From positions 1 to 64,000 of the forward strand of contig MWCI01000003.1 of the NCBI GenBank assembly GCA_002069965.1: DNA of 64,000 nt. The letters run 5' to 3'. The translations under genes were made by a program, and so were the position numbers. How positions within the stretch are numbered: the first letter of the stretch is position 1; each line of letters begins with the position of its first letter. This DNA is from Spirochaetes bacterium ADurb.Bin218 (GTDB lineage: Bacteria; Spirochaetota; UBA4802; UBA5550). This document shows positions 1-64,000 of this stretch, one piece after another. Under the pieces are notes generated by a model. That model had not been told where the DNA came from, ran no database searches, and was given only the letters and a program-made list of their open reading frames with translations.

Positions 1-204
1 TGGCTCCATCCCAAGATTTATTCTCATCCTGTTTACCTCAGTTCGTTCCTGTTTGGCTGCCAGATCCTGAAACATTTTATAGGATTCACGGCCTCCCGGT
101 GTCCATGTGCAAATGGTATCAAAAATGTGTAGGCCTTCATTTTTTACGGTCTCTACTGTGATTTCACGGCCTGAAGCATCCCAACCTAATACATGTTTTC
201 CCAT
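1..204 (-). CDS. Hypothetical protein of the integrative element, N-terminal part only
   Basis: An open frame begins with ATG at 204 and runs off the left edge after 68 codons. It starts one base past the stop of the upstream gene on the same strand, so it is the next gene of the leftward element operon. The visible protein begins MGKHVLGWDASGREITVETV and is soluble and mixed in charge. I do not recognise the family. Its place after a Nu1-like packaging gene leaves a phage structural or DNA-handling protein possible, but nothing in the residues proves it. Confidence 0.6.
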   Translation of the reverse strand, partial: MGKHVLGWDASGREITVETVKNEGLHIFDTICTWTPGGRESYKMFQDLAAKQERTEVNRMRINLGMEP

Positions 205-205
205 A

Positions 206-769
206 TTAGTTCACCCCCGCCATAATATTTCTTTTTGAATTTTCAAGAGTTGCTCTTATTGTACTTTTGAGAATTTCATCTGCTTCATTTTGAATTTTTC
301 TGGCTGGACAACAAGCCCCGGCGTTCAGCGTGTTCCCCCCCTTGAAAGATTTTTCAAAAAGTTTAGCAAGAATTATTTCACCTTTAAGAGATGAAACGGA
401 ATAGCTCTCCGGTGAAATATCACAAATTTCATTCCAGATTTTAACAAGTTCAGAGAGAGACTTCTCCAGCCGTTTTCCGGTCTTCTCAATATCACTTGAA
501 ACGGCTGCAAATTCTTTTTCTGCCTGCTCTCTCTTCTCTGTTCTCACGGTATCAGCATATTGTTTCTTAAGGGCATCAAGAGTTGCGGAATAACGTTTGA
601 CAAGCATACCAGCTTTTTCAGCTTGCGCAAAAAGCTCATCCGCTTTTCTTTCATCCCCGGCAGCGGCAGTCTCTCCGGCCTTTACAGGCAAGATTTCTGC
701 CTGTTCCTGTGCTTCCATCAACTGAAGTTCGATTGCTTCAATCTTCATTTTTAATTCACTGCTTTTCAT
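206..769 (-). CDS. Coiled-coil hypothetical protein of the integrative element (187 aa)
   Basis: The first half is rich in Glu, Lys, Ala and Gln with heptad-like spacing (about residues 1-115), so a long coiled coil is likely. The second half contains a short CCPARK stretch and no recognisable fold. The start ATG at 769 lies downstream of a GAGGAG ribosome site; an internal Met at residue 8 is an alternative. It follows the 89-residue gene by 28 bases and precedes the partial gene at the window edge by one base. Function is unknown; a scaffold or packaging accessory role is only a guess from position. Confidence 0.6.
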   Translation of the reverse strand: MKSSELKMKIEAIELQLMEAQEQAEILPVKAGETAAAGDERKADELFAQAEKAGMLVKRYSATLDALKKQYADTVRTEKREQAEKEFAAVSSDIEKTGKRLEKSLSELVKIWNEICDISPESYSVSSLKGEIILAKLFEKSFKGGNTLNAGACCPARKIQNEADEILKSTIRATLENSKRNIMAGVN

Positions 770-797
770 AAATCTTTTATTCTCCTCATGGATATAG

Positions 798-1067
798 TTA
801 TTTTTTCACCTGTTCGGTGTTTGATTCAAATATTTCTTTCATCACTTCTTTTGACGCTGTAAGAGAAAGGAAATTGAATATTGATTCCTCACAGTCACTA
901 ATGGAATTGAATACCGATTCATAAAAACTATGAAGATGTTCAGCCGTTACTTTCCCGGATGTAATGCTTTCAATCAATCTCATGTATTCATCCGAAAATA
1001 TTTTTTCGAGACTCCGAAAAGCGGTGTCCTGTACTTCTACAAATTTTTTACCGTCAATATTAATCAT
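798..1067 (-). CDS. Small acidic hypothetical protein of the integrative element (89 aa)
   Basis: A short helical, acidic protein with no cysteine motif or membrane segment that I can assign. It starts at ATG 1067 behind a strong GGAGGAGGGG ribosome site and overlaps the stop of the Nu1-like gene by four bases (ATGA), so translation is coupled. The tight spacing and good ribosome site support a real gene. No function can be named. Confidence 0.65.
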   Translation of the reverse strand: MINIDGKKFVEVQDTAFRSLEKIFSDEYMRLIESITSGKVTAEHLHSFYESVFNSISDCEESIFNFLSLTASKEVMKEIFESNTEQVKK

Positions 1068-1657
1068 TTGCTCCCCTCCTCCGGCTGATAATTTTGGATT
1101 TCATCTTGTATCTTTTGTTTTGTTGTATGACATAAGTTTAGAAACAAATTAATCCATCGGTTGATTAGTTCGGGTGTAACTTCTCCGGCGTTAAGGATTT
1201 CTTTCCCAAAGTCTTTTATTGATGTAGCTGCGTTTCGCTCAATATTACTATGCAGAGTTTCGATATGCCTGATTAAAAAATATTCAACAAAAGTAGTGTG
1301 TAGTAGCACTTTTCGGCGGCGGTCAATTTCCAATTGCAGACGTTCAATTTTCTTTTGAGTCAGTTCCCGATTAAGTTCAGCACCGCTTTTTTCAATGCCG
1401 CTTGCCGGAGATTTGATTTCTCCTGTGGGTTTACGTCCGGGAAGTGGCCTGCCTGCCGGAAGTATGGGCGGGATTACAATTTTCTTTATATCAATTCCCC
1501 GGCCTTTGACGTATGCTTTATTTTCACTATTATTCAAGTCATAAAGTCCGTCACTGTCACGGATTATATATCCTTTTTGTCGTGCAGCATCGACCGACGA
1601 AGGATTAATCCCTAATATTTCAGCGAATTGTTTTTGATTAACTTTTATATTTTTCAA
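1064..1657 (-). CDS. Nu1-like DNA-binding protein, candidate terminase small subunit (197 aa)
   Basis: Residues 1-55 look like the helix-turn-helix of phage Nu1/terminase small subunits: VNQKQFAEILGINPSSVDAA followed by a short wing ending in a Lys- and Arg-rich linker. Residues 85-197 form helices with a charged KKIERLQLEIDRRRK segment, as in the oligomerisation half of such proteins. The start is probably TTG at 1657, with GAGGT just upstream. The gene is followed with overlap by the 89-residue gene. Known family members recognise packaging sites near their own gene; here a GC-rich hairpin block lies directly upstream (1700-1770). The assignment is from pattern recognition, and a plain MerR/excisionase-like regulator is the alternative. 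Confidence 0.5.
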   Translation of the reverse strand: MKNIKVNQKQFAEILGINPSSVDAARQKGYIIRDSDGLYDLNNSENKAYVKGRGIDIKKIVIPPILPAGRPLPGRKPTGEIKSPASGIEKSGAELNRELTQKKIERLQLEIDRRRKVLLHTTFVEYFLIRHIETLHSNIERNAATSIKDFGKEILNAGEVTPELINRWINLFLNLCHTTKQKIQDEIQNYQPEEGSK

Positions 1658-1699
1658 CTATAACCTCACTATCTAATTATAAAATCTATGGTATTTTTG

Positions 1700-1770
1700 A
1701 TATCGAGCTGTCCATGCGGGCGGGTGCGTCATCGCCCATGAACAAAAACCACCCTTTCCGGAGGACCCTA
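1700..1770. other. GC-rich block with hairpin potential between element genes
   Basis: The gap 1658-1841 separates the SF3-like ATPase gene from the Nu1-like gene. Its centre is much richer in G and C than its surroundings. It contains GGGCG and CGCCC arms (about 1718-1738) and the string ccggaggaccc near 1758. A cos or pac type site, a leader hairpin or a small RNA are possible. No intrinsic terminator with a T tract is visible. Confidence 0.3.
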
Positions 1771-1841
1771 TTTTAAGTAGTCTCTGTTGTATTCCTGCAA
1801 AAAAGAATATCTGATATATTTTATTCATTTAATAACCTCAC

Positions 1842-3371
1842 TCAATTAACCGGGCTTAGTTCGTCCCAATCTGGAATATTGCTATTGTCGCAAATGTCGC
1901 AATGACGCAAATTTTGAGCCGCTTCTATTTTATTATTTCCTTCTTTTTCTCTAAACAAAGAGGTGGGGATTTTTGCGTCATTTGCGTCTTGCGTCATAAT
2001 GGAAAAAATACGGCCTGTAGTTGTTCTGGATTTTTCAACTGTGATTCCGAGCGCGTTTAATACACCAATGTTTCGTTGAATAATAGATGATAATGCGCGC
2101 GGGTTTTTCGGAAAATCTTTAGCATCTGTTTTAATGAGTTCAAACAGTTCCGACGCTGTACCTGTAAAGGTTTTATGTTCTGAAATGTACTGAGCAATAT
2201 TTTTTATTGCTGGTGTGCCTTCGCTAATCTCACTCTTTGCCGCTTGTTGGTTTTCGTTTAACGCCCGCAATGTGCTTCCGTGTGTCCATCCGGCGGCGCG
2301 TTCAACTGCAATGGTAAATTTTGCAAAGTCCGCCAATCGGGGGAGGGAATCCGTTTTGATTCCTTTTTCAAATTCCCTTAATGAATTTGAAAGTAAGGTT
2401 AATAACCCGCCTAAAATTTCGGGTCTTGCCGCTTCGACTTTTTCCCAGAGCTCCTCCTCAGTCAATCGGTGTTCTGGTTTTATTTCATCAAGCTCAATGT
2501 CAATGCAACGGTCTGCAAAATCTGGACGGCGTGAAAATTCAATGCCGTTGAAAATTAGAGGATTACAATTTTCAAAAATTGTTTCGTCCATGTCGGTGTA
2601 ATTTTCTTTCCGTGCAAAGCCTCCGCCTGTTGCAATCGAGCAGCAGCAATCCTGCATTTCTCGATCGAGTGCAGATATATTATCGAATGAAATAATATAT
2701 CTTTTTGACGCCGCTATAAAAAGATCCCTGACTTCTTTTGGTGTTGTTCTGACTTCGGGGCTTGCCGGGTCTATGAGGAAAGTTATAATTTTCGCTGTTG
2801 TTGACTTCGCCGCTCCCGCCGGGCCTCCAATGTTCAGCATTGCAAAACTTCCGCGATTTTTTGGCCTCCCCCTGAGACAAGATTCCATCCATGAAATTAA
2901 AAGTTGAAAATCGGTATCACTTTTTATATTGAAAAAGGATTTCAGTTTTTCGAGTGTCCCCGGAAATTCAGGAAGGGGCAGGGGTTTCATTCCTTCGGTG
3001 CGCGCAAATATAACAGGCGGATTTTTTGCGATTCTTGAGCCTTTACTATCAGTAACGATAATTGTATTTTTTTTATCACATAAATCTAAATAGCATTTAC
3101 CGTCAACTGCCGCGACTCTGTTATATATTTGCCTTTCATCGCTCCTGAATTGTGCAAGTCCCCGGAGTGTTTGCAACGCTTCTTTCATCGCCGTATCTGA
3201 GGGAGTTCTCCCTATCTCTTCAAAAAATAAAAATGATAAAAAATCTTTCGAATCCTTGCCGCCGATTAAAAGCGCCCTGTTGCCGTCTATTATATATGGC
3301 CTGTTTTTATCGTTGCATAATTCATATTTAGAAACGAGTTCCAGAATTTGATTGGATTCTTTTTTCGCCAT
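1842..3371 (-). CDS. SF3-like replicative ATPase/helicase of the element (509 aa)
   Basis: The central domain has a clear P-loop (GGPAGAAKST at residues 182-191) and a Walker B segment (YIISFDN, with Asp at 230), followed by a sensor region (PLIFNGIEFS) and Arg residues at 281-288 that could act as the finger. This is the layout of DUF927/VapE-like and SF3 helicases that melt a mobile-element origin next to a primase. The N-terminal 150 residues may contact the primase. The C-terminal third is helical and ends in a short winged-helix-like region and a tail with CDICDNSN. The start ATG overlaps the primase stop (TAATG), so the two are translationally coupled and likely form one replication module. 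Confidence 0.8.
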   Translation of the reverse strand: MAKKESNQILELVSKYELCNDKNRPYIIDGNRALLIGGKDSKDFLSFLFFEEIGRTPSDTAMKEALQTLRGLAQFRSDERQIYNRVAAVDGKCYLDLCDKKNTIIVTDSKGSRIAKNPPVIFARTEGMKPLPLPEFPGTLEKLKSFFNIKSDTDFQLLISWMESCLRGRPKNRGSFAMLNIGGPAGAAKSTTAKIITFLIDPASPEVRTTPKEVRDLFIAASKRYIISFDNISALDREMQDCCCSIATGGGFARKENYTDMDETIFENCNPLIFNGIEFSRRPDFADRCIDIELDEIKPEHRLTEEELWEKVEAARPEILGGLLTLLSNSLREFEKGIKTDSLPRLADFAKFTIAVERAAGWTHGSTLRALNENQQAAKSEISEGTPAIKNIAQYISEHKTFTGTASELFELIKTDAKDFPKNPRALSSIIQRNIGVLNALGITVEKSRTTTGRIFSIMTQDANDAKIPTSLFREKEGNNKIEAAQNLRHCDICDNSNIPDWDELSPVN

Positions 3372-4120
3372 TAGTTGCTTGCTCCTCTAAATGCAGAATT
3401 TACTGCGGCTTGAATTTCGCGGTTTGAAAAATCGGAAGAGTTCAGGAAAGATAAAAATTTTATAATTTCATCGGGTCGGTGTCCTTGTTTCCTTGCGAAC
3501 CTTGCGAACTGAAAAGAAAAATTGTTGCGGTTTCCCTGTTCGGGTGAAATTCCTTGTTTCTGGATTACATCGAAAATTTTATTTAAAGAAACATTATTCC
3601 CGGTGCGCGGTGTGTATAGTGCAGGTGTGTTTGTGTTGTTTCTGACTGGAATTATTTTTATAAGTGATTCGGGGAGGGGAGAAATATTTTCCGGGTCACC
3701 GTGTGCAATGTATTTGCCTTTGTTGCTCTCACTCCCTGCAATAGTGATAAATGCACGGTATTTAATTTCAAGTCCTGGCTTTAATTCGAGAGAGACATAA
3801 TCCCGGTTGTCACTAAAAAAATAAATGTGAACTCCGCCGGACGGTGTTAAAACGTGGTAATTATCGCGCGGGTCATATCCGATTATTGCAATAATTTCTT
3901 TCAGTCCGTCCTTGCCATTTTTAAGGTCGAGATCAATTCCAATCAACCCGGCGGTGTATGGCCGAAAAATAAAACGCCTGACCTTTTTATTATTATACCA
4001 GTCCATCAATCCGGCACGGTCTTTTATCCGGTTTTCAGGTGTATCTTTAAACAAGGGTCTGCCGTCCAGTGTTGCGGGTAATATGTAACCGCCGCGCTTG
4101 AATATTACAGAGGCTTTCAT
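3371..4120 (-). CDS. Primase-polymerase (AEP/Prim-Pol domain) of the element (249 aa)
   Basis: The archaeo-eukaryotic primase signature is present: the metal-binding pair GIDLDLKNG (Asp63 and Asp65) and the nucleotide-binding motif PSGGVHIYF (residues 93-101), with a third acidic strand near residues 116-120. The last 70 residues match the small helical primase C-terminal domain found in plasmid and phage Prim-Pols. A longer frame exists upstream, but ATG 4120 is preferred because it overlaps the stop of the zinc-ribbon gene as TAATG. It would synthesise primers for element replication together with the coupled ATPase. Confidence 0.82.
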   Translation of the reverse strand: MKASVIFKRGGYILPATLDGRPLFKDTPENRIKDRAGLMDWYNNKKVRRFIFRPYTAGLIGIDLDLKNGKDGLKEIIAIIGYDPRDNYHVLTPSGGVHIYFFSDNRDYVSLELKPGLEIKYRAFITIAGSESNKGKYIAHGDPENISPLPESLIKIIPVRNNTNTPALYTPRTGNNVSLNKIFDVIQKQGISPEQGNRNNFSFQFARFARKQGHRPDEIIKFLSFLNSSDFSNREIQAAVNSAFRGASN

Positions 4121-4335
4121 TATTCCGCGCCTGCGATCAGATAATTTTTCCCGCAAAAAAAACAGCATCGCGCAATCTCTAAATTTTTAAGGCCATGAAA
4201 ATTTAGAGTTTTACAGTTTGGACAAATGCACCCGATTTCCGGCTTGCCATAACTGGTAAAATATTTTTCAGAAATTAAAGCAATATTTAAAAGTGCTTGA
4301 CTGTCCGCCTGCGGTCTGTTAGTTGTTGTAATCAT
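4120..4335 (-). CDS. Small zinc-ribbon protein of the element (71 aa)
   Basis: Two cysteine pairs, CICPNC and CCFFCGK, about 20 residues apart form a treble-clef or zinc-ribbon knuckle; the rest is short and helical. The start at ATG 4335 is chosen because GGAGAGGAG precedes it; an earlier ATG at 4362 lacks such a site. The stop overlaps the primase start. Stand-alone zinc ribbons next to Prim-Pol genes may act as primase accessories, but this is inference. Confidence 0.7.
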   Translation of the reverse strand: MITTTNRPQADSQALLNIALISEKYFTSYGKPEIGCICPNCKTLNFHGLKNLEIARCCFFCGKNYLIAGAE

Positions 4336-4397
4336 ATTTTCTCCTCTCCGTTCTCTGTTCATGCCGCCGGATTTGCCCCCGGCGGTTTTGCATTTCC

Positions 4398-4661
4398 TTA
4401 GCAGATTTTATTCCCTCTGATTCGGTCATTCATTTCGGCTTTTGAAACAAACAGCGTCCGATTAAGTCTATAAGCGGGAATACGTTTATTCATGATTTCA
4501 TTATAAAACCACTGTTTCGACATTCCGTAATATTCCGCCGCTTCATTTATTCTGAGCAGGTCTTTACTAACATCTGTTATATTATTGACCCCATTTTGAG
4601 ATCTCATACTTACCGGAAACGTATTGTCTTTACTAACATCTGTTATATTATTGACTTTCAT
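4398..4661 (-). CDS. Excisionase/AlpA-like helix-turn-helix protein with duplicated N-terminus (87 aa)
   Basis: Residues 35-85 are a MerR/excisionase-type winged helix (LRINEAAEYYGMSKQWFYNE, then IPAYRLNRTLFVSKAEM), typical of directionality factors and AlpA-like regulators beside integrases. The N-terminus carries the decapeptide VNNITDVSKD twice (residues 3-12 and 25-34), encoded by a 30-base direct repeat. The ATG at 4661 follows AAGGAGGA. It sits at the head of the replication module and below the iteron-like repeats, so it probably controls excision, replication or both. Confidence 0.72.
   Translation of the reverse strand: MKVNNITDVSKDNTFPVSMRSQNGVNNITDVSKDLLRINEAAEYYGMSKQWFYNEIMNKRIPAYRLNRTLFVSKAEMNDRIRGNKIC
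4560..4589. repeat. 30-base direct repeat, copy 1, inside the excisionase-like gene
   Basis: A 30-base stretch beginning gtctttactaac and ending attattgac is identical to 4626-4655. The offset is 66 bases (22 codons), so the duplication keeps the reading frame and doubles a decapeptide. Confidence 0.95.
4626..4655. repeat. 30-base direct repeat, copy 2, at the start of the excisionase-like gene
   Basis: Second copy of the repeat at 4560-4589, lying a few bases inside the start codon. It may be a protein-binding site copied into the coding region or a simple in-frame tandem duplication. Confidence 0.95.
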
Positions 4662-4750
4662 GTCGTCCTCCTTTTCTTATCTGTTTTATATATAGTTGAG
4701 TTTTATTTTTTTGTCACGTATTTATTTATATTTTACTATTTTAATTTGTC

Positions 4751-4780
4751 TATGTAGACCCATGTAGACCCATGTAGAAT
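4751..4780. repeat. Three 10-base tandem repeats (iteron-like)
   Basis: The unit catgtagacc occurs three times with exact 10-base period (first copy begins tatg, last ends agaat). Ten bases is close to one helical turn, so identical protein contacts would line up on one face of the DNA. The repeats lie in the only sizeable non-coding gap between the excisionase-like gene and the 302-residue gene, a sensible place for a replication origin or operator of the element. Confidence 0.85.
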
Positions 4781-4790
4781 TGTTAGGGAA

Positions 4791-4821
4791 TAAAAAAGGG
4801 GATACTGTTTAAAGTATCCCC
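4791..4821 (-). terminator. Intrinsic terminator of the 302-residue gene
   Basis: The arms ggggatac (4798-4805) and gtatcccc (4814-4821) form an eight-pair stem with an eight-base loop. On the minus strand the stem is followed by six T residues. It lies 30 bases past the stop at 4851 and ends the leftward integrase transcript before the replication genes. Confidence 0.85.
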
Positions 4822-4850
4822 GGCGGTTGGCGTTAATCGTTATGCGGTTG

Positions 4851-5759
4851 TTATGTGGTTAAAGTGTCTTTGATAATTGTTTCAATGCAATTTAATTTTT
4901 CTGTATGATTTGCATTTGTGTAATATTTTTTCTTTCCATCTCTGGGAGTTGTGTCCTTAAAATCATATTTAAATTCAGAAAGTATAAATTCATATTTCCA
5001 TACTTCATCCCGCACATCTGTTTGATATTCAATTAAATTTTCATCAATCAATTTTAGATTATGCAGGGCTTTAAAGGTTAATATAATATTTTCCAGTTTC
5101 CCGGTCGGTTTTCCCTTCCCTGAATATTTTAGAATTTTTCCGTTATTTAAAGCTGTATATATTTTATGTTTCTCTTCATCTGAAATTAACCATAAATTTC
5201 CGGGTTGTTTTTTGGTATTGCCCCCGGTGGTATTTAAACGTTTATATATTTGTGCAAGTTCAAATAATAAAAACATACTTCCATATCTATATTTTTTTGA
5301 GACTGTAAAAGTTAAATGACCTTCCCATTCAAAAAAAGTTTTTAATACTCCCTGTTCGTGAATATCGCTGTAAATATCTTCAAATGAACGATAAACAAAT
5401 TTACCGTTTGAAAGTGTTTTAATATTTGTTTCGACTTCTTTTTTTATTTCATCAATGGATTTATTGGGGTATTTTTCTTTTATACTTTCAAAGTAATATT
5501 TATGCCAAAATAAAATTTCATTATGGATATTATGAGCTAAATATATTGGAATATTATGTTTATCATTTTTAAAGCTGACATATTCCTGTAAATGCTGAAT
5601 TTGTTGTAATTCATTTTTTAAAACGGCCATTTCTTCTAAAACATCTTTTCTGAGTTTTTCGGCCTGCTCCGTTGTAATGTCCGGGATATTCTTAATTTGT
5701 TCAATGACGGGAAATTCTTTAAATCCGTTGTTTGAATCGATAGAAAATTTTGTTAGCAT
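4851..5759 (-). CDS. Orphan element protein of unknown function (302 aa)
   Basis: I do not recognise this protein. It is soluble, Lys- and Glu-rich, with a likely coiled coil at about residues 32-62 and a mixed alpha/beta second half that contains GKILKYSGKGKPTGK. There are no membrane segments and no clear catalytic motif. The start ATG 5759 follows GGAGGCGCGAG. It sits alone between the integrase and the excisionase-like gene, with its own terminator. In satellites and genomic islands that slot often holds cargo such as defence or interference genes; this is inference from place only. Confidence 0.65.
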   Translation of the reverse strand: MLTKFSIDSNNGFKEFPVIEQIKNIPDITTEQAEKLRKDVLEEMAVLKNELQQIQHLQEYVSFKNDKHNIPIYLAHNIHNEILFWHKYYFESIKEKYPNKSIDEIKKEVETNIKTLSNGKFVYRSFEDIYSDIHEQGVLKTFFEWEGHLTFTVSKKYRYGSMFLLFELAQIYKRLNTTGGNTKKQPGNLWLISDEEKHKIYTALNNGKILKYSGKGKPTGKLENIILTFKALHNLKLIDENLIEYQTDVRDEVWKYEFILSEFKYDFKDTTPRDGKKKYYTNANHTEKLNCIETIIKDTLTT

Positions 5760-5903
5760 ATTCTCGCGCCTCCTGTCGTGCGATTCCTGATTATTATATA
5801 GAAGGGAAAACAGTTCAGGAAAACTGTCTTGTCGGTGTGGCTCATGACTTCCGCGCCTATCCCTTCAATGTATGAGACATAATATTTAATAGAGTTACAA
5901 TAA

Positions 5904-7040
5904 TTATTTAGCTTCATTAAAAAATTTTTCCTGCAATAATAAAATCGGTTTTTGGTCGTCAAGCATACTGTGGAAATAATGCTCTGTCATTTCGTCCCCG
6001 CCGTGTGACAATGTGTATTGAACTGTAAATTTATTTACTCCGTTGTTTGTTAAAAATGTATTCCAGAAGTGACGGTGTGAATGTGCTACAATCCTGCGGC
6101 GTTTGCGGTCTGCGGGTGTTATTCCGATTTCTTCAAGGGCATAATATAAATATTTCAGTATAACCTTTTTATCAATCGGTTTTCCCTCTGTCTTGTCTGA
6201 ATAGAATAAAAATGAGTCCGGGGTTTTATATGGGTTATTGTCATATAATTCTTGTAAAAGGATCTGGAGCGGGGGAGCTATTGCGATTACACGGGATTTT
6301 TTATTTTTTGTTGTTTTTGTTAATTCGAGTTTTTCAGTGTCCCATGTTTTATCAATTTCAATATATCCGGGGTGAATGTTTTTTAGCTGGATTCCCTGAG
6401 CTTCTCCGGCTCTCATGCCAGTGAAACACATGGTTAAATTTATCAGGTATGAAATGCGGTGCTTCCATTCAGTATAAAAGAAAAGCTGTTGAACTTCATC
6501 CGGTGTCAATATCCCCGGCCTTCTATCGTCCAGAGTGACTTTTATAATCTCCGGTACATACTGAATATATTTTAATTTTTTAGCCTGCTTCAATATTTCA
6601 CTTAAACAGGTTAATACATGGTTTACTGTTTGCGGTGCAAGCTTTAACTCATAAGATAAATGCTGTCTAAATAATTCGACCTGATTGTCATTAAGTGAGG
6701 TTAGGGGAGTATTTTTAAAATAGGTTATTATATATTTGTTGGTTAATCGCTGTTTTGTTTCAGTCCATTTCTGAGATATGCTTTTATTATCGAGTCTTTT
6801 CTTTCTGATATAAACGCCGTCCCAATCATAGAAATTTTCAGCAAAACTTTTTAATCTGATGTTTTCATTCTCTACAACGTCCCCGGCTTTCAGGTAATCC
6901 CGCGCCCATTTTTCCGCGCGGCTCTTTGCAGTCTCCCCGGTGCTTTTTGGATTTGAACGGCTTCCATCCGGCAAGCGAAAACGAGCATACCAGATGTCAC
7001 CCCGTTTAATTAAAGTGAAGTCTTTAGCGGTTGCACTCAT
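5904..7040 (-). CDS. Tyrosine recombinase/phage-type integrase (378 aa)
   Basis: This protein would catalyse integration and excision of the element at the adjacent tRNA-Pro gene. The catalytic set is visible: Arg210 (FTGMRAGE), His320 and Arg323 (AHSHRH), His346 (LSHGGDE) and the nucleophile Tyr355 (TEHYFH). The N-terminal 65 residues form an arm-binding domain of the AP2-like type (IWYARFRLPDG) and residues 65-170 the SAM-like core-binding domain. The ATG at 7040 follows CGGGGGTTT. Upstream repeats TTTGGTAACA may be its arm sites. The gene reads away from the tRNA, the usual layout. Confidence 0.93.
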   Translation of the reverse strand: MSATAKDFTLIKRGDIWYARFRLPDGSRSNPKSTGETAKSRAEKWARDYLKAGDVVENENIRLKSFAENFYDWDGVYIRKKRLDNKSISQKWTETKQRLTNKYIITYFKNTPLTSLNDNQVELFRQHLSYELKLAPQTVNHVLTCLSEILKQAKKLKYIQYVPEIIKVTLDDRRPGILTPDEVQQLFFYTEWKHRISYLINLTMCFTGMRAGEAQGIQLKNIHPGYIEIDKTWDTEKLELTKTTKNKKSRVIAIAPPLQILLQELYDNNPYKTPDSFLFYSDKTEGKPIDKKVILKYLYYALEEIGITPADRKRRRIVAHSHRHFWNTFLTNNGVNKFTVQYTLSHGGDEMTEHYFHSMLDDQKPILLLQEKFFNEAK

Positions 7041-7056
7041 AATAAACCCCCGTTTA

Positions 7057-7134
7057 TTTGGTAACAGTTCTCATATATAAAAATCAATTTGAAAACTGTT
7101 ATTTTTAATTTGGTAACAATTTGGTAACAGTTAC
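7057..7134. promoter_or_regulatory. Three TTTGGTAACA repeats upstream of the integrase
   Basis: The motif tttggtaaca occurs at 7057-7066, 7109-7118 and 7120-7129; two copies extend to tttggtaacagtt. The last copy ends in the palindrome gtaacagttac (7124-7134). Placed between the integrase start and the tRNA, they fit arm-type integrase sites or an operator for the integrase promoter. Confidence 0.7.
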
Positions 7135-7179
7135 CCGATTTAATGGTTTATTTTGGATACTAATATTTGACTTTAAAAT

Positions 7180-7210
7180 AAAAAACCCTTGATTGAACCA
7201 AGGGTTTTTT
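7180..7210 (-). terminator. Terminator behind tRNA-Pro
   Basis: A twelve-pair inverted repeat (7180-7191 and 7199-7210) with core cccttg/caaggg and a seven-base loop ends in T on either strand, so it can stop transcripts from both sides. On the minus strand it follows the tRNA by two bases beyond the discriminator. Confidence 0.88.
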
Positions 7211-7212
7211 AT

Positions 7213-7286
7213 TCGGGGTGACTGGATTTGAACCAGCGACCACATGACCCCCAGTCATGTGCGCTACCTGGCTGCGCCACACCCCG
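7213..7286 (-). tRNA. tRNA-Pro (anticodon GGG)
   Basis: Read on the minus strand the sequence folds as a full cloverleaf: acceptor CGGGGTG pairs with CACCCCG, the D arm has GCGC/GCGC, the anticodon stem CATGA/TCATG carries loop CTGGGGG with anticodon GGG, and the T arm has GCTGG-TTCAAAT-CCAGT (one mismatch or wobble). The discriminator is A and CCA is not encoded. The 3' end faces the integrase, so the 3' half is the probable attachment site of the element to the left. Confidence 0.95.
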
Positions 7287-7374
7287 TATAATGAACATAT
7301 AAATCAAGGGAGCTCTTCTTGTAAAGAAAAAATATATACCTTATATAAAAATTTTAAAGCATTTGTATTGTCTT

Positions 7375-9180
7375 TTAAGAGTTGTTATTCTGGAAAAAAT
7401 CTTTTATTTTTTTGGCTTTCCTTTCTCCTATTCCATCAATTGTCATGAGCTCAGAAATTTCTGCTGTTGCAATATTTTCTATGGATTTGAACTTTTGTAA
7501 TAGAGCCATTTTGTTTTTGTGACTTAGATCTGGAATATTGTCAAGTTTGGAAGACGTTAAATCTGTATCTCTTAATTTTCTGTGATATGTGATTGCAAAC
7601 CTGTGAGACTCATCTCTTATTTGCTGTATAAGTTTTAAGGCATTGCTGTTTTCCTTTAACCTGAGGGGAGCCTTTTGGGGGTGAGTATATATCTCTTCAA
7701 ATTTTTTTGCTATTGAGATGATTTTCAGATCTAAGTTAAAATTCTCAGCAGCTTCAATTGCGCGGCTTAGTTGAGTTGGCCCTCCATCAATAACAATGAG
7801 ATCTGGAAAAGGGAGATTTTCATTTACAAGGTGCTGAATCCTTCTTGAAAGTGCTTCATGGATCATTCCTGGATCATTTGCGCCTTCATAGCCTCTGATT
7901 TTAAATCTTCGGTAAGATTTTTTATCTGGGAGACCAAGCCTGAATTGCACCATCGATGCCACCGGGAATTTTCCCTGTATATTGGAAATATCAAAGCAGA
8001 CTATAACCTCAGGGATAGCTTCAAGTCCCAGTATCTCTGCAAGCTCTTCCAGCGCAGCAATTGGCTCCAGGGAGGAATTTCTCTCTGCAGCAAGTATGTC
8101 AATGTTTTTTCTTATCATCCGCATGATGGAATGATCCTCTGAGCTTTTTGGATGGCCTATTATTATCTTTTTTTGTGAAATTTCACAGAGGTGTTGTTCT
8201 ATAAGTTTTTGGTCAGAGATTTTATTTTCTATCACTATTGTTTCTGGAATATCTTTTTCTTTATAATATTCTACAATAAATGATTGTATAATATCCTCAT
8301 CTGTGCTGTATTGAGCATTGTCAAAGAGAGAGAGTTTTCTTCCATTTAGAATCCCTCTTCTGAATTCAAAGACAATTACAATGGCTTCACTTCCAAAAAT
8401 CCCGCAGGATATAAAATCCACATTTGAAATTTTTTGAATATCTACTTTCTGAGTCATTGAGGTTTTTTGAATGTCGAATATAATATCCCTTATGGCTGCT
8501 GCTTTTTCGTATTCAAAATTTTTTGAATAGTCAGACATTTTTTTATTAAGACGCTCAACTACAGGTTCTGTATTGCCTTCCAGAAATTCAATGGCATTGT
8601 CCACAAGGGATCTGTATTCATCTCTGGAGATTTTATTCTGGCAAACCCCGCAGCATTTTTTAATTTGATAGTTCAGGCATGGACGTTCACCTTTTTTTAG
8701 AGGAATTTCTCTGTTGCAGCGTTTTAGCTTAAAGATATTGTTTATCATATTGGCAGTATTCTTTGCTGCTCTTGCATCAGTAAATGGACCAAAAACCTTT
8801 TCTGTAGTTTTGTCTATGGTTCTTGTATATAAAACTCGTGGATAATCTTCGTTTATGGTGACTTTTATATAGGGGTAGCGCTTGTCATCTTTTAAACGTA
8901 TATTAAATTTAGGCTTATGCTTCTTTATGAGGTTGCTCTCAAGTATCAAAGCCTCTATCTCTGATTCTGTTACTATGTATTCAATTGAAGAGATATTTTT
9001 AACCAGAACTGATGTTTTTGGATCCTTGTCTTTATTGCTAAAATATGAAGAGACCCTTTTTCTTAGAGAATTAGCTTTCCCTATATAAATTATATTTCCA
9101 GAGTTATCCAGCATGATATACACACCTGGCTCATCTGGAAATCCTGAGATTATTTCTTTTAAATTAGATTCCTCTTTCAT
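7375..9180 (-). CDS. uvrC: UvrC, excinuclease ABC subunit C
   Basis: UvrC makes both incisions in nucleotide excision repair with UvrA and UvrB. The order is typical: GIY-YIG nuclease (GVYIMLDN and IIYIGKA, residues 18-40), a four-cysteine Fe-S region (CNREI...CLNYQIKKCCGVC, about 155-180), the UVR motif that binds UvrB (FEYEKAAAIRDII, about 220), the RNase H-like endonuclease C-terminal domain (CFDISNIQG and VIDGGPTQL), and a helix-hairpin-helix tail (IDGIGERKAKKI). The length of 601 is normal. The ATG at 9180 follows AAGGAAAA. It is monocistronic. Confidence 0.97.
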   Translation of the reverse strand: MKEESNLKEIISGFPDEPGVYIMLDNSGNIIYIGKANSLRKRVSSYFSNKDKDPKTSVLVKNISSIEYIVTESEIEALILESNLIKKHKPKFNIRLKDDKRYPYIKVTINEDYPRVLYTRTIDKTTEKVFGPFTDARAAKNTANMINNIFKLKRCNREIPLKKGERPCLNYQIKKCCGVCQNKISRDEYRSLVDNAIEFLEGNTEPVVERLNKKMSDYSKNFEYEKAAAIRDIIFDIQKTSMTQKVDIQKISNVDFISCGIFGSEAIVIVFEFRRGILNGRKLSLFDNAQYSTDEDIIQSFIVEYYKEKDIPETIVIENKISDQKLIEQHLCEISQKKIIIGHPKSSEDHSIMRMIRKNIDILAAERNSSLEPIAALEELAEILGLEAIPEVIVCFDISNIQGKFPVASMVQFRLGLPDKKSYRRFKIRGYEGANDPGMIHEALSRRIQHLVNENLPFPDLIVIDGGPTQLSRAIEAAENFNLDLKIISIAKKFEEIYTHPQKAPLRLKENSNALKLIQQIRDESHRFAITYHRKLRDTDLTSSKLDNIPDLSHKNKMALLQKFKSIENIATAEISELMTIDGIGERKAKKIKDFFQNNNS

Positions 9181-9252
9181 AATTTTTCCTTAAATTTTAA
9201 GTTATTTTAGTTGCTTTTTATTGTAAAGTTATTATTTTTAATTTAAATTTTT

Positions 9253-9272
9253 AGCCCATTTGGGCTTTTTTT
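9253..9272 (+). terminator. Hairpin plus T tract in the uvrC/phosphatase divergent gap
   Basis: The arms agccca and tgggct (9253-9258 and 9261-9266) with a two-base loop are followed by seven T residues on the plus strand. No plus-strand gene lies just upstream, so it may attenuate a longer leader or block antisense transcription from uvrC. Confidence 0.45.
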
Positions 9273-9333
9273 GCTTGACTTTTTTGACCGTAAAAAATGT
9301 AATTTTTTAAGGTCTTTAGTATTTTTGGGCTAC

Positions 9334-9396
9334 TTGACAGGATAGGTAAATTAACTATTTTCTACCCGGGTAAAGTGGTTTTGCTTCTAAGCAAAA
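9334..9396 (+). promoter_or_regulatory. Promoter and palindromes upstream of the SpoIIE-type phosphatase
   Basis: A consensus -35 TTGACA (9334-9339) is followed after 16 bases by TATTTT (9356-9361). Just downstream are the perfect palindrome tacccgggta (9363-9372) and an eight-pair hairpin TTTTGCTT/AAGCAAAA (9379-9396), directly before the ribosome site AGAGGAG. The placement fits an operator and a leader hairpin controlling the phosphatase. Confidence 0.5.
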
Positions 9397-9409
9397 GAGG
9401 AGTTTAGCC

Positions 9410-10813
9410 ATGAATAGCATAAGTGCCTCGGGGAAAAATTTTCTGCTTCGATACGTTGACCCCTCTATGATTTTTTTGGTAAAAAGAGGTCAACAACTGG
9501 TCTTTGTTGGTTATATGTTCATCATAGCAGAGACTTTTGTGGCAATAAGACTTGGACTCACTCAAATCAAGGTGGAGCAAATAGCCTTTCTCTCATTTTT
9601 CTCTATCTCTGTGTCACTTTTTCTTATATTATTTCTGGAATTTAAAAAGGTCTTGTTGCTATGGCATGAGTATTTTGTTTTTGCTGTAGATCTCATAGCT
9701 TATCTTGTGTTTTTTATATTGTGGTCATACTGGCTTGAGGATATGAGATTTCTTGGTCTTATTAGCTCACTCATTGCAATTGGCATCTGTCATTCTTATG
9801 CAAGCTTTGGTCAGTCTCTGAGCTTGTCTCTTTTGACTTTGCTTTCCTATGGAAGCCTCTCTTATGTTGCAATTGTCCTTAATGGTCAGAGTGGCTCCTT
9901 TGTGAGAGAACTATTTTTTGCATTCTGCCTGATACCTGCCTTTATACTTTGCGCAATTACTTCCAAGGCAGTGGACACTCACAAGAGAAGATTAAAAAAA
10001 GCAAGACAGGAGCTTGAAAGGAAAAATGAAGCTTTATTTGAACTCAATGAGACTCTGAAATTTGAACAGGCACTTACAGAGGCAGAGATGGAGCTTGCCC
10101 ATGACATCCAGTGTGCCCTTTTGCCATCAAAGGCCCCGGATGTAAGCGATTGGGATATTGCTTTTTATTCACGTCCAAAATCTTCAGTTTCTGGTGATTT
10201 CTATGATTTTTATAGCTCCAATGGAACTCTTGATGGTCTTGCGCTTTTTGATGTATCAGGCCATGGAGTAGCACCTGCACTTGTGACTATACTACTTAAG
10301 CCTTTGCTTTTTAAAAATTTTAATAAATTTAATGATAATCCTGTGAAGATTTTTGAACAGAGCAATAAAGAGGTTCTGGAAGATCTTGAAGATGTTAATA
10401 TATACATCACAGGGGTATTGCTTAAAATAAAAGGAGCTGAGGTTGAGTATTTGAATGCGGGCCATCCAGATATCCTTTACCTTAAAGACAATGGTAAGGT
10501 AGAAGCAATTATAGATGAGGATGATAGCTTCAAAGGCAGGCCTCTGGGAATAGGGGATGTTCTTGATTATTCATCTTTTACTTTTAATGTCAACAACAAT
10601 GAGATGCTTCTGCTTTATACTGATGGTCTTATAGAGAGTAGAAATAGTGGTGGAAAGCAATTTGGCAGCGAAAATTTGACTTTATCTTTTTCAAAGTGCT
10701 ATGGTATGTCTGCATCGGATTCCTTGAATTTTATTCTTGAGGAGTTTTATTCCTTTCTTGGAAATTCGCAGCCTATTGATGATATTACCGTGATAATTGC
10801 AAAAAAACTTTAG
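9410..10813 (+). CDS. Membrane-bound SpoIIE/PP2C-type serine phosphatase (467 aa)
   Basis: Residues 20-195 contain about six hydrophobic helices, followed by a coiled-coil linker (195-235) and a SpoIIE-type PP2C domain (about 235-467). Catalytic metal motifs are visible as SGDFYDFY, ALFDVSGHGVAPAL and LLLYTDGLIESRN. Such proteins dephosphorylate anti-anti-sigma factors (STAS domain), with the membrane part as sensor. A matching RsbW-like kinase is encoded at 44207-44803, so a partner-switching circuit is plausible, though no STAS protein lies in the window. The ATG at 9410 has AGAGGAG upstream. Confidence 0.9.
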   Translation: MNSISASGKNFLLRYVDPSMIFLVKRGQQLVFVGYMFIIAETFVAIRLGLTQIKVEQIAFLSFFSISVSLFLILFLEFKKVLLLWHEYFVFAVDLIAYLVFFILWSYWLEDMRFLGLISSLIAIGICHSYASFGQSLSLSLLTLLSYGSLSYVAIVLNGQSGSFVRELFFAFCLIPAFILCAITSKAVDTHKRRLKKARQELERKNEALFELNETLKFEQALTEAEMELAHDIQCALLPSKAPDVSDWDIAFYSRPKSSVSGDFYDFYSSNGTLDGLALFDVSGHGVAPALVTILLKPLLFKNFNKFNDNPVKIFEQSNKEVLEDLEDVNIYITGVLLKIKGAEVEYLNAGHPDILYLKDNGKVEAIIDEDDSFKGRPLGIGDVLDYSSFTFNVNNNEMLLLYTDGLIESRNSGGKQFGSENLTLSFSKCYGMSASDSLNFILEEFYSFLGNSQPIDDITVIIAKKL

Positions 10814-10823
10814 CCTATTTTTA

Positions 10824-12485
10824 TTATGGTATTTCGATTTGTGAGTTTTCAATTATCGATTTCGCAAGCTGAGGCGGAGTGTTATCTAAGAAATCTCTCA
10901 AATCTTCTCTATGCTCAAAGGGACGCTTGAGAATAATCTGTGAAGCTCTTTCTTTGCCAATGCCAGGTATAAATTCAAATGATTTTGCAGGGGCCTTGTT
11001 TATATTGAAAGGAACTGGCAAAGCAGAGAGAGACCTTTCTCTGTGCCCAGTAATTATGACATCCTGAAAAGATTTAAACTGAAATTCCCCAGGGATTTTT
11101 ACTGTGATGGAATAGCTTGCAATTTGCTTTGCAAGAGAGTAACCCTCTCTTATTTCAAGGACAAAATTATCTCTGAGAATTGTGCCTGTTGGATAAATCT
11201 GGCGCAGCATCAAATTATCAATCTCATCACGGATTTTGTCACGGTAGTATTCAAATCTTTTTGTAATGCCATTGGTGATTTTGTATTTTTCTGAGTAAAT
11301 TGGAGTATCTGGATAGGGCTGCAATTTCCTTATATTTATCCGCTTAACAAGTAAACCTTCCTCTGCTATTCTGGCAAGATAATCATAGTTAATTCTAAAT
11401 GTATCCATGGTTTCACCTTTAAGTCCATGGATGAGATTTATGCCAGGAAGCAATGCTGGTATTCCATCAACTCGAAAGCCGCATATATCGTTTACCATTC
11501 TCACAGCCATCACAGCCTGTTCAGGTGTAACCTTAAGAGAGTTAAGCTTAACTACCTCTTTATCAAAGGATTCAATTCCAAAGGGGAGTGTATCCCCTGG
11601 AGTTACAGCTTTTGCTATTGTTTCAAGAATTCTTGAGGAATGCTCAGGCCAGTTTACAATGGAGCCAGGATTTGCATTGTCGACATTCAGTATTTTGATT
11701 TTTCCTGAATCTTTTCTATGCTGAAGTTCAGAGAAAAGTTCCGTAACTGCAGAAGGTTCAGGCTGAGGAAATCCGTTGCGATAGACCTTGAGATTGCTGC
11801 CAAACTGAATAATATCCGGTTGCCTGCCTATGCGAAAGCGAGTTGCCCCTGCAGAAATAAGAGAGTCAACCTCTTTAATAATATCTTCTGTTTTGCGAAA
11901 TTCAATTATTTTTATAAGGCCCTCAGAGCAAAAGGAACAATGACTTTCACGGGGGCATCCTCTGCCTGTTTCAATTTCACAAATTATATCCGGGAACCAT
12001 GGATGCTTTTTAATTATCTCTGCCCCGGCAACAGACCATTGAGCAATTTCTTCGGTTGTTCTTGGCAGATCGATTGGTTCACCTTTTATGAGTGTAAAGG
12101 CAAATTTTTCTATATCATTTTTTATTGTTACAACATTCCCAAGCCCACTGTCAACTGCACGATTGATGAGACCGCCAATTGCAATTTTAATCTTTTTGTT
12201 TTGTCTTATGATTTTGTTGATCTCAGTCAGAGTGCCTATTCTGGCACCAAGATATTTTCCTGGCACAACAGCGCCACCTGTGAGAAATACGTGTTCATAG
12301 TCATCGCTAAGAGAAAAGTTGTTGTTTCTTAAGTGATCAATTGTCTGATAATCAATAGACTCTGGCGATAGACCAGCAGAAATAAGAGCTCCATATATAT
12401 ACCTTGGGTATGGAGAAATAAATGGCGGCACCCCAAGACATGCTGGTTCATCAACATAGCAATCCAGTATTAAATATCGTTTCAT
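10824..12485 (-). CDS. Radical SAM enzyme with C-terminal helix-hairpin-helix (COG1031-like, 553 aa)
   Basis: The radical SAM cluster site is GCPRESHCSFC, which is CX5CX2C rather than the common CX3CX2C, preceded by the IETGRG strand. The barrel continues with IPALLPGINLIHGLKGET. The last 60 residues hold a helix-hairpin-helix (FEFIPGIGKERASQII) that would bind nucleic acid. This domain pair matches the uncharacterised COG1031 family known mainly from archaea. The start ATG overlaps the HD-domain gene stop by four bases, so the two form an operon. Substrate is unknown; a tRNA or DNA modification is one inference from the HhH. Confidence 0.82.
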   Translation of the reverse strand: MKRYLILDCYVDEPACLGVPPFISPYPRYIYGALISAGLSPESIDYQTIDHLRNNNFSLSDDYEHVFLTGGAVVPGKYLGARIGTLTEINKIIRQNKKIKIAIGGLINRAVDSGLGNVVTIKNDIEKFAFTLIKGEPIDLPRTTEEIAQWSVAGAEIIKKHPWFPDIICEIETGRGCPRESHCSFCSEGLIKIIEFRKTEDIIKEVDSLISAGATRFRIGRQPDIIQFGSNLKVYRNGFPQPEPSAVTELFSELQHRKDSGKIKILNVDNANPGSIVNWPEHSSRILETIAKAVTPGDTLPFGIESFDKEVVKLNSLKVTPEQAVMAVRMVNDICGFRVDGIPALLPGINLIHGLKGETMDTFRINYDYLARIAEEGLLVKRINIRKLQPYPDTPIYSEKYKITNGITKRFEYYRDKIRDEIDNLMLRQIYPTGTILRDNFVLEIREGYSLAKQIASYSITVKIPGEFQFKSFQDVIITGHRERSLSALPVPFNINKAPAKSFEFIPGIGKERASQIILKRPFEHREDLRDFLDNTPPQLAKSIIENSQIEIP

Positions 12486-13033
12486 AGTCTTTTTAGCGCT
12501 GTTTCAATATCACTGTGCATATAACTTTGTATTTTTTCTTCAAGTTCAAGAATGAAGGATTTATTCTTGAGTATCAGTTCCTTTGCTTTATCTGTAATTC
12601 CATATCTCTCAACAAGATCGGCAACTCTTTCGTCCACAGAAACTATTTTATCATGCATAACCCTTTTGTCTGCATAATAAACAATCTCTTTTTCAGATAA
12701 AGGTATTTCTCTCTTGTAATCATTAAAGACTACATGGTTTTCTACAATATCAGCTATAGTATCAAATCCCATCCTGCGTAGCATCTGGCCACCTAAGAGG
12801 TCATGTCTCATCTCTTTATGAATAATTGCATGAGTTTTTGCTATATCGTGCAAAAGTGCTGCTGCAATTAGCAAATCTTTATTAATTAAAGTTTGATCCA
12901 CAAGATTGTTATAAATGGCAACTGAAACATTTTTTACCTGAATGGAATGATCCACTATATTAGGAAACATTCCAGAATTACGTATTATGAGAAAACATTC
13001 CTCTTCACTGGGATATTTTATAGAATTGTTCAT
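12482..13033 (-). CDS. HD-domain phosphohydrolase (183 aa)
   Basis: The HD metal site is visible as HSIQVKNV, LLHDIAKT (residues about 62-69) and the later His residues in HKEMRHDLLG and ENHVVF. The fold is that of small cytoplasmic HD hydrolases acting on nucleotides, but the substrate is not predictable. It is the first gene of a two-gene operon with the radical SAM enzyme and overlaps it by four bases. A 24-base palindrome lies 84 bases upstream of its start. Confidence 0.85.
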   Translation of the reverse strand: MNNSIKYPSEEECFLIIRNSGMFPNIVDHSIQVKNVSVAIYNNLVDQTLINKDLLIAAALLHDIAKTHAIIHKEMRHDLLGGQMLRRMGFDTIADIVENHVVFNDYKREIPLSEKEIVYYADKRVMHDKIVSVDERVADLVERYGITDKAKELILKNKSFILELEEKIQSYMHSDIETALKRL

Positions 13034-13116
13034 ATTACGCTGTCTTTGCTTTTATATATCATGCCTTTAAAAAGTCTATCAAGATTTTATTTTTTTTAAA
13101 TTAAAATTAAAAAATT

Positions 13117-13140
13117 ATTCCTAAACTATAGTTTAGGAAT
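13117..13140. repeat. Perfect 24-base palindrome upstream of the HD-domain gene
   Basis: The arms attcctaaacta and tagtttaggaat meet without a spacer. It lies between the HD gene and an IS5-type transposase scrap, so it could be an operator, a terminator for leftward transcription (A/T-rich flank) or a relic of the insertion sequence. Confidence 0.85.
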
Positions 13141-13281
13141 GAAAGAATGGGTATTTATTGTCTATCAAATAGTTTCAGAGCACCTTTAAAAACTCATAAA
13201 AAACTTGCAAAAAAAGCGAGGAGACATAATATTGAAGCATCTTAATTGAAATAGCGCTGTTTTTCCATGACAGGGGCTAAA

Positions 13282-13413
13282 ATGAATAAGAATAGGGGGG
13301 CATCACATTACGATTATGTGTTCCTGTTTAAGGTGCTGATTATACAGAAGTTTTATGGGTTATTGGATGAGCAGACAGAATATCAAATATTTGGAGAAGG
13401 AAGGCATTATTGA
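13282..13413 (+). pseudogene. IS5-family transposase fragment
   Basis: A 43-codon frame reads HYDYVFLFKVLIIQ then LLDEQTEYQI, the conserved early segment of IS5-type transposases (usual form YDPVLMFKILVLQ ... SDEQTEYQI). The frame ends at TGA 13411-13413 well before the catalytic DDE region, and no full transposase follows. The surrounding 13034-13646 holds no other gene; remnants in other frames (13141-13260) have stops. It is a decayed insertion sequence. Confidence 0.75.
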
Positions 13414-13646
13414 GGGAGTCGTTATAAAAATTAGGTTTTTAGAAGTCCGCTTCAATTAAAAATCACTGATACAAATTGTCAGATAAATAATTTTTTATTT
13501 TTTAAATAGAGTTATTGACATGTTATGTCAAAATATTAAAAATGATAACAAATAGCTTAAATTACTCAACATTTGATTGTATTTCAACTTCTAAATGAAT
13601 GGGAAAAATTTAAGATATTAAATAAACAATACATAAGGAGTCAATT

Positions 13647-13811
13647 ATGAATATGCCGGGTATTGGAGAATTGATAATAATCTTTCTTATAGTTCTGGTA
13701 CTTTTTGGAGCTGGAAAAATACCTGTAATTGCCCGCGACCTGGGTAAAGGGATCAGGGATTTCAAAAAGGCTCTCTCTGGCGAGTTGGATGATGATAAAA
13801 AGGATAAATAG
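13647..13811 (+). CDS. tatA: TatA/E, twin-arginine translocase small subunit (54 aa)
   Basis: TatA forms the protein-conducting part of the Tat system in the inner membrane. The short protein has the full signature: MPGIGELIIIFLIVLVLFGA (membrane helix), the hinge GKIP, then the amphipathic helix ARDLGKGIRDFKKAL and an acidic tail. The ATG at 13647 follows ATAAGGAG. Its TAG stop overlaps the GTG start of the next gene, an FdhE family protein, whose clients (formate dehydrogenases) are Tat substrates; the pairing is therefore sensible. Confidence 0.93.
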   Translation: MNMPGIGELIIIFLIVLVLFGAGKIPVIARDLGKGIRDFKKALSGELDDDKKDK

Positions 13812-14653
13812 TGTTAATGAAAAATCACAGTGAATATTTAAATAAAAAAAAGGATTTTATCAGGGAAAACTCTTCACTTTCAGAAAATTTTTTTACATTT
13901 TATACAGGTCTTTTTGAACTACAACAAAAGGCCTATGATGCCTTAGGGGAAGTGTCTCTGAGTTTTGAATCCTGCGGAAAGGATAACCTCCCATTTTTGA
14001 AGATAGAACATCTTAAGCTGGATTCTAAGATATTGGATGTATTAAATATCTTGGCTCTTGACATATCTTCAGAAATAAAAAAAACAAATCCTGGAATGGA
14101 TTTTTCTGCCTTTGAAAGTTCTTTTGTTACAGATGCAACAGATTTGCTTAAGAGTTTGCTTGCCAAGGATTACTCTTACTTTGAATTAAAAGAAAAGGCT
14201 TATAAGCTTGATATATCAGAGATACTTTTTATGGTCCATAATATTTTTAAGCCTTTGATGATTAAAGCAGCTGAGAATGCTAATTTAAAAATAGAAAAAG
14301 AAGACTGGCTTAGAGGCGATTGCCCCTTTTGTGGCTATTTACCAGACTTTAGCAAAATAGTTGAATCAGTGGATAATAAGCGTAAGCTTCATTGTTCGCT
14401 TTGCGAGAGTGAATGGGAATTCCCAAGATTGCAATGTCATGTCTGTGGAAATGACAATCAGGAGACTCTCGGTTACTATGAATATGAAGGCACAGACTAT
14501 AGAATCTATTATTGTGAGCATTGCAAGAGTTATATTAAGGCATTAAAAATTCCTAAGCTAAAAGAAGAATCTAACATAGACCTTGCTGTTGAGGATATTG
14601 TAACAGGTTTCCTTGATTCTTCCATGATGCAGAAGGGATATGTTAGATGTTAA
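13811..14653 (+). CDS. fdhE: FdhE-like formate dehydrogenase accessory protein (280 aa)
   Basis: FdhE is a rubredoxin-like metal protein needed to mature Tat-exported formate dehydrogenases. Four CXXC pairs are present between about residues 175 and 240: CPFC, CSLC, CHVC and CEHC, in the spacing of that family, after a helical N-terminal half. The GTG at 13811 overlaps the tatA stop; ATG at 13817 is an alternative. No formate dehydrogenase subunit is in the window. The next gene, an Lrp-type regulator, follows after 23 bases and probably shares the transcript. Confidence 0.85.
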   Translation: MLMKNHSEYLNKKKDFIRENSSLSENFFTFYTGLFELQQKAYDALGEVSLSFESCGKDNLPFLKIEHLKLDSKILDVLNILALDISSEIKKTNPGMDFSAFESSFVTDATDLLKSLLAKDYSYFELKEKAYKLDISEILFMVHNIFKPLMIKAAENANLKIEKEDWLRGDCPFCGYLPDFSKIVESVDNKRKLHCSLCESEWEFPRLQCHVCGNDNQETLGYYEYEGTDYRIYYCEHCKSYIKALKIPKLKEESNIDLAVEDIVTGFLDSSMMQKGYVRC

Positions 14654-14676
14654 TTTATAAGATAGAGGAGATCTAA

Positions 14677-15183
14677 ATGAAGCCATGCAGGGTAGATGAA
14701 AAGGGAGAGCAGATTTTAAGAATTCTCTCAGAAAACAGTAAAATGGATTTTCTTGATATTGCAAAACAGATAAATTCCACTCCAGAAGAGGTTGAAAGTT
14801 ATATAAAGGAATTTGAGAAGGAGAAAATAATTCTTGGATATAAAGCAAATGTAAACTGGCAGAGAGTGCGCCAGAATGACGTTAAAGCATTAATCGAGGT
14901 AAAGGTTATCCCGGAGCGCAAAGTTGGTTTTGATGCTGTTGCTGAATCCATTTATAGATTTCCTGAGGTTTCCACTGTATATCTAATTTCTGGTGGCTAT
15001 GATCTTCTTGTTCAGGTGGATGGTTTGAGTCTCAGGGAAGTAGCTCAGTTTGTTTCAGAAAAGCTTGCAACTATTAAGGGTGTTCAGTCCACTGCAACTC
15101 ACTTTTTGCTCAAAAAATATAAAGAGGATGGCGTAATACTTGTAGATCATCCAGAAGTAAAAAGACTCCCTGTTACACCATAA
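14677..15183 (+). CDS. Lrp/AsnC-family transcriptional regulator (168 aa)
   Basis: The N-terminal 60 residues are an AsnC-type helix-turn-helix (EQILRILSENSKMDFLDIAK). Residues about 70-150 form the RAM ligand-binding domain with VKALIEVKVIPERKVGFDAV and VYLISGGYDLLVQVDG. These regulators form octamers and respond to amino acids or related ligands. It lies in line with tatA-fdhE and ahead of an HhH-GPD gene by three bases. Its ligand and targets are unknown. Confidence 0.9.
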   Translation: MKPCRVDEKGEQILRILSENSKMDFLDIAKQINSTPEEVESYIKEFEKEKIILGYKANVNWQRVRQNDVKALIEVKVIPERKVGFDAVAESIYRFPEVSTVYLISGGYDLLVQVDGLSLREVAQFVSEKLATIKGVQSTATHFLLKKYKEDGVILVDHPEVKRLPVTP

Positions 15184-15186
15184 ATT

Positions 15187-15900
15187 ATGAATATAGAACT
15201 TTCATCTGTATATAAATTGCTCAAAAAAAAATATGGGTCACAAGGGTGGTGGCCCATTGTAAACCCAGATACTGGCAAAAGCGAGTATGCTCTTGGGGTT
15301 CCTCGCAATACGGATGATATTTTTGAAATAGCAATTGGAGCGATACTCACTCAAAACGTAGCCTGGATTAATGTTGAAAAGGGAATTGCTAATCTAAAAA
15401 GAGCAGGTATTTTTTCACCTCAATCACTTTTAAAGGCAAAGGAAGATAAAATTGCTTCTTTAATTACCTCCACAGGGTACTATAATCAAAAGGCAAAAAA
15501 GATTAAAAATTTTCTCCAGTGGTTTAAAACTTATGACTTTAATTTTCAAAATTTTTCGAAGCTAAAGATTGAGGAGATGAGGCGTCAGCTTCTTGAAATA
15601 AAAGGTATAGGTCCAGAAACAGCGGATTCCATTTTGCTTTATGGTTTAAAAAAGAAAATTTTTGTTGTAGATGCTTATACAAAGAGAATTTTTAGCCGAC
15701 TGGGGTTTTTCCCAGAGTCTTACTCCTATGAGCAGATGCAGGAATTTTTTGATAATAATTTTAAAGGAAATGTTTCTTCTTATAATGATTTTCATGCTTT
15801 GATAGTTGTTCATGGTAAGGATATATGCAAAAACGATCCTTTATGTGGTCAATGCTTTTTAAACTCCTATTGTATTTATTGCCTTGACCATCTTGGATAG
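15187..15900 (+). CDS. Endonuclease III-related HhH-GPD DNA glycosylase (COG2231-like, 237 aa)
   Basis: The helix-hairpin-helix and GPD loop are clear: LLEIKGIGPETADSILLYGL then the catalytic Asp in FVVDAYTKRIF. A C-terminal four-cysteine cluster loop (CKNDPLCGQCFLNSYC) would bind a [4Fe-4S] cluster as in Nth. The catalytic Lys of Nth (in GIGPKTA-like motifs) is replaced by Glu (GPETAD), which is typical of monofunctional or divergent members. It probably removes damaged bases. Stop is followed by a GC-rich hairpin. Confidence 0.88.
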   Translation: MNIELSSVYKLLKKKYGSQGWWPIVNPDTGKSEYALGVPRNTDDIFEIAIGAILTQNVAWINVEKGIANLKRAGIFSPQSLLKAKEDKIASLITSTGYYNQKAKKIKNFLQWFKTYDFNFQNFSKLKIEEMRRQLLEIKGIGPETADSILLYGLKKKIFVVDAYTKRIFSRLGFFPESYSYEQMQEFFDNNFKGNVSSYNDFHALIVVHGKDICKNDPLCGQCFLNSYCIYCLDHLG

Positions 15901-15909
15901 AAATTTTTT

Positions 15910-15934
15910 GCGGCCATTTTTAAGGCCGCCTTTA
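15910..15934. terminator. GC hairpin between convergent genes
   Basis: The arms gcggcc (15910-15915) and ggccgc (15924-15929) flank an eight-base AT loop, with ctttatt on the plus side. It sits in the 34-base gap between the glycosylase and nitroreductase stops and likely ends the plus-strand transcript. Confidence 0.6.
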
Positions 15935-16564
15935 TTAAAAGGTATTAAACTTTACATATTCTTCTAAATTTCTTCTCCATGCCCTTGGAAGCAATTTTAG
16001 ACCAGGCTTAGCGTATCCGAGAGCAATTAGCATTGGCACTATTCTATCCTCAGGGATATTGAAATTTGCCTTAACCTTTTCTTCTGAAAATCCATCCATT
16101 GGGTGACTCTCAAATCCCATACCCTTTGCAGCAATCATTAGGTTCATTGCAAAGAGAGAAGTGTTTTTTACAGCAAAAAGTTTTCTCTCTATAGAATCCT
16201 TATCTTTGTGCTGAGCAAAGGGCATACTTTTAGTATTTTCAACATCGCTTTCCTTCATGTATCCCAGCTCTACCCAGCTTTTAAGAACTCTGTCAATGTT
16301 TTGTTCTATTGCACCAGGGTTTGCAATGATTATGAGTGTTGCGGAGGCCTCTGAAACTTTTGGTTGATTAAAGGCACATCGCTTTAATATTTCTTTTTTT
16401 GCTGGATCATTTACAACTACAACCTCCCATGGTTGCAAATTCATGCCAGATGGAGCTAAGGAGGCCAAAGCAATGAGCTCTTTAATCTTCTCATCTGGAA
16501 TTGTTTTCTCTTGATCAAAAAAGTTTATTGATCTTCTATCTTTAATGGCGTTTATAACTTCCAT
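15935..16564 (-). CDS. Nitroreductase-family FMN oxidoreductase (209 aa)
   Basis: The FMN phosphate-binding start DRRSINFF and the LASLAPSGMNLQPWEVVVV segment are hallmark parts of the nitroreductase family, and the C-terminal ALGYAKP motif is present. Members reduce quinones, nitro compounds or flavins with NAD(P)H; the physiological substrate cannot be given. It is a single gene with ribosome site AGGAG close to its ATG. Confidence 0.92.
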   Translation of the reverse strand: MEVINAIKDRRSINFFDQEKTIPDEKIKELIALASLAPSGMNLQPWEVVVVNDPAKKEILKRCAFNQPKVSEASATLIIIANPGAIEQNIDRVLKSWVELGYMKESDVENTKSMPFAQHKDKDSIERKLFAVKNTSLFAMNLMIAAKGMGFESHPMDGFSEEKVKANFNIPEDRIVPMLIALGYAKPGLKLLPRAWRRNLEEYVKFNTF

Positions 16565-16775
16565 AGAATTTTTCTCCTTACAGGATTTTAATTATATAAA
16601 TATAGCTTTATTTTTTGCTTTTGTCACTAAATTTTTTAAGATTTAAAATTTTATCTGGATTTTAGTGCTAATTGGTGACTTTTCTCTCGGGCTGTATTAT
16701 ATTTGCTGTAACTTTGATGTTTTAAGATAGTTCTTATATATATATTTTTTTATATAAAATTTTAAGGAGTTTTGT

Positions 16776-19277
16776 ATGCTTGAGAAAAGTAACAAGCCAA
16801 TAAACAGACAGATTCTGACAAAAAATAAATCTCTTGGGCTGGATGCGGAATCTATTAAGGAATCCTTTGTAAATCACATGGAATACTCCCTTGGCAAAGA
16901 TGAGTATTCTGCAACAGATCATGATTGTTATAGCAGCATAGCTCTTGCAGCAAGGGATAGGCTAATCGAAAGATGGATAAAGACTCAGCAGGCATATTAT
17001 AAGCATAACGTAAAAAGAATGTATTATCTTTCTCTTGAGTTTTTGATAGGAAGAACCCTTGGAAATAGTCTTATAAATCTTGGAATGTATAAAGAGGCAG
17101 ACAGGGCTCTGATGGATCTTGGTTATAATCTTGAGGAGTTGAGGGAAATTGAATGGGATGCAGGCCTTGGAAACGGAGGTTTGGGGAGGCTTGCTGCCTG
17201 CTTTATGGATTCACTTGCCACCTTGGCTCTGCCAGCTGCTGGATATGGGATACGATATGAATATGGAATATTCTTTCAAAGCATTAAAGATGGTTATCAG
17301 GTTGAGACTCCAGATAACTGGCTTCGGCTTGGAAATATATGGGAATTCCCAAGACCAGAATTTTTATATAATGTAAAGTTTTATGGAAGAGTAAATCAAT
17401 ATGTAGATCAAAATGGTAAACTTTGCTGTGAATGGATAGATACTGAAGATATAATGGCAATGGCCTATGATACACCTGTCCCTGGATACAGAAATAATAC
17501 TGTCAATAACCTGAGACTCTGGTCTGCAAAGGCATCACGGGAATTTGATCTGAATTATTTTAATGATGGGGATTATATTAAGGCAGTAGCAGAAAAATCC
17601 ATATCAGAAAATATTACAAAGGTTCTCTATCCCAATGATAATGTCTTTGAGGGGAAGGAGTTAAGGTTAAAGCAGGAGTATTTCTTTGTATCTGCCACAA
17701 TGCAGGATATCATCCGCAGATATAAAAAAACACACGGTGATTTTTCGCAGTTTCATGAAATGGTTGCAATTCAACTCAATGATACTCATCCAGCTATTGC
17801 TATACCAGAGCTTATGAGGATACTGATGGATGAAGAAGGCCTTGGTTGGGAGGACTCATGGAATATCACAGTAAAAACCTTTGGCTATACAAATCATACC
17901 ATACTGCCAGAGGCTCTGGAAAAATGGCCTGTGGCTCTTATGGAAAAGGTTTTGCCTCGACACATGCAGATTATTTATGAGATAAATAGAAGATTTATAG
18001 AAGAAGTAAGCATGAAGTTTCCTGATAACAATAGCATGATAAGGGATATTTCAATAATAGAGGAGGGCCCGGAGAAAAGGGTGCGTATGGCAAATCTTGC
18101 TATAATTGGAAGTCACTCAATAAATGGAGTTGCTGCATTGCACACAGAGATTCTCAAAAATCAGGTTTTTAAAGAGTTTTATCGTATATGGCCCGAAAAG
18201 TTTAATAATAAGACTAATGGAATAACACAGCGCAGATGGCTCAAGCTTTGTAATCCAAGGCTTTCAAATCTTATTACAGAAACTATTGGAGACAGATGGG
18301 TAACAGATTTGTATGAGCTTAAAAAGCTACAGGATTTCAAAGATGATCCATCCTTCCAGGAAAGATGGATGAAGGTTAAAAGAGATAATAAGGAGTTTTT
18401 AGCAGGATATATTTTAAGTCGCAATGGCATCGCTGTTAACGTTGATTCAATGTTTGATATACATGTTAAGAGAATTCATGAATATAAGCGTCAACTACTC
18501 AATGTCCTTCATGTTATTACATTGTATAATAGAATAAAGGATAACCCTTCTAAGGATTTTGTGCCACGAACAGTTATTTTTGCAGGCAAGGCTGCACCAG
18601 GGTACTATATGGCAAAGCTTATAATCAAGCTTATAAATTCAGTTGCAGATGTTGTAAATAGTGATCCAAAAGTCAGAGATGTTTTAAAAGTGCTATTTTT
18701 ACGCAATTATGCAGTTTCAAATGCAGAAAAGATTATTCCTGGAGCAGATCTATCTCAACAAATTTCAACAGCTGGTACAGAGGCCTCTGGCACTGGCAAT
18801 ATGAAATTTGCGCTTAATGGTGCAATCACAATTGGAACTCTTGATGGTGCAAATATTGAAATAAAGGAAGAGGTTGGTGAGGATAATATCTTCATCTTTG
18901 GACTTGATGCTGAGGGGGTTTCTTCACTGAAACGAAGCGGCTACAATCCCTTTTATTATTATAACAATAATCCTGAACTTGCAAATGTTATAAATCAGAT
19001 CCAGGGTGGATTTTTTTCAAAGGGCCAACCTGATCTATTCAGGCCAATTGTGGATTCTCTTTTGTATCAGGGGGATGCCTTTATGCTCTTTGCTGATTAT
19101 GATTCTTATGTTAAGTGCCAGGAGGAGGTGAGCAAAACTTATCTGGATAGAGCTAAATGGGCTGCTATGTCTATAATGAACACAGCAGGGATGGGCAAGT
19201 TTTCCACTGACAGAACCATCATGGAATATGCGCGGGATATATGGAATATCAAGCCAGTGGAGATTAAGGTGCCATAA
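16776..19277 (+). CDS. glgP: Glycogen/alpha-glucan phosphorylase (833 aa)
   Basis: This enzyme releases glucose-1-phosphate from glycogen or maltodextrin using pyridoxal phosphate. The N-terminal domain has [17 protein letters not shown] and [20 protein letters not shown]; the cofactor site is [15 protein letters not shown] with the Schiff-base Lys near residue 677; [12 protein letters not shown] is also conserved. Length is normal for the family. It stands alone behind an AT-rich promoter region, with AAGGAG before its ATG. A hairpin overlaps its stop (19266-19290). It indicates storage polysaccharide use. Confidence 0.97.
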
Positions 19278-19290
19278 TGATTGGCACCTT
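19266..19290 (+). terminator. Hairpin overlapping the glgP stop codon
   Basis: The arms aaggtgcc and ggcacctt form an eight-pair stem around a nine-base loop that includes the TAA stop. There is no T tract after it, so it may be a 3' stabiliser rather than an intrinsic terminator. Confidence 0.4.
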
Positions 19291-19347
19291 GCAAAAGCAT
19301 TTTATTTAAGCAGAGTTACAGCTGCTTTCCACAAAACAGAAGGATGA

Positions 19348-19464
19348 CTACTGCCTTTGTAAATTTTCTCGTCTTTTTTGGATAGTCAAAATCTGACCAA
19401 TAGAAAGCAAAATCCCGAGTCCACCAGCAAAGAATATAAAAAATATAGAACCATAGTTTAGCAT
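19348..19464 (-). CDS. Possible small single-pass membrane protein (38 aa)
   Basis: In the 19278-19602 gap the minus strand encodes MLNYGSIFFIFFAGGLGILL followed by a basic, Gln-rich tail (QKRRENLQRQ) and TAG. The composition is that of a small membrane peptide: one helix then positive charges. No good ribosome site precedes the ATG at 19464, so the call is tentative. Confidence 0.3.
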   Translation of the reverse strand: MLNYGSIFFIFFAGGLGILLSIGQILTIQKRRENLQRQ

Positions 19465-19602
19465 ATTAAAATTAAAACTCAGTTACATTAAAAGTCAAGT
19501 TATAAACTTTTTATTGGCAGTGAGAATTAAAATTTCAAAAATATATTGACAGCTATATATAATCTATACTGTTTGATATAGATTAAACGAGGGGTGAAAG
19601 TC

Positions 19603-20889
19603 GTGGGAAAGGAGAATTCTTATAGTGTAATAAAAAGATTTTATATATATTCTATTTTGTTTGGCATTTTTATGGGTATAATTTTTCCTATATATGCAGA
19701 TATATTTGTTGAGAAATGGGAAAATGAAAGCATGCATCTATTCTTTATGATTGGATGTATATCAGCAGGAATTTTTGTTGGAGCTTTTAGTTGTCTTATT
19801 TTCAGGCTTACGATTCTTAAAATCATAAAGGATTTAAATACTCAGTTTTCAAAACTTTCAGATTTAGATAATAATCTCTCTGTAAGGATTGACTGCAATT
19901 CTGCTGATGAGTTTGGAGTTTTATCCTCTGATTTCAATGCCTTTGCACAGTTTATATGCACTCTTGCAACTAAAATCAAAATATCATCAGAGAGATTGTT
20001 TTCTTTTTCTAAGGGGCTTGTTGAAACATCTAATTCTCTTATGGACTCTTGTCAGAGTGAGGCAAGCTCTGTGGAGCAAATAGCAGCTTCAATTGATGAG
20101 GTTGCCTCAAGTGTTGAAAGTGGATCTCAAAAGGCAAGTCAACAGTGTGAGAAGATTGAGCAACTCATGACTAATATTTATAATCTCTCGGAGGAGATCA
20201 ATACTATGAACAGCAAGATAGCAGAGTCTTTAAGCAGAAAAGAACAGATTCAGAAATATGCCCTAAGCGGAAAGACTGCACTTGGAAGCCTGTCAAATTC
20301 TATGGAAAAGATTTTATATAGCTCTGGAGAGATAAAAAATGTAGTTCTTGCAATAAGAGATATTTATGATAAAATTAATCTTCTTGCTCTCAATGCTGCA
20401 ATAGAGGCTGCAAGGGCAGGTGCTTATGGAAGAGGATTTTCTGTTGTTTCAGATGAGATTTCAAGATTGGCAGAAACTACTCAGGAAAGCCTTAAGAATA
20501 TTGAAAATTTAGTAGCCATAAATAATTTTGAGATAAATAAAAGCAGCAATGAGGTAAATGAGATAATTAAACATTTCAATGACATAATTCTTTTAATTGA
20601 GTCAGTAGCTCAGACCATTATGGATTTATCCAATGTCATGGAAAAAGGAATAAACACCAACAGATTGATATCTGCAGATATGAAAGCTATAAACAATCTT
20701 GCAGATGAAATTATGGAAATGTATAATGAAGATAAAATTGCCTTTGATGAGATTGTGAGATCTGTTGCAACAATATCTCACTCTATTCAATTGACCAGTG
20801 CAATAGCAGAGAAGCTTTCCAGTGATGCTAATCTTCTTCTCGGGGATATTGAGAAGTTTGCAGATAATGTGAATATGTTCAGGTTGTAA
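19603..20889 (+). CDS. Methyl-accepting chemotaxis-type receptor lacking a ligand domain (428 aa)
   Basis: Two membrane helices (about residues 12-33 and 47-68) are separated by only some 15 periplasmic residues, so there is no classical ligand-binding domain. A HAMP domain follows (about 68-118), then a long MCP signalling coiled coil with the conserved hairpin tip [20 protein letters not shown] that binds CheA and CheW. GTG at 19603 is chosen because GAGGGG lies eight bases upstream; GTG 19594 overlaps that site. It may sense membrane state or act with a partner. No che genes are near. Confidence 0.88.
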
Positions 20890-21309
20890 CTAAAATTTAT
20901 ATTTTTTCCATTTGTTAAAGAAAAAATCTTCAACCTGTTTATCTTTATAGGGCTTACCAAGGAAGGTGTGTTTACATCCCATGTATGCACTGCACTCAAA
21001 GGGTTTCACAGAATGAATAGTGCAGAGGTCTGTTTCATCAAGGAAAATACATCGCCCTTTTTCTTTGGTGTAATAGGAAGGCGCTATTGTTCCTGGTCTG
21101 GCTATGAATCTTTTCCCTTTGATCTTGGCAGGAGCAAGGCTGAGTACTTCCTCGTTCTGCTTGCAGGGTATTTTAACAAGATGGCTGATAATTAATTCCT
21201 CCACTGTAAGGTTTAGAAAGTTTGCAATTACAGGGAGATCTTCAGGAATAAGACGGCCGGGGTCATTTTTGCAAGCACTTACACATTCAAGGCAATCGCA
21301 ACTACTCAT
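20890..21309 (-). CDS. YkgJ-family cysteine-cluster protein (139 aa)
   Basis: The spaced cysteines CDCLECVSACK at the N-terminus, then KGRCIFLDETDLCTIHSVKPFEC and YMGC, form the YkgJ zinc/iron chelating domain of unknown role. The start is set at ATG 21309 because AGGAGAAG precedes it; an upstream TTG is unlikely. Its stop abuts that of the convergent receptor gene. Confidence 0.85.
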   Translation of the reverse strand: MSSCDCLECVSACKNDPGRLIPEDLPVIANFLNLTVEELIISHLVKIPCKQNEEVLSLAPAKIKGKRFIARPGTIAPSYYTKEKGRCIFLDETDLCTIHSVKPFECSAYMGCKHTFLGKPYKDKQVEDFFFNKWKKYKF

Positions 21310-21620
21310 TTTTATATCCACTTCTCCTGTTTTTAACAAAATTTATAATTAAATATCAGTAAAACATCCTGAAAAAATACTTTTAGCATAAAGTAATTAA
21401 TTATATGCTCCATGCCGTTGAGATGTTGCAAAGTATTTAATGAGTAAAAAGTTAAGAAATAAATTTTCTCTAAATGTTGTCAAGAGATTAAAGCTTGTTT
21501 ATGTAAAAGGCCAAGTGTAAAATTTCTTATATTTTGGCCATTTTTTTGCGATAATCGAAAAAATAATTGACATTTTTTTATTAAATCGCATTTTTTATTA
21601 AACTTTACCTGGAGGTTATT

Positions 21621-22445
21621 ATGAGCACAATGACTAATACAAGGTCTAAGGCCTTTACAATAAATGATTTTAAGACAAGAAAGCATTCAAAAACCCCAAT
21701 ATCAATGATTACCTGTTATGATTATGCCTTTGCCAGAATTGTTGATGAAACTGACATTGATGTCATTCTTGTTGGTGATTCCTTAGGAAATGTGGTAGCT
21801 GGTTATGAGACCACAATCCCCGTCACTGTTGATCAGATGATATATCATGCGGAGATTGTAAGACGTGGTGCTCCTTCAAAATTTGTTGTGATCGATATGC
21901 CTTTTATGAGTTATCATGTATCTGTAGAGGATTCTTTGCGCAATGCAGGAGACATGATGAAAAAAACAGGGGTTAATGCTGTGAAGCTTGAGGGTGGCAG
22001 GGAGTTTAAGTCTGTTGTTGAAGCTTTGACTGCTGCATCTATTCCTGTGATGGGACATCTTGGGCTTACTCCTCAATCTGTGCATAAACTCGGAGGCTAT
22101 TCTGTTCAAGGAAGAGAAGAAGAAAAGCGCAAGAGGCTTATAGAGGATGCTTTGATTTTGCAGGATGCAGGGATTTTTTCTCTGGTTTTAGAGAAGGTCC
22201 CGGCTTCACTTGCTCAGGAAATATCTGAGAAGCTTGCAATACCTACAATTGGAATTGGCGCTGGAAATGGCTGTGATGGTCAGGTCCTTGTTATAAATGA
22301 TTTACTTGGGCTTGATCAGGGATTTCATCCAAAGTTTGTAAAGAAATATGCCGATCTCTTTACTGTAGCAAAAGAGGCAATAAGCACCTATGACAGGGAA
22401 GTGAAGGAAAGATCTTTTCCATCAAAAGAACACTCCTATGAATAG
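21621..22445 (+). CDS. panB: Ketopantoate hydroxymethyltransferase
   Basis: PanB transfers a hydroxymethyl group from methylene-THF to alpha-ketoisovalerate in pantothenate/CoA synthesis. The signatures are clear: ISMITCYDYAFARIVDE, the metal site LVGDSLGNVV, MPFMSYH, VKLEGG, and MGHLGLTPQSVHKLGGY. Length of 274 is normal. The ATG follows TGGAGGT. An Lrp-type regulator begins at once after the stop, perhaps a local control gene. Confidence 0.97.
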   Translation: MSTMTNTRSKAFTINDFKTRKHSKTPISMITCYDYAFARIVDETDIDVILVGDSLGNVVAGYETTIPVTVDQMIYHAEIVRRGAPSKFVVIDMPFMSYHVSVEDSLRNAGDMMKKTGVNAVKLEGGREFKSVVEALTAASIPVMGHLGLTPQSVHKLGGYSVQGREEEKRKRLIEDALILQDAGIFSLVLEKVPASLAQEISEKLAIPTIGIGAGNGCDGQVLVINDLLGLDQGFHPKFVKKYADLFTVAKEAISTYDREVKERSFPSKEHSYE

Positions 22446-22451
22446 GTGCCA

Positions 22452-22916
22452 ATGAGCTTTGATAGAAAAATTGATTCCATTGATGCCAGCATAATTGAAC
22501 TTTTGCAAAGAGATGGCAGGCTAAGCAATACGGATATTGCAAGGGAGCTTGATGTATCTGAGGCAACTGTTCGTGGAAGAATCAAGAGGCTCATTGATGA
22601 TGAGGTTATCCAGATAGTTGCAGTTTCAAATCCCCTTCGACTTGGCTTTGAGATTACAGGGGATTTATATATAACTGTTGATATGAAAAAAATGGAGAAT
22701 GTCATTGCTAAGTTAAAAAATTTTAAAGAGCTCTGGTATATCGTGACAACAACTGGTCGCTTTAATCTCAATGCTGAGTTTGTTGTAAAGGATCTTGAAT
22801 CACTAAATGATTTAGTTTACAACAAGCTCAGCCACATTGATGGAATTTTGCAGATTGAAACTTCTATTATCATGAAATATATCAAACGGAAGTATGATTT
22901 TGGTACTCCAGCTTAG
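22452..22916 (+). CDS. Lrp/AsnC-family transcriptional regulator (154 aa)
   Basis: The helix-turn-helix IIELLQRDGRLSNTDIAREL with SEATVRGRIKRL and a RAM domain of about 80 residues (residues 70-148) are clear. ATG 22452 is six bases past the panB stop; GTG 22446 is possible. The close link to panB suggests response to a branched-chain intermediate or co-regulation with CoA synthesis, which is inference. Its stop is two bases from that of the convergent gene. Confidence 0.9.
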   Translation: MSFDRKIDSIDASIIELLQRDGRLSNTDIARELDVSEATVRGRIKRLIDDEVIQIVAVSNPLRLGFEITGDLYITVDMKKMENVIAKLKNFKELWYIVTTTGRFNLNAEFVVKDLESLNDLVYNKLSHIDGILQIETSIIMKYIKRKYDFGTPA

Positions 22917-22918
22917 TG

Positions 22919-23821
22919 TTAATCTTTTTTAGTAGCCTTTTCAAGAGCTGAAAATACCGAAGAATAATCTCCATTGGGATTCCATGCCACCCAGCCTCTT
23001 GCCTCTGTTTCTTCCACTGCCTGTATTTGAAGTAAAACGTACTCTGCAAGGGGAACCTTTGCATATTGGATATTATATGGAAAAGCCTGAATATATGGTT
23101 GAACTGCAATCTTTCCCTCGGTCCGTTTCAGCCCCTTTAATGTCCCTTCTTTGACTGTTTCACCAGGGGATGACATTCTTAATCTGTCTCCTGTATAGTG
23201 ACTTGGATATAGCATTGGATAGATGGCGTCAACATGAGGGGTAAAAATTTCTACCTTCTGACCAATATAATCATTCTGGTTGTAAACAATTCTTCCAAAG
23301 AGATCTGCAGAGAGTTTGATTTTGTTATCCTGCGCAATTTTTTTGAAGTCTGAAAGAAGTGATTCTATAAATAAATATTTTTTCTTTAGAGGATATGGGG
23401 CAGCTCCATCGGAAAACCTTATATAGTCCAGTTGAACTTCATCAAATCCACTTGCTGCAGATGATGCTATTAGCTGCCTTAGCGCTTCAATGTCTTCATC
23501 TGCCACTGGCATCTTTGTAATTCCATCCTGAAAGCACACAACTCTTGCAACTATATACAAGCCTTCGTTTTTGAGATAATCAATGACTTCTTTTTTTGCA
23601 TTAAATTTTCTGCTTCCATATTTGTGAATATCAATGACGAGCATATTTATGCCAAGGGGGGCTCCCTTTTCTACTATTTGTTTTATATATGATAAATTTG
23701 CTGCCTTAAAATTTGGTATATATAGAGCTCTCATTTTTTTTGTTTGTTGTTGCTGTCCTGTCCCGTGAGATATACAACTTAGTGTTAGCAGTAGTATGAG
23801 TATCTTTTTTGTCAGTTTCAT
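22919..23821 (-). CDS. Exported glycoside-hydrolase-like protein, DUF4015 type (300 aa)
   Basis: An N-terminal signal peptide (MKLTKKILILLLTLSCISHG) is followed by a TIM-barrel protein of the putative glycosyl hydrolase DUF4015 family: LVIDIHKYGSRKF, then FDEVQLDYIRFSDG, LSADLFGR and DAIYPMLYPSHY. It probably acts in the envelope. The start at 23821 follows AGAGGT; a longer frame upstream would overlap the next gene and lacks a signal peptide at its start. Substrate unknown. Confidence 0.85.
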   Translation of the reverse strand: MKLTKKILILLLTLSCISHGTGQQQQTKKMRALYIPNFKAANLSYIKQIVEKGAPLGINMLVIDIHKYGSRKFNAKKEVIDYLKNEGLYIVARVVCFQDGITKMPVADEDIEALRQLIASSAASGFDEVQLDYIRFSDGAAPYPLKKKYLFIESLLSDFKKIAQDNKIKLSADLFGRIVYNQNDYIGQKVEIFTPHVDAIYPMLYPSHYTGDRLRMSSPGETVKEGTLKGLKRTEGKIAVQPYIQAFPYNIQYAKVPLAEYVLLQIQAVEETEARGWVAWNPNGDYSSVFSALEKATKKD

Positions 23822-23870
23822 TTTACCTCTATATTTTTTATGTAATGTTTTGCATATGTGTATTATGAAA

Positions 23871-25436
23871 TTATTTCCATAGTGGATATATTTTATTGTC
23901 CTTAGATATGAAATCAATGCACTGTAGGTCTACCAATTTATTAATCTCTTCATGGATATCTTCCTTTGAGAAATTCATCCTTTGAGAGAGAAAGTTAATA
24001 AAATCTTCCTTAGGATTGGCAGAGTTATCAAGGGAACTTCCAGGGTATAACTCAACTAATTCATTTACAATAATCTCCCGTACAAACTCCGATGAGTGCA
24101 TGGATGTAATGAGCTCTTTTTCTTCTTTCGAGAGTTTGCCTCCATTGCTATATCTCTGCTCCAGAACAGTAACATAATCTTTTATGCTGTTGTTAAAGCC
24201 TTCAACTATTTCATTTATACGCTGTGGAGAAATCCATGGTGTCGCAGATACAGCTCTGTTTGCGTCATAGAGAGCCCAGTCCTCTGTAAGGATCTCAATT
24301 TTATAAAAATCTTTCATTTCACGCACTTCAGTTCCTGGAAATGGGGCAAGTATATGGAAGCCATAGGTATCGCTCAATTCTTTTGCAAATTCGAGAGTTT
24401 TCTGCACAGTCTCTTCTGTTTCTCCTGGCAAACCAATTATGTATGAAGTCATTGCAGTGATGCCTACTTCTTTACACATTGCAATAGCCTCTTTGCATTT
24501 TTCCAGTGTTATGTTTTTCTTTACCCTGTCAAGTATCTCCTGATTGCCACTTTCAATTCCAAAACAAAGCAAGGTGCAGCCAGCATCTTTCATGTGCTCC
24601 AGTAAGTCAAGGCTCACAGTATCAACACGTGCAAAGGCAGTCCATGGATGGTTAATTCCTCTTACTTTAATCTCTTTGCATATTTCTATACAGCGGCTTT
24701 TGTGAGAGGTAAAGAGATCATCAACTATATTTATCTGCTTGAATTTCATGGTGCTTAGCATTTCAAATTCATCAACAACTCGATTTGTGTCAAAATATCT
24801 CACCTTTCTTCCAACCATCTTGCTTCCAACACAGAAGATGCATGTAAAGGGGCATCCCCTGGATGTCACCATGTTAATTGGAAATCCCAGCGCACGATAT
24901 TTCGAAATTTGAATTAGATGTCGAGCTGGATATGGCAGTATGTTTATGTCCTGTATAAAATCTCTATTGGGGTTATGGATGATCTCATTGTCTTTTGTGC
25001 GATAGGATATCCCTGCAATATTTTTATAGCTTTCCTGATTTTTTATGTTAGATAGCAATTCAAGGAATGTCAATTCTCCCTCACCGCGAACTATAACATC
25101 AATAAAAGGGTAGTGCAGTAGCATATTGGTAGCATCAAAAGTTGCATGGGGACCACCAAAGACAGCAATAAGATCCGGGTTAATGTCTTTGTATGATTTC
25201 AAGATTTTGAGAGCCTTTTTTACGTTCATTGTAACAGCACTTGCACCAATCACATCAGGTGAGAATGATGAAATAACCTCCTTTGCTCTTTTTTCTGAAA
25301 AGGCATTTACCACGTAATCTTCAATTCTCACTTCAATGGCATTATCCTCAAGATATGCTGCCAGAGACATAAGACCAAAGGGTGGAGCAGGGCATTCTTC
25401 AAAGGGATATGGGGGATTTAAAAGTAAGACTTTCAT
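23871..25436 (-). CDS. B12-binding-domain radical SAM protein (521 aa)
   Basis: An N-terminal cobalamin-binding Rossmann domain (VLLLNPPYPF at residue 3, VIGASAVTMN, VFGGPHAT, VRGEGE) is followed by a radical SAM core with GCPFTCIFC. The DXHXXG cobalamin lower-ligand motif is not seen, as in many class B enzymes. The C-terminal 130 residues are helical and unassigned. Such proteins methylate or rearrange lipids, tetrapyrroles or peptides; the substrate is unknown. It reads ahead of the DUF4015 gene with a gap of 49 bases. Confidence 0.88.
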   Translation of the reverse strand: MKVLLLNPPYPFEECPAPPFGLMSLAAYLEDNAIEVRIEDYVVNAFSEKRAKEVISSFSPDVIGASAVTMNVKKALKILKSYKDINPDLIAVFGGPHATFDATNMLLHYPFIDVIVRGEGELTFLELLSNIKNQESYKNIAGISYRTKDNEIIHNPNRDFIQDINILPYPARHLIQISKYRALGFPINMVTSRGCPFTCIFCVGSKMVGRKVRYFDTNRVVDEFEMLSTMKFKQINIVDDLFTSHKSRCIEICKEIKVRGINHPWTAFARVDTVSLDLLEHMKDAGCTLLCFGIESGNQEILDRVKKNITLEKCKEAIAMCKEVGITAMTSYIIGLPGETEETVQKTLEFAKELSDTYGFHILAPFPGTEVREMKDFYKIEILTEDWALYDANRAVSATPWISPQRINEIVEGFNNSIKDYVTVLEQRYSNGGKLSKEEKELITSMHSSEFVREIIVNELVELYPGSSLDNSANPKEDFINFLSQRMNFSKEDIHEEINKLVDLQCIDFISKDNKIYPLWK

Positions 25437-25544
25437 ATTTATCCTTTCGCTATTTAATCAACAGTCTCTGTTAATGTTATTTAAAAACATAAATCAAATT
25501 TGGCAAGATTTTTTAGATTTTTAAATCTTATATTAAAGAAGTAG

Positions 25545-25585
25545 ATAAAAAATCTGTTCTGTTGTGATTTCACGACAGATTTTTT
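25545..25585. terminator. Bidirectional terminator
   Basis: The arms 25558-25567 and 25570-25579 (tctgttgtga/tcacgacaga, one G-T pair) are flanked by A and T tracts. On the minus strand it serves the TPR gene that stops at 25690. Confidence 0.75.
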
Positions 25586-25689
25586 GTGTATTGTCTCTTT
25601 TGATTTTACCATATCATCATTTTACATGGCAAAAATCCTTTGATGAGTTTCAATAAGTTAGAGAGTCTTTTTTAAAAAGACACAATGTA

Positions 25690-26913
25690 TTAAAGCTCAG
25701 CAACATTTTCAGAAATATAACCTTCATCTTCCTGATTTAACTGGTAATCAGCTTTGACTGTTTTAGAATTAGAAGAGCTATTGTCCTTGAAGGATGACTC
25801 GGAATCTTCTTCGTATGATTCAGAATCATCTGTTTCAGGTTCTTTTTCTTTATACTTATAAAACATTTCCTTAGTGCTCATATCTTTCCACTGCTTTGCC
25901 TTTATAACATATCTACCATTGGGATATGTATCCAGATAATACTGAAATTCCCTCGCAGCCAGATCGTAATTTTTTGCTAAAAAGTAAGTATAGCCACATT
26001 TAATAACAGCATCCTGATCTTTGTGATAAAATCCATTGCTTAAGGTTTTTTTGAAATATGCAATGGCATTGTTATATTGCTTGAGGTTGAGATAGGACTC
26101 ACCAATCCAGTAAAGTGCATTTTCAGTTTTTTCGCTTTCCGGGAATTGCTTCAGATATTTTTTGAAAAACTCTATTGCCTGATAATAACTGCCTCTCCTG
26201 AAATTGCTCAGGCCGCTATCGTATAACTGCCTGTCGTAGGATCTTGTAACGTCATTTGTATAGTAGCTGAAATTTGAGTAATATTTAAGAAAGTGATCAT
26301 ATAAGGTATAGGCTTCTGAATCCATTCCAATTCTTTTATAAACTCGTGCCTTGCCAAGAATTGCTTCTTCGTTGTTTCCATTTTCTGCAAGAGCCAGGTC
26401 AAACATTCTACGAGATGCGTTAAATTCTCCTCTTTTAAGATAAATATGGCCAAGTTCACTATAAACTCTGCTTCTAAAGTCTTTATCATCAGAGTAATTC
26501 AGCAAAGATAGTAACTGGTGAATACCTTCTTCATCATACCTTTTCATAACCTTTAAGCGTGCAACTCTGGCTTTTATCTCCTGTTCTGTTTCTTTAGCGA
26601 TATTTGAATTATTTTTTAGAAGGTATATATATTTAAGATATGCAAGTCTATTGAGGTTGAGCCGTTCATAACCCTGGGCTATGTAGTAGTAAGCCTCAAA
26701 GGCTGAGTCTGTTTTTGGATATTTTGCAATAACCTTTGTAAATATATCAATGGCCTTGTTTATTGACTCCTGATTGCCCCTTTCAAAGGCCATTTTTCCT
26801 TCTACAATAAGTTCTCTTGCTTCTCTTTCTGGTTTTATGAAAGAGTCATAATAGGCAAAAAGACCTATGCCTAAAAAAATTAAAACTATACCAACCAAGA
26901 TCCATTGCTTCAT
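25690..26913 (-). CDS. Membrane-anchored TPR protein (407 aa)
   Basis: An N-terminal anchor helix (residues 4-21) is followed by about eight TPR-like repeats up to residue 345, including AFEAYYYIAQGYERLN, VYSELGHIYLKRGEFN and ALYWIGESYLNLKQYN. The tail (350-407) is Ser-, Glu- and Asp-rich and likely disordered. It would act as a periplasmic scaffold. The FN3 protein gene lies 57 bases upstream on the same strand, so they probably form an operon. Such pairs occur in spirochaete envelope and flagellar collar systems, but that link is a guess. Confidence 0.8.
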   Translation of the reverse strand: MKQWILVGIVLIFLGIGLFAYYDSFIKPEREARELIVEGKMAFERGNQESINKAIDIFTKVIAKYPKTDSAFEAYYYIAQGYERLNLNRLAYLKYIYLLKNNSNIAKETEQEIKARVARLKVMKRYDEEGIHQLLSLLNYSDDKDFRSRVYSELGHIYLKRGEFNASRRMFDLALAENGNNEEAILGKARVYKRIGMDSEAYTLYDHFLKYYSNFSYYTNDVTRSYDRQLYDSGLSNFRRGSYYQAIEFFKKYLKQFPESEKTENALYWIGESYLNLKQYNNAIAYFKKTLSNGFYHKDQDAVIKCGYTYFLAKNYDLAAREFQYYLDTYPNGRYVIKAKQWKDMSTKEMFYKYKEKEPETDDSESYEEDSESSFKDNSSSNSKTVKADYQLNQEDEGYISENVAEL

Positions 26914-26970
26914 AAATATTCTCCTGTTAAAATACTATATAAAAAATATACAAAATATCAACTCAAAAAA

Positions 26971-28728
26971 TTATTTTAATTTTGAAGTTGCAAAGTCAAA
27001 CCAGAAACGAAAATCCTCAGGATAATTGTTTTTTACTTCATCGTTGTTTAGAAGCAAAAGAGCCTTTTTGTAATCCCCTGTTTCTATGTAACATCGCGCA
27101 AGGAATAATCTTGCTTTTCCTCTGGATAGGGGGTCAGTGGATAGATCCATAAACTTTTTTAGCTCTCTTTTTGCCAGTTCATATTTTCCCTTATAAAAGA
27201 GATTTCTTATAATTGATTCAAGTTTATCACTTTTAGATAACTCTAAAAGATTCCTATCTCCTTTTGGTAATGATTCATTGTCTTCTTTTTTATTATCAAT
27301 TCTTTTGCTTTTATTGTTTTCTTTTGTCTTTTCCAGTTCCTCTATTTTTGAGTGATTGTTCTCTGTGTTTATAACTTTTGTTGCATTGATCTCTGGCACT
27401 ATTTCAGTAATTTTTGTTGAGTCTTTTGGTAGCACTCCATAGAAATAAGTCCCTTTTTCTGGGAAAGAAATTATAAATTTGCCTGCTTTTATATTTTCAG
27501 TCCCAATAATGTCGTCACGCATAATTTTTGATGAATCCGCTGGTATAATTTTTGATCTAAAAATTTCTACTTCTTCTATTCCGCTATTTCCAACATAGTT
27601 CCATTTTAATACGAGTTTATTGTCTATAATATCATGGGTCATTGCAGTTATTTTAAAAGGAAGGTTGATTATGATCGGAGTTTTTGTATAGCTGCTTTCA
27701 TCTTCAAAATTTATATCAACTGTGCCATCATTATATCTGGAAAATACAGCATAGAAATATTTTCCTGGACCGGGATTCTCATCCCTGTAGGTAATTGTTT
27801 CTGCATCAACGATTTTTATGAGAGTCGCAAAGCGCAGTTTAAGCAGAGAATTTATCACTTCATCAGATCTGTATATCTCATAGCCAGATAATTCTTTATC
27901 TGTACGAGATTTTGATTTTTCCCATTTTATTATCACAGAGTTGTTATCTGTGAGAAATGCAGCCACATTTAAAGGGGTTGAAAGTGTTTTGCCCTTTCTA
28001 TAGACGCCTTTTGTTGTAAAGTTTTTATCAGGTTCAGGTGAAAAATATTCTATATTATTTTTGTCAACTACAGTAACTGCATAAAAAAAACTTCCATATT
28101 CAGGGATGTTGTTATCCATAAATTCATTGTTATCTGTAGTGGCAATCTTTTCTGCTACTTCCAATTCAGCAGGGGAACTGATAAGGCTTTTGCTTCTGTA
28201 AAGGCAGAATTTGAGATTATCTCCCTTTGGATTTTTCCATTTTATCATTACAGAAGAATCTTTTTTTAATTCAGCAGATATGTTTGTTACAATTCCAGGT
28301 TCTGTTGAAATTATTATAGGGGTTGAGGTGCAGTTAACTCCCTGTATAATTTCTATCTCTCTTTTTAAAAGATGTTCCTTGGAAAGTATTATATAGTAAT
28401 AACTCTTACCTGGCTGAAGGTCTCTGTCTATTAAAAATCCATCCTGCGTTGGATAAAAGACTCCTACTAATTTTGCCTTAAGGACGTCATCAATATTTTT
28501 GAACTCTCCCTGACCTCTGCCGACAACAAACTCACCATTAAAATTGGGGTTCATTTTCCATGTTATTTTTGCAGAGTCATTGGTAAACTTTATTCGTTCT
28601 GCTTTTATATCATATGCAATGTGTTCTGGAAGTTTTTCCTCCTGTGGATATGCACCTGTTTGTGTAATACAACACCATGTTATAATGGCTACAAAACTTG
28701 AAATTATATTTTTTTTAATTGCATTCAT
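26971..28728 (-). CDS. Exported fibronectin-III repeat protein with C-terminal TPR (585 aa)
   Basis: A signal-type N-terminus (about residues 8-27) is followed by four fibronectin type III-like modules (about 40-130, 135-235, 245-345 and 350-430), each with a YYY/FFYAV strand near its end. A charged low-complexity linker (about 445-490, rich in Glu, Lys and Asn) precedes one to two TPR units at the C-terminus (LFYKGKYELAKREL, ARCYIETGDYKKALLLL). It is probably a periplasmic or surface protein working with the TPR protein next door. No catalytic motif is seen. Confidence 0.78.
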   Translation of the reverse strand: MNAIKKNIISSFVAIITWCCITQTGAYPQEEKLPEHIAYDIKAERIKFTNDSAKITWKMNPNFNGEFVVGRGQGEFKNIDDVLKAKLVGVFYPTQDGFLIDRDLQPGKSYYYIILSKEHLLKREIEIIQGVNCTSTPIIISTEPGIVTNISAELKKDSSVMIKWKNPKGDNLKFCLYRSKSLISSPAELEVAEKIATTDNNEFMDNNIPEYGSFFYAVTVVDKNNIEYFSPEPDKNFTTKGVYRKGKTLSTPLNVAAFLTDNNSVIIKWEKSKSRTDKELSGYEIYRSDEVINSLLKLRFATLIKIVDAETITYRDENPGPGKYFYAVFSRYNDGTVDINFEDESSYTKTPIIINLPFKITAMTHDIIDNKLVLKWNYVGNSGIEEVEIFRSKIIPADSSKIMRDDIIGTENIKAGKFIISFPEKGTYFYGVLPKDSTKITEIVPEINATKVINTENNHSKIEELEKTKENNKSKRIDNKKEDNESLPKGDRNLLELSKSDKLESIIRNLFYKGKYELAKRELKKFMDLSTDPLSRGKARLFLARCYIETGDYKKALLLLNNDEVKNNYPEDFRFWFDFATSKLK

Positions 28729-29164
28729 TTCATTTCAAAAGGTAAATTTTTTTTTAGTATCGGCAATGTCTCTTCTCTTCTTGAATCTTTTATTTTGCAC
28801 AGGAAAATTTTATCTTATTTAAGAGAATTTGCTATCTTTCAATGTCTTTTTATTTTTAACATGTTTTATCAAAAAAATAGCAGATAAAAAAATTTTTTAG
28901 CATTAAATATCACTAAAATAAATATTTTGTTATTTAATATAAATATAAAAACTAACGTGCTATTAAAATTAATATATTAACATAATCTCTTATGTTATAT
29001 ATTTTTTTCTTGAAAAAAAATGCCTTTGCTTTCTTAATGAAATCAAGGAGAAATATAAAAAATATAAAGGTATTTTGCCGGTCTTATATTGATCACAAAA
29101 AGTGATTTTTTAGCTATTTTTTTAGTTTAACAAACAAAAAAATTTTATTAACAAAGAGGGCCCC
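28729..29164. other. AT-rich divergent intergenic region before the hydrogenase operon
   Basis: This 436-base gap must hold the promoters of the leftward FN3 operon and the rightward hox operon. It is extremely AT-rich. I see a short hairpin atcac/gtgat followed by six T residues (29092-29111) about 55 bases before hoxF and the ribosome site AGAGGG, but no confident -35/-10 pair and no gene. Confidence 0.4.
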
Positions 29165-30976
29165 ATGGGTAATATATCTGAAGTTGTTAAAAAAGTTGCA
29201 AACAATTATCAGAAAGACCCGACAAAGATGCTCGATGTCATTCGTGACACTCAGGCAGAATTAGGTCAGGTCTCGGATGAGGCTATCAAGGCGATAGCTA
29301 AGGAGATGAATGTCTCCACTGTTGATGTAGAAGGAGTTGTAACCTTCTATCATTTCTTCTCAAAAAAACCAGTTGGCAAATATGCGGTCTATTTAAACAA
29401 CAGTGCTGTTTCTGTTATGAAGGGCTGTTATCAAATTGCAAAGGTTTTTGAGCAAGAAGTTGGATGTAAATTTGGCGAAGTTTCCGCTGATGGAAAAATC
29501 GGTCTTCACTATACCTCTGACATCGGTATGAATGATCAGGAGCCAGCTGCAATCATAAATGGCGTAATCTTTACAAGTCTGACATCAGATAAGGTTAAGG
29601 CTATTGTTGCAGATATGAAGGCTGGTAAAGCTGTCAAAGATATGGTGAAAGAATATGGAGATGGCAAGAATCAGGCTGAGCTCATCAAGGCAATGGTGAA
29701 AAACAATATCCAGAAAAAAGGGCCAGTTCTTTTTGCTCCTTTTACTCCAGGATCTGCTTTGAAAAAAGCTCTCTCTATGACTCCAGAACAGGTTATTGAA
29801 GAAGTTAAAATATCGAATCTCCGAGGTCGTGGTGGTGCTGGTTTCCCAACAGGTATGAAGTGGGATTTTACAAGACAGGCTAAAGGTGATAAAAAGTATA
29901 TCGTTTGTAACGGTGATGAAGGTGAACCTGGAACATTTAAAGACAGGGTAATCTTTACAGAAATCCCTGAGATGATGTTTGAGGGTATGGCAATTGCAGG
30001 TTATGCAATAGGCGCTGATGAAGGACTGTTGTATCTCAGAGGTGAGTATATGTATCTCAAGAATTATCTTGAGGATGTTCTCTCAAAGATGAGACAGCAA
30101 GGGATCCTTGGTAAAAATGCCGGCGGCAAGGCTGGATTTAATTTTGATATTAAAATTCAGATGGGCGCTGGTGCTTATGTCTGTGGGGAAGAATCTGCAT
30201 TGATTGAATCTGCAGAAGGCAAAAGAGGCGAGCCAAGGAACAGACCTCCTTTCCCAGCTCAGAGAGGTTTCATGGGCAAACCAACATCTGTCAACAACGT
30301 AGAGAGCTTCTGCTGTGCTGCAAGGATAATCCTTGAGGGCGGCGAGTGGTTTGCAAAGATGGGAACAGCTCAGTCAAAGGGAACAAAGCTCCTTTCTGTT
30401 TCTGGAGATTGCAAAAAGCCTGGTATATATGAAGTTGAATTTGGAACAACAATTCAAACTCTCCTTGAAGAATGTGATGGCCGTGGTGCAAAGGCTGTGC
30501 AGGTTGGAGGTCCTTCTGGAGTTTGTGTTGATAAATCTAAATTTGGTCAAAGAATTTGTTATGATGACCTTGCTACAGGTGGTTCTATAATTGTTATAGG
30601 TCCAGATCGAGATCTCTTTGAAGTAGTTCACAATTTTATGGAATTTTTCGAAGAGGAATCTTGTGGATGGTGCACACCTTGTCGTGTAGGTAACCAGATT
30701 TTGCTCCATAAACTCGAAAAGGTTATGTCTGGTCATGGAACAGAGACAGATCTTAAAGAGATGGAACAGTGGTGTGTAACTGTAAAGAGCATGAGCAGAT
30801 GCGGTCTTGGTCAGACATCACCTAATCCTATATACACTACCTTGAAGAATTTCAGAGAGATGTATGAAGCCAAGATTCAGAAGGGTAAGGATTATGCTAC
30901 TGAATTTGACCTGGCTGCAGCAGTTAAGGATTCATGCGCTGTAGTTGGAAGAAAACCAAATTTAGGGGAACACTAA
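29165..30976 (+). CDS. hoxF: HoxF, diaphorase flavoprotein of NAD-reducing [NiFe] hydrogenase (603 aa)
   Basis: HoxF moves electrons between NAD(H) and the hydrogenase. Residues 1-155 are a NuoE-like domain and 190-603 a NuoF-like domain. FMN/NADH motifs are GRGGAGFPTGMKW, CNGDEGEPGTFKDR and GAGAYVCGEESALIES; the [4Fe-4S] ligands are SCGWCTPC and RCGLG. The NuoE part lacks all four cysteines of the usual [2Fe-2S] site (the matching segments read YLNNSA and SDIGMN), as known for fused HoxF of soluble hydrogenases. The length agrees with that type. First gene of a five-gene operon. Confidence 0.95.
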   Translation: MGNISEVVKKVANNYQKDPTKMLDVIRDTQAELGQVSDEAIKAIAKEMNVSTVDVEGVVTFYHFFSKKPVGKYAVYLNNSAVSVMKGCYQIAKVFEQEVGCKFGEVSADGKIGLHYTSDIGMNDQEPAAIINGVIFTSLTSDKVKAIVADMKAGKAVKDMVKEYGDGKNQAELIKAMVKNNIQKKGPVLFAPFTPGSALKKALSMTPEQVIEEVKISNLRGRGGAGFPTGMKWDFTRQAKGDKKYIVCNGDEGEPGTFKDRVIFTEIPEMMFEGMAIAGYAIGADEGLLYLRGEYMYLKNYLEDVLSKMRQQGILGKNAGGKAGFNFDIKIQMGAGAYVCGEESALIESAEGKRGEPRNRPPFPAQRGFMGKPTSVNNVESFCCAARIILEGGEWFAKMGTAQSKGTKLLSVSGDCKKPGIYEVEFGTTIQTLLEECDGRGAKAVQVGGPSGVCVDKSKFGQRICYDDLATGGSIIVIGPDRDLFEVVHNFMEFFEEESCGWCTPCRVGNQILLHKLEKVMSGHGTETDLKEMEQWCVTVKSMSRCGLGQTSPNPIYTTLKNFREMYEAKIQKGKDYATEFDLAAAVKDSCAVVGRKPNLGEH

Positions 30977-30977
30977 G

Positions 30978-31670
30978 ATGAGTGATATAAAGTTTACCAT
31001 AGATGGAAAAGAATATAGTGCTAAAAGTGGCCAGACAATAGTCGAGGCTGCGAAGGCCAATGGTGTATACATTCCAGTGCTCTGCCATTTTGATGGAATG
31101 AAGCCCGCTGGAACATGCCGTATATGCACAGTAAGAGTGGGTGGTAGATTTATGGCAGCATGCACCACTCCTGTTTCTGATGGGATGATTATTGAAAATA
31201 TGACTCCTGAGATCGAAGACATGAGAAAACAAATAGTGGAGATGCTCTTCGTTGAAGGAAATCATATGTGTCCAACATGTGAGAAGAGCGGGAACTGCGA
31301 GCTTCAAGCTCTTGGTTACAGATATAGGATGATGGTTCCAAGATTCCCATATCTCTGGCCAGAAAGAACTGTTATAGCAGATACTCCTAAGCTTTACATA
31401 GATAGAAACAGATGTGTTCAGTGTCTCCGATGTGTCAGAGATATAGTGACTGCTGATGGCAAACATGTCTTTGCTGTAACTAACAGAGGTGGCAAGACTA
31501 TCATTACAATTGATACAGAGCTTGCTGCAACTCTCAGTGAAGAGATGGCACAGAAGGCAATGAATCAGTGTCCGGTTGGTTGTATTCTCCGTAAAGAAGT
31601 TGGTTACAGAGTCCCTATCGGTCAGAGAAAATTTGACAACAAGCCTATCGGTAGTGAAATCGAAGGTTAA
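30978..31670 (+). CDS. hoxU: HoxU, Fe-S electron-transfer subunit (230 aa)
   Basis: HoxU is NuoG-N-terminal-like and carries the wire between diaphorase and hydrogenase. Cluster sites in order: [2Fe-2S] (CHFDGMKPAGTCRICTVRVG with a later Cys in AACTT), the His-Cys3 [4Fe-4S] site (HMCPTCEKSGNCEL), and a further 4Fe-4S site (CVQCLRC with NQCPVGCI). Length fits. It starts one base after the hoxF stop, with GGGGA before its ATG. Confidence 0.95.
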   Translation: MSDIKFTIDGKEYSAKSGQTIVEAAKANGVYIPVLCHFDGMKPAGTCRICTVRVGGRFMAACTTPVSDGMIIENMTPEIEDMRKQIVEMLFVEGNHMCPTCEKSGNCELQALGYRYRMMVPRFPYLWPERTVIADTPKLYIDRNRCVQCLRCVRDIVTADGKHVFAVTNRGGKTIITIDTELAATLSEEMAQKAMNQCPVGCILRKEVGYRVPIGQRKFDNKPIGSEIEG

Positions 31671-31700
31671 AACCTATACTTGTGAATTTGGAGGCATAAG

Positions 31701-32249
31701 ATGAGTAAACCGGTTGTGGCCACAGCGTCACTGGCAGGATGTTTTGGATGCCACATGTCATTACTTGACATTGACGATAGAATATTACAACTTATAGAAT
31801 TGGTTGAGTTCAATAAATCACCAATAGATGATATTAAGACATTTACAAAGCAGTGTGACATTGGAATCATTGAAGGAGGATGCTGCAACAGTGAAAACGT
31901 GCATGTCCTCAAGGAATTCCGCAAAAACTGCAAAATTTTAATTTCCCTTGGCGAATGTGCTATAATGGGTGGACTTCCTGCAATGAGGAATGGCATTCCT
32001 GTCAAGGATTGTCTGGAAGAGGCATACTTAAATGGACCAACTGTAGATGAGAATAAAAATAAGATTATGCCAAATGATGATGAACTGCCCATGATTCTGG
32101 ATAGAGTATATCCATGCCATGAAATAGTTAAAATTGACTATTTTATTCCTGGGTGTCCACCAAGGGCTGATTTGATATGGGAAGCATTAGTTGCTCTTGT
32201 AACAGGTAGCGAGCTTAAGCTTCCATATGAAGTATTTAAGTTTGATTAA
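31701..32249 (+). CDS. hoxY: HoxY, [NiFe]-hydrogenase small subunit (182 aa)
   Basis: The proximal [4Fe-4S] cluster ligands are visible as LAGCFGCHMSLLDID, EGGCCNSE, LGECAIMGG and IPGCPPRAD. The short length without Tat signal or extra clusters is that of the soluble group 3d enzymes. It is preceded by TTTGGAGG and followed after 14 bases by hoxH. Confidence 0.96.
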   Translation: MSKPVVATASLAGCFGCHMSLLDIDDRILQLIELVEFNKSPIDDIKTFTKQCDIGIIEGGCCNSENVHVLKEFRKNCKILISLGECAIMGGLPAMRNGIPVKDCLEEAYLNGPTVDENKNKIMPNDDELPMILDRVYPCHEIVKIDYFIPGCPPRADLIWEALVALVTGSELKLPYEVFKFD

Positions 32250-32263
32250 TTGGAGCGCAGATT

Positions 32264-33715
32264 ATGGGAAGAAAAATAACTATAGAACCAGTTACCAGAG
32301 TAGAAGGTCATGGTAAGGTAACTATTCAACTTGACGATGCAGGAAATGTTTCTCAGACAAGGCTGCATATCGTTGAGTTCAGGGGTTTTGAAAAATTTGT
32401 TCAGGGTCGTCCTTACTGGGAAGCTCCTGTTCTTGTGCAGAGACTTTGCGGTATTTGTCCTGTAAGCCACCATCTTGCAGCAGCAAAGGCAATGGACGTA
32501 ATAGTAGGAGCTGGCACAGGTGATGGTCTTACTCCTACAGCAGAGAAGATGAGAAGGCTCATGCACTATGGACAGATGTTCCAGTCTCATGCTCTACACT
32601 TTTTCCACCTTGCTTCTCCAGACCTTCTCTTTGGAGCAGATGGAGATGTTGCAACAAGGAACGTGATAGGAGTTGCTCTTGCTCATAAAGATCTTGCTGT
32701 TCAGGGCGTTCTTATGAGAAAGTTCGGGCAGGAGATAATACTTGCAACAGCTGGTAAGAAGATCCATGGAACTGGTGCAATACCAGGTGGAATCAACAAA
32801 AATCTTTCAATAGAAGAAAGAGACAAATTCCTTAAGGGTCCAGATCCTCTCAATGCAGATAAGATGGTTGAGTGGGCTCAAGGCGCATTGGCTTTCTTCA
32901 AAAGCTACCATGCAAAAAATAAAGACTACATTGATAATTTCTCTGTATTTCCATCAAGCCATTTGAGCCTTGTTCGTAAAGATGGAGCAATGGATCTTTA
33001 TCATGGTGTAATTCGCTGCATAGATAAAGATGGAAACAAGATACTCAATGACATAGACTATCAGGATTATTATACTCACATTGGTGAAGAGGTTAGAAGC
33101 TGGAGCTACATGAAGTTCCCATATATAAGAAAAATTGGTATGGAGAACGGATGGTATACAGTAGGACCTCTTGCACGATGTAATACAGCTGATTTTATAC
33201 CAACACCTCTTGCTCAGAAAGAGTTTGAAATATTCAAGGCCTATACAAACGGTAAGCCAAATCACATGTCAATGCACATGCACTGGGCAAGGCTTATTGA
33301 GCTTCTCCATTCTGCTGAGGTAATTAGAGATCTTCTAAAAGATCCAGATCTCCAGAAGGATGATTTAGTTGTTAAAGGAACAAAGAAAAAAGAGGGTGTT
33401 GGTCTTATTGAAGCACCACGTGGAACTCTTTTCCATCACTACAGAATTAATGACCTTGATCAGATTGAAATGGCTAACCTTATTGTTTCTACAACAAACA
33501 ATAATGAGCCTATGAATAGAGGCGTTAATTATGTTGCTAAGGCTAACTTTACAGGTAAAAAAGAAATAACAGAAGGCATGATGAATAGAGTTGAAATGGT
33601 CATCAGAGCCTATGATCCATGTCTTAGCTGTGCAACACATGCTCTTGGACAGATGCCACTTGAAGTAACTTTGGTAGACTCTGAAGGAAGTATTCTTGCT
33701 CAGAGACGGAAGTAA
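32264..33715 (+). CDS. hoxH: HoxH, [NiFe]-hydrogenase large subunit (483 aa)
   Basis: HoxH holds the NiFe(CN)2CO site. Nickel ligands are the N-terminal RLCGICPVSHH (about residues 61-71) and the C-terminal DPCLSCATHALGQMP. A 15-residue tail follows the conserved His, which the maturation protease removes after metal insertion; a candidate protease is the next gene. No hyp genes for nickel-cyanide assembly are in the window, so they must lie elsewhere. Confidence 0.97.
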   Translation: MGRKITIEPVTRVEGHGKVTIQLDDAGNVSQTRLHIVEFRGFEKFVQGRPYWEAPVLVQRLCGICPVSHHLAAAKAMDVIVGAGTGDGLTPTAEKMRRLMHYGQMFQSHALHFFHLASPDLLFGADGDVATRNVIGVALAHKDLAVQGVLMRKFGQEIILATAGKKIHGTGAIPGGINKNLSIEERDKFLKGPDPLNADKMVEWAQGALAFFKSYHAKNKDYIDNFSVFPSSHLSLVRKDGAMDLYHGVIRCIDKDGNKILNDIDYQDYYTHIGEEVRSWSYMKFPYIRKIGMENGWYTVGPLARCNTADFIPTPLAQKEFEIFKAYTNGKPNHMSMHMHWARLIELLHSAEVIRDLLKDPDLQKDDLVVKGTKKKEGVGLIEAPRGTLFHHYRINDLDQIEMANLIVSTTNNNEPMNRGVNYVAKANFTGKKEITEGMMNRVEMVIRAYDPCLSCATHALGQMPLEVTLVDSEGSILAQRRK

Positions 33716-33720
33716 GCTCT

Positions 33721-34179
33721 TTGAAAGTAGAAAAGATTTATGTTTATGGTTATGGCAATCCAGGCCGCAGTGATGACGGTCTGGGTGCTGCCATAATAAA
33801 AAAACTGGAGGATGAAAAAATCCTGGAGGTCGTGACTGATTGCAATTATCAGCTAAACATTGAGGATGCGGATAATATTTCTTCCAGTGACGTGGTTATA
33901 TTTGTTGATGCCTCAATTGAGGCAAAGGAGCCCTTTGAGTTTAGAGGGATTGAGCCTGCAGCAGATATTACTTTTACAACCCATGCCATGTCACCGGAAT
34001 CCGTTCTGGCTCTTTGTCAGGATATTTATGGAAAGCATCCCAAAGCCTATGTTCTTGCAATTAGAGGATATAATTGGGATTTTGCAGAGGGTTTATCTTC
34101 AAAGGCTATAAAAAATTTAGAAGAGGCGTATCTGTTCCTTATGCAAAAAATAAGAGATATGCTCTCTGGTAAAGAGTAG
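33721..34179 (+). CDS. hoxW: HoxW-type hydrogenase maturation endopeptidase (152 aa)
   Basis: The family start VYGYGNPGRSDDGLG with acidic residues that bind nickel, the middle FVDAS motif and the THAMSP segment mark the HyaD/HoxW protease family that trims the large subunit. The start is TTG at 33721, eight bases after GGAAG; no ATG is available before the GNPGR motif. It follows hoxH by five bases, so its target is very likely HoxH. Confidence 0.92.
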   Translation: MKVEKIYVYGYGNPGRSDDGLGAAIIKKLEDEKILEVVTDCNYQLNIEDADNISSSDVVIFVDASIEAKEPFEFRGIEPAADITFTTHAMSPESVLALCQDIYGKHPKAYVLAIRGYNWDFAEGLSSKAIKNLEEAYLFLMQKIRDMLSGKE

Positions 34180-34205
34180 CTTAATATATTTTTAAGGAGA
34201 ATTTT

Positions 34206-34577
34206 ATGTCTGACAAGAAGATACTTGTAATAGATGATGATCCAGATATTCTGGAATCAATCAGTGCAATTTTAAGCTCCGAAGGGTTTAGCGTTGTTAC
34301 AGCTATGGATGGCAAAGAGGGAATTGATAAGTTTAAGAGCGTTAAGCCAGATCTTGTTCTTTGTGACATGATGATGGAGAGGGTTGATGCAGGAACTAAG
34401 GTTGCAGAGCTTATTAGAAAAGAGGATAGCAAGACTCCTGTTTATCTTTTAAGCAGTATAGGAAATGCAACAGCATCTAATGTTAATATAAATAGTCTTG
34501 GATTCAATGGCGTTTTACAAAAACCAGTTGATCCAGATCTCTTGATCTCTCAGGTTAAGAAGGCTCTCTCTCGTTAA
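34206..34577 (+). CDS. Stand-alone response-regulator receiver (123 aa)
   Basis: A complete receiver domain only: acidic pocket VIDDDPD, phospho-acceptor Asp in VLCDMMM (about residue 56), the SSIGN switch segment and the KP loop (LQKPVD). There is no output domain, so it acts by protein contact, like CheY or Spo0F. It follows hoxW by 26 bases with AAGGAGA and shares the transcript or a terminator with the hydrogenase operon. Its kinase is unknown. Confidence 0.92.
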   Translation: MSDKKILVIDDDPDILESISAILSSEGFSVVTAMDGKEGIDKFKSVKPDLVLCDMMMERVDAGTKVAELIRKEDSKTPVYLLSSIGNATASNVNINSLGFNGVLQKPVDPDLLISQVKKALSR

Positions 34578-34611
34578 CTTTTAGCCTGAGTATTTATAAT
34601 AAATGAATAGT

Positions 34612-34657
34612 AAATCCGGTGCAGAGTTTTTAAAAGGCTGCATCGGATTTTATATTT
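34612..34657 (+). terminator. Terminator at the end of the hox-receiver operon
   Basis: The arms 34612-34624 and 34638-34650 (aaatccggtgcag with ctgcatcggattt, one G-T pair) are followed by a T-rich stretch. Confidence 0.85.
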
Positions 34658-34760
34658 TCCCATTCATAAAGTCCATCCATTGCCATAATATTTCCTTGAC
34701 AAGATTTAATAAAAAGATTTTCATTTGCTTAAAATAAAAATCTTTTTATATAGGTCATTT

Positions 34761-35171
34761 ATGCCCAGAAAAATAATTTTTTTACTTTTAATCTCCTTTC
34801 TTTCTTTTGTATCTGCCTGTTCAACCTTTATACCAGAAGAGGATGTTGATAGCCTCAATAAACGCTATTCTGGGGATTACATTCTTTTGCAGGATGTAAC
34901 TATAAATGAATTATCTCTTCCAAAGGGAACAGTTGTAAAGCTAATAATAGTGGGTGGTGATGAATGGGTTAAGGTCTATGCTTATAATGCAAAAGAGGAT
35001 CTTCTTCTTGCCCATAGATTTTTGATCCTTTACATGTTTGAAGATGATTTTCCTGATAAAGAATTTAATGTAGATTTGCTTGACAAAGAATTGGCAAACA
35101 TTGTAAAACCATCAACTAATTCTTCTGATGAGGCTTCACAGCAGAAGACAAATAGAAGAGGACAAAAATAA
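34761..35171 (+). CDS. Small lipoprotein (136 aa)
   Basis: The N-terminus MPRKIIFLLLISFLSFVSAC is a lipoprotein signal with lipobox VSAC, to be modified by Lgt. The mature part is a short beta-rich domain (LPKGTVVKLIIVGGDEWVKV) and a Ser/Gln-rich tail. The start at 34761 is preferred because it begins the signal peptide; the frame is open upstream. It precedes dapA by 18 bases. Function unknown. Confidence 0.75.
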   Translation: MPRKIIFLLLISFLSFVSACSTFIPEEDVDSLNKRYSGDYILLQDVTINELSLPKGTVVKLIIVGGDEWVKVYAYNAKEDLLLAHRFLILYMFEDDFPDKEFNVDLLDKELANIVKPSTNSSDEASQQKTNRRGQK

Positions 35172-35189
35172 ATTATAGTGAGGAGAATT

Positions 35190-36071
35190 ATGTTTGAAGG
35201 AGCGTTCACTGCACTTGTAACACCTTTTAAAAATGGAAAAATAGATTACGATGCGTTGGAAAAGCATATAGAGTTTCAGATTGCTCAAGGAATTGACGGT
35301 GTTTTACCAATGGGAACAACTGGGGAGTCTCCGACAGTTTCCTTTGAGGAGCATGAGGAATTTATAAGGCGAGTTGTAAAAATTGTAAATGGCAGAGTAA
35401 AGGTTCTGGCTGGAACTGGAGCTAATTCCACAAGTGAGGCTGTGTGGCTTACAAAATGTGCAGAAGATGCAGGGGTAGATGCAGCTTTATCTGTAAATCC
35501 CTATTATAATAAGCCTACACAGAAAGGGCTTATTGCTCATTATGAGCAAATTGCAAAGTCAACAAAGTTGCCAATAATACTTTATAATATTCCTGGTAGA
35601 ACAGGGGTTAATTTTTTGCCAGAGAGCATAAAAGAGCTATTGAATCGAGTTGATAATGTTGTTGCAATGAAAGAGGCCTCAGGTGATATAAATCAGATGA
35701 TGCGTTTGGTTGAACTCTGTGGTGATAAACTTACACTGCTTTCTGGAGATGATAATTTATTACTGCCATTGCTTTCCATAGGAGGAAAGGGGGTAATCTC
35801 TGTTTTGTCTAATATTTTGCCTGCTGATGTTAGAAAGGTTATAACTCTTTTTAATGAAAATAAACTTGATGAGGCTAAGGCCTTATTTTATAAATTGTTG
35901 CCACTGTGCAGAGCTATGTTTCTTGAAACAAATCCTATTCCTGTTAAGACTGCAATGGCAATGATGGGATTTTGTAATGATGAACTCAGGCTACCACTGA
36001 CTCCTCTTGGTGAGGAGAACCGTAAGGTCTTGAGAAAAACCCTTGAAGAGTATGGGATAAATTTGAAATGA
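35190..36071 (+). CDS. dapA: 4-hydroxy-tetrahydrodipicolinate synthase
   Basis: DapA condenses pyruvate and aspartate semialdehyde in lysine and peptidoglycan synthesis. Catalytic motifs: PMGTTGESPT (the Thr pair), LYNIPGRTG (Tyr near 132) and AMKEASGD (Schiff-base Lys near 160). Length 293 is standard. ATG 35190 follows GAGGAG, which is better than the GTG at 35178. It overlaps dapB by four bases. Confidence 0.97.
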   Translation: MFEGAFTALVTPFKNGKIDYDALEKHIEFQIAQGIDGVLPMGTTGESPTVSFEEHEEFIRRVVKIVNGRVKVLAGTGANSTSEAVWLTKCAEDAGVDAALSVNPYYNKPTQKGLIAHYEQIAKSTKLPIILYNIPGRTGVNFLPESIKELLNRVDNVVAMKEASGDINQMMRLVELCGDKLTLLSGDDNLLLPLLSIGGKGVISVLSNILPADVRKVITLFNENKLDEAKALFYKLLPLCRAMFLETNPIPVKTAMAMMGFCNDELRLPLTPLGEENRKVLRKTLEEYGINLK

Positions 36072-36865
36072 ACATAGGAATATGTGGAATAAGTGGCAGA
36101 ATGGGTCATGCCATTTTGCGAATAATGGTTGAAAGGGGACACAGACTCTCTGCAGCCTTTGACGCCACAACTTCACCTCTTATTGGTAAAAACGCAAAGG
36201 AGATTGTTAACTCCCCTCTTGCAGATTGCCAGGTCAAGGCTATAACATCAGAGGCTTTAGAAGGAACAGATTGTATAATAGATTTTTCTGCTCCAGGTGC
36301 AACTTTAAATCTTGCGGAAATTTTAAAAGATAAAAGAATTCCCCTTGTTATAGGGACAACAGGCTTTACAGTTGAAGAGGCAGAAAAAATAAGACAATAT
36401 TCCCAATACATTCCTGTAATCCTATCTCCAAACATGTCCTTAGGGGTTAATTTGCTTTTCAAACTCACCGAAATTGCCTCGAAAGCATTGACCATAGATT
36501 ATGACGTTGAAATATTTGAGGCTCATCACAGATTTAAAAAGGATGCTCCATCAGGCACTGCAAAGAGATTGCTTGAAGAGGTGCGAAAAAACATGAAAGG
36601 CCTCTCTGATGCAAGGGAGGTTGATGGACGAGAAGGCATTACAGGGGAGAGAAGTAGCAATGAAATAGGCATGCATGCTCTGAGAGGTGGAAATATAATT
36701 GGTGAGCATACTGTATTTTTTGTAGGAATGGATGATCGCATCGAGCTGACACACAGAGCTGCAAGCAGAGATGTTTTTGCAAGGGGAGCTGTTGCTGCGG
36801 CGGAGTTTTTGGCAGGCAAGTCAGCGGGATTTTATACTATGTATGATGTTCTGGGATTTAAATGA
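36068..36865 (+). CDS. dapB: 4-hydroxy-tetrahydrodipicolinate reductase
   Basis: DapB reduces the DapA product with NAD(P)H. The Rossmann start GISGRMGHAILR, the GTTGFT loop and the substrate motif EAHHRFKKDAPSGTA are all present. It overlaps both neighbours by ATGA, so dapA, dapB and the next gene are translationally coupled. Confidence 0.97.
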   Translation: MNIGICGISGRMGHAILRIMVERGHRLSAAFDATTSPLIGKNAKEIVNSPLADCQVKAITSEALEGTDCIIDFSAPGATLNLAEILKDKRIPLVIGTTGFTVEEAEKIRQYSQYIPVILSPNMSLGVNLLFKLTEIASKALTIDYDVEIFEAHHRFKKDAPSGTAKRLLEEVRKNMKGLSDAREVDGREGITGERSSNEIGMHALRGGNIIGEHTVFFVGMDDRIELTHRAASRDVFARGAVAAAEFLAGKSAGFYTMYDVLGFK

Positions 36866-37809
36866 CAGAGGAAAATAAGGACAAAAAAATAGAAGATTCC
36901 ACTTTAAGGGAATTTTCTGAAAATCCTTTTGATGTGGACTCAAGGCGGCCAGAGGATGTGGTACGCCTTTTTTATATTCATGATGTGCCAATAATTCCTG
37001 TTATTTCAAAGCGTGGAGTGCTTATTGGTATACTCCGAAAGGAGTCTGTTATTTCGGAACTGAGCGATATTGAACGAGTAGAGAAGCTAAAAATTGATGA
37101 GTTTATTACACGCCTTGCTGTAAAGATGAACTTTGATGATCTGCTGCAATATGGGAAGATAAGGGAGTTTGTGGTAATTAATATTTTTGGAGAAGTGCAG
37201 GGGACATGGAGTAGACTGCAGCTTTTTGCCTCCTGTGACTCAGGTAAAATTTCTTCCCACGATGAGGTAAAAAAGCAGCAGGAGGATCAGCTTCTTGAAT
37301 GGATGATATATCATATTCTTGAGCACATCCCGAGAGCTTTGTATGCTCTTAACGAAAATGGTAAAACTGTCTTTTATAATAGCTTATTTGAGGAAATCTA
37401 CGAAGAAAAATTAAAGTCTGAGGTTGATCTTAGCCACGCTGAAAAGCTTTTCACAGATCCTTCGATAAATGAATTGTTTTCTTCTTTTAACGAAGATGAA
37501 CTTTTTTTCTACAACACAGAGCTGGATGTTTTTTATGAGAAGATACCTTTGATGAATAATGGAAGGAGAGTGGGTTTTCTGATTTTTTGTGAAAAAAATG
37601 CACCTCAAAGCAGAGAGCTCCGTATACCTGGTGTAGATTTACGAGATAAGTCTTTAACTGAAATGCTGGAAGAATTAGAACGATTTTTTATTGTAACAAC
37701 ACTTAAGGAATGCCGCTCTTTGGATAAAAGTGCAGAGAAGCTGAAAATAACACGACAGTCTCTTAACTCAAAAATAAAAAAATATAACATTGATTTAGAA
37801 AAAACTTAA
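36862..37809 (+). CDS. CBS-PAS-Fis-type regulator without an AAA+ domain (315 aa)
   Basis: Residues about 15-130 look like a pair of CBS motifs (VPIIPVISKRGVLIGILRKES and FVVINIFGEVQGTWS). Residues 148-255 fit a PAS fold (IPRALYALNENGKTVFYN, then GRRVGFLIF). The last 45 residues are a Fis-type helix-turn-helix (TLKECRSLDKSAEKLKITRQ). The architecture is a sigma-54-activator-like protein with no ATPase, so it may sense adenosine nucleotides and bind DNA as a simple regulator. It overlaps dapB by four bases. Role and targets are unknown. Confidence 0.75.
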   Translation: MTEENKDKKIEDSTLREFSENPFDVDSRRPEDVVRLFYIHDVPIIPVISKRGVLIGILRKESVISELSDIERVEKLKIDEFITRLAVKMNFDDLLQYGKIREFVVINIFGEVQGTWSRLQLFASCDSGKISSHDEVKKQQEDQLLEWMIYHILEHIPRALYALNENGKTVFYNSLFEEIYEEKLKSEVDLSHAEKLFTDPSINELFSSFNEDELFFYNTELDVFYEKIPLMNNGRRVGFLIFCEKNAPQSRELRIPGVDLRDKSLTEMLEELERFFIVTTLKECRSLDKSAEKLKITRQSLNSKIKKYNIDLEKT

Positions 37810-38047
37810 AATTTTGCAAAAAAAATCATATTTTTACTTGACTAAAAGTACTTATTTATTACTTTAATCAAATATAAAAAGGTATCTTTTAAATTTATTT
37901 ATTAAATGTCTTTGTTTTTTCACACCCAAAAACCTCATTAAAAATTTGAGAACCAAATAACTTTAAGAGTTAAAAGGCAAAGGCATAATCAAACCTTGTA
38001 TTTTCTCAAACACCATTATAAAAATATTTTAAAAATAAAAGGTTTCT

Positions 38048-39391
38048 ATGGCTAAGGCAAGTGAATTGAATGACAACTTAAATGAGGAAGTCCTCTCTGA
38101 GGAAAAGGAAATTAATGAAAAAATCCCTACAGAGGGTGACAGGCTGGATCTTGGAGAGCTGAAATCTAAAACCATAAATGAGCTATACTCAATAGCAAAA
38201 GATATGGGCCTTGAAAGAATTTCTGGCTTAAAAAAGCAGGATCTCATCTTTGAGATTTTAAAGGGTAAAACAGAACAAAAAGGCTTGATCTTCGCAAGTG
38301 GGGTTCTTGAGATCCTTGCAGATGGTTATGGATTTTTGCGTTCGCCAAATTATAATTACCTCCCAGGTCCTGATGATATTTATGTATCTCCTTCCCAGAT
38401 AAGACTTTTTGGCTTAAAAACAGGGGATACAATAGCTGGTCAAATTAGACCTCCAAAGGATAATGAAAGATTTTTTGCATTACTGCGGATTGAGGCTATA
38501 AATTTCGAGAATCCTGAAAATCTCAGCAGACGAGTGATGTTTGATGATCTCACTCCCCTTTATCCCCAGGAGAGAATCAATCTGGAAACCGAGAGTAGTG
38601 AGATTGAGATGCGCATTATGAATATTATCACTCCTATAGGAAAAGGGCAGAGGGCTTTGATAGTTGCTCCACCAAGAACTGGAAAGACAATTCTCTTGCA
38701 GAAAATAGCAAATGCAATAACAAAAAATCATCCTGAGGTATATCTTATAGTGCTTCTTATAGATGAGAGGCCAGAAGAAGTAACAGACATGGAACGTTCT
38801 GTAAAAGGAGAGGTTATTTCTTCAACCTTTGATGAACAGGCTACACGTCACGTTCAGGTTGCAGAGATGGTCATTCAAAAAGCGCGACGTCTTGTTGAGA
38901 GAAAAATGGATGTTGTTATATTGTTGGATTCAATAACCAGGCTGGCTCGTGCTTATAACCAGGTTGTCCCAACAAGCGGAAAGATCCTATCCGGTGGTGT
39001 AGATTCAAATGCCCTGCACAAGCCTAAGAGATTTTTTGGTGCAGCTCGTAACATTGAGGGTGGTGGAAGCCTCACAATACTTGCGACAGCTCTTATTGAT
39101 ACAGGTAGCCGTATGGATGAGGTTATTTTTGAGGAATTTAAAGGCACAGGTAACTGTGAACTTCATCTTGATAGAAAATTATCGGATAGGAGGATTTTCC
39201 CTGCTATTGATATTAATAAATCTGGAACAAGAAAAGAAGAATTACTGCTTGACGAAGAGGAGTTAAATAAATTATGGGTATTAAGAAAGGCTCTTGCTTC
39301 TATGAGCTCAACTGAGGCTATGGAACTCTTAGTTGAAAAGATGAGAGCAACAAAGAATAATAAAGCATTTTTTAAGGCAATGAATGCTTGA
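38048..39391 (+). CDS. rho: Transcription termination factor Rho
   Basis: Rho is the hexameric RNA helicase for factor-dependent termination. Order: N-terminal helical Rho_N (about residues 34-75), cold-shock-like RNA-binding domain ([16 protein letters not shown]), P-loop [11 protein letters not shown], Walker [17 protein letters not shown], and the Q/R-loop region [20 protein letters not shown]. Length is normal. It lies behind a 238-base AT-rich leader with TTGACT at 37838-37843 as a possible -35. Confidence 0.97.
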
Positions 39392-39432
39392 TTATTATAT
39401 TTTGATAATAACTCTATTAAGGAGATAAATTT

Positions 39433-39633
39433 ATGAAACCCGGAATTCATCCAGAGTATGTAGAGACAACAATTAAGTGTGCCTGTGGCAATGAAATTCA
39501 TACTCGTTCCACAGTAAAGGATCTGCATGTTGAGATTTGTTCAAACTGCCATCCTTTTTACACAAAGAAGCAGAAGATTGTTGATACTGCTGGTAGAGTA
39601 GAAAAATTCAAGAAGAAATACAATATCAAATAA
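39433..39633 (+). CDS. rpmE: Ribosomal protein L31
   Basis: A 66-residue L31 of the zinc-binding type: [33 protein letters not shown], and the VEKFKKKY tail. The cysteine pairs CAC and CSNC are retained. It is 41 bases after rho, a common gene pair, and ends before a strong terminator. Confidence 0.96.
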
Positions 39634-39662
39634 GTTGTTTTCTTCCTGTCTTTATGTTTTAG

Positions 39663-39700
39663 AAAAAGAGATGAAATATCAAAATTCATCTCTTTTTTTT
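39663..39700. terminator. Strong bidirectional terminator after rpmE
   Basis: Thirteen-pair arms (39663-39675 and 39685-39697; core gagatgaa/ttcatctc) with a nine-base loop and A/T tracts on both sides. It overlaps the end of the convergent transporter gene. Confidence 0.9.
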
Positions 39701-40551
39701 AGGATCTCATTAAAAAATCCGCTGACTCCTGCAAGGGATAGCATTATCATAAGTGCTCCTGCAACAATTCGCGGTGAGAGTGGTTCAGAGAAAAAGATAA
39801 CCCCAAGCACCATGGCAAATACAATTCTTGATGAGGATATCAAAGATCCTGTTGGAGCTGTTACACATTTATATCCAGCAGTCAGCAGGAGCTGACCAAG
39901 ATAAGACAAAAGGGCTACTATAGCGACATGGGCAATATAAATTCCTTCGGGAAGCTCAAAAGAATTTATAATTAGTATTCCTGAGGAAATTGTCCCTATG
40001 GCAAACATATAAAAGAGAATTTGATTTACTCTATTTGATTTTCGGGCTTCTCGTAGAAAAGAAATGCCAAAGCCAGCAGTTATTCCGGAAAGCAATCCAA
40101 AGATATCTCCAATGCTTATTGAAGAGAACCCATCATTTTGTGGGAAAACAACCAGATATATGCCAAATAATACAGTAATTAGATAAATTAGTAGATTTTT
40201 TTGTATTTTTTCTTTTGTTATTAATGGAGAGAATATGAATACAAAAGCGGGATATGTCATATTCAAAAGATTAGTCTTGCTTATTGTGGAGTATTCAACT
40301 CCAAGGAAAAAAAATATAACAGATGCTGTATTAAAAACCCCTCTCATATAGACGTTGAAGGCTTTGTTTATGTGAAGATTGTCTCTTGTGCCAGCAATAT
40401 ATGTTGAGGTAATAATAAAACCTGTAAGGAATCTGAAAAAAGATAGCTCTATCCCTGAGATCCCTGTGTCATTTGTAATATATTTCACAAATACTGTTGA
40501 AAAGGCAAAGAGGAATTCTGCAATTAGAAGTAGAAGTACCCCACTGTTCAT
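39679..40551 (-). CDS. EamA/DMT-family transporter (290 aa)
   Basis: Ten predicted membrane helices in two five-helix EamA repeats, beginning MNSGVLLLLIAEFLFAFSTV. The second repeat contains GDIFGLLSGITAGFGISFL. The start at 40551 overlaps the lgt stop (ATGA), so the two are coupled. DMT proteins export or import small metabolites; no substrate can be inferred. Confidence 0.88.
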   Translation of the reverse strand: MNSGVLLLLIAEFLFAFSTVFVKYITNDTGISGIELSFFRFLTGFIITSTYIAGTRDNLHINKAFNVYMRGVFNTASVIFFFLGVEYSTISKTNLLNMTYPAFVFIFSPLITKEKIQKNLLIYLITVLFGIYLVVFPQNDGFSSISIGDIFGLLSGITAGFGISFLREARKSNRVNQILFYMFAIGTISSGILIINSFELPEGIYIAHVAIVALLSYLGQLLLTAGYKCVTAPTGSLISSSRIVFAMVLGVIFFSEPLSPRIVAGALMIMLSLAGVSGFFNEILKKRDEF

Positions 40552-41309
40552 CCATTTTTTTCCACTGAAGCTCTGCTTCTTATTACAAACAAGCCTACCA
40601 GCCCAATTAAAATAAAGCATATTGCAACGAGTTGCGCCTGAGTTAATAGCAGAGCAGTCTTTGGATTGAGTCTTATAAACTCCACAGCAAACCTTGCAAC
40701 GCCATTGAGTAAAAGGTAAATGAAAAATAGAGTTCCCTCTTTGAGATTATTTTTGCGCAGCTTTAGCAGAACCATGAAGAATATAAATGCAAAGAAAGAC
40801 TCAAAAAGAGGAGTAGGGAACACATTAATACTTACAGGAACAATTCCATTGGGATAGGCAACTCCAAAAATTGACTCTGTTGCAATTCCATAGCAACCAT
40901 CACCTGAGGCATGACAGCCCAGTCTTCCTATGGCATAGCCTATTGCCATAGCAGGGGAGGATGCATCAAATACTTTGAGGACAGATTCTTTGTTTTTTTT
41001 GATTATTGCAATGGCGATGATGAAGCTAAGAATAAATCCGCCATAGACAGATAGTCCGGCACCAGAAAAAATCATTTCAAAAGGGGCAGCTTTAAACTCA
41101 TCCAGATTTTCAAGGATGTGAAATATTTTTGCTCCAATTATAGCAGAGGGTATTACTGCTATTAAGAGTTTATATGCCAATTCTGGATCAATGGATTTTA
41201 TTTTGTATTCTCTTTCTGCAATAAGAAATGCAATATAAAAAGCAGTTCCAAGAAGAAGCCCATAAGAACCAATTGTTATTATTTTATAATTAAAAAGTAT
41301 AGGATACAT
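40548..41309 (-). CDS. lgt: Prolipoprotein diacylglyceryl transferase
   Basis: Lgt attaches diacylglycerol to lipobox cysteines at the inner membrane. Seven hydrophobic helices are visible, with the signature region AIGYAIGRLGCHASGDGCYG (the conserved Arg and Gly positions of the Lgt motif) and GLSVYGGF. Length 253 is typical. It serves lipoproteins such as the one at 34761. Confidence 0.93.
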   Translation of the reverse strand: MYPILFNYKIITIGSYGLLLGTAFYIAFLIAEREYKIKSIDPELAYKLLIAVIPSAIIGAKIFHILENLDEFKAAPFEMIFSGAGLSVYGGFILSFIIAIAIIKKNKESVLKVFDASSPAMAIGYAIGRLGCHASGDGCYGIATESIFGVAYPNGIVPVSINVFPTPLFESFFAFIFFMVLLKLRKNNLKEGTLFFIYLLLNGVARFAVEFIRLNPKTALLLTQAQLVAICFILIGLVGLFVIRSRASVEKNG

Positions 41310-41463
41310 TTATTTCCCCTATTGATGTTTTCTGCAATTTAAGTTTTTCACAGTCATAAACTTTGTCAAGATATTATTTTTTGTGCATAGCCTCATTTTT
41401 GACAATTGACTTTGCATCTCAGTAATTATTCCTGAATATAATTTTTAGTGAAAAATCAAGAAA

Positions 41464-41515
41464 ATATCATCCCAGCGACGAACAGACTGTGTGGATAATA
41501 GAGTATTTTTATTTT
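41464..41515 (+). repeat. Dispersed repeat, copy A
   Basis: A 23-base core (41493-41515, ggataatagag plus a T-rich run) is identical to the minus strand of 55032-55054. Upstream, atatcatccc here matches atattatccc in the other copy at the same distance, so about 50 bases are related, with a divergent middle. Confidence 0.8.
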
Positions 41516-41732
41516 TACAGATTCCTCTGTTAGCGAGGCTGGAGTTTTTCACTATGCAGAGCGAGTCGCTTTCCCTTCGGAGGATAAAACTCTGTGTGAT
41601 GAAGTGAGATTTATAACAGAGAGCTTTGATTTTGATGAAAAAATAATGGATTACAGACTATCCGATAGAAAAAAAGAGAGACTTAAGTGGAAAGATTTTT
41701 CTCTGCAAAATCTAAGTGATAATTTATTTTAA
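41502..41732 (+). pseudogene. Open-frame remnant without start codon
   Basis: After stops at 41496-41501 the frame is open for 76 codons and reads like real protein (VFHYAERVAFPSEDKTLCDE, later MDYRLSDRKKERLKWKDFSL), ending at TAA 41730-41732 against the convergent kinase. No usable start or ribosome site is seen, and the dispersed repeat sits at its 5' side. It is probably the 3' end of a decayed gene; I do not recognise the family. The rest of 41310-41501 holds no gene. Confidence 0.4.
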
Positions 41733-43372
41733 AACAATCTGTCTAAAGCCTCCTCAATAAGCTCCATGTCTATTGGTTTTGATATATAGTCATCAAAGCC
41801 AGCCTGAAGGAATTTTTCTTGATCACCAGGCATTGCATAAGCAGTTACAGCAACAACTTTAGGTCTGTTTTTTGAATCCGGGAGATTTTTTATATTTTCA
41901 AGGGCTTCTATTCCATTCATAACTGGCATCTGTATATCCATGAAAACTACATCATAATCTCTCTGTTTAACTTTCTCTAAGGCAGCAAGCCCATCAGATA
42001 CACTATCAACGCAATGATTCATCTTTTCTATAAGTTTTTTTAGCATGAGAGAGTTTATTCTGTCATCATCAGCTATAAGTATTTTTAGAGGCTTTCCCGA
42101 TTCTCCCTTTGCTTGGAGCGTTGATTTTTTTGTATTGCCAATACATCCAACTATCATGGTGCATGTAATCTCTGTGCCATAGCCAGGCCTGCTTGAGATA
42201 TTAAGGCTCCCCTCCATCAGGTGTATGAGCCTTTTTACTATTGTAAGTCCAAGACCAGCTCCCTGAAATTTTTTTGTATAGCTTCGTTCCTGCTGATAAA
42301 AGGGCTGCGTTATCTCATCCAGTTGCTCTGGCTCTATTCCTATGCCAGTATCCTTTACTGTGAGAATAAGCTTCCCTTTTTCATGAGATTGTCGATTAAA
42401 GCGAACCTCTATGGAGATGCTTCCTTCATTTGTAAACTTATAGGAATTCCATGCTAAATTTTCAAGGATCTGACGTATTCTCAATTCATCTCCAATTAGA
42501 GTTTCGGGGACTTCTTCACTAATAGCATAATCTATTTTAATAGATTTTTTTTCGCATTCACTTTCAAGAGTCTTTACTATAGCGTAGATAGTTTTCCTTA
42601 TGGAAAACTCTTCTGAAATAAGATATATGTTATCTGTCTCTATCTTTGTAAGATCCAGTATGTTTCCCAGTAGCCTTGTTAATCTGTTAACAGAGCTTAA
42701 AGCAAGATCAATAAGCTCTATCTGCTGTTCATTTGTTGATATTTTTTCAAGTAATTGCAAAATACCAGATATTCCGTTAAGTGGAGTTCTCACTTCATGG
42801 CTCATATTTTCAAGGAAAATTGTTTTTGCCATACTTTCTCTTTCTGCCTTTGCCTTAGCATCTTTCAGTTCCTGCTCATGTAGCTTTTGCAGTGTGACAT
42901 CTTCAATTATAGCGATTCCACCATACATTTTTTTATTTAAGAATATGGGAGTAAATATGCCGCGAATTATTGTTTCCTTATTTCCTGTGAAGGATCTATA
43001 AAGCCCATCGTATAGGCCTATTTTTCCAGAGAAGGTATCGGCAAGAGTAGACTGTAGCTTTGCGTTTGGGAGTTTTTTCATATCAAGGCCTATGAGTTTT
43101 TCCCTTGAGGATCCTATTATCTTAACAAATTCGCTATTACATTCAAGTATTATTCCCTTGTCATCAAAGTATATTATGCCAAGAGGTGAGTGTTGAAATA
43201 TCAATTTAAATTTGCTATTGGAGATTTTGAGGAGTTCCCTGGTTTTGATGAAAGTTTTATATAAAATGGCAAGGGTGAGAGCGCTTAACGCTATAGCTAC
43301 TGTTATTGCTACTATTTCAGGGAAATAAATGTTAAAAAAATTTTCTACTATATGTAGATATTGAATAAGCAT
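41729..43372 (-). CDS. Hybrid sensor histidine kinase with receiver (547 aa)
   Basis: A short periplasmic N-terminus and one membrane helix (about 18-40), a PAS domain (about 50-170: GIIYFDDKGIILECNSEFVK), HisKA with the phospho-accepting His in MSHEVRTPLNGI, an HATPase domain (DTGIGIEPEQ, GAGLGLTIVKRL) and a C-terminal receiver (IADDDRINS, VVFMDIQMP, KPID). No output domain, so a phosphorelay is likely; the lone receiver at 34206 or other proteins could be partners, which cannot be shown here. Single gene. Confidence 0.95.
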   Translation of the reverse strand: MLIQYLHIVENFFNIYFPEIVAITVAIALSALTLAILYKTFIKTRELLKISNSKFKLIFQHSPLGIIYFDDKGIILECNSEFVKIIGSSREKLIGLDMKKLPNAKLQSTLADTFSGKIGLYDGLYRSFTGNKETIIRGIFTPIFLNKKMYGGIAIIEDVTLQKLHEQELKDAKAKAERESMAKTIFLENMSHEVRTPLNGISGILQLLEKISTNEQQIELIDLALSSVNRLTRLLGNILDLTKIETDNIYLISEEFSIRKTIYAIVKTLESECEKKSIKIDYAISEEVPETLIGDELRIRQILENLAWNSYKFTNEGSISIEVRFNRQSHEKGKLILTVKDTGIGIEPEQLDEITQPFYQQERSYTKKFQGAGLGLTIVKRLIHLMEGSLNISSRPGYGTEITCTMIVGCIGNTKKSTLQAKGESGKPLKILIADDDRINSLMLKKLIEKMNHCVDSVSDGLAALEKVKQRDYDVVFMDIQMPVMNGIEALENIKNLPDSKNRPKVVAVTAYAMPGDQEKFLQAGFDDYISKPIDMELIEEALDRLF

Positions 43373-43485
43373 TTAATAACAGCCCATGTTATAATATATA
43401 TTTATGAGACAGTTCAGGCACTTTTTAAATTTAAGGTCTACAGTTTACAATGTCAAAAAATAATATTAATGGGTATAAAATAATA

Positions 43486-44232
43486 CTAAATAAAATGATC
43501 AACTGTAGCAATGATATCCTTAAGCCTCGGTTTTAGGTATGTAAGACCTTCCTCAACAGAATCAAAAAAGTGAAAAATATCCAGATCCTCTTTGCAGATC
43601 ATGCCCATATCAACTAACTTATTAAATTTTATTAAATCGCTCCAGTATTCTTTGTCATATAGCATCACTGAGATATTGGGCTTGGCCATTTTCTTTGTCT
43701 GGATTAAGGTTAGTGTTTCAAAAAGCTCATCGAAGGTTCCAAATCCTCCAGGGAATACAATAATAGCCTTTGCATGATAAAGCAACCAGAGCTTTCTCAT
43801 GAAGAAATAATGAAATTCCATATTGAGTTCATCGGATATATAAGGGTTTGGATGCTGTTCAAAGGGGAGGGATATATTGAGGCCTATTGTTTTTTCACCT
43901 GCCTCCCTTGCCCCTCTATTTGCTGCTTCCATTATGCCAGGACCTCCTCCTGTGCATATATAAAAGTTCTCCCCTGTTTCTTCTTTTAGTTCTTTGCTAT
44001 AGAGAGCAAGCTTATAGGACATTTCATGTGCAGCATGATAATACCTGGAAGTGCCATAGGTATCATCATCAGGTTTGATTCTTGCTGATCCAAAAAAAAC
44101 AACAGTGTGATAAACACCCTGACTCCTGAATTTGCTTTCAGGGGCAATATATTCACTTAAGATTCTAAGAATTCGGGCTTCTCTGGAATTTAAAAATTGT
44201 GGATCTTTATATGCCTTTAGACCTTTCCCCAT
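43486..44232 (-). CDS. LOG-family (TIGR00730-like) nucleotide phosphoribohydrolase (248 aa)
   Basis: The signature GGGPGIMEAANRGA (Rossmann loop) and PGGFGTFDELFETLT, the catalytic Glu motif of LOG proteins, are present. Family members cleave nucleoside monophosphates such as cytokinin ribotides or AMP; many are mislabelled lysine decarboxylases. Its start overlaps the end of the RsbW-like gene by 26 bases, suggesting coupling. Confidence 0.9.
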   Translation of the reverse strand: MGKGLKAYKDPQFLNSREARILRILSEYIAPESKFRSQGVYHTVVFFGSARIKPDDDTYGTSRYYHAAHEMSYKLALYSKELKEETGENFYICTGGGPGIMEAANRGAREAGEKTIGLNISLPFEQHPNPYISDELNMEFHYFFMRKLWLLYHAKAIIVFPGGFGTFDELFETLTLIQTKKMAKPNISVMLYDKEYWSDLIKFNKLVDMGMICKEDLDIFHFFDSVEEGLTYLKPRLKDIIATVDHFI

Positions 44233-44803
44233 GGTATCGACGCTTCCTCTTTATGTTAAAAATGGTCCCATCTGTATATTCACTTACATTGGAGGATATC
44301 ACCTTTTTTTTGTCAATATATTCAATGGAAACACTGTCCATAAAATTGAGAATAATTTTAAGACCTGCACCAATTCCACGCAGTGGGACCTCTTCCCCGT
44401 TTACCTTGACAGTGAGTCGGGATTTTTCTGATTCAGTTGCATAAGTTATTATCTGATTAAAGTATTGAGAGCTATTTTTATCAGGGACAGAGCTGAGCAT
44501 TTTTATAAAATCAAGGCCAGAGCCATGATCTATTATTGTTGCATCGAACTCATCTTCTTTTATCTGATATCTTATTGTGATATTTCTTTTTTCTGGGACA
44601 GGGCAATTGCTTTGTGAACAGTTCATTGTTACCTGTACTGCATTGGTAATGCTTTCATCCATTGAAAGTATAATTTCATCAATCTCTTCCCGAGGATAGC
44701 GCATTTCCTGTAAATCCCGTATGAGTCTGTCTATTACAACAGGCACAATGGCGGTTGATGCTGTAAAACTGTCCAGATATGATTTTTCTTTTTCTTTAAC
44801 CAT
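44207..44803 (-). CDS. RsbW/SpoIIAB-like ATP-binding anti-sigma kinase (198 aa)
   Basis: A GHKL ATPase of the HATPase_c_2 type: N box SMDESITNAVQ, G1 DHGSGLDF, and G2 RGIGAGLKIILNFMDSV. These proteins phosphorylate STAS-domain antagonists and hold a sigma or partner protein. An unusual insert with CSQSNCPVP sits after the N box. The SpoIIE-type phosphatase at 9410 is a natural opposing enzyme. Downstream overlap with the LOG gene suggests co-expression. Confidence 0.85.
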   Translation of the reverse strand: MVKEKEKSYLDSFTASTAIVPVVIDRLIRDLQEMRYPREEIDEIILSMDESITNAVQVTMNCSQSNCPVPEKRNITIRYQIKEDEFDATIIDHGSGLDFIKMLSSVPDKNSSQYFNQIITYATESEKSRLTVKVNGEEVPLRGIGAGLKIILNFMDSVSIEYIDKKKVISSNVSEYTDGTIFNIKRKRRYHGERSKGI

Positions 44804-44856
44804 CTTTATTATTCATTGCATAAAATACTTATATAGTCAACTAATTTTTTTATTCC

Positions 44857-44894
44857 TGTTAAGTAAGAGTTTTTTAAAAAACTCTTACTTAACA
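44857..44894. repeat. Perfect 38-base palindrome
   Basis: Two 19-base arms meet at a central A/T run (t6/a6): tgttaagtaagag at 44857-44869 mirrors ctcttacttaaca at 44882-44894. It lies in the 157-base gap between the carbonic-anhydrase-like gene and the RsbW-like gene, both leftward. No outer T tract exists, so it is not a standard intrinsic terminator. Confidence 0.9.
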
Positions 44895-44960
44895 AAATCA
44901 CTCTGTTATTTATCGGTATTTTTCAAGAATTTTTTATGGGTGGGTGGATTTTTATAGATA

Positions 44961-45485
44961 TTATTCAACAACCACAACCTCTTGCTTGTATTTTATAGCC
45001 AGAGCCTGGTAAATTTTTTTTGCAGCTGTCCATTCCTCTTTGTGTCTATGGAGCACATCTCCCTTTTCAATGGCAGGCACTCCAGCATATATTTTATAAG
45101 GTGGTACTATTTGCTTACGCTTAATTAGTGAATGCTCTGCAATTATTGCCCACTCTCCAATCTCAGCATAATCTGTAATTGTGGAATTCATCCCTATAAC
45201 TGCATAGTCATGTATGGTGGCATTATGAATCATGGCATTGTGACCTACTGTCACTTCTTTGCCAATGATTGCCTCCTGCCCGGGGCGAGCATGTATGGTT
45301 ACATTTTCCTCAATGGCTGTGCCATCGCCAATTATTATGGTGCCGTAATCCCCTCTGATAACAGCTCCCCATCCAATATAGCAGTTTTTACCTATTATAA
45401 CATTTCCAATAATATCAGCAGATTTTGCAATCCATGATGATGGGTCTATTATAGGTTTTTTGCCATTGATCTCGTAGATTGTCAT
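44961..45485 (-). CDS. Gamma-carbonic-anhydrase/PaaY-like hexapeptide protein (174 aa)
   Basis: Left-handed beta-helix repeats ([IV]XGXXXX pattern) run from about residue 20 to 130, with metal-binding His residues in TIHARPGQ and VGHNAMIHN, the spacing of gamma-class carbonic anhydrase-like proteins (YrdA/PaaY). The residues for high activity cannot be judged. It starts 22 bases after the ferredoxin gene, so it may be the last gene of the ORP-like block. Confidence 0.9.
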   Translation of the reverse strand: MTIYEINGKKPIIDPSSWIAKSADIIGNVIIGKNCYIGWGAVIRGDYGTIIIGDGTAIEENVTIHARPGQEAIIGKEVTVGHNAMIHNATIHDYAVIGMNSTITDYAEIGEWAIIAEHSLIKRKQIVPPYKIYAGVPAIEKGDVLHRHKEEWTAAKKIYQALAIKYKQEVVVVE

Positions 45486-45507
45486 GGTTTTGTCCTTTTG
45501 TTGAGCT

Positions 45508-45750
45508 TTATTCTAAAAAGTAGATAGCCTGGCTCGGGCAATTGTCAACACAAAGTCCGCAGGAATTACATAAATTATAATTAAAAGTAATATGCTCAGG
45601 CTTACATGGAACAGGGAATTCAATGCAGTATTTTATACATTTTGCACATACTGTATTGAATGATATGGATATTGCATTCCTTGGGCAAATTGTTACACAC
45701 TTGCCGCATCCAGTGCATTTATTTATGTCATTGAAGGGGTATTTTGTCAT
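45508..45750 (-). CDS. Three-motif ferredoxin-type Fe-S protein (80 aa)
   Basis: Two full [4Fe-4S] motifs CTGCGKCVTICP (residues about 12-23) and CNSCGLCVDNCP (about 60-71) flank a middle segment with CAKCIKYC and a further Cys in PCKPEH. The layout is a bacterial dicluster ferredoxin with an insert holding extra cysteines. It follows the 97-residue gene by six bases and is a likely electron donor for the neighbouring Fe-S proteins. Confidence 0.92.
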   Translation of the reverse strand: MTKYPFNDINKCTGCGKCVTICPRNAISISFNTVCAKCIKYCIEFPVPCKPEHITFNYNLCNSCGLCVDNCPSQAIYFLE

Positions 45751-45756
45751 AGTCTT

Positions 45757-46050
45757 TTACCTTGTTTTAATTGTTTCAATGAGTTTAATTTTAGCATTGC
45801 CCTTTTGGTCTCTATAAATTATGCAATATCCTGGAATAATTCCTGCAAGCCTCTCATCAGAGGAACGCAATGCATTAAAGTTAGAATTTTCTAAAAAATT
45901 ACGCAGTAGCTCTAATTTTTCTCCCAGAACTTCACATTCCTTTTCATCATCACAGGTGAGCAATTTTTCTGTTAGTGATTTGAATTCATTTTTTGCAGAG
46001 GTCTCTATGCAATGATCTCCCGTGTATAAAGTGATTATAGTTTCGTCCAT
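45757..46050 (-). CDS. Hypothetical protein in the ORP-like cluster (97 aa)
   Basis: A small mixed protein with CDDEKEC in the middle and a C-terminal strand pair (GYCIIYRDQKGNAKIKLIE). I do not recognise the family. It is separated from the NifX gene upstream by 107 bases with two hairpins, and is followed at six bases by the ferredoxin gene, so the two form a sub-operon. Confidence 0.65.
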   Translation of the reverse strand: MDETIITLYTGDHCIETSAKNEFKSLTEKLLTCDDEKECEVLGEKLELLRNFLENSNFNALRSSDERLAGIIPGYCIIYRDQKGNAKIKLIETIKTR

Positions 46051-46066
46051 AAATATAACCTTATTT

Positions 46067-46104
46067 AGAATTCATTTTAGCCACAATCGGCCAAAATGAA
46101 TTCT
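46067..46104. other. Hairpin between NifX and the ferredoxin sub-operon
   Basis: Sixteen-base arms (46067-46082 and 46089-46104, agaattcatttt with aaaatgaattct, one mismatch inside) and a six-base loop. A second stem tcagc-ttcg-gctga lies at 46137-46150. Neither has a clear T tract on the minus strand; they may be processing or attenuation hairpins. A degenerate ATTGCA-N3-TCAAAT site lies between them at 46114-46128. Confidence 0.6.
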
Positions 46105-46157
46105 ATAGTAATTATTGCAATTTCAAATGATATTTATCAGCTTCGGCTGAAAATTTT

Positions 46158-46496
46158 TTAGTGATCGCAAGTATTTGCACCTGTTACAAGAGAACCATCG
46201 AGAAATTTGTTTACAACATCAGAGGGTTCCAATGCTGGTGCCCCTGTAATAACCTCAACCCCTTTATCTTTAAAGAGACTTATGGCCCTTGCACCCATTC
46301 CACCAGCAAGAACGCATGTAACACCTTTTTCTGAGAGCCATCGAGGCAGTAATCCTGGCTCATGAGGTGGTGGAGTGATTGATGATTGGGATAGTATTTT
46401 TTTATTTTCTCTATCCACATCAAAAAGTATAAATTGCTCACAATGCCCAAAATGCATACAAAGCCTGTTATCGGCTACTGGAACAGCTATTTTCAT
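46158..46496 (-). CDS. NifX/NifB-type cofactor-binding protein 1 (112 aa)
   Basis: The dinitrogenase Fe-Mo cofactor fold (RNase H-like): MKIAVPVADNRLCMHFGHCE, VLAGGMGARAISLFKDKGVE and a C-terminal TGANTCDH tail. The internal CMHFGHC and the terminal Cys and His could bind a metal cluster. This family includes the ORP protein of Desulfovibrio. It overlaps the Mrp gene by four bases. Confidence 0.92.
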   Translation of the reverse strand: MKIAVPVADNRLCMHFGHCEQFILFDVDRENKKILSQSSITPPPHEPGLLPRWLSEKGVTCVLAGGMGARAISLFKDKGVEVITGAPALEPSDVVNKFLDGSLVTGANTCDH

Positions 46497-47359
46497 TTAT
46501 TGCCTCCGTTTATTATTTTTTCTACTATTTCATTAAATTTTTTTTGCGCCTCTGTTGCGTTTGAGGAAGAAGCGCTAAGATGAGGAAAGCCATTATCCCC
46601 ACTGTCAACAATTCTTGGTTCCAGAGGAATAGCTCCCAGAAAAGGAATTCCCATATCCTGTGCCATGGACTTTCCTCCTCCTGTTTTGAATATCTCTGTG
46701 AGATTACCACAGTGTGGGCAAATAAAGCCACTCATGTTTTCAACTACACCAATGATTGGCATATTTACCTGTCTGCAAAAGGTAACTGATTTTCTTACAT
46801 CTGCCAGTGCAACATCTTGAGGTGTTGTTACAATTACTGCACCATCTGGTTCAGGGATAAGCTGGCATACAGAGAGAGGCTCATCACCTGTTCCTGGAGG
46901 TGAGTCTACTATTAAGTAATCAAGGTCATCCCATAAAACGTCTGTTAAAAATTGTTTAATTACCCCATATTTAAGAGGTCCCCTCCATATAACAGCTTGA
47001 TCTTTGTCTGGCATTAAAAATCCAACAGACATCACCTTAAGATATTCATTGTAGATTATAGGCAATATCGTTTTATCTCCTGTGCCTGTTGCCATCATGC
47101 CTTCTATCCCCAGAAGTTTTGGAATGCTTGGACCATGGACGTCAATATCCAGAAGGCCTGTTTTGAACTTTTTTTCTGCAAGAGCAACCGCTAAATTTAC
47201 AGCTACAGTGCTTTTGCCAACACCTCCTTTGCCAGAAAGGACAACTATCTTGTGCTTAATTTTTGACATATTATGTTTGAGGAGCTCTTCTTCATTTGCT
47301 GCTTTCTGGTTAGTGTTTCCGTAAGAGCAAGATGATACTTTTGGATTGTTCTGTGTCAT
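46493..47359 (-). CDS. mrp: Mrp/NBP35-family Fe-S carrier ATPase (288 aa)
   Basis: Deviant Walker A VVLSGKGGVGKSTVAVN, the LDIDVHGPSIPKLLG switch, and the C-terminal CPHCGNLTEIF motif (CPHC) that bridges an Fe-S cluster. N-terminal Cys residues are present (SSCSYGN). It is the cluster-carrier ATPase of the ORP-like operon. Family members load Fe-S clusters on target proteins. Confidence 0.95.
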   Translation of the reverse strand: MTQNNPKVSSCSYGNTNQKAANEEELLKHNMSKIKHKIVVLSGKGGVGKSTVAVNLAVALAEKKFKTGLLDIDVHGPSIPKLLGIEGMMATGTGDKTILPIIYNEYLKVMSVGFLMPDKDQAVIWRGPLKYGVIKQFLTDVLWDDLDYLIVDSPPGTGDEPLSVCQLIPEPDGAVIVTTPQDVALADVRKSVTFCRQVNMPIIGVVENMSGFICPHCGNLTEIFKTGGGKSMAQDMGIPFLGAIPLEPRIVDSGDNGFPHLSASSSNATEAQKKFNEIVEKIINGGNK

Positions 47360-47387
47360 CTTAAAATTCTCCTTGTTTTATTAAAAG

Positions 47388-48257
47388 TTATATCTGCTTA
47401 AATACTTTTTCCCATAATTCAATGATAGCATTTGCTGCCTGAGAGTCTTTCAGCTCAATTACAGCTTTGCCCATTATCTGCGCCTCTGTAACTGCTTTAT
47501 CGTAAGGTATTTGTCCAAGAAAATGGAGTTCATTTTCTTCACAAAAATTTTTTATTTCCTGAGTCTTTTCCATGTTTATATCGTATTTGTTAACGCAGAG
47601 TCCACATTTTACTCTGAAGTGTTGAGCCAGATTAAAAACACGCTTCAAATCGTGCAGGCCAGATACCGTTGGTTCTGTTACAATCAAAAGGAATGTTGCT
47701 CCAGTAATTGATGCTATTACAGGACAGCCTATGCCTGGTGAGCCATCTGTGATTATTAGCTGAAGACCTTTTTCTGTTGCTATTTCCCTGGCTTTTTTTC
47801 TAATCAAAGTAACTAATTTGCCTGAATTTCCTTCTGCTATGTTTAGCTTAGCATGAACAAAGGGACCGTATTCAGTCTCAGATATAAAATATTTTCCTGA
47901 TTCATGATCAACCATTTCTATTGCCTGCTCCGGGCAAAATTCACTGCACAGAGCGCAACCCTCACAGAATGTTTTTTCAATATAAAATTGATTATCCTTT
48001 TGTTCTATTGCATCAAATCTGCACAGACTTTTACATTTACCACAGCCTGAGCACAGCTTATTGTTTATATATCCTTTTTTGCCATCGCTAAAGGATTCTT
48101 CTTTTAATATTCTATGATTTAAAACCAGATGAAGATCTGCTGCGTCAACATCGCAATCTGTTATAACCTTGCTTTGCGCAAGTCTTGCGAAGGAGGCAGT
48201 CAAACTTGTTTTTCCTGTGCCACCTTTACCACTTACTATTACCAATTCTTTGATCAT
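47388..48257 (-). CDS. MinD-superfamily ATPase with inserted ferredoxin domain, copy 1 (289 aa)
   Basis: A deviant Walker A (VVIVSGKGGTGKTSLT region near residue 6) is followed by a 2x[4Fe-4S] ferredoxin insert (CSGCGKCKSLCRF, CEGCALCSEFCPEQAI at about 65-115) and the rest of the MinD fold (ITDGSPGIGCPV). This is the paired ATPase type of ORP clusters. It starts by four-base overlap with the second copy. Confidence 0.94.
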   Translation of the reverse strand: MIKELVIVSGKGGTGKTSLTASFARLAQSKVITDCDVDAADLHLVLNHRILKEESFSDGKKGYINNKLCSGCGKCKSLCRFDAIEQKDNQFYIEKTFCEGCALCSEFCPEQAIEMVDHESGKYFISETEYGPFVHAKLNIAEGNSGKLVTLIRKKAREIATEKGLQLIITDGSPGIGCPVIASITGATFLLIVTEPTVSGLHDLKRVFNLAQHFRVKCGLCVNKYDINMEKTQEIKNFCEENELHFLGQIPYDKAVTEAQIMGKAVIELKDSQAANAIIELWEKVFKQI

Positions 48258-49111
48258 GAATTATAGATTCTCCTGAAATTTTTTATGTGGTTAATTATTT
48301 CTTTGAACTGAGCGTTATATTTTTCTTTCACAACAGATATAAATTCACCTTTTGAGTAGTTTTCTGCAATTTCTCTATCCTCCGGGATTGCTCCAATTAT
48401 GGGAATATTCACTTGCTTGCAAAGGTCTTTTATGAGATAATCGCTTTTTGAGGATTTATTTATCACAACGGCAGATGGAATCTTAAGAGCTCTGGCCATT
48501 TCAATAGCCAGAGATAAATCGTTTAGCCCAAAAAGAGTAGGCTCTGTGACAAGGATAAGGAAATTTGCCTCCCTGACAGATTCTATAACAGGGCAGGAGG
48601 TTCCTGGAGGGGAATCTATTATTCTAATATCAGCATCAATAAAGTTTTCTTTTACCTGACGTATTACAGGGGGGGACATAGCCTCTCCTATATTAAGTTT
48701 TCCTCCAGCAAAAAATAGATTATCCTTTTGAGAGATTTCTATTTTAGCAGTCTCTCTTGCTATTTCTTTAATGGCCTTTTCGGGGCATATAAGAGTGCAT
48801 CCCCCACAGGAATGGCACATCTCAGGGAAAAAGAGAGGCTTGCCCTTTACTAAAACTATTGCACTGAATTGACAAATCCTTTCGCATTCTCCACATGCAG
48901 AACATAGAGATTTGTCAATATAGGGAACCATAACATTACAGGATTTTTCTTCTTGAATCTTTAAATTTAAAAATAGATTTACATTTGGCTCTTCAACGTC
49001 GCAGTCAAGAATTGCCACTTTGAGATTTTTTTCTTTAAAAAAATAGGCCAGAGAAAGAGCAATGGTTGTTTTCCCTGTGCCACCTTTACCGCTTGCTACT
49101 GCTATTTGCAC
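48254..49111 (-). CDS. MinD-superfamily ATPase with inserted ferredoxin domain, copy 2 (285 aa)
   Basis: Same architecture as the next gene: MQIAVASGKGGTGKTT at the start, DCDVEEPN switch, ferredoxin insert (CSACGECERICQF, CHSCGGCTLICPEKAI at about 66-112), then IIDSPPGTSCPVI. The two copies probably form a heterodimer, as known for the ORP complex. It overlaps the radical SAM gene by 26 bases at its start. Confidence 0.94.
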   Translation of the reverse strand: MQIAVASGKGGTGKTTIALSLAYFFKEKNLKVAILDCDVEEPNVNLFLNLKIQEEKSCNVMVPYIDKSLCSACGECERICQFSAIVLVKGKPLFFPEMCHSCGGCTLICPEKAIKEIARETAKIEISQKDNLFFAGGKLNIGEAMSPPVIRQVKENFIDADIRIIDSPPGTSCPVIESVREANFLILVTEPTLFGLNDLSLAIEMARALKIPSAVVINKSSKSDYLIKDLCKQVNIPIIGAIPEDREIAENYSKGEFISVVKEKYNAQFKEIINHIKNFRRIYNS

Positions 49112-50243
49112 TTGTTAACTCCTTGATTATTCCAAGATCGTACATCTTTTTACATACCATGCAACCTCTGTATGCAACAGAGAGCTTTGTCTCCTTTGAA
49201 TAGAGATAGCTCAGCTTATCCCTGCACTCAGATGAGAGCTCTTCTTTATGTTCATCAACAGCGCTTAAAATTCCCTCAGCTCTTATACATTTTAATACAT
49301 CATAATTTTCGATAAAATCAGAGATGGTTCCTTCTCTCATTTCTCCAACGTTACAGAGAGTAAATTCTGGATCATCTTTAAAGGGTAGGCAATAGTGCCA
49401 CCTATCATCAATAAATGGACTATCTCCACAGTGAGAGTAAAGTGAAAGCAGATCAATCAGTGAAGAGTTAGGGAATGTGTCAAAATCCCTTTCAGAAATC
49501 TTTAGCTTCTGGATAACATCATTTTTAAAGTGAGGCAAAAATGATCCAAGGCTCTCTTTATCATTCCCATAAAGAGAAAGGGAAGGGCATATATCCTCAA
49601 ATTCTTCACCATCACCAAGAGGAGCAAGGGGAACTACTCTCTGTAAAACATTGGGATATATTTTTTTTAAGATATCACTTGTATTGTCATCAACACCTAT
49701 AGTTACAAGTATCACTGGAATGATTTTCATCTTGGGTTCTTTACTTACAGTTATGAGATTATCCAGAGCAATATATCCATTGTCAGAGAGATTTTCCTGA
49801 TACTGAGAAATACTTATCCCCACTATTAAAGGTTTTTCTATCTGAGATGATATTTTTTTAAAGAAATCTCTGGTGAAGCTTAGATCCTCAAAAACCTTAC
49901 CATTTGTTGGCATAGATACTGTTTCTATTATATTCAATTTGAAAAGATTGATTATGGCATCGGTTATATCCATTTCATTATCTTTCCAAATGGTGGGCTC
50001 TCCCCCTGTTACAAACTGATATTTGATTAAGTTGCTTTCACTTAAGCGTTGTAAATCAATCAGGTAACTTTTAAAACATTCATAACTCATCTTATAGTGA
50101 TAGCTATTGGCTTCCCTGAGGCAGCCTTTGCATTGCTTATTACAAGTATTTGTTATTTGCAATGCTGGATATAATGTTGTCCAGGGTTTTGTGTTTCTTT
50201 TGCCCTTTATTACCTGGGCGTAGTTATAAAGTCTCTTTAACAC
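49086..50243 (-). CDS. Radical SAM protein with extra C-terminal cysteines, in the ORP-like cluster (385 aa)
   Basis: The radical SAM motif CNKQCKGC lies near residue 34, with TGGEPTIW as the glycine-rich loop. The C-terminal third has further cysteines: HCGDSPF, HYCLPF, TLCNVGE, and GCMVCKKMYDLG, which could ligate auxiliary clusters as in SPASM-type enzymes. It is followed with overlap by the MinD pair. Its place among cofactor-type proteins suggests a step in metal-cofactor or peptide modification, which is inference. Start ATG 50243 has only a modest ribosome site. Confidence 0.85.
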   Translation of the reverse strand: MLKRLYNYAQVIKGKRNTKPWTTLYPALQITNTCNKQCKGCLREANSYHYKMSYECFKSYLIDLQRLSESNLIKYQFVTGGEPTIWKDNEMDITDAIINLFKLNIIETVSMPTNGKVFEDLSFTRDFFKKISSQIEKPLIVGISISQYQENLSDNGYIALDNLITVSKEPKMKIIPVILVTIGVDDNTSDILKKIYPNVLQRVVPLAPLGDGEEFEDICPSLSLYGNDKESLGSFLPHFKNDVIQKLKISERDFDTFPNSSLIDLLSLYSHCGDSPFIDDRWHYCLPFKDDPEFTLCNVGEMREGTISDFIENYDVLKCIRAEGILSAVDEHKEELSSECRDKLSYLYSKETKLSVAYRGCMVCKKMYDLGIIKELTSANSSSKR

Positions 50244-50316
50244 CTGTCTTCCTCTTAAATTATATTTAACTTACAATAAATATTCTTTATATTTGTGCTA
50301 AGCTTAACCATAGCGT

Positions 50317-51150
50317 TTAAAATTCAAAAATACGTCCAACAGAGGCATCGCTAAATTTTTCACCAAAGATATTTGCAAGTCTATGGGCAATGCGCAGACC
50401 AGTGCAATGGGACACTGCAATTTTCTGGACATTATATTTTTTTAGCGATCTTAGGGTTTTTTCCACATAGTCCTCTGGAGCACTATCAAGGTGAGTGCCA
50501 CCTATTACAGCAAAGAATTCACTGTGATTGCTTTTTGAACTGAGCTCATCAAGTATTTCTACAATTCCAGAATGAGCACATCCAAGTAAAACAACTGGGC
50601 CAGAGCTTGTCTCCAGAAGAAGAGAAAGGTCATCAGAAAAAGGATCTGGTGCTATATCATCATTGTTTTTTCTCATCAAAAGCTTATCCCACGGTCTCCA
50701 TCCTTCACTGTGATGGATGTTGGAAATTGTAAACATTCCATCTGCAATTTTTTCAAAACCATCTGTCTCTATAAACTCTGCACCATTTTCTTCATATAGT
50801 GATTTATCATGGGGAAATCCAATAGCTCTTTCCATGCCATTGGGTAACTTTGCGCATTTGGTCAAAAATGCATCGGGATGAAGATATACAGGAAGAGTCT
50901 CTTTTCTTTCTTTGAGTATAGATAATAATCCTCCAGTGTGATCGTAGTGACCATGGCTCAGGATAACCCTTTTTATTGAATTTATGTCTTTCCCCAAAAG
51001 TTTTAGGTTGTGGACAACTCCAAGCCCCTGTCCTGTATCAAAAAGAGTATTTCCCTCTTCTCTTTCTATAAAAAACGAAAGCCCATGCTCCCCAATAACA
51101 GGGAATGGAATCTGGACGCTGTTTTCACATATAACAGTTATTTTGGTCAT
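50317..51150 (-). CDS. Metallo-beta-lactamase-fold hydrolase, COG1237-like (277 aa)
   Basis: The metal motif LSHGHYDHTGGL, an FDTGQG strand before it and a C-terminal SHCTG place it in the lactamase fold, close to the COG1237 type that acts on phosphorylated pterin-like compounds. The ATG at 51150 follows AAGGAGAT; an upstream frame start is less likely. COG1237 genes often sit next to NifX and Mrp genes. Confidence 0.88.
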   Translation of the reverse strand: MTKITVICENSVQIPFPVIGEHGLSFFIEREEGNTLFDTGQGLGVVHNLKLLGKDINSIKRVILSHGHYDHTGGLLSILKERKETLPVYLHPDAFLTKCAKLPNGMERAIGFPHDKSLYEENGAEFIETDGFEKIADGMFTISNIHHSEGWRPWDKLLMRKNNDDIAPDPFSDDLSLLLETSSGPVVLLGCAHSGIVEILDELSSKSNHSEFFAVIGGTHLDSAPEDYVEKTLRSLKKYNVQKIAVSHCTGLRIAHRLANIFGEKFSDASVGRIFEF

Positions 51151-51170
51151 AAATATCTCCTTCTGAAATT

Positions 51171-51530
51171 TCACCAGTGAGCTTCAACATTAGCATCTTC
51201 ACATTGAGTAAGCTTCCCCTCTATGAAGTCATTGATGGCCTCCTGAATTGTTTTGCTGTTAGATAGAAATATTTTAATTCCTGCAGCGGTTAAAGCGGCA
51301 AAGGCCTTTGGGCCAACATTTCCTGTTATCAAAATATCCGCACCTGAATCTATTATGTTTTTTGCAGATTGAATACCAGCGCCTTGAGATGAGTTTAGGT
51401 TTTGACTATTGTCTTTATATTCAAAGTTTTTGGTATCTGTGTCGTAGATAATAAATCCCTTTGCTCTGCCAAATCTACTATCCATTTGAGATTCAAGCCT
51501 TTTGTCTTCTGCAGTTATTGCAATTTTCAT
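51171..51530 (-). CDS. NifX/NifB-type cofactor-binding protein 2 (119 aa)
   Basis: The family fold is clear: MKIAITAEDKRLESQMDSRF, then GADILITGNVGPKAFAALTA and a tail with CEDANVEAHW. It lacks the His/Cys-rich loop of copy 1 but keeps a terminal Cys and His. It overlaps copy 3 by four bases. Confidence 0.92.
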   Translation of the reverse strand: MKIAITAEDKRLESQMDSRFGRAKGFIIYDTDTKNFEYKDNSQNLNSSQGAGIQSAKNIIDSGADILITGNVGPKAFAALTAAGIKIFLSNSKTIQEAINDFIEGKLTQCEDANVEAHW

Positions 51531-51949
51531 TTATTTATCTCCTTACTGGAATTTTTATTTAATGCAGAATTTTTTTCTCTGCAACAGTTTCGTCCCTTTG
51601 TTTGCATGGAGCATTTGTTGATTGATGCCCTACATGGATGTAATTTATTTTTAATGTAAAGATCTATAATCTCCTCAATGGCTCCGCTATTCCATGGGTA
51701 GTGTTTTATCCCAGAATCGATTATCATCTCTGATATAAATCTACTTACAGCACCGCTTATAAGGACAGTGACACCCATCTCTTTTAGTCTTGCAATTCGC
51801 AATGAGCAGCTTTCAAGATCGAGGTTTATGGTAATGCTTTGAGTGATGGAATTTTCGCTTATCTCAAATATGATAAAGCGTTTTGCCTCATCTAAAAGAG
51901 GGGATATTCGATCTTGAAATATTGGTATTGCAACTAATTCATTGTTCAT
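51527..51949 (-). CDS. NifX-like protein 3 with Cys-rich tail, first gene of the sigma-54 operon (140 aa)
   Basis: The N-terminus MNNELVAIPIFQDRISPLLD matches the NifX-family start, followed by GVTVLISGAVSRFISEMI. The C-terminal 40 residues carry five Cys (HPCR, NKCSMQ, GRNCCRE) and a basic Asn-rich end. No Shine-Dalgarno precedes the ATG, and the predicted transcript start is only about three bases upstream, so translation may be near-leaderless. Confidence 0.85.
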   Translation of the reverse strand: MNNELVAIPIFQDRISPLLDEAKRFIIFEISENSITQSITINLDLESCSLRIARLKEMGVTVLISGAVSRFISEMIIDSGIKHYPWNSGAIEEIIDLYIKNKLHPCRASINKCSMQTKGRNCCREKNSALNKNSSKEINK

Positions 51950-51962
51950 ATTTATTTATATA

Positions 51963-51978
51963 AGCAATATTTGTGCCA
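51963..51978 (-). promoter_or_regulatory. Sigma-54 promoter of the ORP-like operon
   Basis: On the minus strand the sequence is TGGCAC-AAATA-TTGCT, a perfect -24/-12 element (TGGCAC-N5-TTGC). The -12 C is at 51964, placing the start of transcription near 51952. Confidence 0.92.
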
Positions 51979-52239
51979 AATTTTTATTTAATTGCAAAAT
52001 AATTTTCTAAAATACTTTTTGCTTTAAAATAATAAAGCATATATGCTGCTTTTGAGGATTTAGTGAATATAAAGGATTTTTTGTTTGAAAATTTAAGGGA
52101 TAGGCAAAGATTTTAAGATATAAATAGAATCAATATTATTTTTTTATTCTTTTATAATGTTTAAAAATAAAACTTTTATTCATTGTCAATTGGAAGGATA
52201 TATTAATTTTTTGATTTTTCTATTTTTACGATGGTTTTA

Positions 52240-52254
52240 ATTGCAATTTGCAAT
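52240..52254. promoter_or_regulatory. Upstream activator site 1
   Basis: A 15-base palindrome ATTGCA-ATT-TGCAAT. It shares its arms with the site at 52271-52285 and lies about 275 bases upstream of the sigma-54 promoter, the expected range for an enhancer-binding protein. Confidence 0.8.
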
Positions 52255-52270
52255 ACTTGTTTTTTATTAT

Positions 52271-52285
52271 ATTGCATATTGCAAT
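52271..52285. promoter_or_regulatory. Upstream activator site 2
   Basis: A second palindrome ATTGCA-TAT-TGCAAT, 31 bases centre to centre from site 1 (about three helical turns), directly adjacent to the stop codon of the activator gene. The rest of 51979-52239 is AT-rich with no gene and one lone ATTGCA half-site at 51991. Confidence 0.8.
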
Positions 52286-52287
52286 AG

Positions 52288-53592
52288 TTATTCCATGTTG
52301 TATTTTTTCATTTTTCGCCATAGTGTTGATGAATTTATTCCAAGGGCTTGAGCTGTCTTTAATTTGTTGCCATTAAATTTACTAAGAGCCTTTGCTATAT
52401 ATATTTTTTCCATCTCCTCAAGGTTTTCTGAACCAGTGAGTGTATCTTCTATTGCTCTGAGATATTGAGGAAGATGTTTTGTGTTTATATAAGCCTCACG
52501 ACATAGGACAAAGGCATGTTCAATAATATTTTCCAGTTCCCTTACGTTTCCAGGAAAGTTATAGTTCATAAGGATATTCATGACCTCATCAGTGACTCCT
52601 TCTATATTTTTCCCTTTTATATAGTTAAATTTTTTTATAAAGTGAGATATAAGCAAAGGAATATCCTCTCTTCTTGCAGAAAGGGGCGGTAGCTTTATAT
52701 TGATTACATTTAATCTGTAGAAGAGATCCTCTCGAAAGAGTCCTTTTTTTACTTCATCTGAAAGATTTTTGTTTGTTGCAGCAATTATTCTCACATTTGA
52801 TTTTACTGGATTTAGTCCTCCCAGTGGTTCATACTCTCTTTCCTGGATAAAACGAAGCAACTTTGCCTGGATAGCAGGCGAGATCTCTCCTATTTCGTCA
52901 AGAAACAGTGTTCCTTTTTCTGCCAGAGCTATTTTGCCCAATTTATCTTTTTTGGCATCAGTAAAAGCTCCAGACTTATAACCAAAGAGTTCAGACTCAA
53001 GCAAATTGTCAGGCACAGCTGCACAGTTTATAGCAACGAGAGGTCTGGATTTTCTTCCACTAAGATTGTGAATGGCCCGTGCTATAAGTTCTTTCCCTGT
53101 GCCACTTGCTCCTTCTATTAAAACAGTGCTGTCACTTACAGCAATATCTGGCAGTATTGAAAAGAGCTCTTTAAATTCCTTGCTTTTGCTTATGATGTCA
53201 TTAAAGCTATAGTTTGATTCTATTTCCTTTCTTAGATGCTCAATTTCAGATATATCTCGGAATGTCTCGACCCCGCCAATGATTTCTCCAGATTCATTTT
53301 TTAGCAGTGCAGTGCTTATATTTATTGGTATTATCTCACCAATGGAATTTACAATGTAGACAGTTTTGTTAACAATATTTCTTCCAGTGTTTATAGTTTC
53401 TCTAAGAGCACAGGAGTGCTCACAAATACTTGCATGGAAAACTTCAAAGCATAGCTTTCCGACAGCCTCTTGGGGGCTAATCTTTAATATATCAGCTGCA
53501 GCCTTATTTATGTAGGTAATTTTAAAGTCCAGATTAATAGTAAATACGCCATCAGCAATGCTGTCCAGTATGATCTCTTGATTGCTTAACAT
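52288..53592 (-). CDS. PAS-AAA-Fis sigma-54-dependent activator (434 aa)
   Basis: Residues 1-120 are a PAS domain with a Cys cluster (CFEVFHASICEHSCAL), a possible redox or metal sensor. The AAA+ domain has Walker A EGASGTGKELIAR, the loop GAFTDA (a variant of GAFTGA) and Walker B TLFLDEIGE. The last 45 residues are a Fis-type helix-turn-helix (FNGNKLKTAQALGINSSTLW). It starts three bases after the RelA-TPR stop, so the two are coupled. It probably activates the divergent-in-function but same-strand ORP operon ahead through the two palindromes. Confidence 0.95.
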   Translation of the reverse strand: MLSNQEIILDSIADGVFTINLDFKITYINKAAADILKISPQEAVGKLCFEVFHASICEHSCALRETINTGRNIVNKTVYIVNSIGEIIPINISTALLKNESGEIIGGVETFRDISEIEHLRKEIESNYSFNDIISKSKEFKELFSILPDIAVSDSTVLIEGASGTGKELIARAIHNLSGRKSRPLVAINCAAVPDNLLESELFGYKSGAFTDAKKDKLGKIALAEKGTLFLDEIGEISPAIQAKLLRFIQEREYEPLGGLNPVKSNVRIIAATNKNLSDEVKKGLFREDLFYRLNVINIKLPPLSARREDIPLLISHFIKKFNYIKGKNIEGVTDEVMNILMNYNFPGNVRELENIIEHAFVLCREAYINTKHLPQYLRAIEDTLTGSENLEEMEKIYIAKALSKFNGNKLKTAQALGINSSTLWRKMKKYNME

Positions 53593-53595
53593 TGA

Positions 53596-54921
53596 CTATT
53601 TCATCTGCTGGTTGAGAATAAATTGTTTAAATCTCTGAGCTTGCTTAAAATCGGGCTTGATGCTTATAGCTTTGTCGCAGTCATCCAGGGCATGCTGAAT
53701 ATCTCCAAGGTCGTAATAGGTGAGGGCTCTACCGTAAAAGGTGTCAGGCCATAGGGGGTTGAGTTCAAGAGATTTATTAAAATCACGGAGCGATTCGTCA
53801 TATCGTTTGAGCATTCTATAGGCAAGTCCCCTATTTGTATATACCCTTGTGTCCCTGGGTTCCATCTCAATTGCTTTTGAGAAATCTTCAATTGCCTTTT
53901 CATATTCAGAGAGGGTAAAGTATACAAGACCCCTGTGGTTATATATGTAGTGGTTTGGTGAAACCAGCAAGAGCTGTGTATAAAGTTCCAGAGCGTCTTT
54001 GAGTCTGTTTTCCAGATGAGCATTCATTGCCTCAACAAGGAGATCATTCAGGTCGTGTTTATTGTTTGAATTATTTTGAGGCAGAGAAAATTTTTCTATT
54101 TTAGTTTCAATAGGAGCAGCTTCCATCTTTGATTCAATTAGTGACGTAAGATCCCCACTTTGTTTCAGCTTTTCCATTTTTTCTGGTATTGTGGAGACCT
54201 TGTCCATTAGCTTTTTGTGTCTTTCCTGAATGTCTTTGTATCGTTTCCTTTGGTAGTCTCTAATTTCCTGAAATATGGTATCCCCAAGGGATAGAGTTGC
54301 ATTAACCGCAATCATCTTACGTCTGATAGTATCTTCAACCTTATCTATGCTGGTTTTGTATATTAGCTCATGTTCAACCTCAGCCCAGGCGTCCTGAAGA
54401 ATTGTCCTCAGTTGGATTTCAACTCTCATGCTGCTGTATTTATCTTTAAATTTCTTTGATACATCAGAGGGAATAGTTATTATTAGATGTATTGAGTCAT
54501 ATCCAAATTCTCTTATAGAAAGCTCTCTTGATTTGTATTTTGTTTCAATAACATTAAAGCTCTCTTTAATGCGTCTTTCCACGCAGGTAAGATCTTCCAG
54601 AAAGGGAACAACAACCCTCAGTCCAATAATATCGGTTATTGCATCAAAAGGCGATTCTATTGGAGCATTTTGACTTTTAAGCAATATCTTTCTGTAGAGA
54701 GCATCAAAGGTTTTGACTCTGCCTTTGATTTGAGCCTTACAGTCGCTGCCTATTAAAGCGTTTTCTGTTTTTTTTATGAGCAGTTCCAGTAATTTTTGTA
54801 AATTTTTGCTATTCTTTTCATAAAGAGATTGGATTTTGGATTTATTTTCAATCCAATAGTCAAGTCTATAATTCATAACATCAGCCATTGGTTGTTTTTT
54901 CGATCGAAACAATTTACTCAT
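53596..54921 (-). CDS. RelA/SpoT-type synthetase domain fused to TPR repeats (441 aa)
   Basis: Residues about 60-215 are a RelA/SpoT nucleotidyltransferase of the small alarmone synthetase type: ITDIIGLRVVV, FGYDSIHLII and VEIQLRTILQDAWAEVEHEL (catalytic Glu in the EIQ motif). No HD hydrolase, TGS or ACT domains are present. A helical linker leads to three to four TPR units (about 290-435), e.g. YNHRGLVYFTLSEYEKAIED. It likely makes (p)ppGpp or related alarmones under control of TPR partners. It is in one transcription unit with the activator gene. Confidence 0.9.
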   Translation of the reverse strand: MSKLFRSKKQPMADVMNYRLDYWIENKSKIQSLYEKNSKNLQKLLELLIKKTENALIGSDCKAQIKGRVKTFDALYRKILLKSQNAPIESPFDAITDIIGLRVVVPFLEDLTCVERRIKESFNVIETKYKSRELSIREFGYDSIHLIITIPSDVSKKFKDKYSSMRVEIQLRTILQDAWAEVEHELIYKTSIDKVEDTIRRKMIAVNATLSLGDTIFQEIRDYQRKRYKDIQERHKKLMDKVSTIPEKMEKLKQSGDLTSLIESKMEAAPIETKIEKFSLPQNNSNNKHDLNDLLVEAMNAHLENRLKDALELYTQLLLVSPNHYIYNHRGLVYFTLSEYEKAIEDFSKAIEMEPRDTRVYTNRGLAYRMLKRYDESLRDFNKSLELNPLWPDTFYGRALTYYDLGDIQHALDDCDKAISIKPDFKQAQRFKQFILNQQMK

Positions 54922-55031
54922 AGTATAATATAACAGAAAATTTTTTCAATATATTTTATTATTTTGGAAAAAAAAGACTATAAAAGTTACTAAAGTAAAA
55001 TTCATACCAGTATTTATTCCCTAACTTTTTT

Positions 55032-55081
55032 AAAATAAAAATACTCTATTATCCCGTCACAGAAGGCTTCGGGGATAATAT
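55032..55081 (-). repeat. Dispersed repeat, copy B
   Basis: On the minus strand it runs atattatccc (55081 side) to a 23-base core at 55032-55054 identical to copy A at 41493-41515. Internal arms attatccc and gggataat (55048-55055 and 55072-55079) form a stem. It lies in the 54922-55253 gap, which has no gene. Confidence 0.8.
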
Positions 55082-55253
55082 GTTTTTGATTTGACACAAT
55101 ACTGCTTCACTATTCCCACCTCTGAGGCGTGTAAGGCTAAAAATTAAGTAATTAACATTGGAAATTTGTATAAAAATAGCTGAGAAAATTTAATTTTTTA
55201 TTGATTTAAAAAGATATTATTTTATTATAAACTAAAATATTTAGGAGCTTTAT

Positions 55254-55409
55254 ATGGCAGAGTATATATGCTATTGCTTTAAATATACAGAAGAAGATAT
55301 TATTTGCGACCTAAAAGAAAATGGACGGTCTACCATTCTGGAAAAAATAGTAAAAGCAAAGTCCGCTAATGGCTGCAATTGCAAGGTGAATCACCCACAG
55401 GGTAGGTGA
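55254..55409 (+). CDS. Small [2Fe-2S]-type protein, BFD/CopZ-N-like (51 aa)
   Basis: The protein begins MAEYICYCFKYTEEDIICDL and ends NGCNCKVNHPQGR. Cysteines at 6, 8, 18, 41 and 43 and the CYCF ... GRSTILEKI layout match the small (2Fe-2S)-binding domain of bacterioferritin-associated ferredoxin and the CopZ N-terminal domain. ATG 55254 follows TTAGGAGC. It would shuttle electrons or clusters. It is monocistronic before a terminator. Confidence 0.8.
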   Translation: MAEYICYCFKYTEEDIICDLKENGRSTILEKIVKAKSANGCNCKVNHPQGR

Positions 55410-55454
55410 TGTATAAGCGATGTCCGCCGTGTAGTGGACAATAATATGTAGATT

Positions 55455-55490
55455 AAAAAACTGCTCCATAATAAAAGGAGCAGTTTTTTT
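55455..55490. terminator. Bidirectional terminator between convergent genes
   Basis: Arms aaaaaactgctcc (55455-55467) and ggagcagtttttt (55477-55489) with a nine-base loop. It serves the small Fe-S gene and the crotonase gene. Confidence 0.93.
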
Positions 55491-55502
55491 GTGTAAGAAG
55501 GA

Positions 55503-56258
55503 TTATCCTTGAGTAAACATGAAGATAGGTGGTTTTCCTTCTTTTACCTGTTCGGGTTTGTAATCAAAGTATTCTGGATCTTCTTTTTCCATCTTGTCTA
55601 TGATGTGCTTGTATGTTCTTCTCTTCATCTCTGCAAGGGTATTTCTTGATTTATTAAAGGTTTTTCCAAAGGCTATTGCCTCTTTTAATGTAGATTCAGC
55701 ATCAGGGCATGCCTTCAGGATTACATTGTATTTCTCAAGCTCTGCTGCGCTCATTTTCTCGCCGGTCCATTTCATTCTGATAAAGAGATGATATGGCATA
55801 ATCCTTTTCATCCATTCAATCATTGAAGGAGCAAACTGGATCCCAAGGTCAACTTCTGGGAAGCAGAAATATCCTCTGTCTGAACGCATGAACCTGAAGT
55901 CGCATGCTCCAGCCAGCATTGCACCGTTTCCAAAGGCATGTCCTGTAATTGCAGCGATTGTTGGCACAGGAGACATGAGCATTGCCCTGAAAACCTCCCC
56001 ATTTCTATAGAGCCATTTGCTTATTCCAGGAAAGTCCTGGGCTTGCTGAGCCTTCATCATCCAGCCAAGATCTACACCAAGAGAAAAGTTTTTTGGATCG
56101 CTTGATGTTAGAACTATTGCTTTTATTTCTTTGTCAGCAAGGATCTCTTCATAGGTTGCAAGCATCGCTTCAGCCCATTCAGGATTGTGTCTGTTTTCAC
56201 CGTTGTTCATTATCATTATAGCAACAGTCTCGTCTTTTTTCCATTCAACTATAGCCAT
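55503..56258 (-). CDS. Enoyl-CoA hydratase/isomerase (crotonase) family protein (251 aa)
   Basis: The crotonase fold is shown by IKAIVLTSSDPKNFSLGVDL (oxyanion strand), ITGHAFGNGAMLAGACDFR (second oxyanion Gly) and FPEVDLGIQF. The usual hydratase Glu in the first position is not obvious, so isomerase, thioesterase-like or hydrolase activity is possible. It is 66 bases from the nitronate monooxygenase-like gene on the same strand. Confidence 0.88.
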   Translation of the reverse strand: MAIVEWKKDETVAIMIMNNGENRHNPEWAEAMLATYEEILADKEIKAIVLTSSDPKNFSLGVDLGWMMKAQQAQDFPGISKWLYRNGEVFRAMLMSPVPTIAAITGHAFGNGAMLAGACDFRFMRSDRGYFCFPEVDLGIQFAPSMIEWMKRIMPYHLFIRMKWTGEKMSAAELEKYNVILKACPDAESTLKEAIAFGKTFNKSRNTLAEMKRRTYKHIIDKMEKEDPEYFDYKPEQVKEGKPPIFMFTQG

Positions 56259-56324
56259 AACTCCTCCTTGTAATTTTTTGTTTATTATAAAATATTTCGC
56301 CCCTCAGCGAAATAGCATAAAGTG

Positions 56325-57362
56325 CTATTTAAGCTTTGTTCCAAGTTTTTCGTAGGCCTGTTTAGCCTCTTTTACTGTTCTATCTATGATCTGTTTTACT
56401 GTAAGGGTCTCGTGCATTATTCCAGCCACCTGACCAATGGGAAGAACTCCCTTTTTATTGTCCCCTTCCATTGTTCCTGCATAGAAGGCATCAAAGCCAA
56501 TGGCCATACGTGCCATCTGCATAGATCTCTTATATCCCATAAATAAAATAGCTATTGCAAGCTTAAGCCATGGAAATCCTAACATTTGTGCAATCTTCTT
56601 TGAACGGATAAGAGCACTAAAGGGATTGAGCCATTTCTTTGTGAGTCTTATGGCTCCTTCTGTTTTCATTACCCTTGCCATAAGGCCATCAACTTTATCT
56701 GTGTAGAGAGTGCTATAGACATCTGTTTCATTGGCCTTCGCCTTTTGTGATTCATGGACTGGGCTTTCAACTGAGTTCATGAATCTTGTGCCCATGGCAA
56801 TTCCGTCAGCACCAAGTATGAGAGCAGAAGCTAAACCTCTTCCATCTGCAAATCCACCTGCTGCGATAATTGGTATCTTGAGTTCATCTGCAATGCTTGG
56901 TATGAGAACCAGAGAAGTTACAGCTCCACCATGTCCTGCTGCCTCGTGGCCTGTTACAATAATTGCATCAGCTCCATCTCTTTGAGCTGCCAGAGCGTGT
57001 TTGAGAGTTGTTACAGTTGCTATGACTTTGCCGCCATATTCATGCACTGCCTTACAGATCCAGTCCCCTTTACCAAGAGCATAATTTACAACCGGGACTT
57101 TTTCTTTTATTATTACTTCTGCATTGCGCTCTGCTCCTGGGAAATAAAGAGTTACATTTGCTCCAAAGGGTTTTTTTGTAAGAGTTCGGGTCTTTCTTAT
57201 GGCCTCAAGGGTTTCCTCAGCAGTCATAACCCCTGTAGCAAGAATTCCAAGACCGCCAGCATTTGACACAGCTGCAACCAATTCTGGCATACTAATCCAA
57301 CTCATACCAGAGAGAATGATTGGATATTTTATGCCAAAAAGTTCTGTAATCCGTGTTTTCAT
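56325..57362 (-). CDS. Nitronate monooxygenase/FabK-like flavoprotein (345 aa)
   Basis: A FMN-dependent TIM barrel of the NMO/2-nitropropane dioxygenase family: GIKYPIILSGMSWISMPELV, the NAGGLGILATG loop, VTGHEAAGHGG (catalytic His) and IPIIAAGGFADG with GADGIAMGTRFM. Length and motifs also fit FabK enoyl-ACP reductases. In one unit with a crotonase, a role in acyl metabolism is possible, but not proven. Confidence 0.88.
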   Translation of the reverse strand: MKTRITELFGIKYPIILSGMSWISMPELVAAVSNAGGLGILATGVMTAEETLEAIRKTRTLTKKPFGANVTLYFPGAERNAEVIIKEKVPVVNYALGKGDWICKAVHEYGGKVIATVTTLKHALAAQRDGADAIIVTGHEAAGHGGAVTSLVLIPSIADELKIPIIAAGGFADGRGLASALILGADGIAMGTRFMNSVESPVHESQKAKANETDVYSTLYTDKVDGLMARVMKTEGAIRLTKKWLNPFSALIRSKKIAQMLGFPWLKLAIAILFMGYKRSMQMARMAIGFDAFYAGTMEGDNKKGVLPIGQVAGIMHETLTVKQIIDRTVKEAKQAYEKLGTKLK

Positions 57363-57562
57363 ATTTCTCCCCTTATTTAATAAGTGCTCATCAGCTTTGA
57401 CTGGAATAAAAATTTTTTTGTGACTTCACAGGCAAATCTGAATCTATATACAACTTATTGCATATAAGCTGCATATTTGCTATATGTCAAGTTAAAAACT
57501 TTAGAGAAGTTTTTCTCTCCTTTCAATTTCACTGTTAAGTGTAAGATTTTGTGGTTCAAAGA

Positions 57563-58942
57563 CTAAAGTAGCTTGCCACTTAAAATAATTTGCGCTATTG
57601 TAAAATATATTATGAGTCCTGTAACGTCCACAAGTGTTGCAACAAAGGGTGCAGAGGATGTTGCAGGGTCAAGTCGCAATTTTTTTAAAAGCAATGGAAG
57701 CATTGACCCAGCCAGTGTCCCCCACATGACAACCCCAATGAGCGATAATGTTACTACAAAGGCTACACTGAGCCAATGAGGTCCATAAATTCCTCCAAAG
57801 AGCTGCCATATAGATATTCTTATAAAGCCTATGATACCAAGTATAACTCCAAGAGATAGTCCAGAAAAAATTTCCCTTTTCATAACTTGCCACCAGTCCT
57901 TAACTCCAAATTCCTTTAGAGCAAGACCTCGTATTATCAGAGATGCAGCCTGAGAACCAGAGTTTCCCCCACTGGATATAATTAGTGGCACAAAAAGAGC
58001 CAGTACTACTGCTCGGGCAATTTCTTCTTCATAGACAGCCATTGCAGAGGCTGTGAGCATCTCACTTAAAAATAGAATTACAAGCCAGCTTGCTCTTTTG
58101 CGTATAAGCTCCGGTATTGGAGTTTGCATATATGAATCTTCAAGGGCCTCAATACCACCTATTTTGTGGATATCCTCTGTTGTCTCTTCTTCAGCAACTG
58201 TCAATATGTCGTCAATTGTTACTATACCTATGAGGCATCCCTCGTTGTCAATAACAGGCAATGCATAGCAATCGTACTTTTTAAAGGCCTCAACAGCAAC
58301 CTCCTGATCATCAGTTGCATTGAGATAAACAAATTTGTGATCCATTAACTTTGCTACAGTTCTGTCTGGAGGAGAAAGCAGTATTTGCCGTATATTTATA
58401 TCATCAATGAGCTTGCCATCATCGTCAACCACATAGATCATATCCAATGTTTCACTATCAGATCCATATTTTCGTATTTTATCCAGAACCTGCTCAACAG
58501 TCATATTCTCTTTGACAGAGATATACTCTGGCGTCATGAGACGGCCGACGCTGTCCTCAGGATAGCCAAGTAGAGTTTTGGCTATTTCTCTCTCTTCCTT
58601 TGGTAAAAGTGAGAGCATGTTCTTTACAACTGAATGAGGCAGCTCTTCAAAAAGAGATGTTCTGTCGTCAGGAGGAAGATTGTTTATAAAAGAGGCAACC
58701 TCTTTGTTGCCCATGAGTTCAAGTATATTTTTTTGTGAGTCCACAGAGAGATATTCGAAAACGTTCTGTGTAAGTTTTTTGGGAAGCAGTCGGAAAACCA
58801 TAAATTGAAAAGACTCTGGCAAAGAGGAAATAAGCTCTGCAACGTCAGCAGGGTGCCAGTCACTTATAATTTCTTTCACTGTTTGATAGTCTTTTTCATT
58901 AAGTAATTCCAGTATTTCAGGCAGCAGCAGTTTCCCTACCAT
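57563..58942 (-). CDS. mgtE: MgtE-type magnesium transporter (459 aa)
   Basis: Cytoplasmic MgtE_N superhelix (about 1-130), two CBS domains (about 135-255) that gate the channel by binding Mg2+, a connecting helix and five membrane helices (about 285-455) with the pore motif FVPLIISSGGNSGSQAASLI. Length is standard. Single gene. Confidence 0.96.
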   Translation of the reverse strand: MVGKLLLPEILELLNEKDYQTVKEIISDWHPADVAELISSLPESFQFMVFRLLPKKLTQNVFEYLSVDSQKNILELMGNKEVASFINNLPPDDRTSLFEELPHSVVKNMLSLLPKEEREIAKTLLGYPEDSVGRLMTPEYISVKENMTVEQVLDKIRKYGSDSETLDMIYVVDDDGKLIDDINIRQILLSPPDRTVAKLMDHKFVYLNATDDQEVAVEAFKKYDCYALPVIDNEGCLIGIVTIDDILTVAEEETTEDIHKIGGIEALEDSYMQTPIPELIRKRASWLVILFLSEMLTASAMAVYEEEIARAVVLALFVPLIISSGGNSGSQAASLIIRGLALKEFGVKDWWQVMKREIFSGLSLGVILGIIGFIRISIWQLFGGIYGPHWLSVAFVVTLSLIGVVMWGTLAGSMLPLLLKKLRLDPATSSAPFVATLVDVTGLIIYFTIAQIILSGKLL

Positions 58943-59129
58943 TGTATTCCTCCCCGTTAATTTCAGTAAAAGAAATTTTTTAAAATAATAACTTGCAAGC
59001 TATATTTAAAATATATCAAAAAAAAGTTTAAAGAGGCAAATAAATGATCAGTCACAGTCAAAATAAATCAAATAGTTTTACAAAGTAGTATAAATTGGAT
59101 AGAATAATGAATTTTTATAAAGAGATTAG

Positions 59130-59303
59130 CTAACTTACCTTTTTTTTAGCAGCCTTTAGAGAGCAGCCTATAACGTAAATTTCACCGTTTTTATCTCTTT
59201 GAGTTACATGCTGTTGGTTTTGTTTCCAGTAATTGCAGATGATAAATCCAAATTTATGATCAACATGGTGTTTACAGTCCAGGCATTTTTCCAGTTTAGT
59301 CAT
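59130..59303 (-). CDS. Small cysteine-motif protein (57 aa)
   Basis: It starts MTKLEKCLDCKHHVDHKFGF with cysteines at 7, 10, 23 and 47 and ends in a Lys-rich tail. The four Cys could bind zinc or a cluster. GAGGGGTAAC precedes the ATG at 59303, which supports translation. The family is not recognised. The gaps 58943-59129 and 59304-59419 hold nothing else that I can see. Confidence 0.6.
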   Translation of the reverse strand: MTKLEKCLDCKHHVDHKFGFIICNYWKQNQQHVTQRDKNGEIYVIGCSLKAAKKKVS

Positions 59304-59419
59304 TGTTACCCCTCGCTTCCCATTCTATTATATTTTTTAAATAAAAAGTAAATTTTCATTGGGGTATTTTTTGTCAATAAAAAGTTTTTTAAAATAGTAA
59401 ATTTTGATTATTTTATTTT

Positions 59420-60385
59420 TTAGCTAAAATCAGTAATAAATTGCACAGTTCGTCTTTCGTGCCAGTATTGGCCATCATCACTAAAAGTTATATACCCCAT
59501 GTGGCCTCCGTGTTTTGTAATTTCAAGAAAGAGATTTTTATTTGACTGTGCTTCTTTGATGGGATAGCATTCAGTTCCAAGAATTGGGTCGTCTGCTGAA
59601 TTTATTATTAATGCAGGAATTGTTATGCCACTGAGAAAATTTTTACAACTGCACTTTTTCCAGTAGTCCTCAGCATCACGAAAGCCATTGAGGGGTGCTG
59701 TAAATACATTGTCAAAGTCCCTCAATGTTTTGATAGAGTTTCTTTTTTCCCATATCTCTGGAGGAATTATATCCCTTTTCTCATCCATTTTTTTAAGTAA
59801 AGATATCAAAAACCTTTTAGCATAGATGTAGTTTTTTGCTTTATGAAGCTCAATGGATGAAGAGATGAGATCGCATGGTGCAGATATGGCAACTGCACTT
59901 TTAACTTTGGAATGCAAAGTGCTTCCCATTTCCCCTACATATTTAAGTGTAAGGTTTGCCCCAAGACTAAATCCCACAAGGGATATTTCTTTATAGTTTT
60001 TATGTTTTAAAATATATTGGATAACTGTATGCAGATCCTCTGTTTTGCCACTGTGATATGTCTCTGGTCTTTTATTTGGAACACCACTGCACCCTCTCAT
60101 GTTGAAGGCTATGCCATCATATCCTGCATTATGAAAGGCCTTAATCATGCCTTTGATATAATGTCTCTGGGAATTACCTTCAAGGCCGTGAGATAAAATT
60201 AAAGCTTTATCAGAGGAAATGGATGATATATCTATATCAATAAAATCGCCATCTGGTGTAGATATTCTCTCTCTTGTATAATTTATTCCATCAACTTTTC
60301 GAAACAGGGTGGGCACAACAGTTTGAACGTGGTTGTTTTTTAGAAGTATTGGTGGCCTGTAAGAGGAATTTTCAATTACTGGCAT
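59420..60385 (-). CDS. YheT-family alpha/beta hydrolase (321 aa)
   Basis: The nucleophile elbow GFSLGAN, the oxyanion loop SHGLEGNSQRHY, the acid in NSADDPILG and the His in KHGGHMGY form a full triad in the YheT/ABHD1-3 arrangement. NHVQTVVPTLFR near the start is also typical. Likely an esterase; substrate unknown. Confidence 0.92.
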   Translation of the reverse strand: MPVIENSSYRPPILLKNNHVQTVVPTLFRKVDGINYTRERISTPDGDFIDIDISSISSDKALILSHGLEGNSQRHYIKGMIKAFHNAGYDGIAFNMRGCSGVPNKRPETYHSGKTEDLHTVIQYILKHKNYKEISLVGFSLGANLTLKYVGEMGSTLHSKVKSAVAISAPCDLISSSIELHKAKNYIYAKRFLISLLKKMDEKRDIIPPEIWEKRNSIKTLRDFDNVFTAPLNGFRDAEDYWKKCSCKNFLSGITIPALIINSADDPILGTECYPIKEAQSNKNLFLEITKHGGHMGYITFSDDGQYWHERRTVQFITDFS

Positions 60386-60510
60386 AAAATAGCTCCCTAT
60401 TCATTTTATATTTTTGTATTATTTTAATTCAAAATGTTTAAGGTCGGATTAAGATATGCCTAAAAAACTTCAAATCATTTTTCGAACTTTTTATAAAAAA
60501 TGTCAAAAAT

Positions 60511-60942
60511 TTATCTGATCTTTTTGCCAAGTTCTTCATCGGCGCTGTATGTTGTCATATACCTCCTATAATCTTCGATTTTCGATGGATTTTTTGAGTC
60601 AACAGCTTTAAACATTTTTTCAAGGTAGTCACGGGAAAGCATGTCTCGGTTGGATTCATCGGTCTATAGTCTCACACACTCTTCTATGGAAAGCTCTCTG
60701 TAATCTTCAGCTAAAAAATCTTCAACTGTGAATCGCTTAGAGTCAATTTCCTGTTTAATTAAAGATTCAATTTGTTTTGTAGCAGTCAGGGCTATATCTT
60801 CTGCTTTGTCATAGTAAAAGTTATTGAGATAGTAGTGTTTGAGTCCAAAGTAAGATGCAATAATTACAATTGATAGTAAAGCAGAAAGTAAAAGAGATAG
60901 GCGTGCAATTATTTTGTAGGAAAGTTTCTGGCTTTTTTTCAT
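60511..60942 (-). pseudogene. Truncated dCache-type sensor with in-frame TAG
   Basis: The frame codes a cytoplasmic start, one membrane helix (about 12-33) and the first part of a periplasmic sensor (KAEDIALTATKQIESLIKQ). An in-frame TAG at 60664-60666 follows 92 codons, then reading continues 50 codons (SRDYLEKMFKAVDSKNPSKI), which match the next segment of dCache domains, to TAA. The rest of the sensor and any output domain are missing, so this is a decayed receptor or cyclase. Confidence 0.7.
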
Positions 60943-61050
60943 GTATACATACTCCCTTTAAGTTGCTCAATAAATTTTGATAGTAATAAAAAATATAATT
61001 TTTTAGGAAGTGTCAATAGGAAAGTTTTTTTTAGAGGTGCTGATATTTTT

Positions 61051-61087
61051 AAATTTTTGTGTCACCTTGATGGTGACACAAAAATTT
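61051..61087. terminator. Long stem-loop after the barrel gene
   Basis: Sixteen-base perfect arms (61051-61066 and 61072-61087, core gtgtcacc/ggtgacac) with a five-base loop. The outer ends are A/T rich, not a clean T tract. It ends the leftward barrel gene. Confidence 0.6.
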
Positions 61088-61091
61088 TAGC

Positions 61092-61939
61092 TTAAAAAGC
61101 AAATTCCTTTGCAACGTTTATATAAAATTCAGCATAGCCTGCGCCAGCCACGTTATCATTACCAGCTTCTTTAAAGGTGCTTGCTGTTATATCCATAGTT
61201 AGTCCAGCAATTACAGAAAGTCCAATATCCTCAAAGGCCAATCCTGCACCAATATCAAAGCCAAAGCCAGCTGTCTGATCTTTGGTTATGTTTGCTTTTA
61301 CTCCATTCTCTTTTAATGTATTTACAGGGGTGTTTGCATACCAAAGTCCTGTTTGTAGAGCAAGGGAGAAGAGTCCCAGAGGAAATGTGCTTAAATCTTT
61401 AAAGCCAATAATCCAGCCCTTTCCAGATAGTTCATATTCACCGTCGCTACTTGGCATTTTTATTGAGTCAAGGGTAATATAGTCAATCTTTCTCAGAATC
61501 TGTACCCTCCGTAGATATTTGTGTATCCCATATCCCCTGCTTCTGTAAAGGCCTTTATTCCAAGAAGAAAAGTCCATGTGGAAAAATTACCGTCACCATA
61601 GCTTTTGTATTCATGTTCAGTGCCACTTATGGTCTCTTTCCATTCCATGTCATTGAAGCTGGCCCTTGTGTAGTTTATTCCAAAGGAAATTATGCTATAG
61701 TTAAACATTGCACCAAGAAACAGAGCTCCCCCTGGGCCTGTGCCAAGATCCCCTTCATCTGGTATCATTCCAGATTCAACTGTTGAATCTGGAATGATAC
61801 CAGATGTTGTCGCACCATAGCCAAGCCCACCATTTATTATGAGGCCAGAATCTGTGCTATTTACATCCTGTGCCAGTATGGGCAAGGCTAAAAATGGAAG
61901 AGTCATTGCCAGCATAAATTTGAGGATGATTTTTTTCAT
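61092..61939 (-). pseudogene. Outer-membrane beta-barrel protein with frameshift
   Basis: The first frame starts at ATG 61939 after AAAGGAG with signal peptide MKKIILKFMLAMTLPFLALP and runs to TGA at 61493 (…NIYGGYRF). The rest of the barrel continues in another frame from about 61505 to 61092 (RKIDYITLDSIKMPSSDGEY … INVAKEFAF, with a C-terminal aromatic Phe as in barrels). Both parts have alternating beta strands. A one-base loss or two-base gain near 61495-61505 would explain it. Inside lies a 51-base perfect palindrome. Confidence 0.75.
61756..61806. repeat. 51-base perfect inverted repeat inside the barrel gene
   Basis: The 25-base arms 61756-61780 and 61782-61806 are exact complements around one T (61781). 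The arm core is ggtatcattccagattcaac. Both arms are translated (SGIIPDS and SGMIPDE on the minus strand). Confidence 0.97.
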
Positions 61940-62213
61940 AAATATTTCTCCTTTTTGAAAGTTTATTATAATAATAATATATAAAAATTGAGATGTCAAA
62001 TAAAATTTATTTTATGATTTAATCAGCAGGTTCACTTAGGTAAGGTTAAGTTAACCCATCTGTGTTTTTTTGGATTTTTGTTTTAAAAAAATTTTCTTTA
62101 TCTGATTTATTTCTTGAAATTATTCTTAAAAAGAGCTTATATAAAATCACGGTGTAGTGGAATTTTAGTTTTCTACACTTTACAGAAAAAATTACTTGAG
62201 AGGGGGCTTTGTT

Positions 62214-63137
62214 ATGAATAATGGCAAGATTCAGCTTTCAATGCTACTTGATAGTTCTTCAAGGGAGGCTGTTCTTGAGGAGGTGAGGAAAAACTGGCTC
62301 TTTCATTATGAGGAAAGTCTTTTTTCTCAAGTAGAGAATGCCTTTGGTCTTATTTGTATGCTTTTTGATGGCAATTTTTCTGGATACAGAAAGTGTAATA
62401 CTGAATACCATAACCTCACACATACCTTTGATGCCTTACTTGCTGTGTCAAGGCTTATGGATGGACTTTTTTTTGTCAGGGAAAAGTTTTCCCCTGAACT
62501 TAGCCTTAATCTCCACCTTGCAGCTTTGCTTCACGATACAGGATATATTCAGGAAGACTGGGACAGGGAAGGCACTGGTGCAAAATATACCTCCGTCCAT
62601 GTAGAAAGAAGTAATGATTTTTTAAGAAAGAATTATAAAGCCTTTCATCTTAAGGAGAGCGATATTGAGGTTATATCTCAGCTAATTCTTTGCACTGGAA
62701 TAAAAGGGGATGCCATTAAGAATTTATCAGAGGATATGGCCATGGCTGGTGCAATACTTGCCACAGGGGATTTGCTCGGTCAGATGTCTGACAGAGCTTA
62801 TTTAGAGAAGCTCTTGTTTTTATATTATGAGTTTAAAGAGGCAGGAATTGAAGGATTTAACACAACCTTTGACATTTTGAGAAAAACTCTTTCTTTTTAT
62901 GAAATTACAAAAGAAAAGTTAGATAGTGATTTTTTTTCTGTATATGATGACTTAGTTTATCATTTTAAAGAGAGATATAATATTCCAGAAAATCTCTATA
63001 TGGTAGCAATTGATAATCAGATAAAGTATCTGGTAGATATAATTGAGGATGAATCGACCAACTTCAGGAATAAGCTCAAGAGGCTTGATCTTGAAAAAAT
63101 AGAACTTGACTACACCATTTCAAGAGAATATGTTTAG
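62214..63137 (+). CDS. HD-domain protein with PDE-like YHNXXH motif (307 aa)
   Basis: The metal motifs EYHNLTHTFDALL (about residues 65-77), LAALLHDTGY (about 101-110) and VHVERS resemble the YHNXXH and HD signatures of class I-type cyclic nucleotide phosphodiesterases and other HD hydrolases. The C-terminal 120 residues are helical. ATG 62214 follows GAGAGGGGG; an earlier start is less likely. The substrate is not known. Confidence 0.8.
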   Translation: MNNGKIQLSMLLDSSSREAVLEEVRKNWLFHYEESLFSQVENAFGLICMLFDGNFSGYRKCNTEYHNLTHTFDALLAVSRLMDGLFFVREKFSPELSLNLHLAALLHDTGYIQEDWDREGTGAKYTSVHVERSNDFLRKNYKAFHLKESDIEVISQLILCTGIKGDAIKNLSEDMAMAGAILATGDLLGQMSDRAYLEKLLFLYYEFKEAGIEGFNTTFDILRKTLSFYEITKEKLDSDFFSVYDDLVYHFKERYNIPENLYMVAIDNQIKYLVDIIEDESTNFRNKLKRLDLEKIELDYTISREYV

Positions 63138-63181
63138 CATATTTAGCATATAGATTTTTATATCCTCAGTTGGTTTTTGTC

Positions 63182-63634
63182 ATGTCGGATGAAGTAAAGA
63201 GAAAAATAGAATCAATAGAAAAGCGTATTGTTGAACTTAAATATGCAGAGCGCGATGTCGAGAGAGAAAGAGATATAATTAGATATGAGATGCTCAAAAA
63301 AGCAGAGAATTCTCCTGCTGTATTAAAACTAATAGAGACCTTTTTTGTCAATGAATTCAAAGTCAATATGGATGAGTTGCGTCTTTTATCAGAACCTGCA
63401 GCCTTTAAAGGAAGAGATGGTGAGGAGTTTCTCTCTGAGGTTAAGGTTGATGTCCGCTATAATAATACTAAGTCAAAGGACTATAGAGAGATAGGCTTTG
63501 TTATATATCTTACAGAGGGTTTTCAAATCGAAGAGGTCAGAAAAAAAGAAATTGAAATGATGGATAGAATAATTTCTATACGAAAAGAAATAGAAGAACT
63601 CAGAGCACAGAAGCGAAGCCTCCGCTTAAAATAG
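63182..63634 (+). CDS. Coiled-coil hypothetical protein (150 aa)
   Basis: Residues 1-40 and 115-150 are Lys/Glu/Arg-rich helices of coiled-coil type; the middle has beta strands (VKVDVRYNNTKSKDYREIGF). No motif is recognised. It follows the HD gene by 44 bases on the same strand. The start ATG 63182 is preceded by only a weak ribosome site. Confidence 0.6.
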   Translation: MSDEVKRKIESIEKRIVELKYAERDVERERDIIRYEMLKKAENSPAVLKLIETFFVNEFKVNMDELRLLSEPAAFKGRDGEEFLSEVKVDVRYNNTKSKDYREIGFVIYLTEGFQIEEVRKKEIEMMDRIISIRKEIEELRAQKRSLRLK

Positions 63635-63728
63635 AAAAAAGTCCTTAAAAAATTTTTTTGTAAGTCAAAAATTTTATGTGGATACTTCTGTCTGCCTGTA
63701 TTATATTATAAATTACACAGGTAATAAG

Positions 63729-64000
63729 ATGAGATCCACAATAATAGCTAAAAAATTATTACTACTGATTATTCTGCTTTTTACAATAAGTTTTGTATAT
63801 GCAGAAAAAAAGATCACAGTTGTGACTGATGACAACTATCCTCCATATATCTTCAGAGATAAAGATGGAAATCTTCAGGGAATACTGGTAGATCAATGGG
63901 ATCTGTGGAGCAGCCGCACCGGAGTTAAAGTTTATCTAAAAGGAATGGATTGGGCTAAAGCCCTTGCTGCTATGAAAAAGGGGGAGGCAGATGTAATAGA
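63729..64000 (+). CDS. Periplasmic solute-binding family 3 domain protein, N-terminal part
   Basis: A signal peptide (KKLLLLIILLFTISFVYA) is followed by the start of an SBP_bac_3 domain: ITVVTDDNYPPYIFRDKDGN, VDQWDLWSSRTG, and WAKALAAMKKGEADVI. The frame runs off the right edge after 90 codons. Such domains are free binding proteins or sensor inputs of kinases and cyclases. Confidence 0.85.
   Translation, partial: MRSTIIAKKLLLLIILLFTISFVYAEKKITVVTDDNYPPYIFRDKDGNLQGILVDQWDLWSSRTGVKVYLKGMDWAKALAAMKKGEADVI

Follow-up and report, generated by a model that had tools for sequence, protein, structure and literature searches.

A putative sigma-54 control region of an orange protein operon in a spirochaete, with paired palindromic operators and a predicted leaderless first gene

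The control region, its operon and its probable activator

The window, meaning the whole stretch of 64,000 nucleotides analysed here, contains between positions 51,963 and 52,285 a sigma-54 promoter and two palindromes beside the gene of an enhancer-binding protein, and the question is which genes this region controls, which protein reads the palindromes and where the resulting message begins. A sequence-only reading had proposed a perfect minus-strand TGGCAC-N5-TTGC promoter before a NifX-like gene, and this is confirmed by TGGCACAAATATTGC (51964–51978, minus strand, -24/-12), which has GG at -24 and GC at -12, is the only perfect match in the window and has an equivalent before the orp operon in relatives. 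Two ATTGCA-N3-TGCAAT palindromes had also been placed directly beside the activator gene. The outer palindrome, ATTGCATATTGCAAT (52271–52285, kept in relatives), indeed begins 2 bp past the stop codon of this gene, orpR (ORF 52288–53592), and the inner one, ATTGCAATTTGCAAT (52240–52254), has its centre 31 bp away; both are perfect and have no strand, and they are the only sites in the window with fewer than two mismatches. Measured from the -12 C of the promoter, their centres are 283 and 314 bp away, further than the 127–211 bp found for the inner site in most of the relatives' loci with a clear promoter.

When the 3.03 Mb genome was scanned for ATTGCA-N3-TGCAAT, as had been suggested, three perfect copies were found (~0.35 per genome expected by chance, estimated from base composition), two being this pair and the third (C50:15284) lying without a partner inside a stomatin/QmcA-like coding frame. 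Twenty of the 21 further copies with one mismatch were examined, and all were in open frames, with neither a partner at 31–33 bp nor a correctly placed sigma-54 promoter. The OrpR regulon in this genome appears to consist of one operon only. RpoN and HU/IHF-family proteins are encoded in the genome, and a possible IHF site, AATCAAAAAATTA (52204–52216, minus strand), agreeing with all specified positions of WATCARNNNNTTR, is situated between the operators and the promoter; one copy was found in 8% of shuffles and support at other loci was weak, so that this candidate is suggestive only.

Orange proteins (ORPs) carry a [S2MoS2CuS2MoS2] cluster, and the role of the ORP complex in Desulfovibrio vulgaris has been placed in cell division. 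Judged from its sequence, the whole region between 51,963 and 52,285 is the sigma-54 control region of an ORP operon in an anaerobe, with all genes on the minus strand. The first gene (51527–51949) encodes a NifX-like (Nitro_FeMo-Co) protein and lacks a Shine-Dalgarno sequence, while the second (51171–51530), with a strong Shine-Dalgarno sequence, encodes an Orp8-like orange protein matching D. gigas ORP (2wfb) with an E value of 1.7e-24 over 109 residues. They are followed by genes for a metallo-beta-lactamase-fold (MBL-fold) protein, named from its domain content (50317–51174), an inserted radical-SAM-like protein (49086–50243), which among the loci compared is present only in the genus of the window (also L036 and L254), and two MinD-like ATPases of Orp3/Orp4 type with two 4Fe-4S motifs each (48254–49111 and 47388–48257). 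The Mrp/NBP35 P-loop ATPase domain of MrpORP (46493–47359, NF041136 positions 1–251) and its Di-Nase domain (46158–46496, NF041136 positions 265–365, with CMHFGHCE near the start and CDH at the end) are encoded as genes of their own, and a small protein (45757–46050) likely stands near the operon end, which is likely formed by an 80-aa ferredoxin-like protein (45508–45750). The cluster was identified as orp because of the ORP match to 2wfb together with the two MinD-like ATPases, which match Orp3 and Orp4, and the Mrp ATPase and Di-Nase proteins, each matching one half of MrpORP.

A single-protein MrpORP as defined by NF041136 (cut-off 450 bits) is not encoded here, the two proteins scoring 398 and 134 bits. 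The ends of the split genes (46158–47359, minus strand) overlap by 4 bp, and across the order of the window MrpORP is split in some cases and fused or nearly fused in others. At the C-terminus of the NifX-like protein is a basic tail rich in Cys (CRASINKCSMQTKGRNCCREK, 51527–51600, minus strand), also found in the relative L036, which may be a metal or Fe-S site.

The protein encoded by orpR (52288–53592, minus strand), an enhancer-binding protein of the OrpR/DVU2106 type, consists of a PAS domain, an AAA+ sigma-54 activator domain with GAFTDA as a variant of the GAFTGA loop, and a Fis-type HTH; the gene adjoins the orp genes and the palindromes lie between it and the sigma-54 orp promoter. 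Three cysteines of the PAS domain (C48, C57 and C61) are invariant across 16 OrpR orthologues. Fievet in 2021 reportedly described that the PAS domain of OrpR senses redox state through an Fe-S cluster, with which these residues in the protein of the window would be consistent. Orthologues in equivalent loci of Desulfovibrionaceae show ~50% identity. Control of orp1/orp2 by sigma-54, DVU2106 and IHF in D. vulgaris Hildenborough is said to have been described by Fievet et al. in 2011. The activator had been taken for a new one, which was not borne out, since it is encoded in an orp cluster and control of orp1/orp2 in D. vulgaris Hildenborough by sigma-54, DVU2106 (OrpR), palindromic sites and IHF is already published (Fievet et al. 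2014, PMC3897727). PMC4641369 also lists DVU2106 with its GAFTDA motif, and the probable functional identity of the two proteins is based on domain make-up, gene neighbourhood and such published descriptions.

An ORP-based scan of genome contigs returned mostly a second type of ORP cluster with no activator nearby, and no OrpR-type neighbour was found in the regions examined of MrpORP-rich genomes of the phylum. The published D. vulgaris IHF sites had no match in 288 genomes of Desulfovibrionaceae. Directly upstream of orpR, separated by a few bp, is a RelA/SpoT-TPR gene where the sequence TTGAAA-N16-TATACT ends at the ATG, with no Shine-Dalgarno sequence (54921–54949, minus strand), and the orpR transcript may itself be leaderless from this -10 element touching the RelA/SpoT-TPR ATG.

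Operator pairs in relatives and the protein that probably reads them

Paired TTGCA-N3-TGCAA sites were found in 23 genomes of the order of the window, belonging to five families according to the family labels of the genomes, and were always 31–33 bp apart (31 bp in 2, 32 bp in 17 and 33 bp in 4); the 23 include L253, where the pair carries two mismatches. Wherever one perfect site was present, another with no more than one mismatch was found 31, 32 or 33 bp away. In 1.9 Mb of loci there were 17 pairs at no more than one mismatch and 21 at no more than two, a few being counted twice where loci overlap, against 0 expected in shuffles, and every one lay at an orp operon or next to an OrpR-like gene. 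When 15 loci were scored, a strong sigma-54 promoter came after the pair in 12, and a thirteenth (L054) has it at 9832, slightly beyond the range scanned. An exception within the order is L052, where orp operon and promoter are present but no pair is recognisable. Pair, spacing and promoter are thus kept in relatives, and the enhancer-driven sigma-54 switch with paired activator sites seen by the earlier reading is strongly supported by comparative genomics.

Several loci show related arrangements. A contig binned as Pirellulales (L129) has an OrpR of 60% identity, a perfect pair at 33 bp (5999–6044) and an orp operon, probably through horizontal transfer or misbinning. In Candidatus Desulfaltia (L200) two OrpR-like paralogues are likewise accompanied by such operator pairs (1381–1424 and 5589–5633), one of which precedes a magnesium-chelatase-like gene, and this locus suggests that OrpR-type switches exist beyond orp operons. 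In L036, of the same genus as the window, orpR and the orp operon are separated by a myo-inositol-phosphate-synthase-like gene that has a sigma-54 promoter of its own (9112–10488), and a similar promoter precedes such a gene on another contig of the window's genome (L209).

Of 285 genomes from the family to which Pseudodesulfovibrio pelocollis belongs, 86 have an OrpR orthologue. The Desulfovibrionaceae loci share with the window the layout of orpR, operators, sigma-54 promoter and first gene, here with a palindrome resembling GGCGAATAATTCGCC. Of 50 such loci, 35 have pairs of the GGCGAATAATTCGCC type (0.15 expected), with a modal spacing of 31–32 bp, usually ~68 bp from the promoter; the threshold was loose, allowing up to 6 mismatches over the two sites, and the shuffle control was low. 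TTGCA-N3-TGCAA was beside orpR in none of the 50 loci, and the Desulfovibrionaceae-type motif was absent from the loci of the window's order that were checked. The recognition helix of OrpR is mostly STLWRK where TTGCA-N3-TGCAA is found and mostly KDTLRR in the Desulfovibrionaceae examined. That helix and palindrome change in step is the strongest indirect evidence for a reading of the palindromes by OrpR itself.

The pair might instead bind another regulator, for instance of FNR/CRP, TetR or LysR type, with the neighbouring enhancer-binding protein acting elsewhere. Binding of OrpR to these sites is a prediction, and the pair can be kilobases away from orpR (L036 and L044). Still, the genome of the window contains no second such pair; in OrpR-bearing genomes the pair precedes the sigma-54 promoter of the orp operon, and it recurs beside the OrpR-like paralogues of Candidatus Desulfaltia, while the Desulfovibrionaceae OrpRs, with a different recognition helix, go with a different palindrome in the same layout, all of which makes another regulator improbable. 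The short distance of 2 bp from the orpR stop codon to the outer palindrome could also fit a transcription terminator or RNA hairpins ending orpR. This we regard as scarcely credible: a terminator scan made no call at the palindromes, their arms are only 6 bp, A+T-rich and joined by 3-nt loops with no T-run, and the spacing is fixed at 31–33 bp. In L036, L044, L253 and L254, moreover, the pair is found at the orp promoter even though orpR is kilobases off or on a different contig.

Operator sites for OrpR are accordingly the preferred reading of the palindromes, and there would then be two OrpR operator codes, ATTGCA-N3-TGCAAT here and GGCnAAT-N-ATTnGCC in Desulfovibrionaceae, sharing the rule of two sites 31–33 bp apart. 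With matching recognition helices and this shared spacing, the two codes should make the OrpR regulon predictable in uncultured anaerobes, and in the genome of D. vulgaris one would expect GGCnAATnATTnGCC pairs close to -131 and -88.

The predicted start of the first gene

In D. vulgaris the sigma-54 element lies 11–13 nt before the transcription start (PMC3897727). When this rule is applied to the -12 element of the window, the transcript is expected to start at ~51952, 12 nt after the -12 C, and with the ATG at 51949–51947 the predicted leader would be ~3 nt (51947–51952, minus strand). As the -12-to-start spacing varies by a base or two, the leader could be 0–5 nt, leaderless meaning here a 5' end within ~5 nt of the AUG. 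Such a start was absent from the sequence-only reading.

The distance from the -12 C to the ATG was compared in 19 loci with the NifX-like gene first and was 11 nt in one, 12 in two, 13 in 14 and 14 in two, which places the ATG at +1 to +4 with no Shine-Dalgarno sequence in all 19. The anti-Shine-Dalgarno pairing energy at this ATG is near zero in nearly all loci; among the 10 other operon genes scored, seven have values of -5.9 to -9.5, two are at about -4 and the MBL-fold gene is at -1.2. The two loci with the ORP gene first (L050 and L260) have a leader with a strong Shine-Dalgarno sequence, and in many Desulfovibrionaceae loci leaders of ~40–50 nt with GGAG were found, the few short values there probably reflecting wrong ORF calls. 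Ordinary leaders are also found at other sigma-54 genes in the lineage of the window.

A lineage-wide habit of leaderless sigma-54 genes was considered and rejected, most other ATGs 8–15 nt past a sigma-54-like site in relatives being in coding frames or not gene starts. Since several clear sigma-54 genes in addition have GGAG leaders, the feature seems special to the orp operons.

The mRNA of the NifX-like gene should accordingly be leaderless in the window and its relatives, unless the true transcription start is further upstream or another start codon is used. The start sites are deduced from the -12 element only and a genome usually has no more than a few leaderless mRNAs (PMC5243855), which gives this objection some weight. 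However, the promoter is strong and conserved, the distance to the ATG is 13 nt in 14 of the 19 loci, several loci offer no other usable start codon, and the N-terminus M-[KN]-N-E-[LI]-[IV]-A-[IVL]-P is kept in most (MNNELVAIP in the window), so that we consider a start with a leader rather unlikely. With the 12 nt before the ATG lying inside the promoter, no Shine-Dalgarno sequence could be transcribed. It is probable that in at least five families of one order an OrpR-activated sigma-54 promoter is fused to the start codon, giving a leaderless mRNA with the NifX-like protein as first product, while other sigma-54 genes and ORP-first operons keep their leaders. A conserved fusion of this kind is unusual and easily tested, and would mean that redox-controlled transcription is coupled to leaderless translation. 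In the literature searched, which covered few subscription papers, no report of a conserved sigma-54 leaderless start was found.

Proposed mechanism and relation to known systems

Taken as a whole, the region is very probably explained by OrpR, the two palindromes, the sigma-54 promoter and a leaderless NifX-like mRNA acting together. OrpR, encoded just upstream, would most likely sense the redox state through its cysteine-containing PAS domain and, as the conservation suggests, bind as two dimers to the two 15-bp palindromes on the same helix face, three turns apart. This paired binding would seed the AAA+ oligomer, and the 280–310 bp of very A+T-rich DNA would loop, perhaps bent by IHF, to allow OrpR to remodel the sigma-54 polymerase at TGGCAC-N5-TTGC. 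Transcription would then start ~12 nt after the -12 C, with the NifX-like mRNA beginning 0–4 nt before its AUG, and this message would be translated leaderless, whereas every later gene except that of the MBL-fold protein has its own Shine-Dalgarno sequence.

The Mrp/NBP35 and Di-Nase domains found in the orp cluster correspond to those of MrpORP, for which the motifs CXHFGHCE and CDH of the Di-Nase domain have been described (PMC6345978); the difference is that the window encodes them in two adjacent genes and the known system in one fused protein. The predicted start resembles the leaderless mRNAs of Campylobacter and Bradyrhizobium in having an AUG at or near the 5' end and no Shine-Dalgarno sequence, but in the accessible text of those papers these arise from -10 motifs of sigma-70 type and are poorly conserved between species (PMC3847290, PMC4842269), while the orp start belongs to a sigma-54 promoter in an arrangement kept across five families.

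The closest known system is orp1/orp2 of D. vulgaris, where a GAFTDA enhancer-binding protein (PMC4641369) is likewise the product of a gene adjoining the orp genes, the activator sites are palindromes upstream of a sigma-54 promoter and the targets are ORP, MinD-like Fe-S ATPases and Mrp. The D. vulgaris sites, at -131 and -88, flank IHF sites, and in the window they lie 283–314 bp from the -12 C across A+T-rich DNA; a Shine-Dalgarno sequence is described for D. vulgaris (PMC3897727, legend of Fig. S1), whereas the first gene of the operon in the window appears leaderless, and no second, divergent operon was seen immediately next to its orpR. Desulfovibrionaceae relatives have pairs of the GGCGAATAATTCGCC type and not the ATTGCA-N3-TGCAAT of the window, the D. 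vulgaris sites themselves being compared by description only. The type of switch is thus already known from Desulfovibrio, and compared with the D. vulgaris work, as far as its accessible text goes, the new elements are the operator sequence, the conserved pairing at three turns and the predicted leaderless start.
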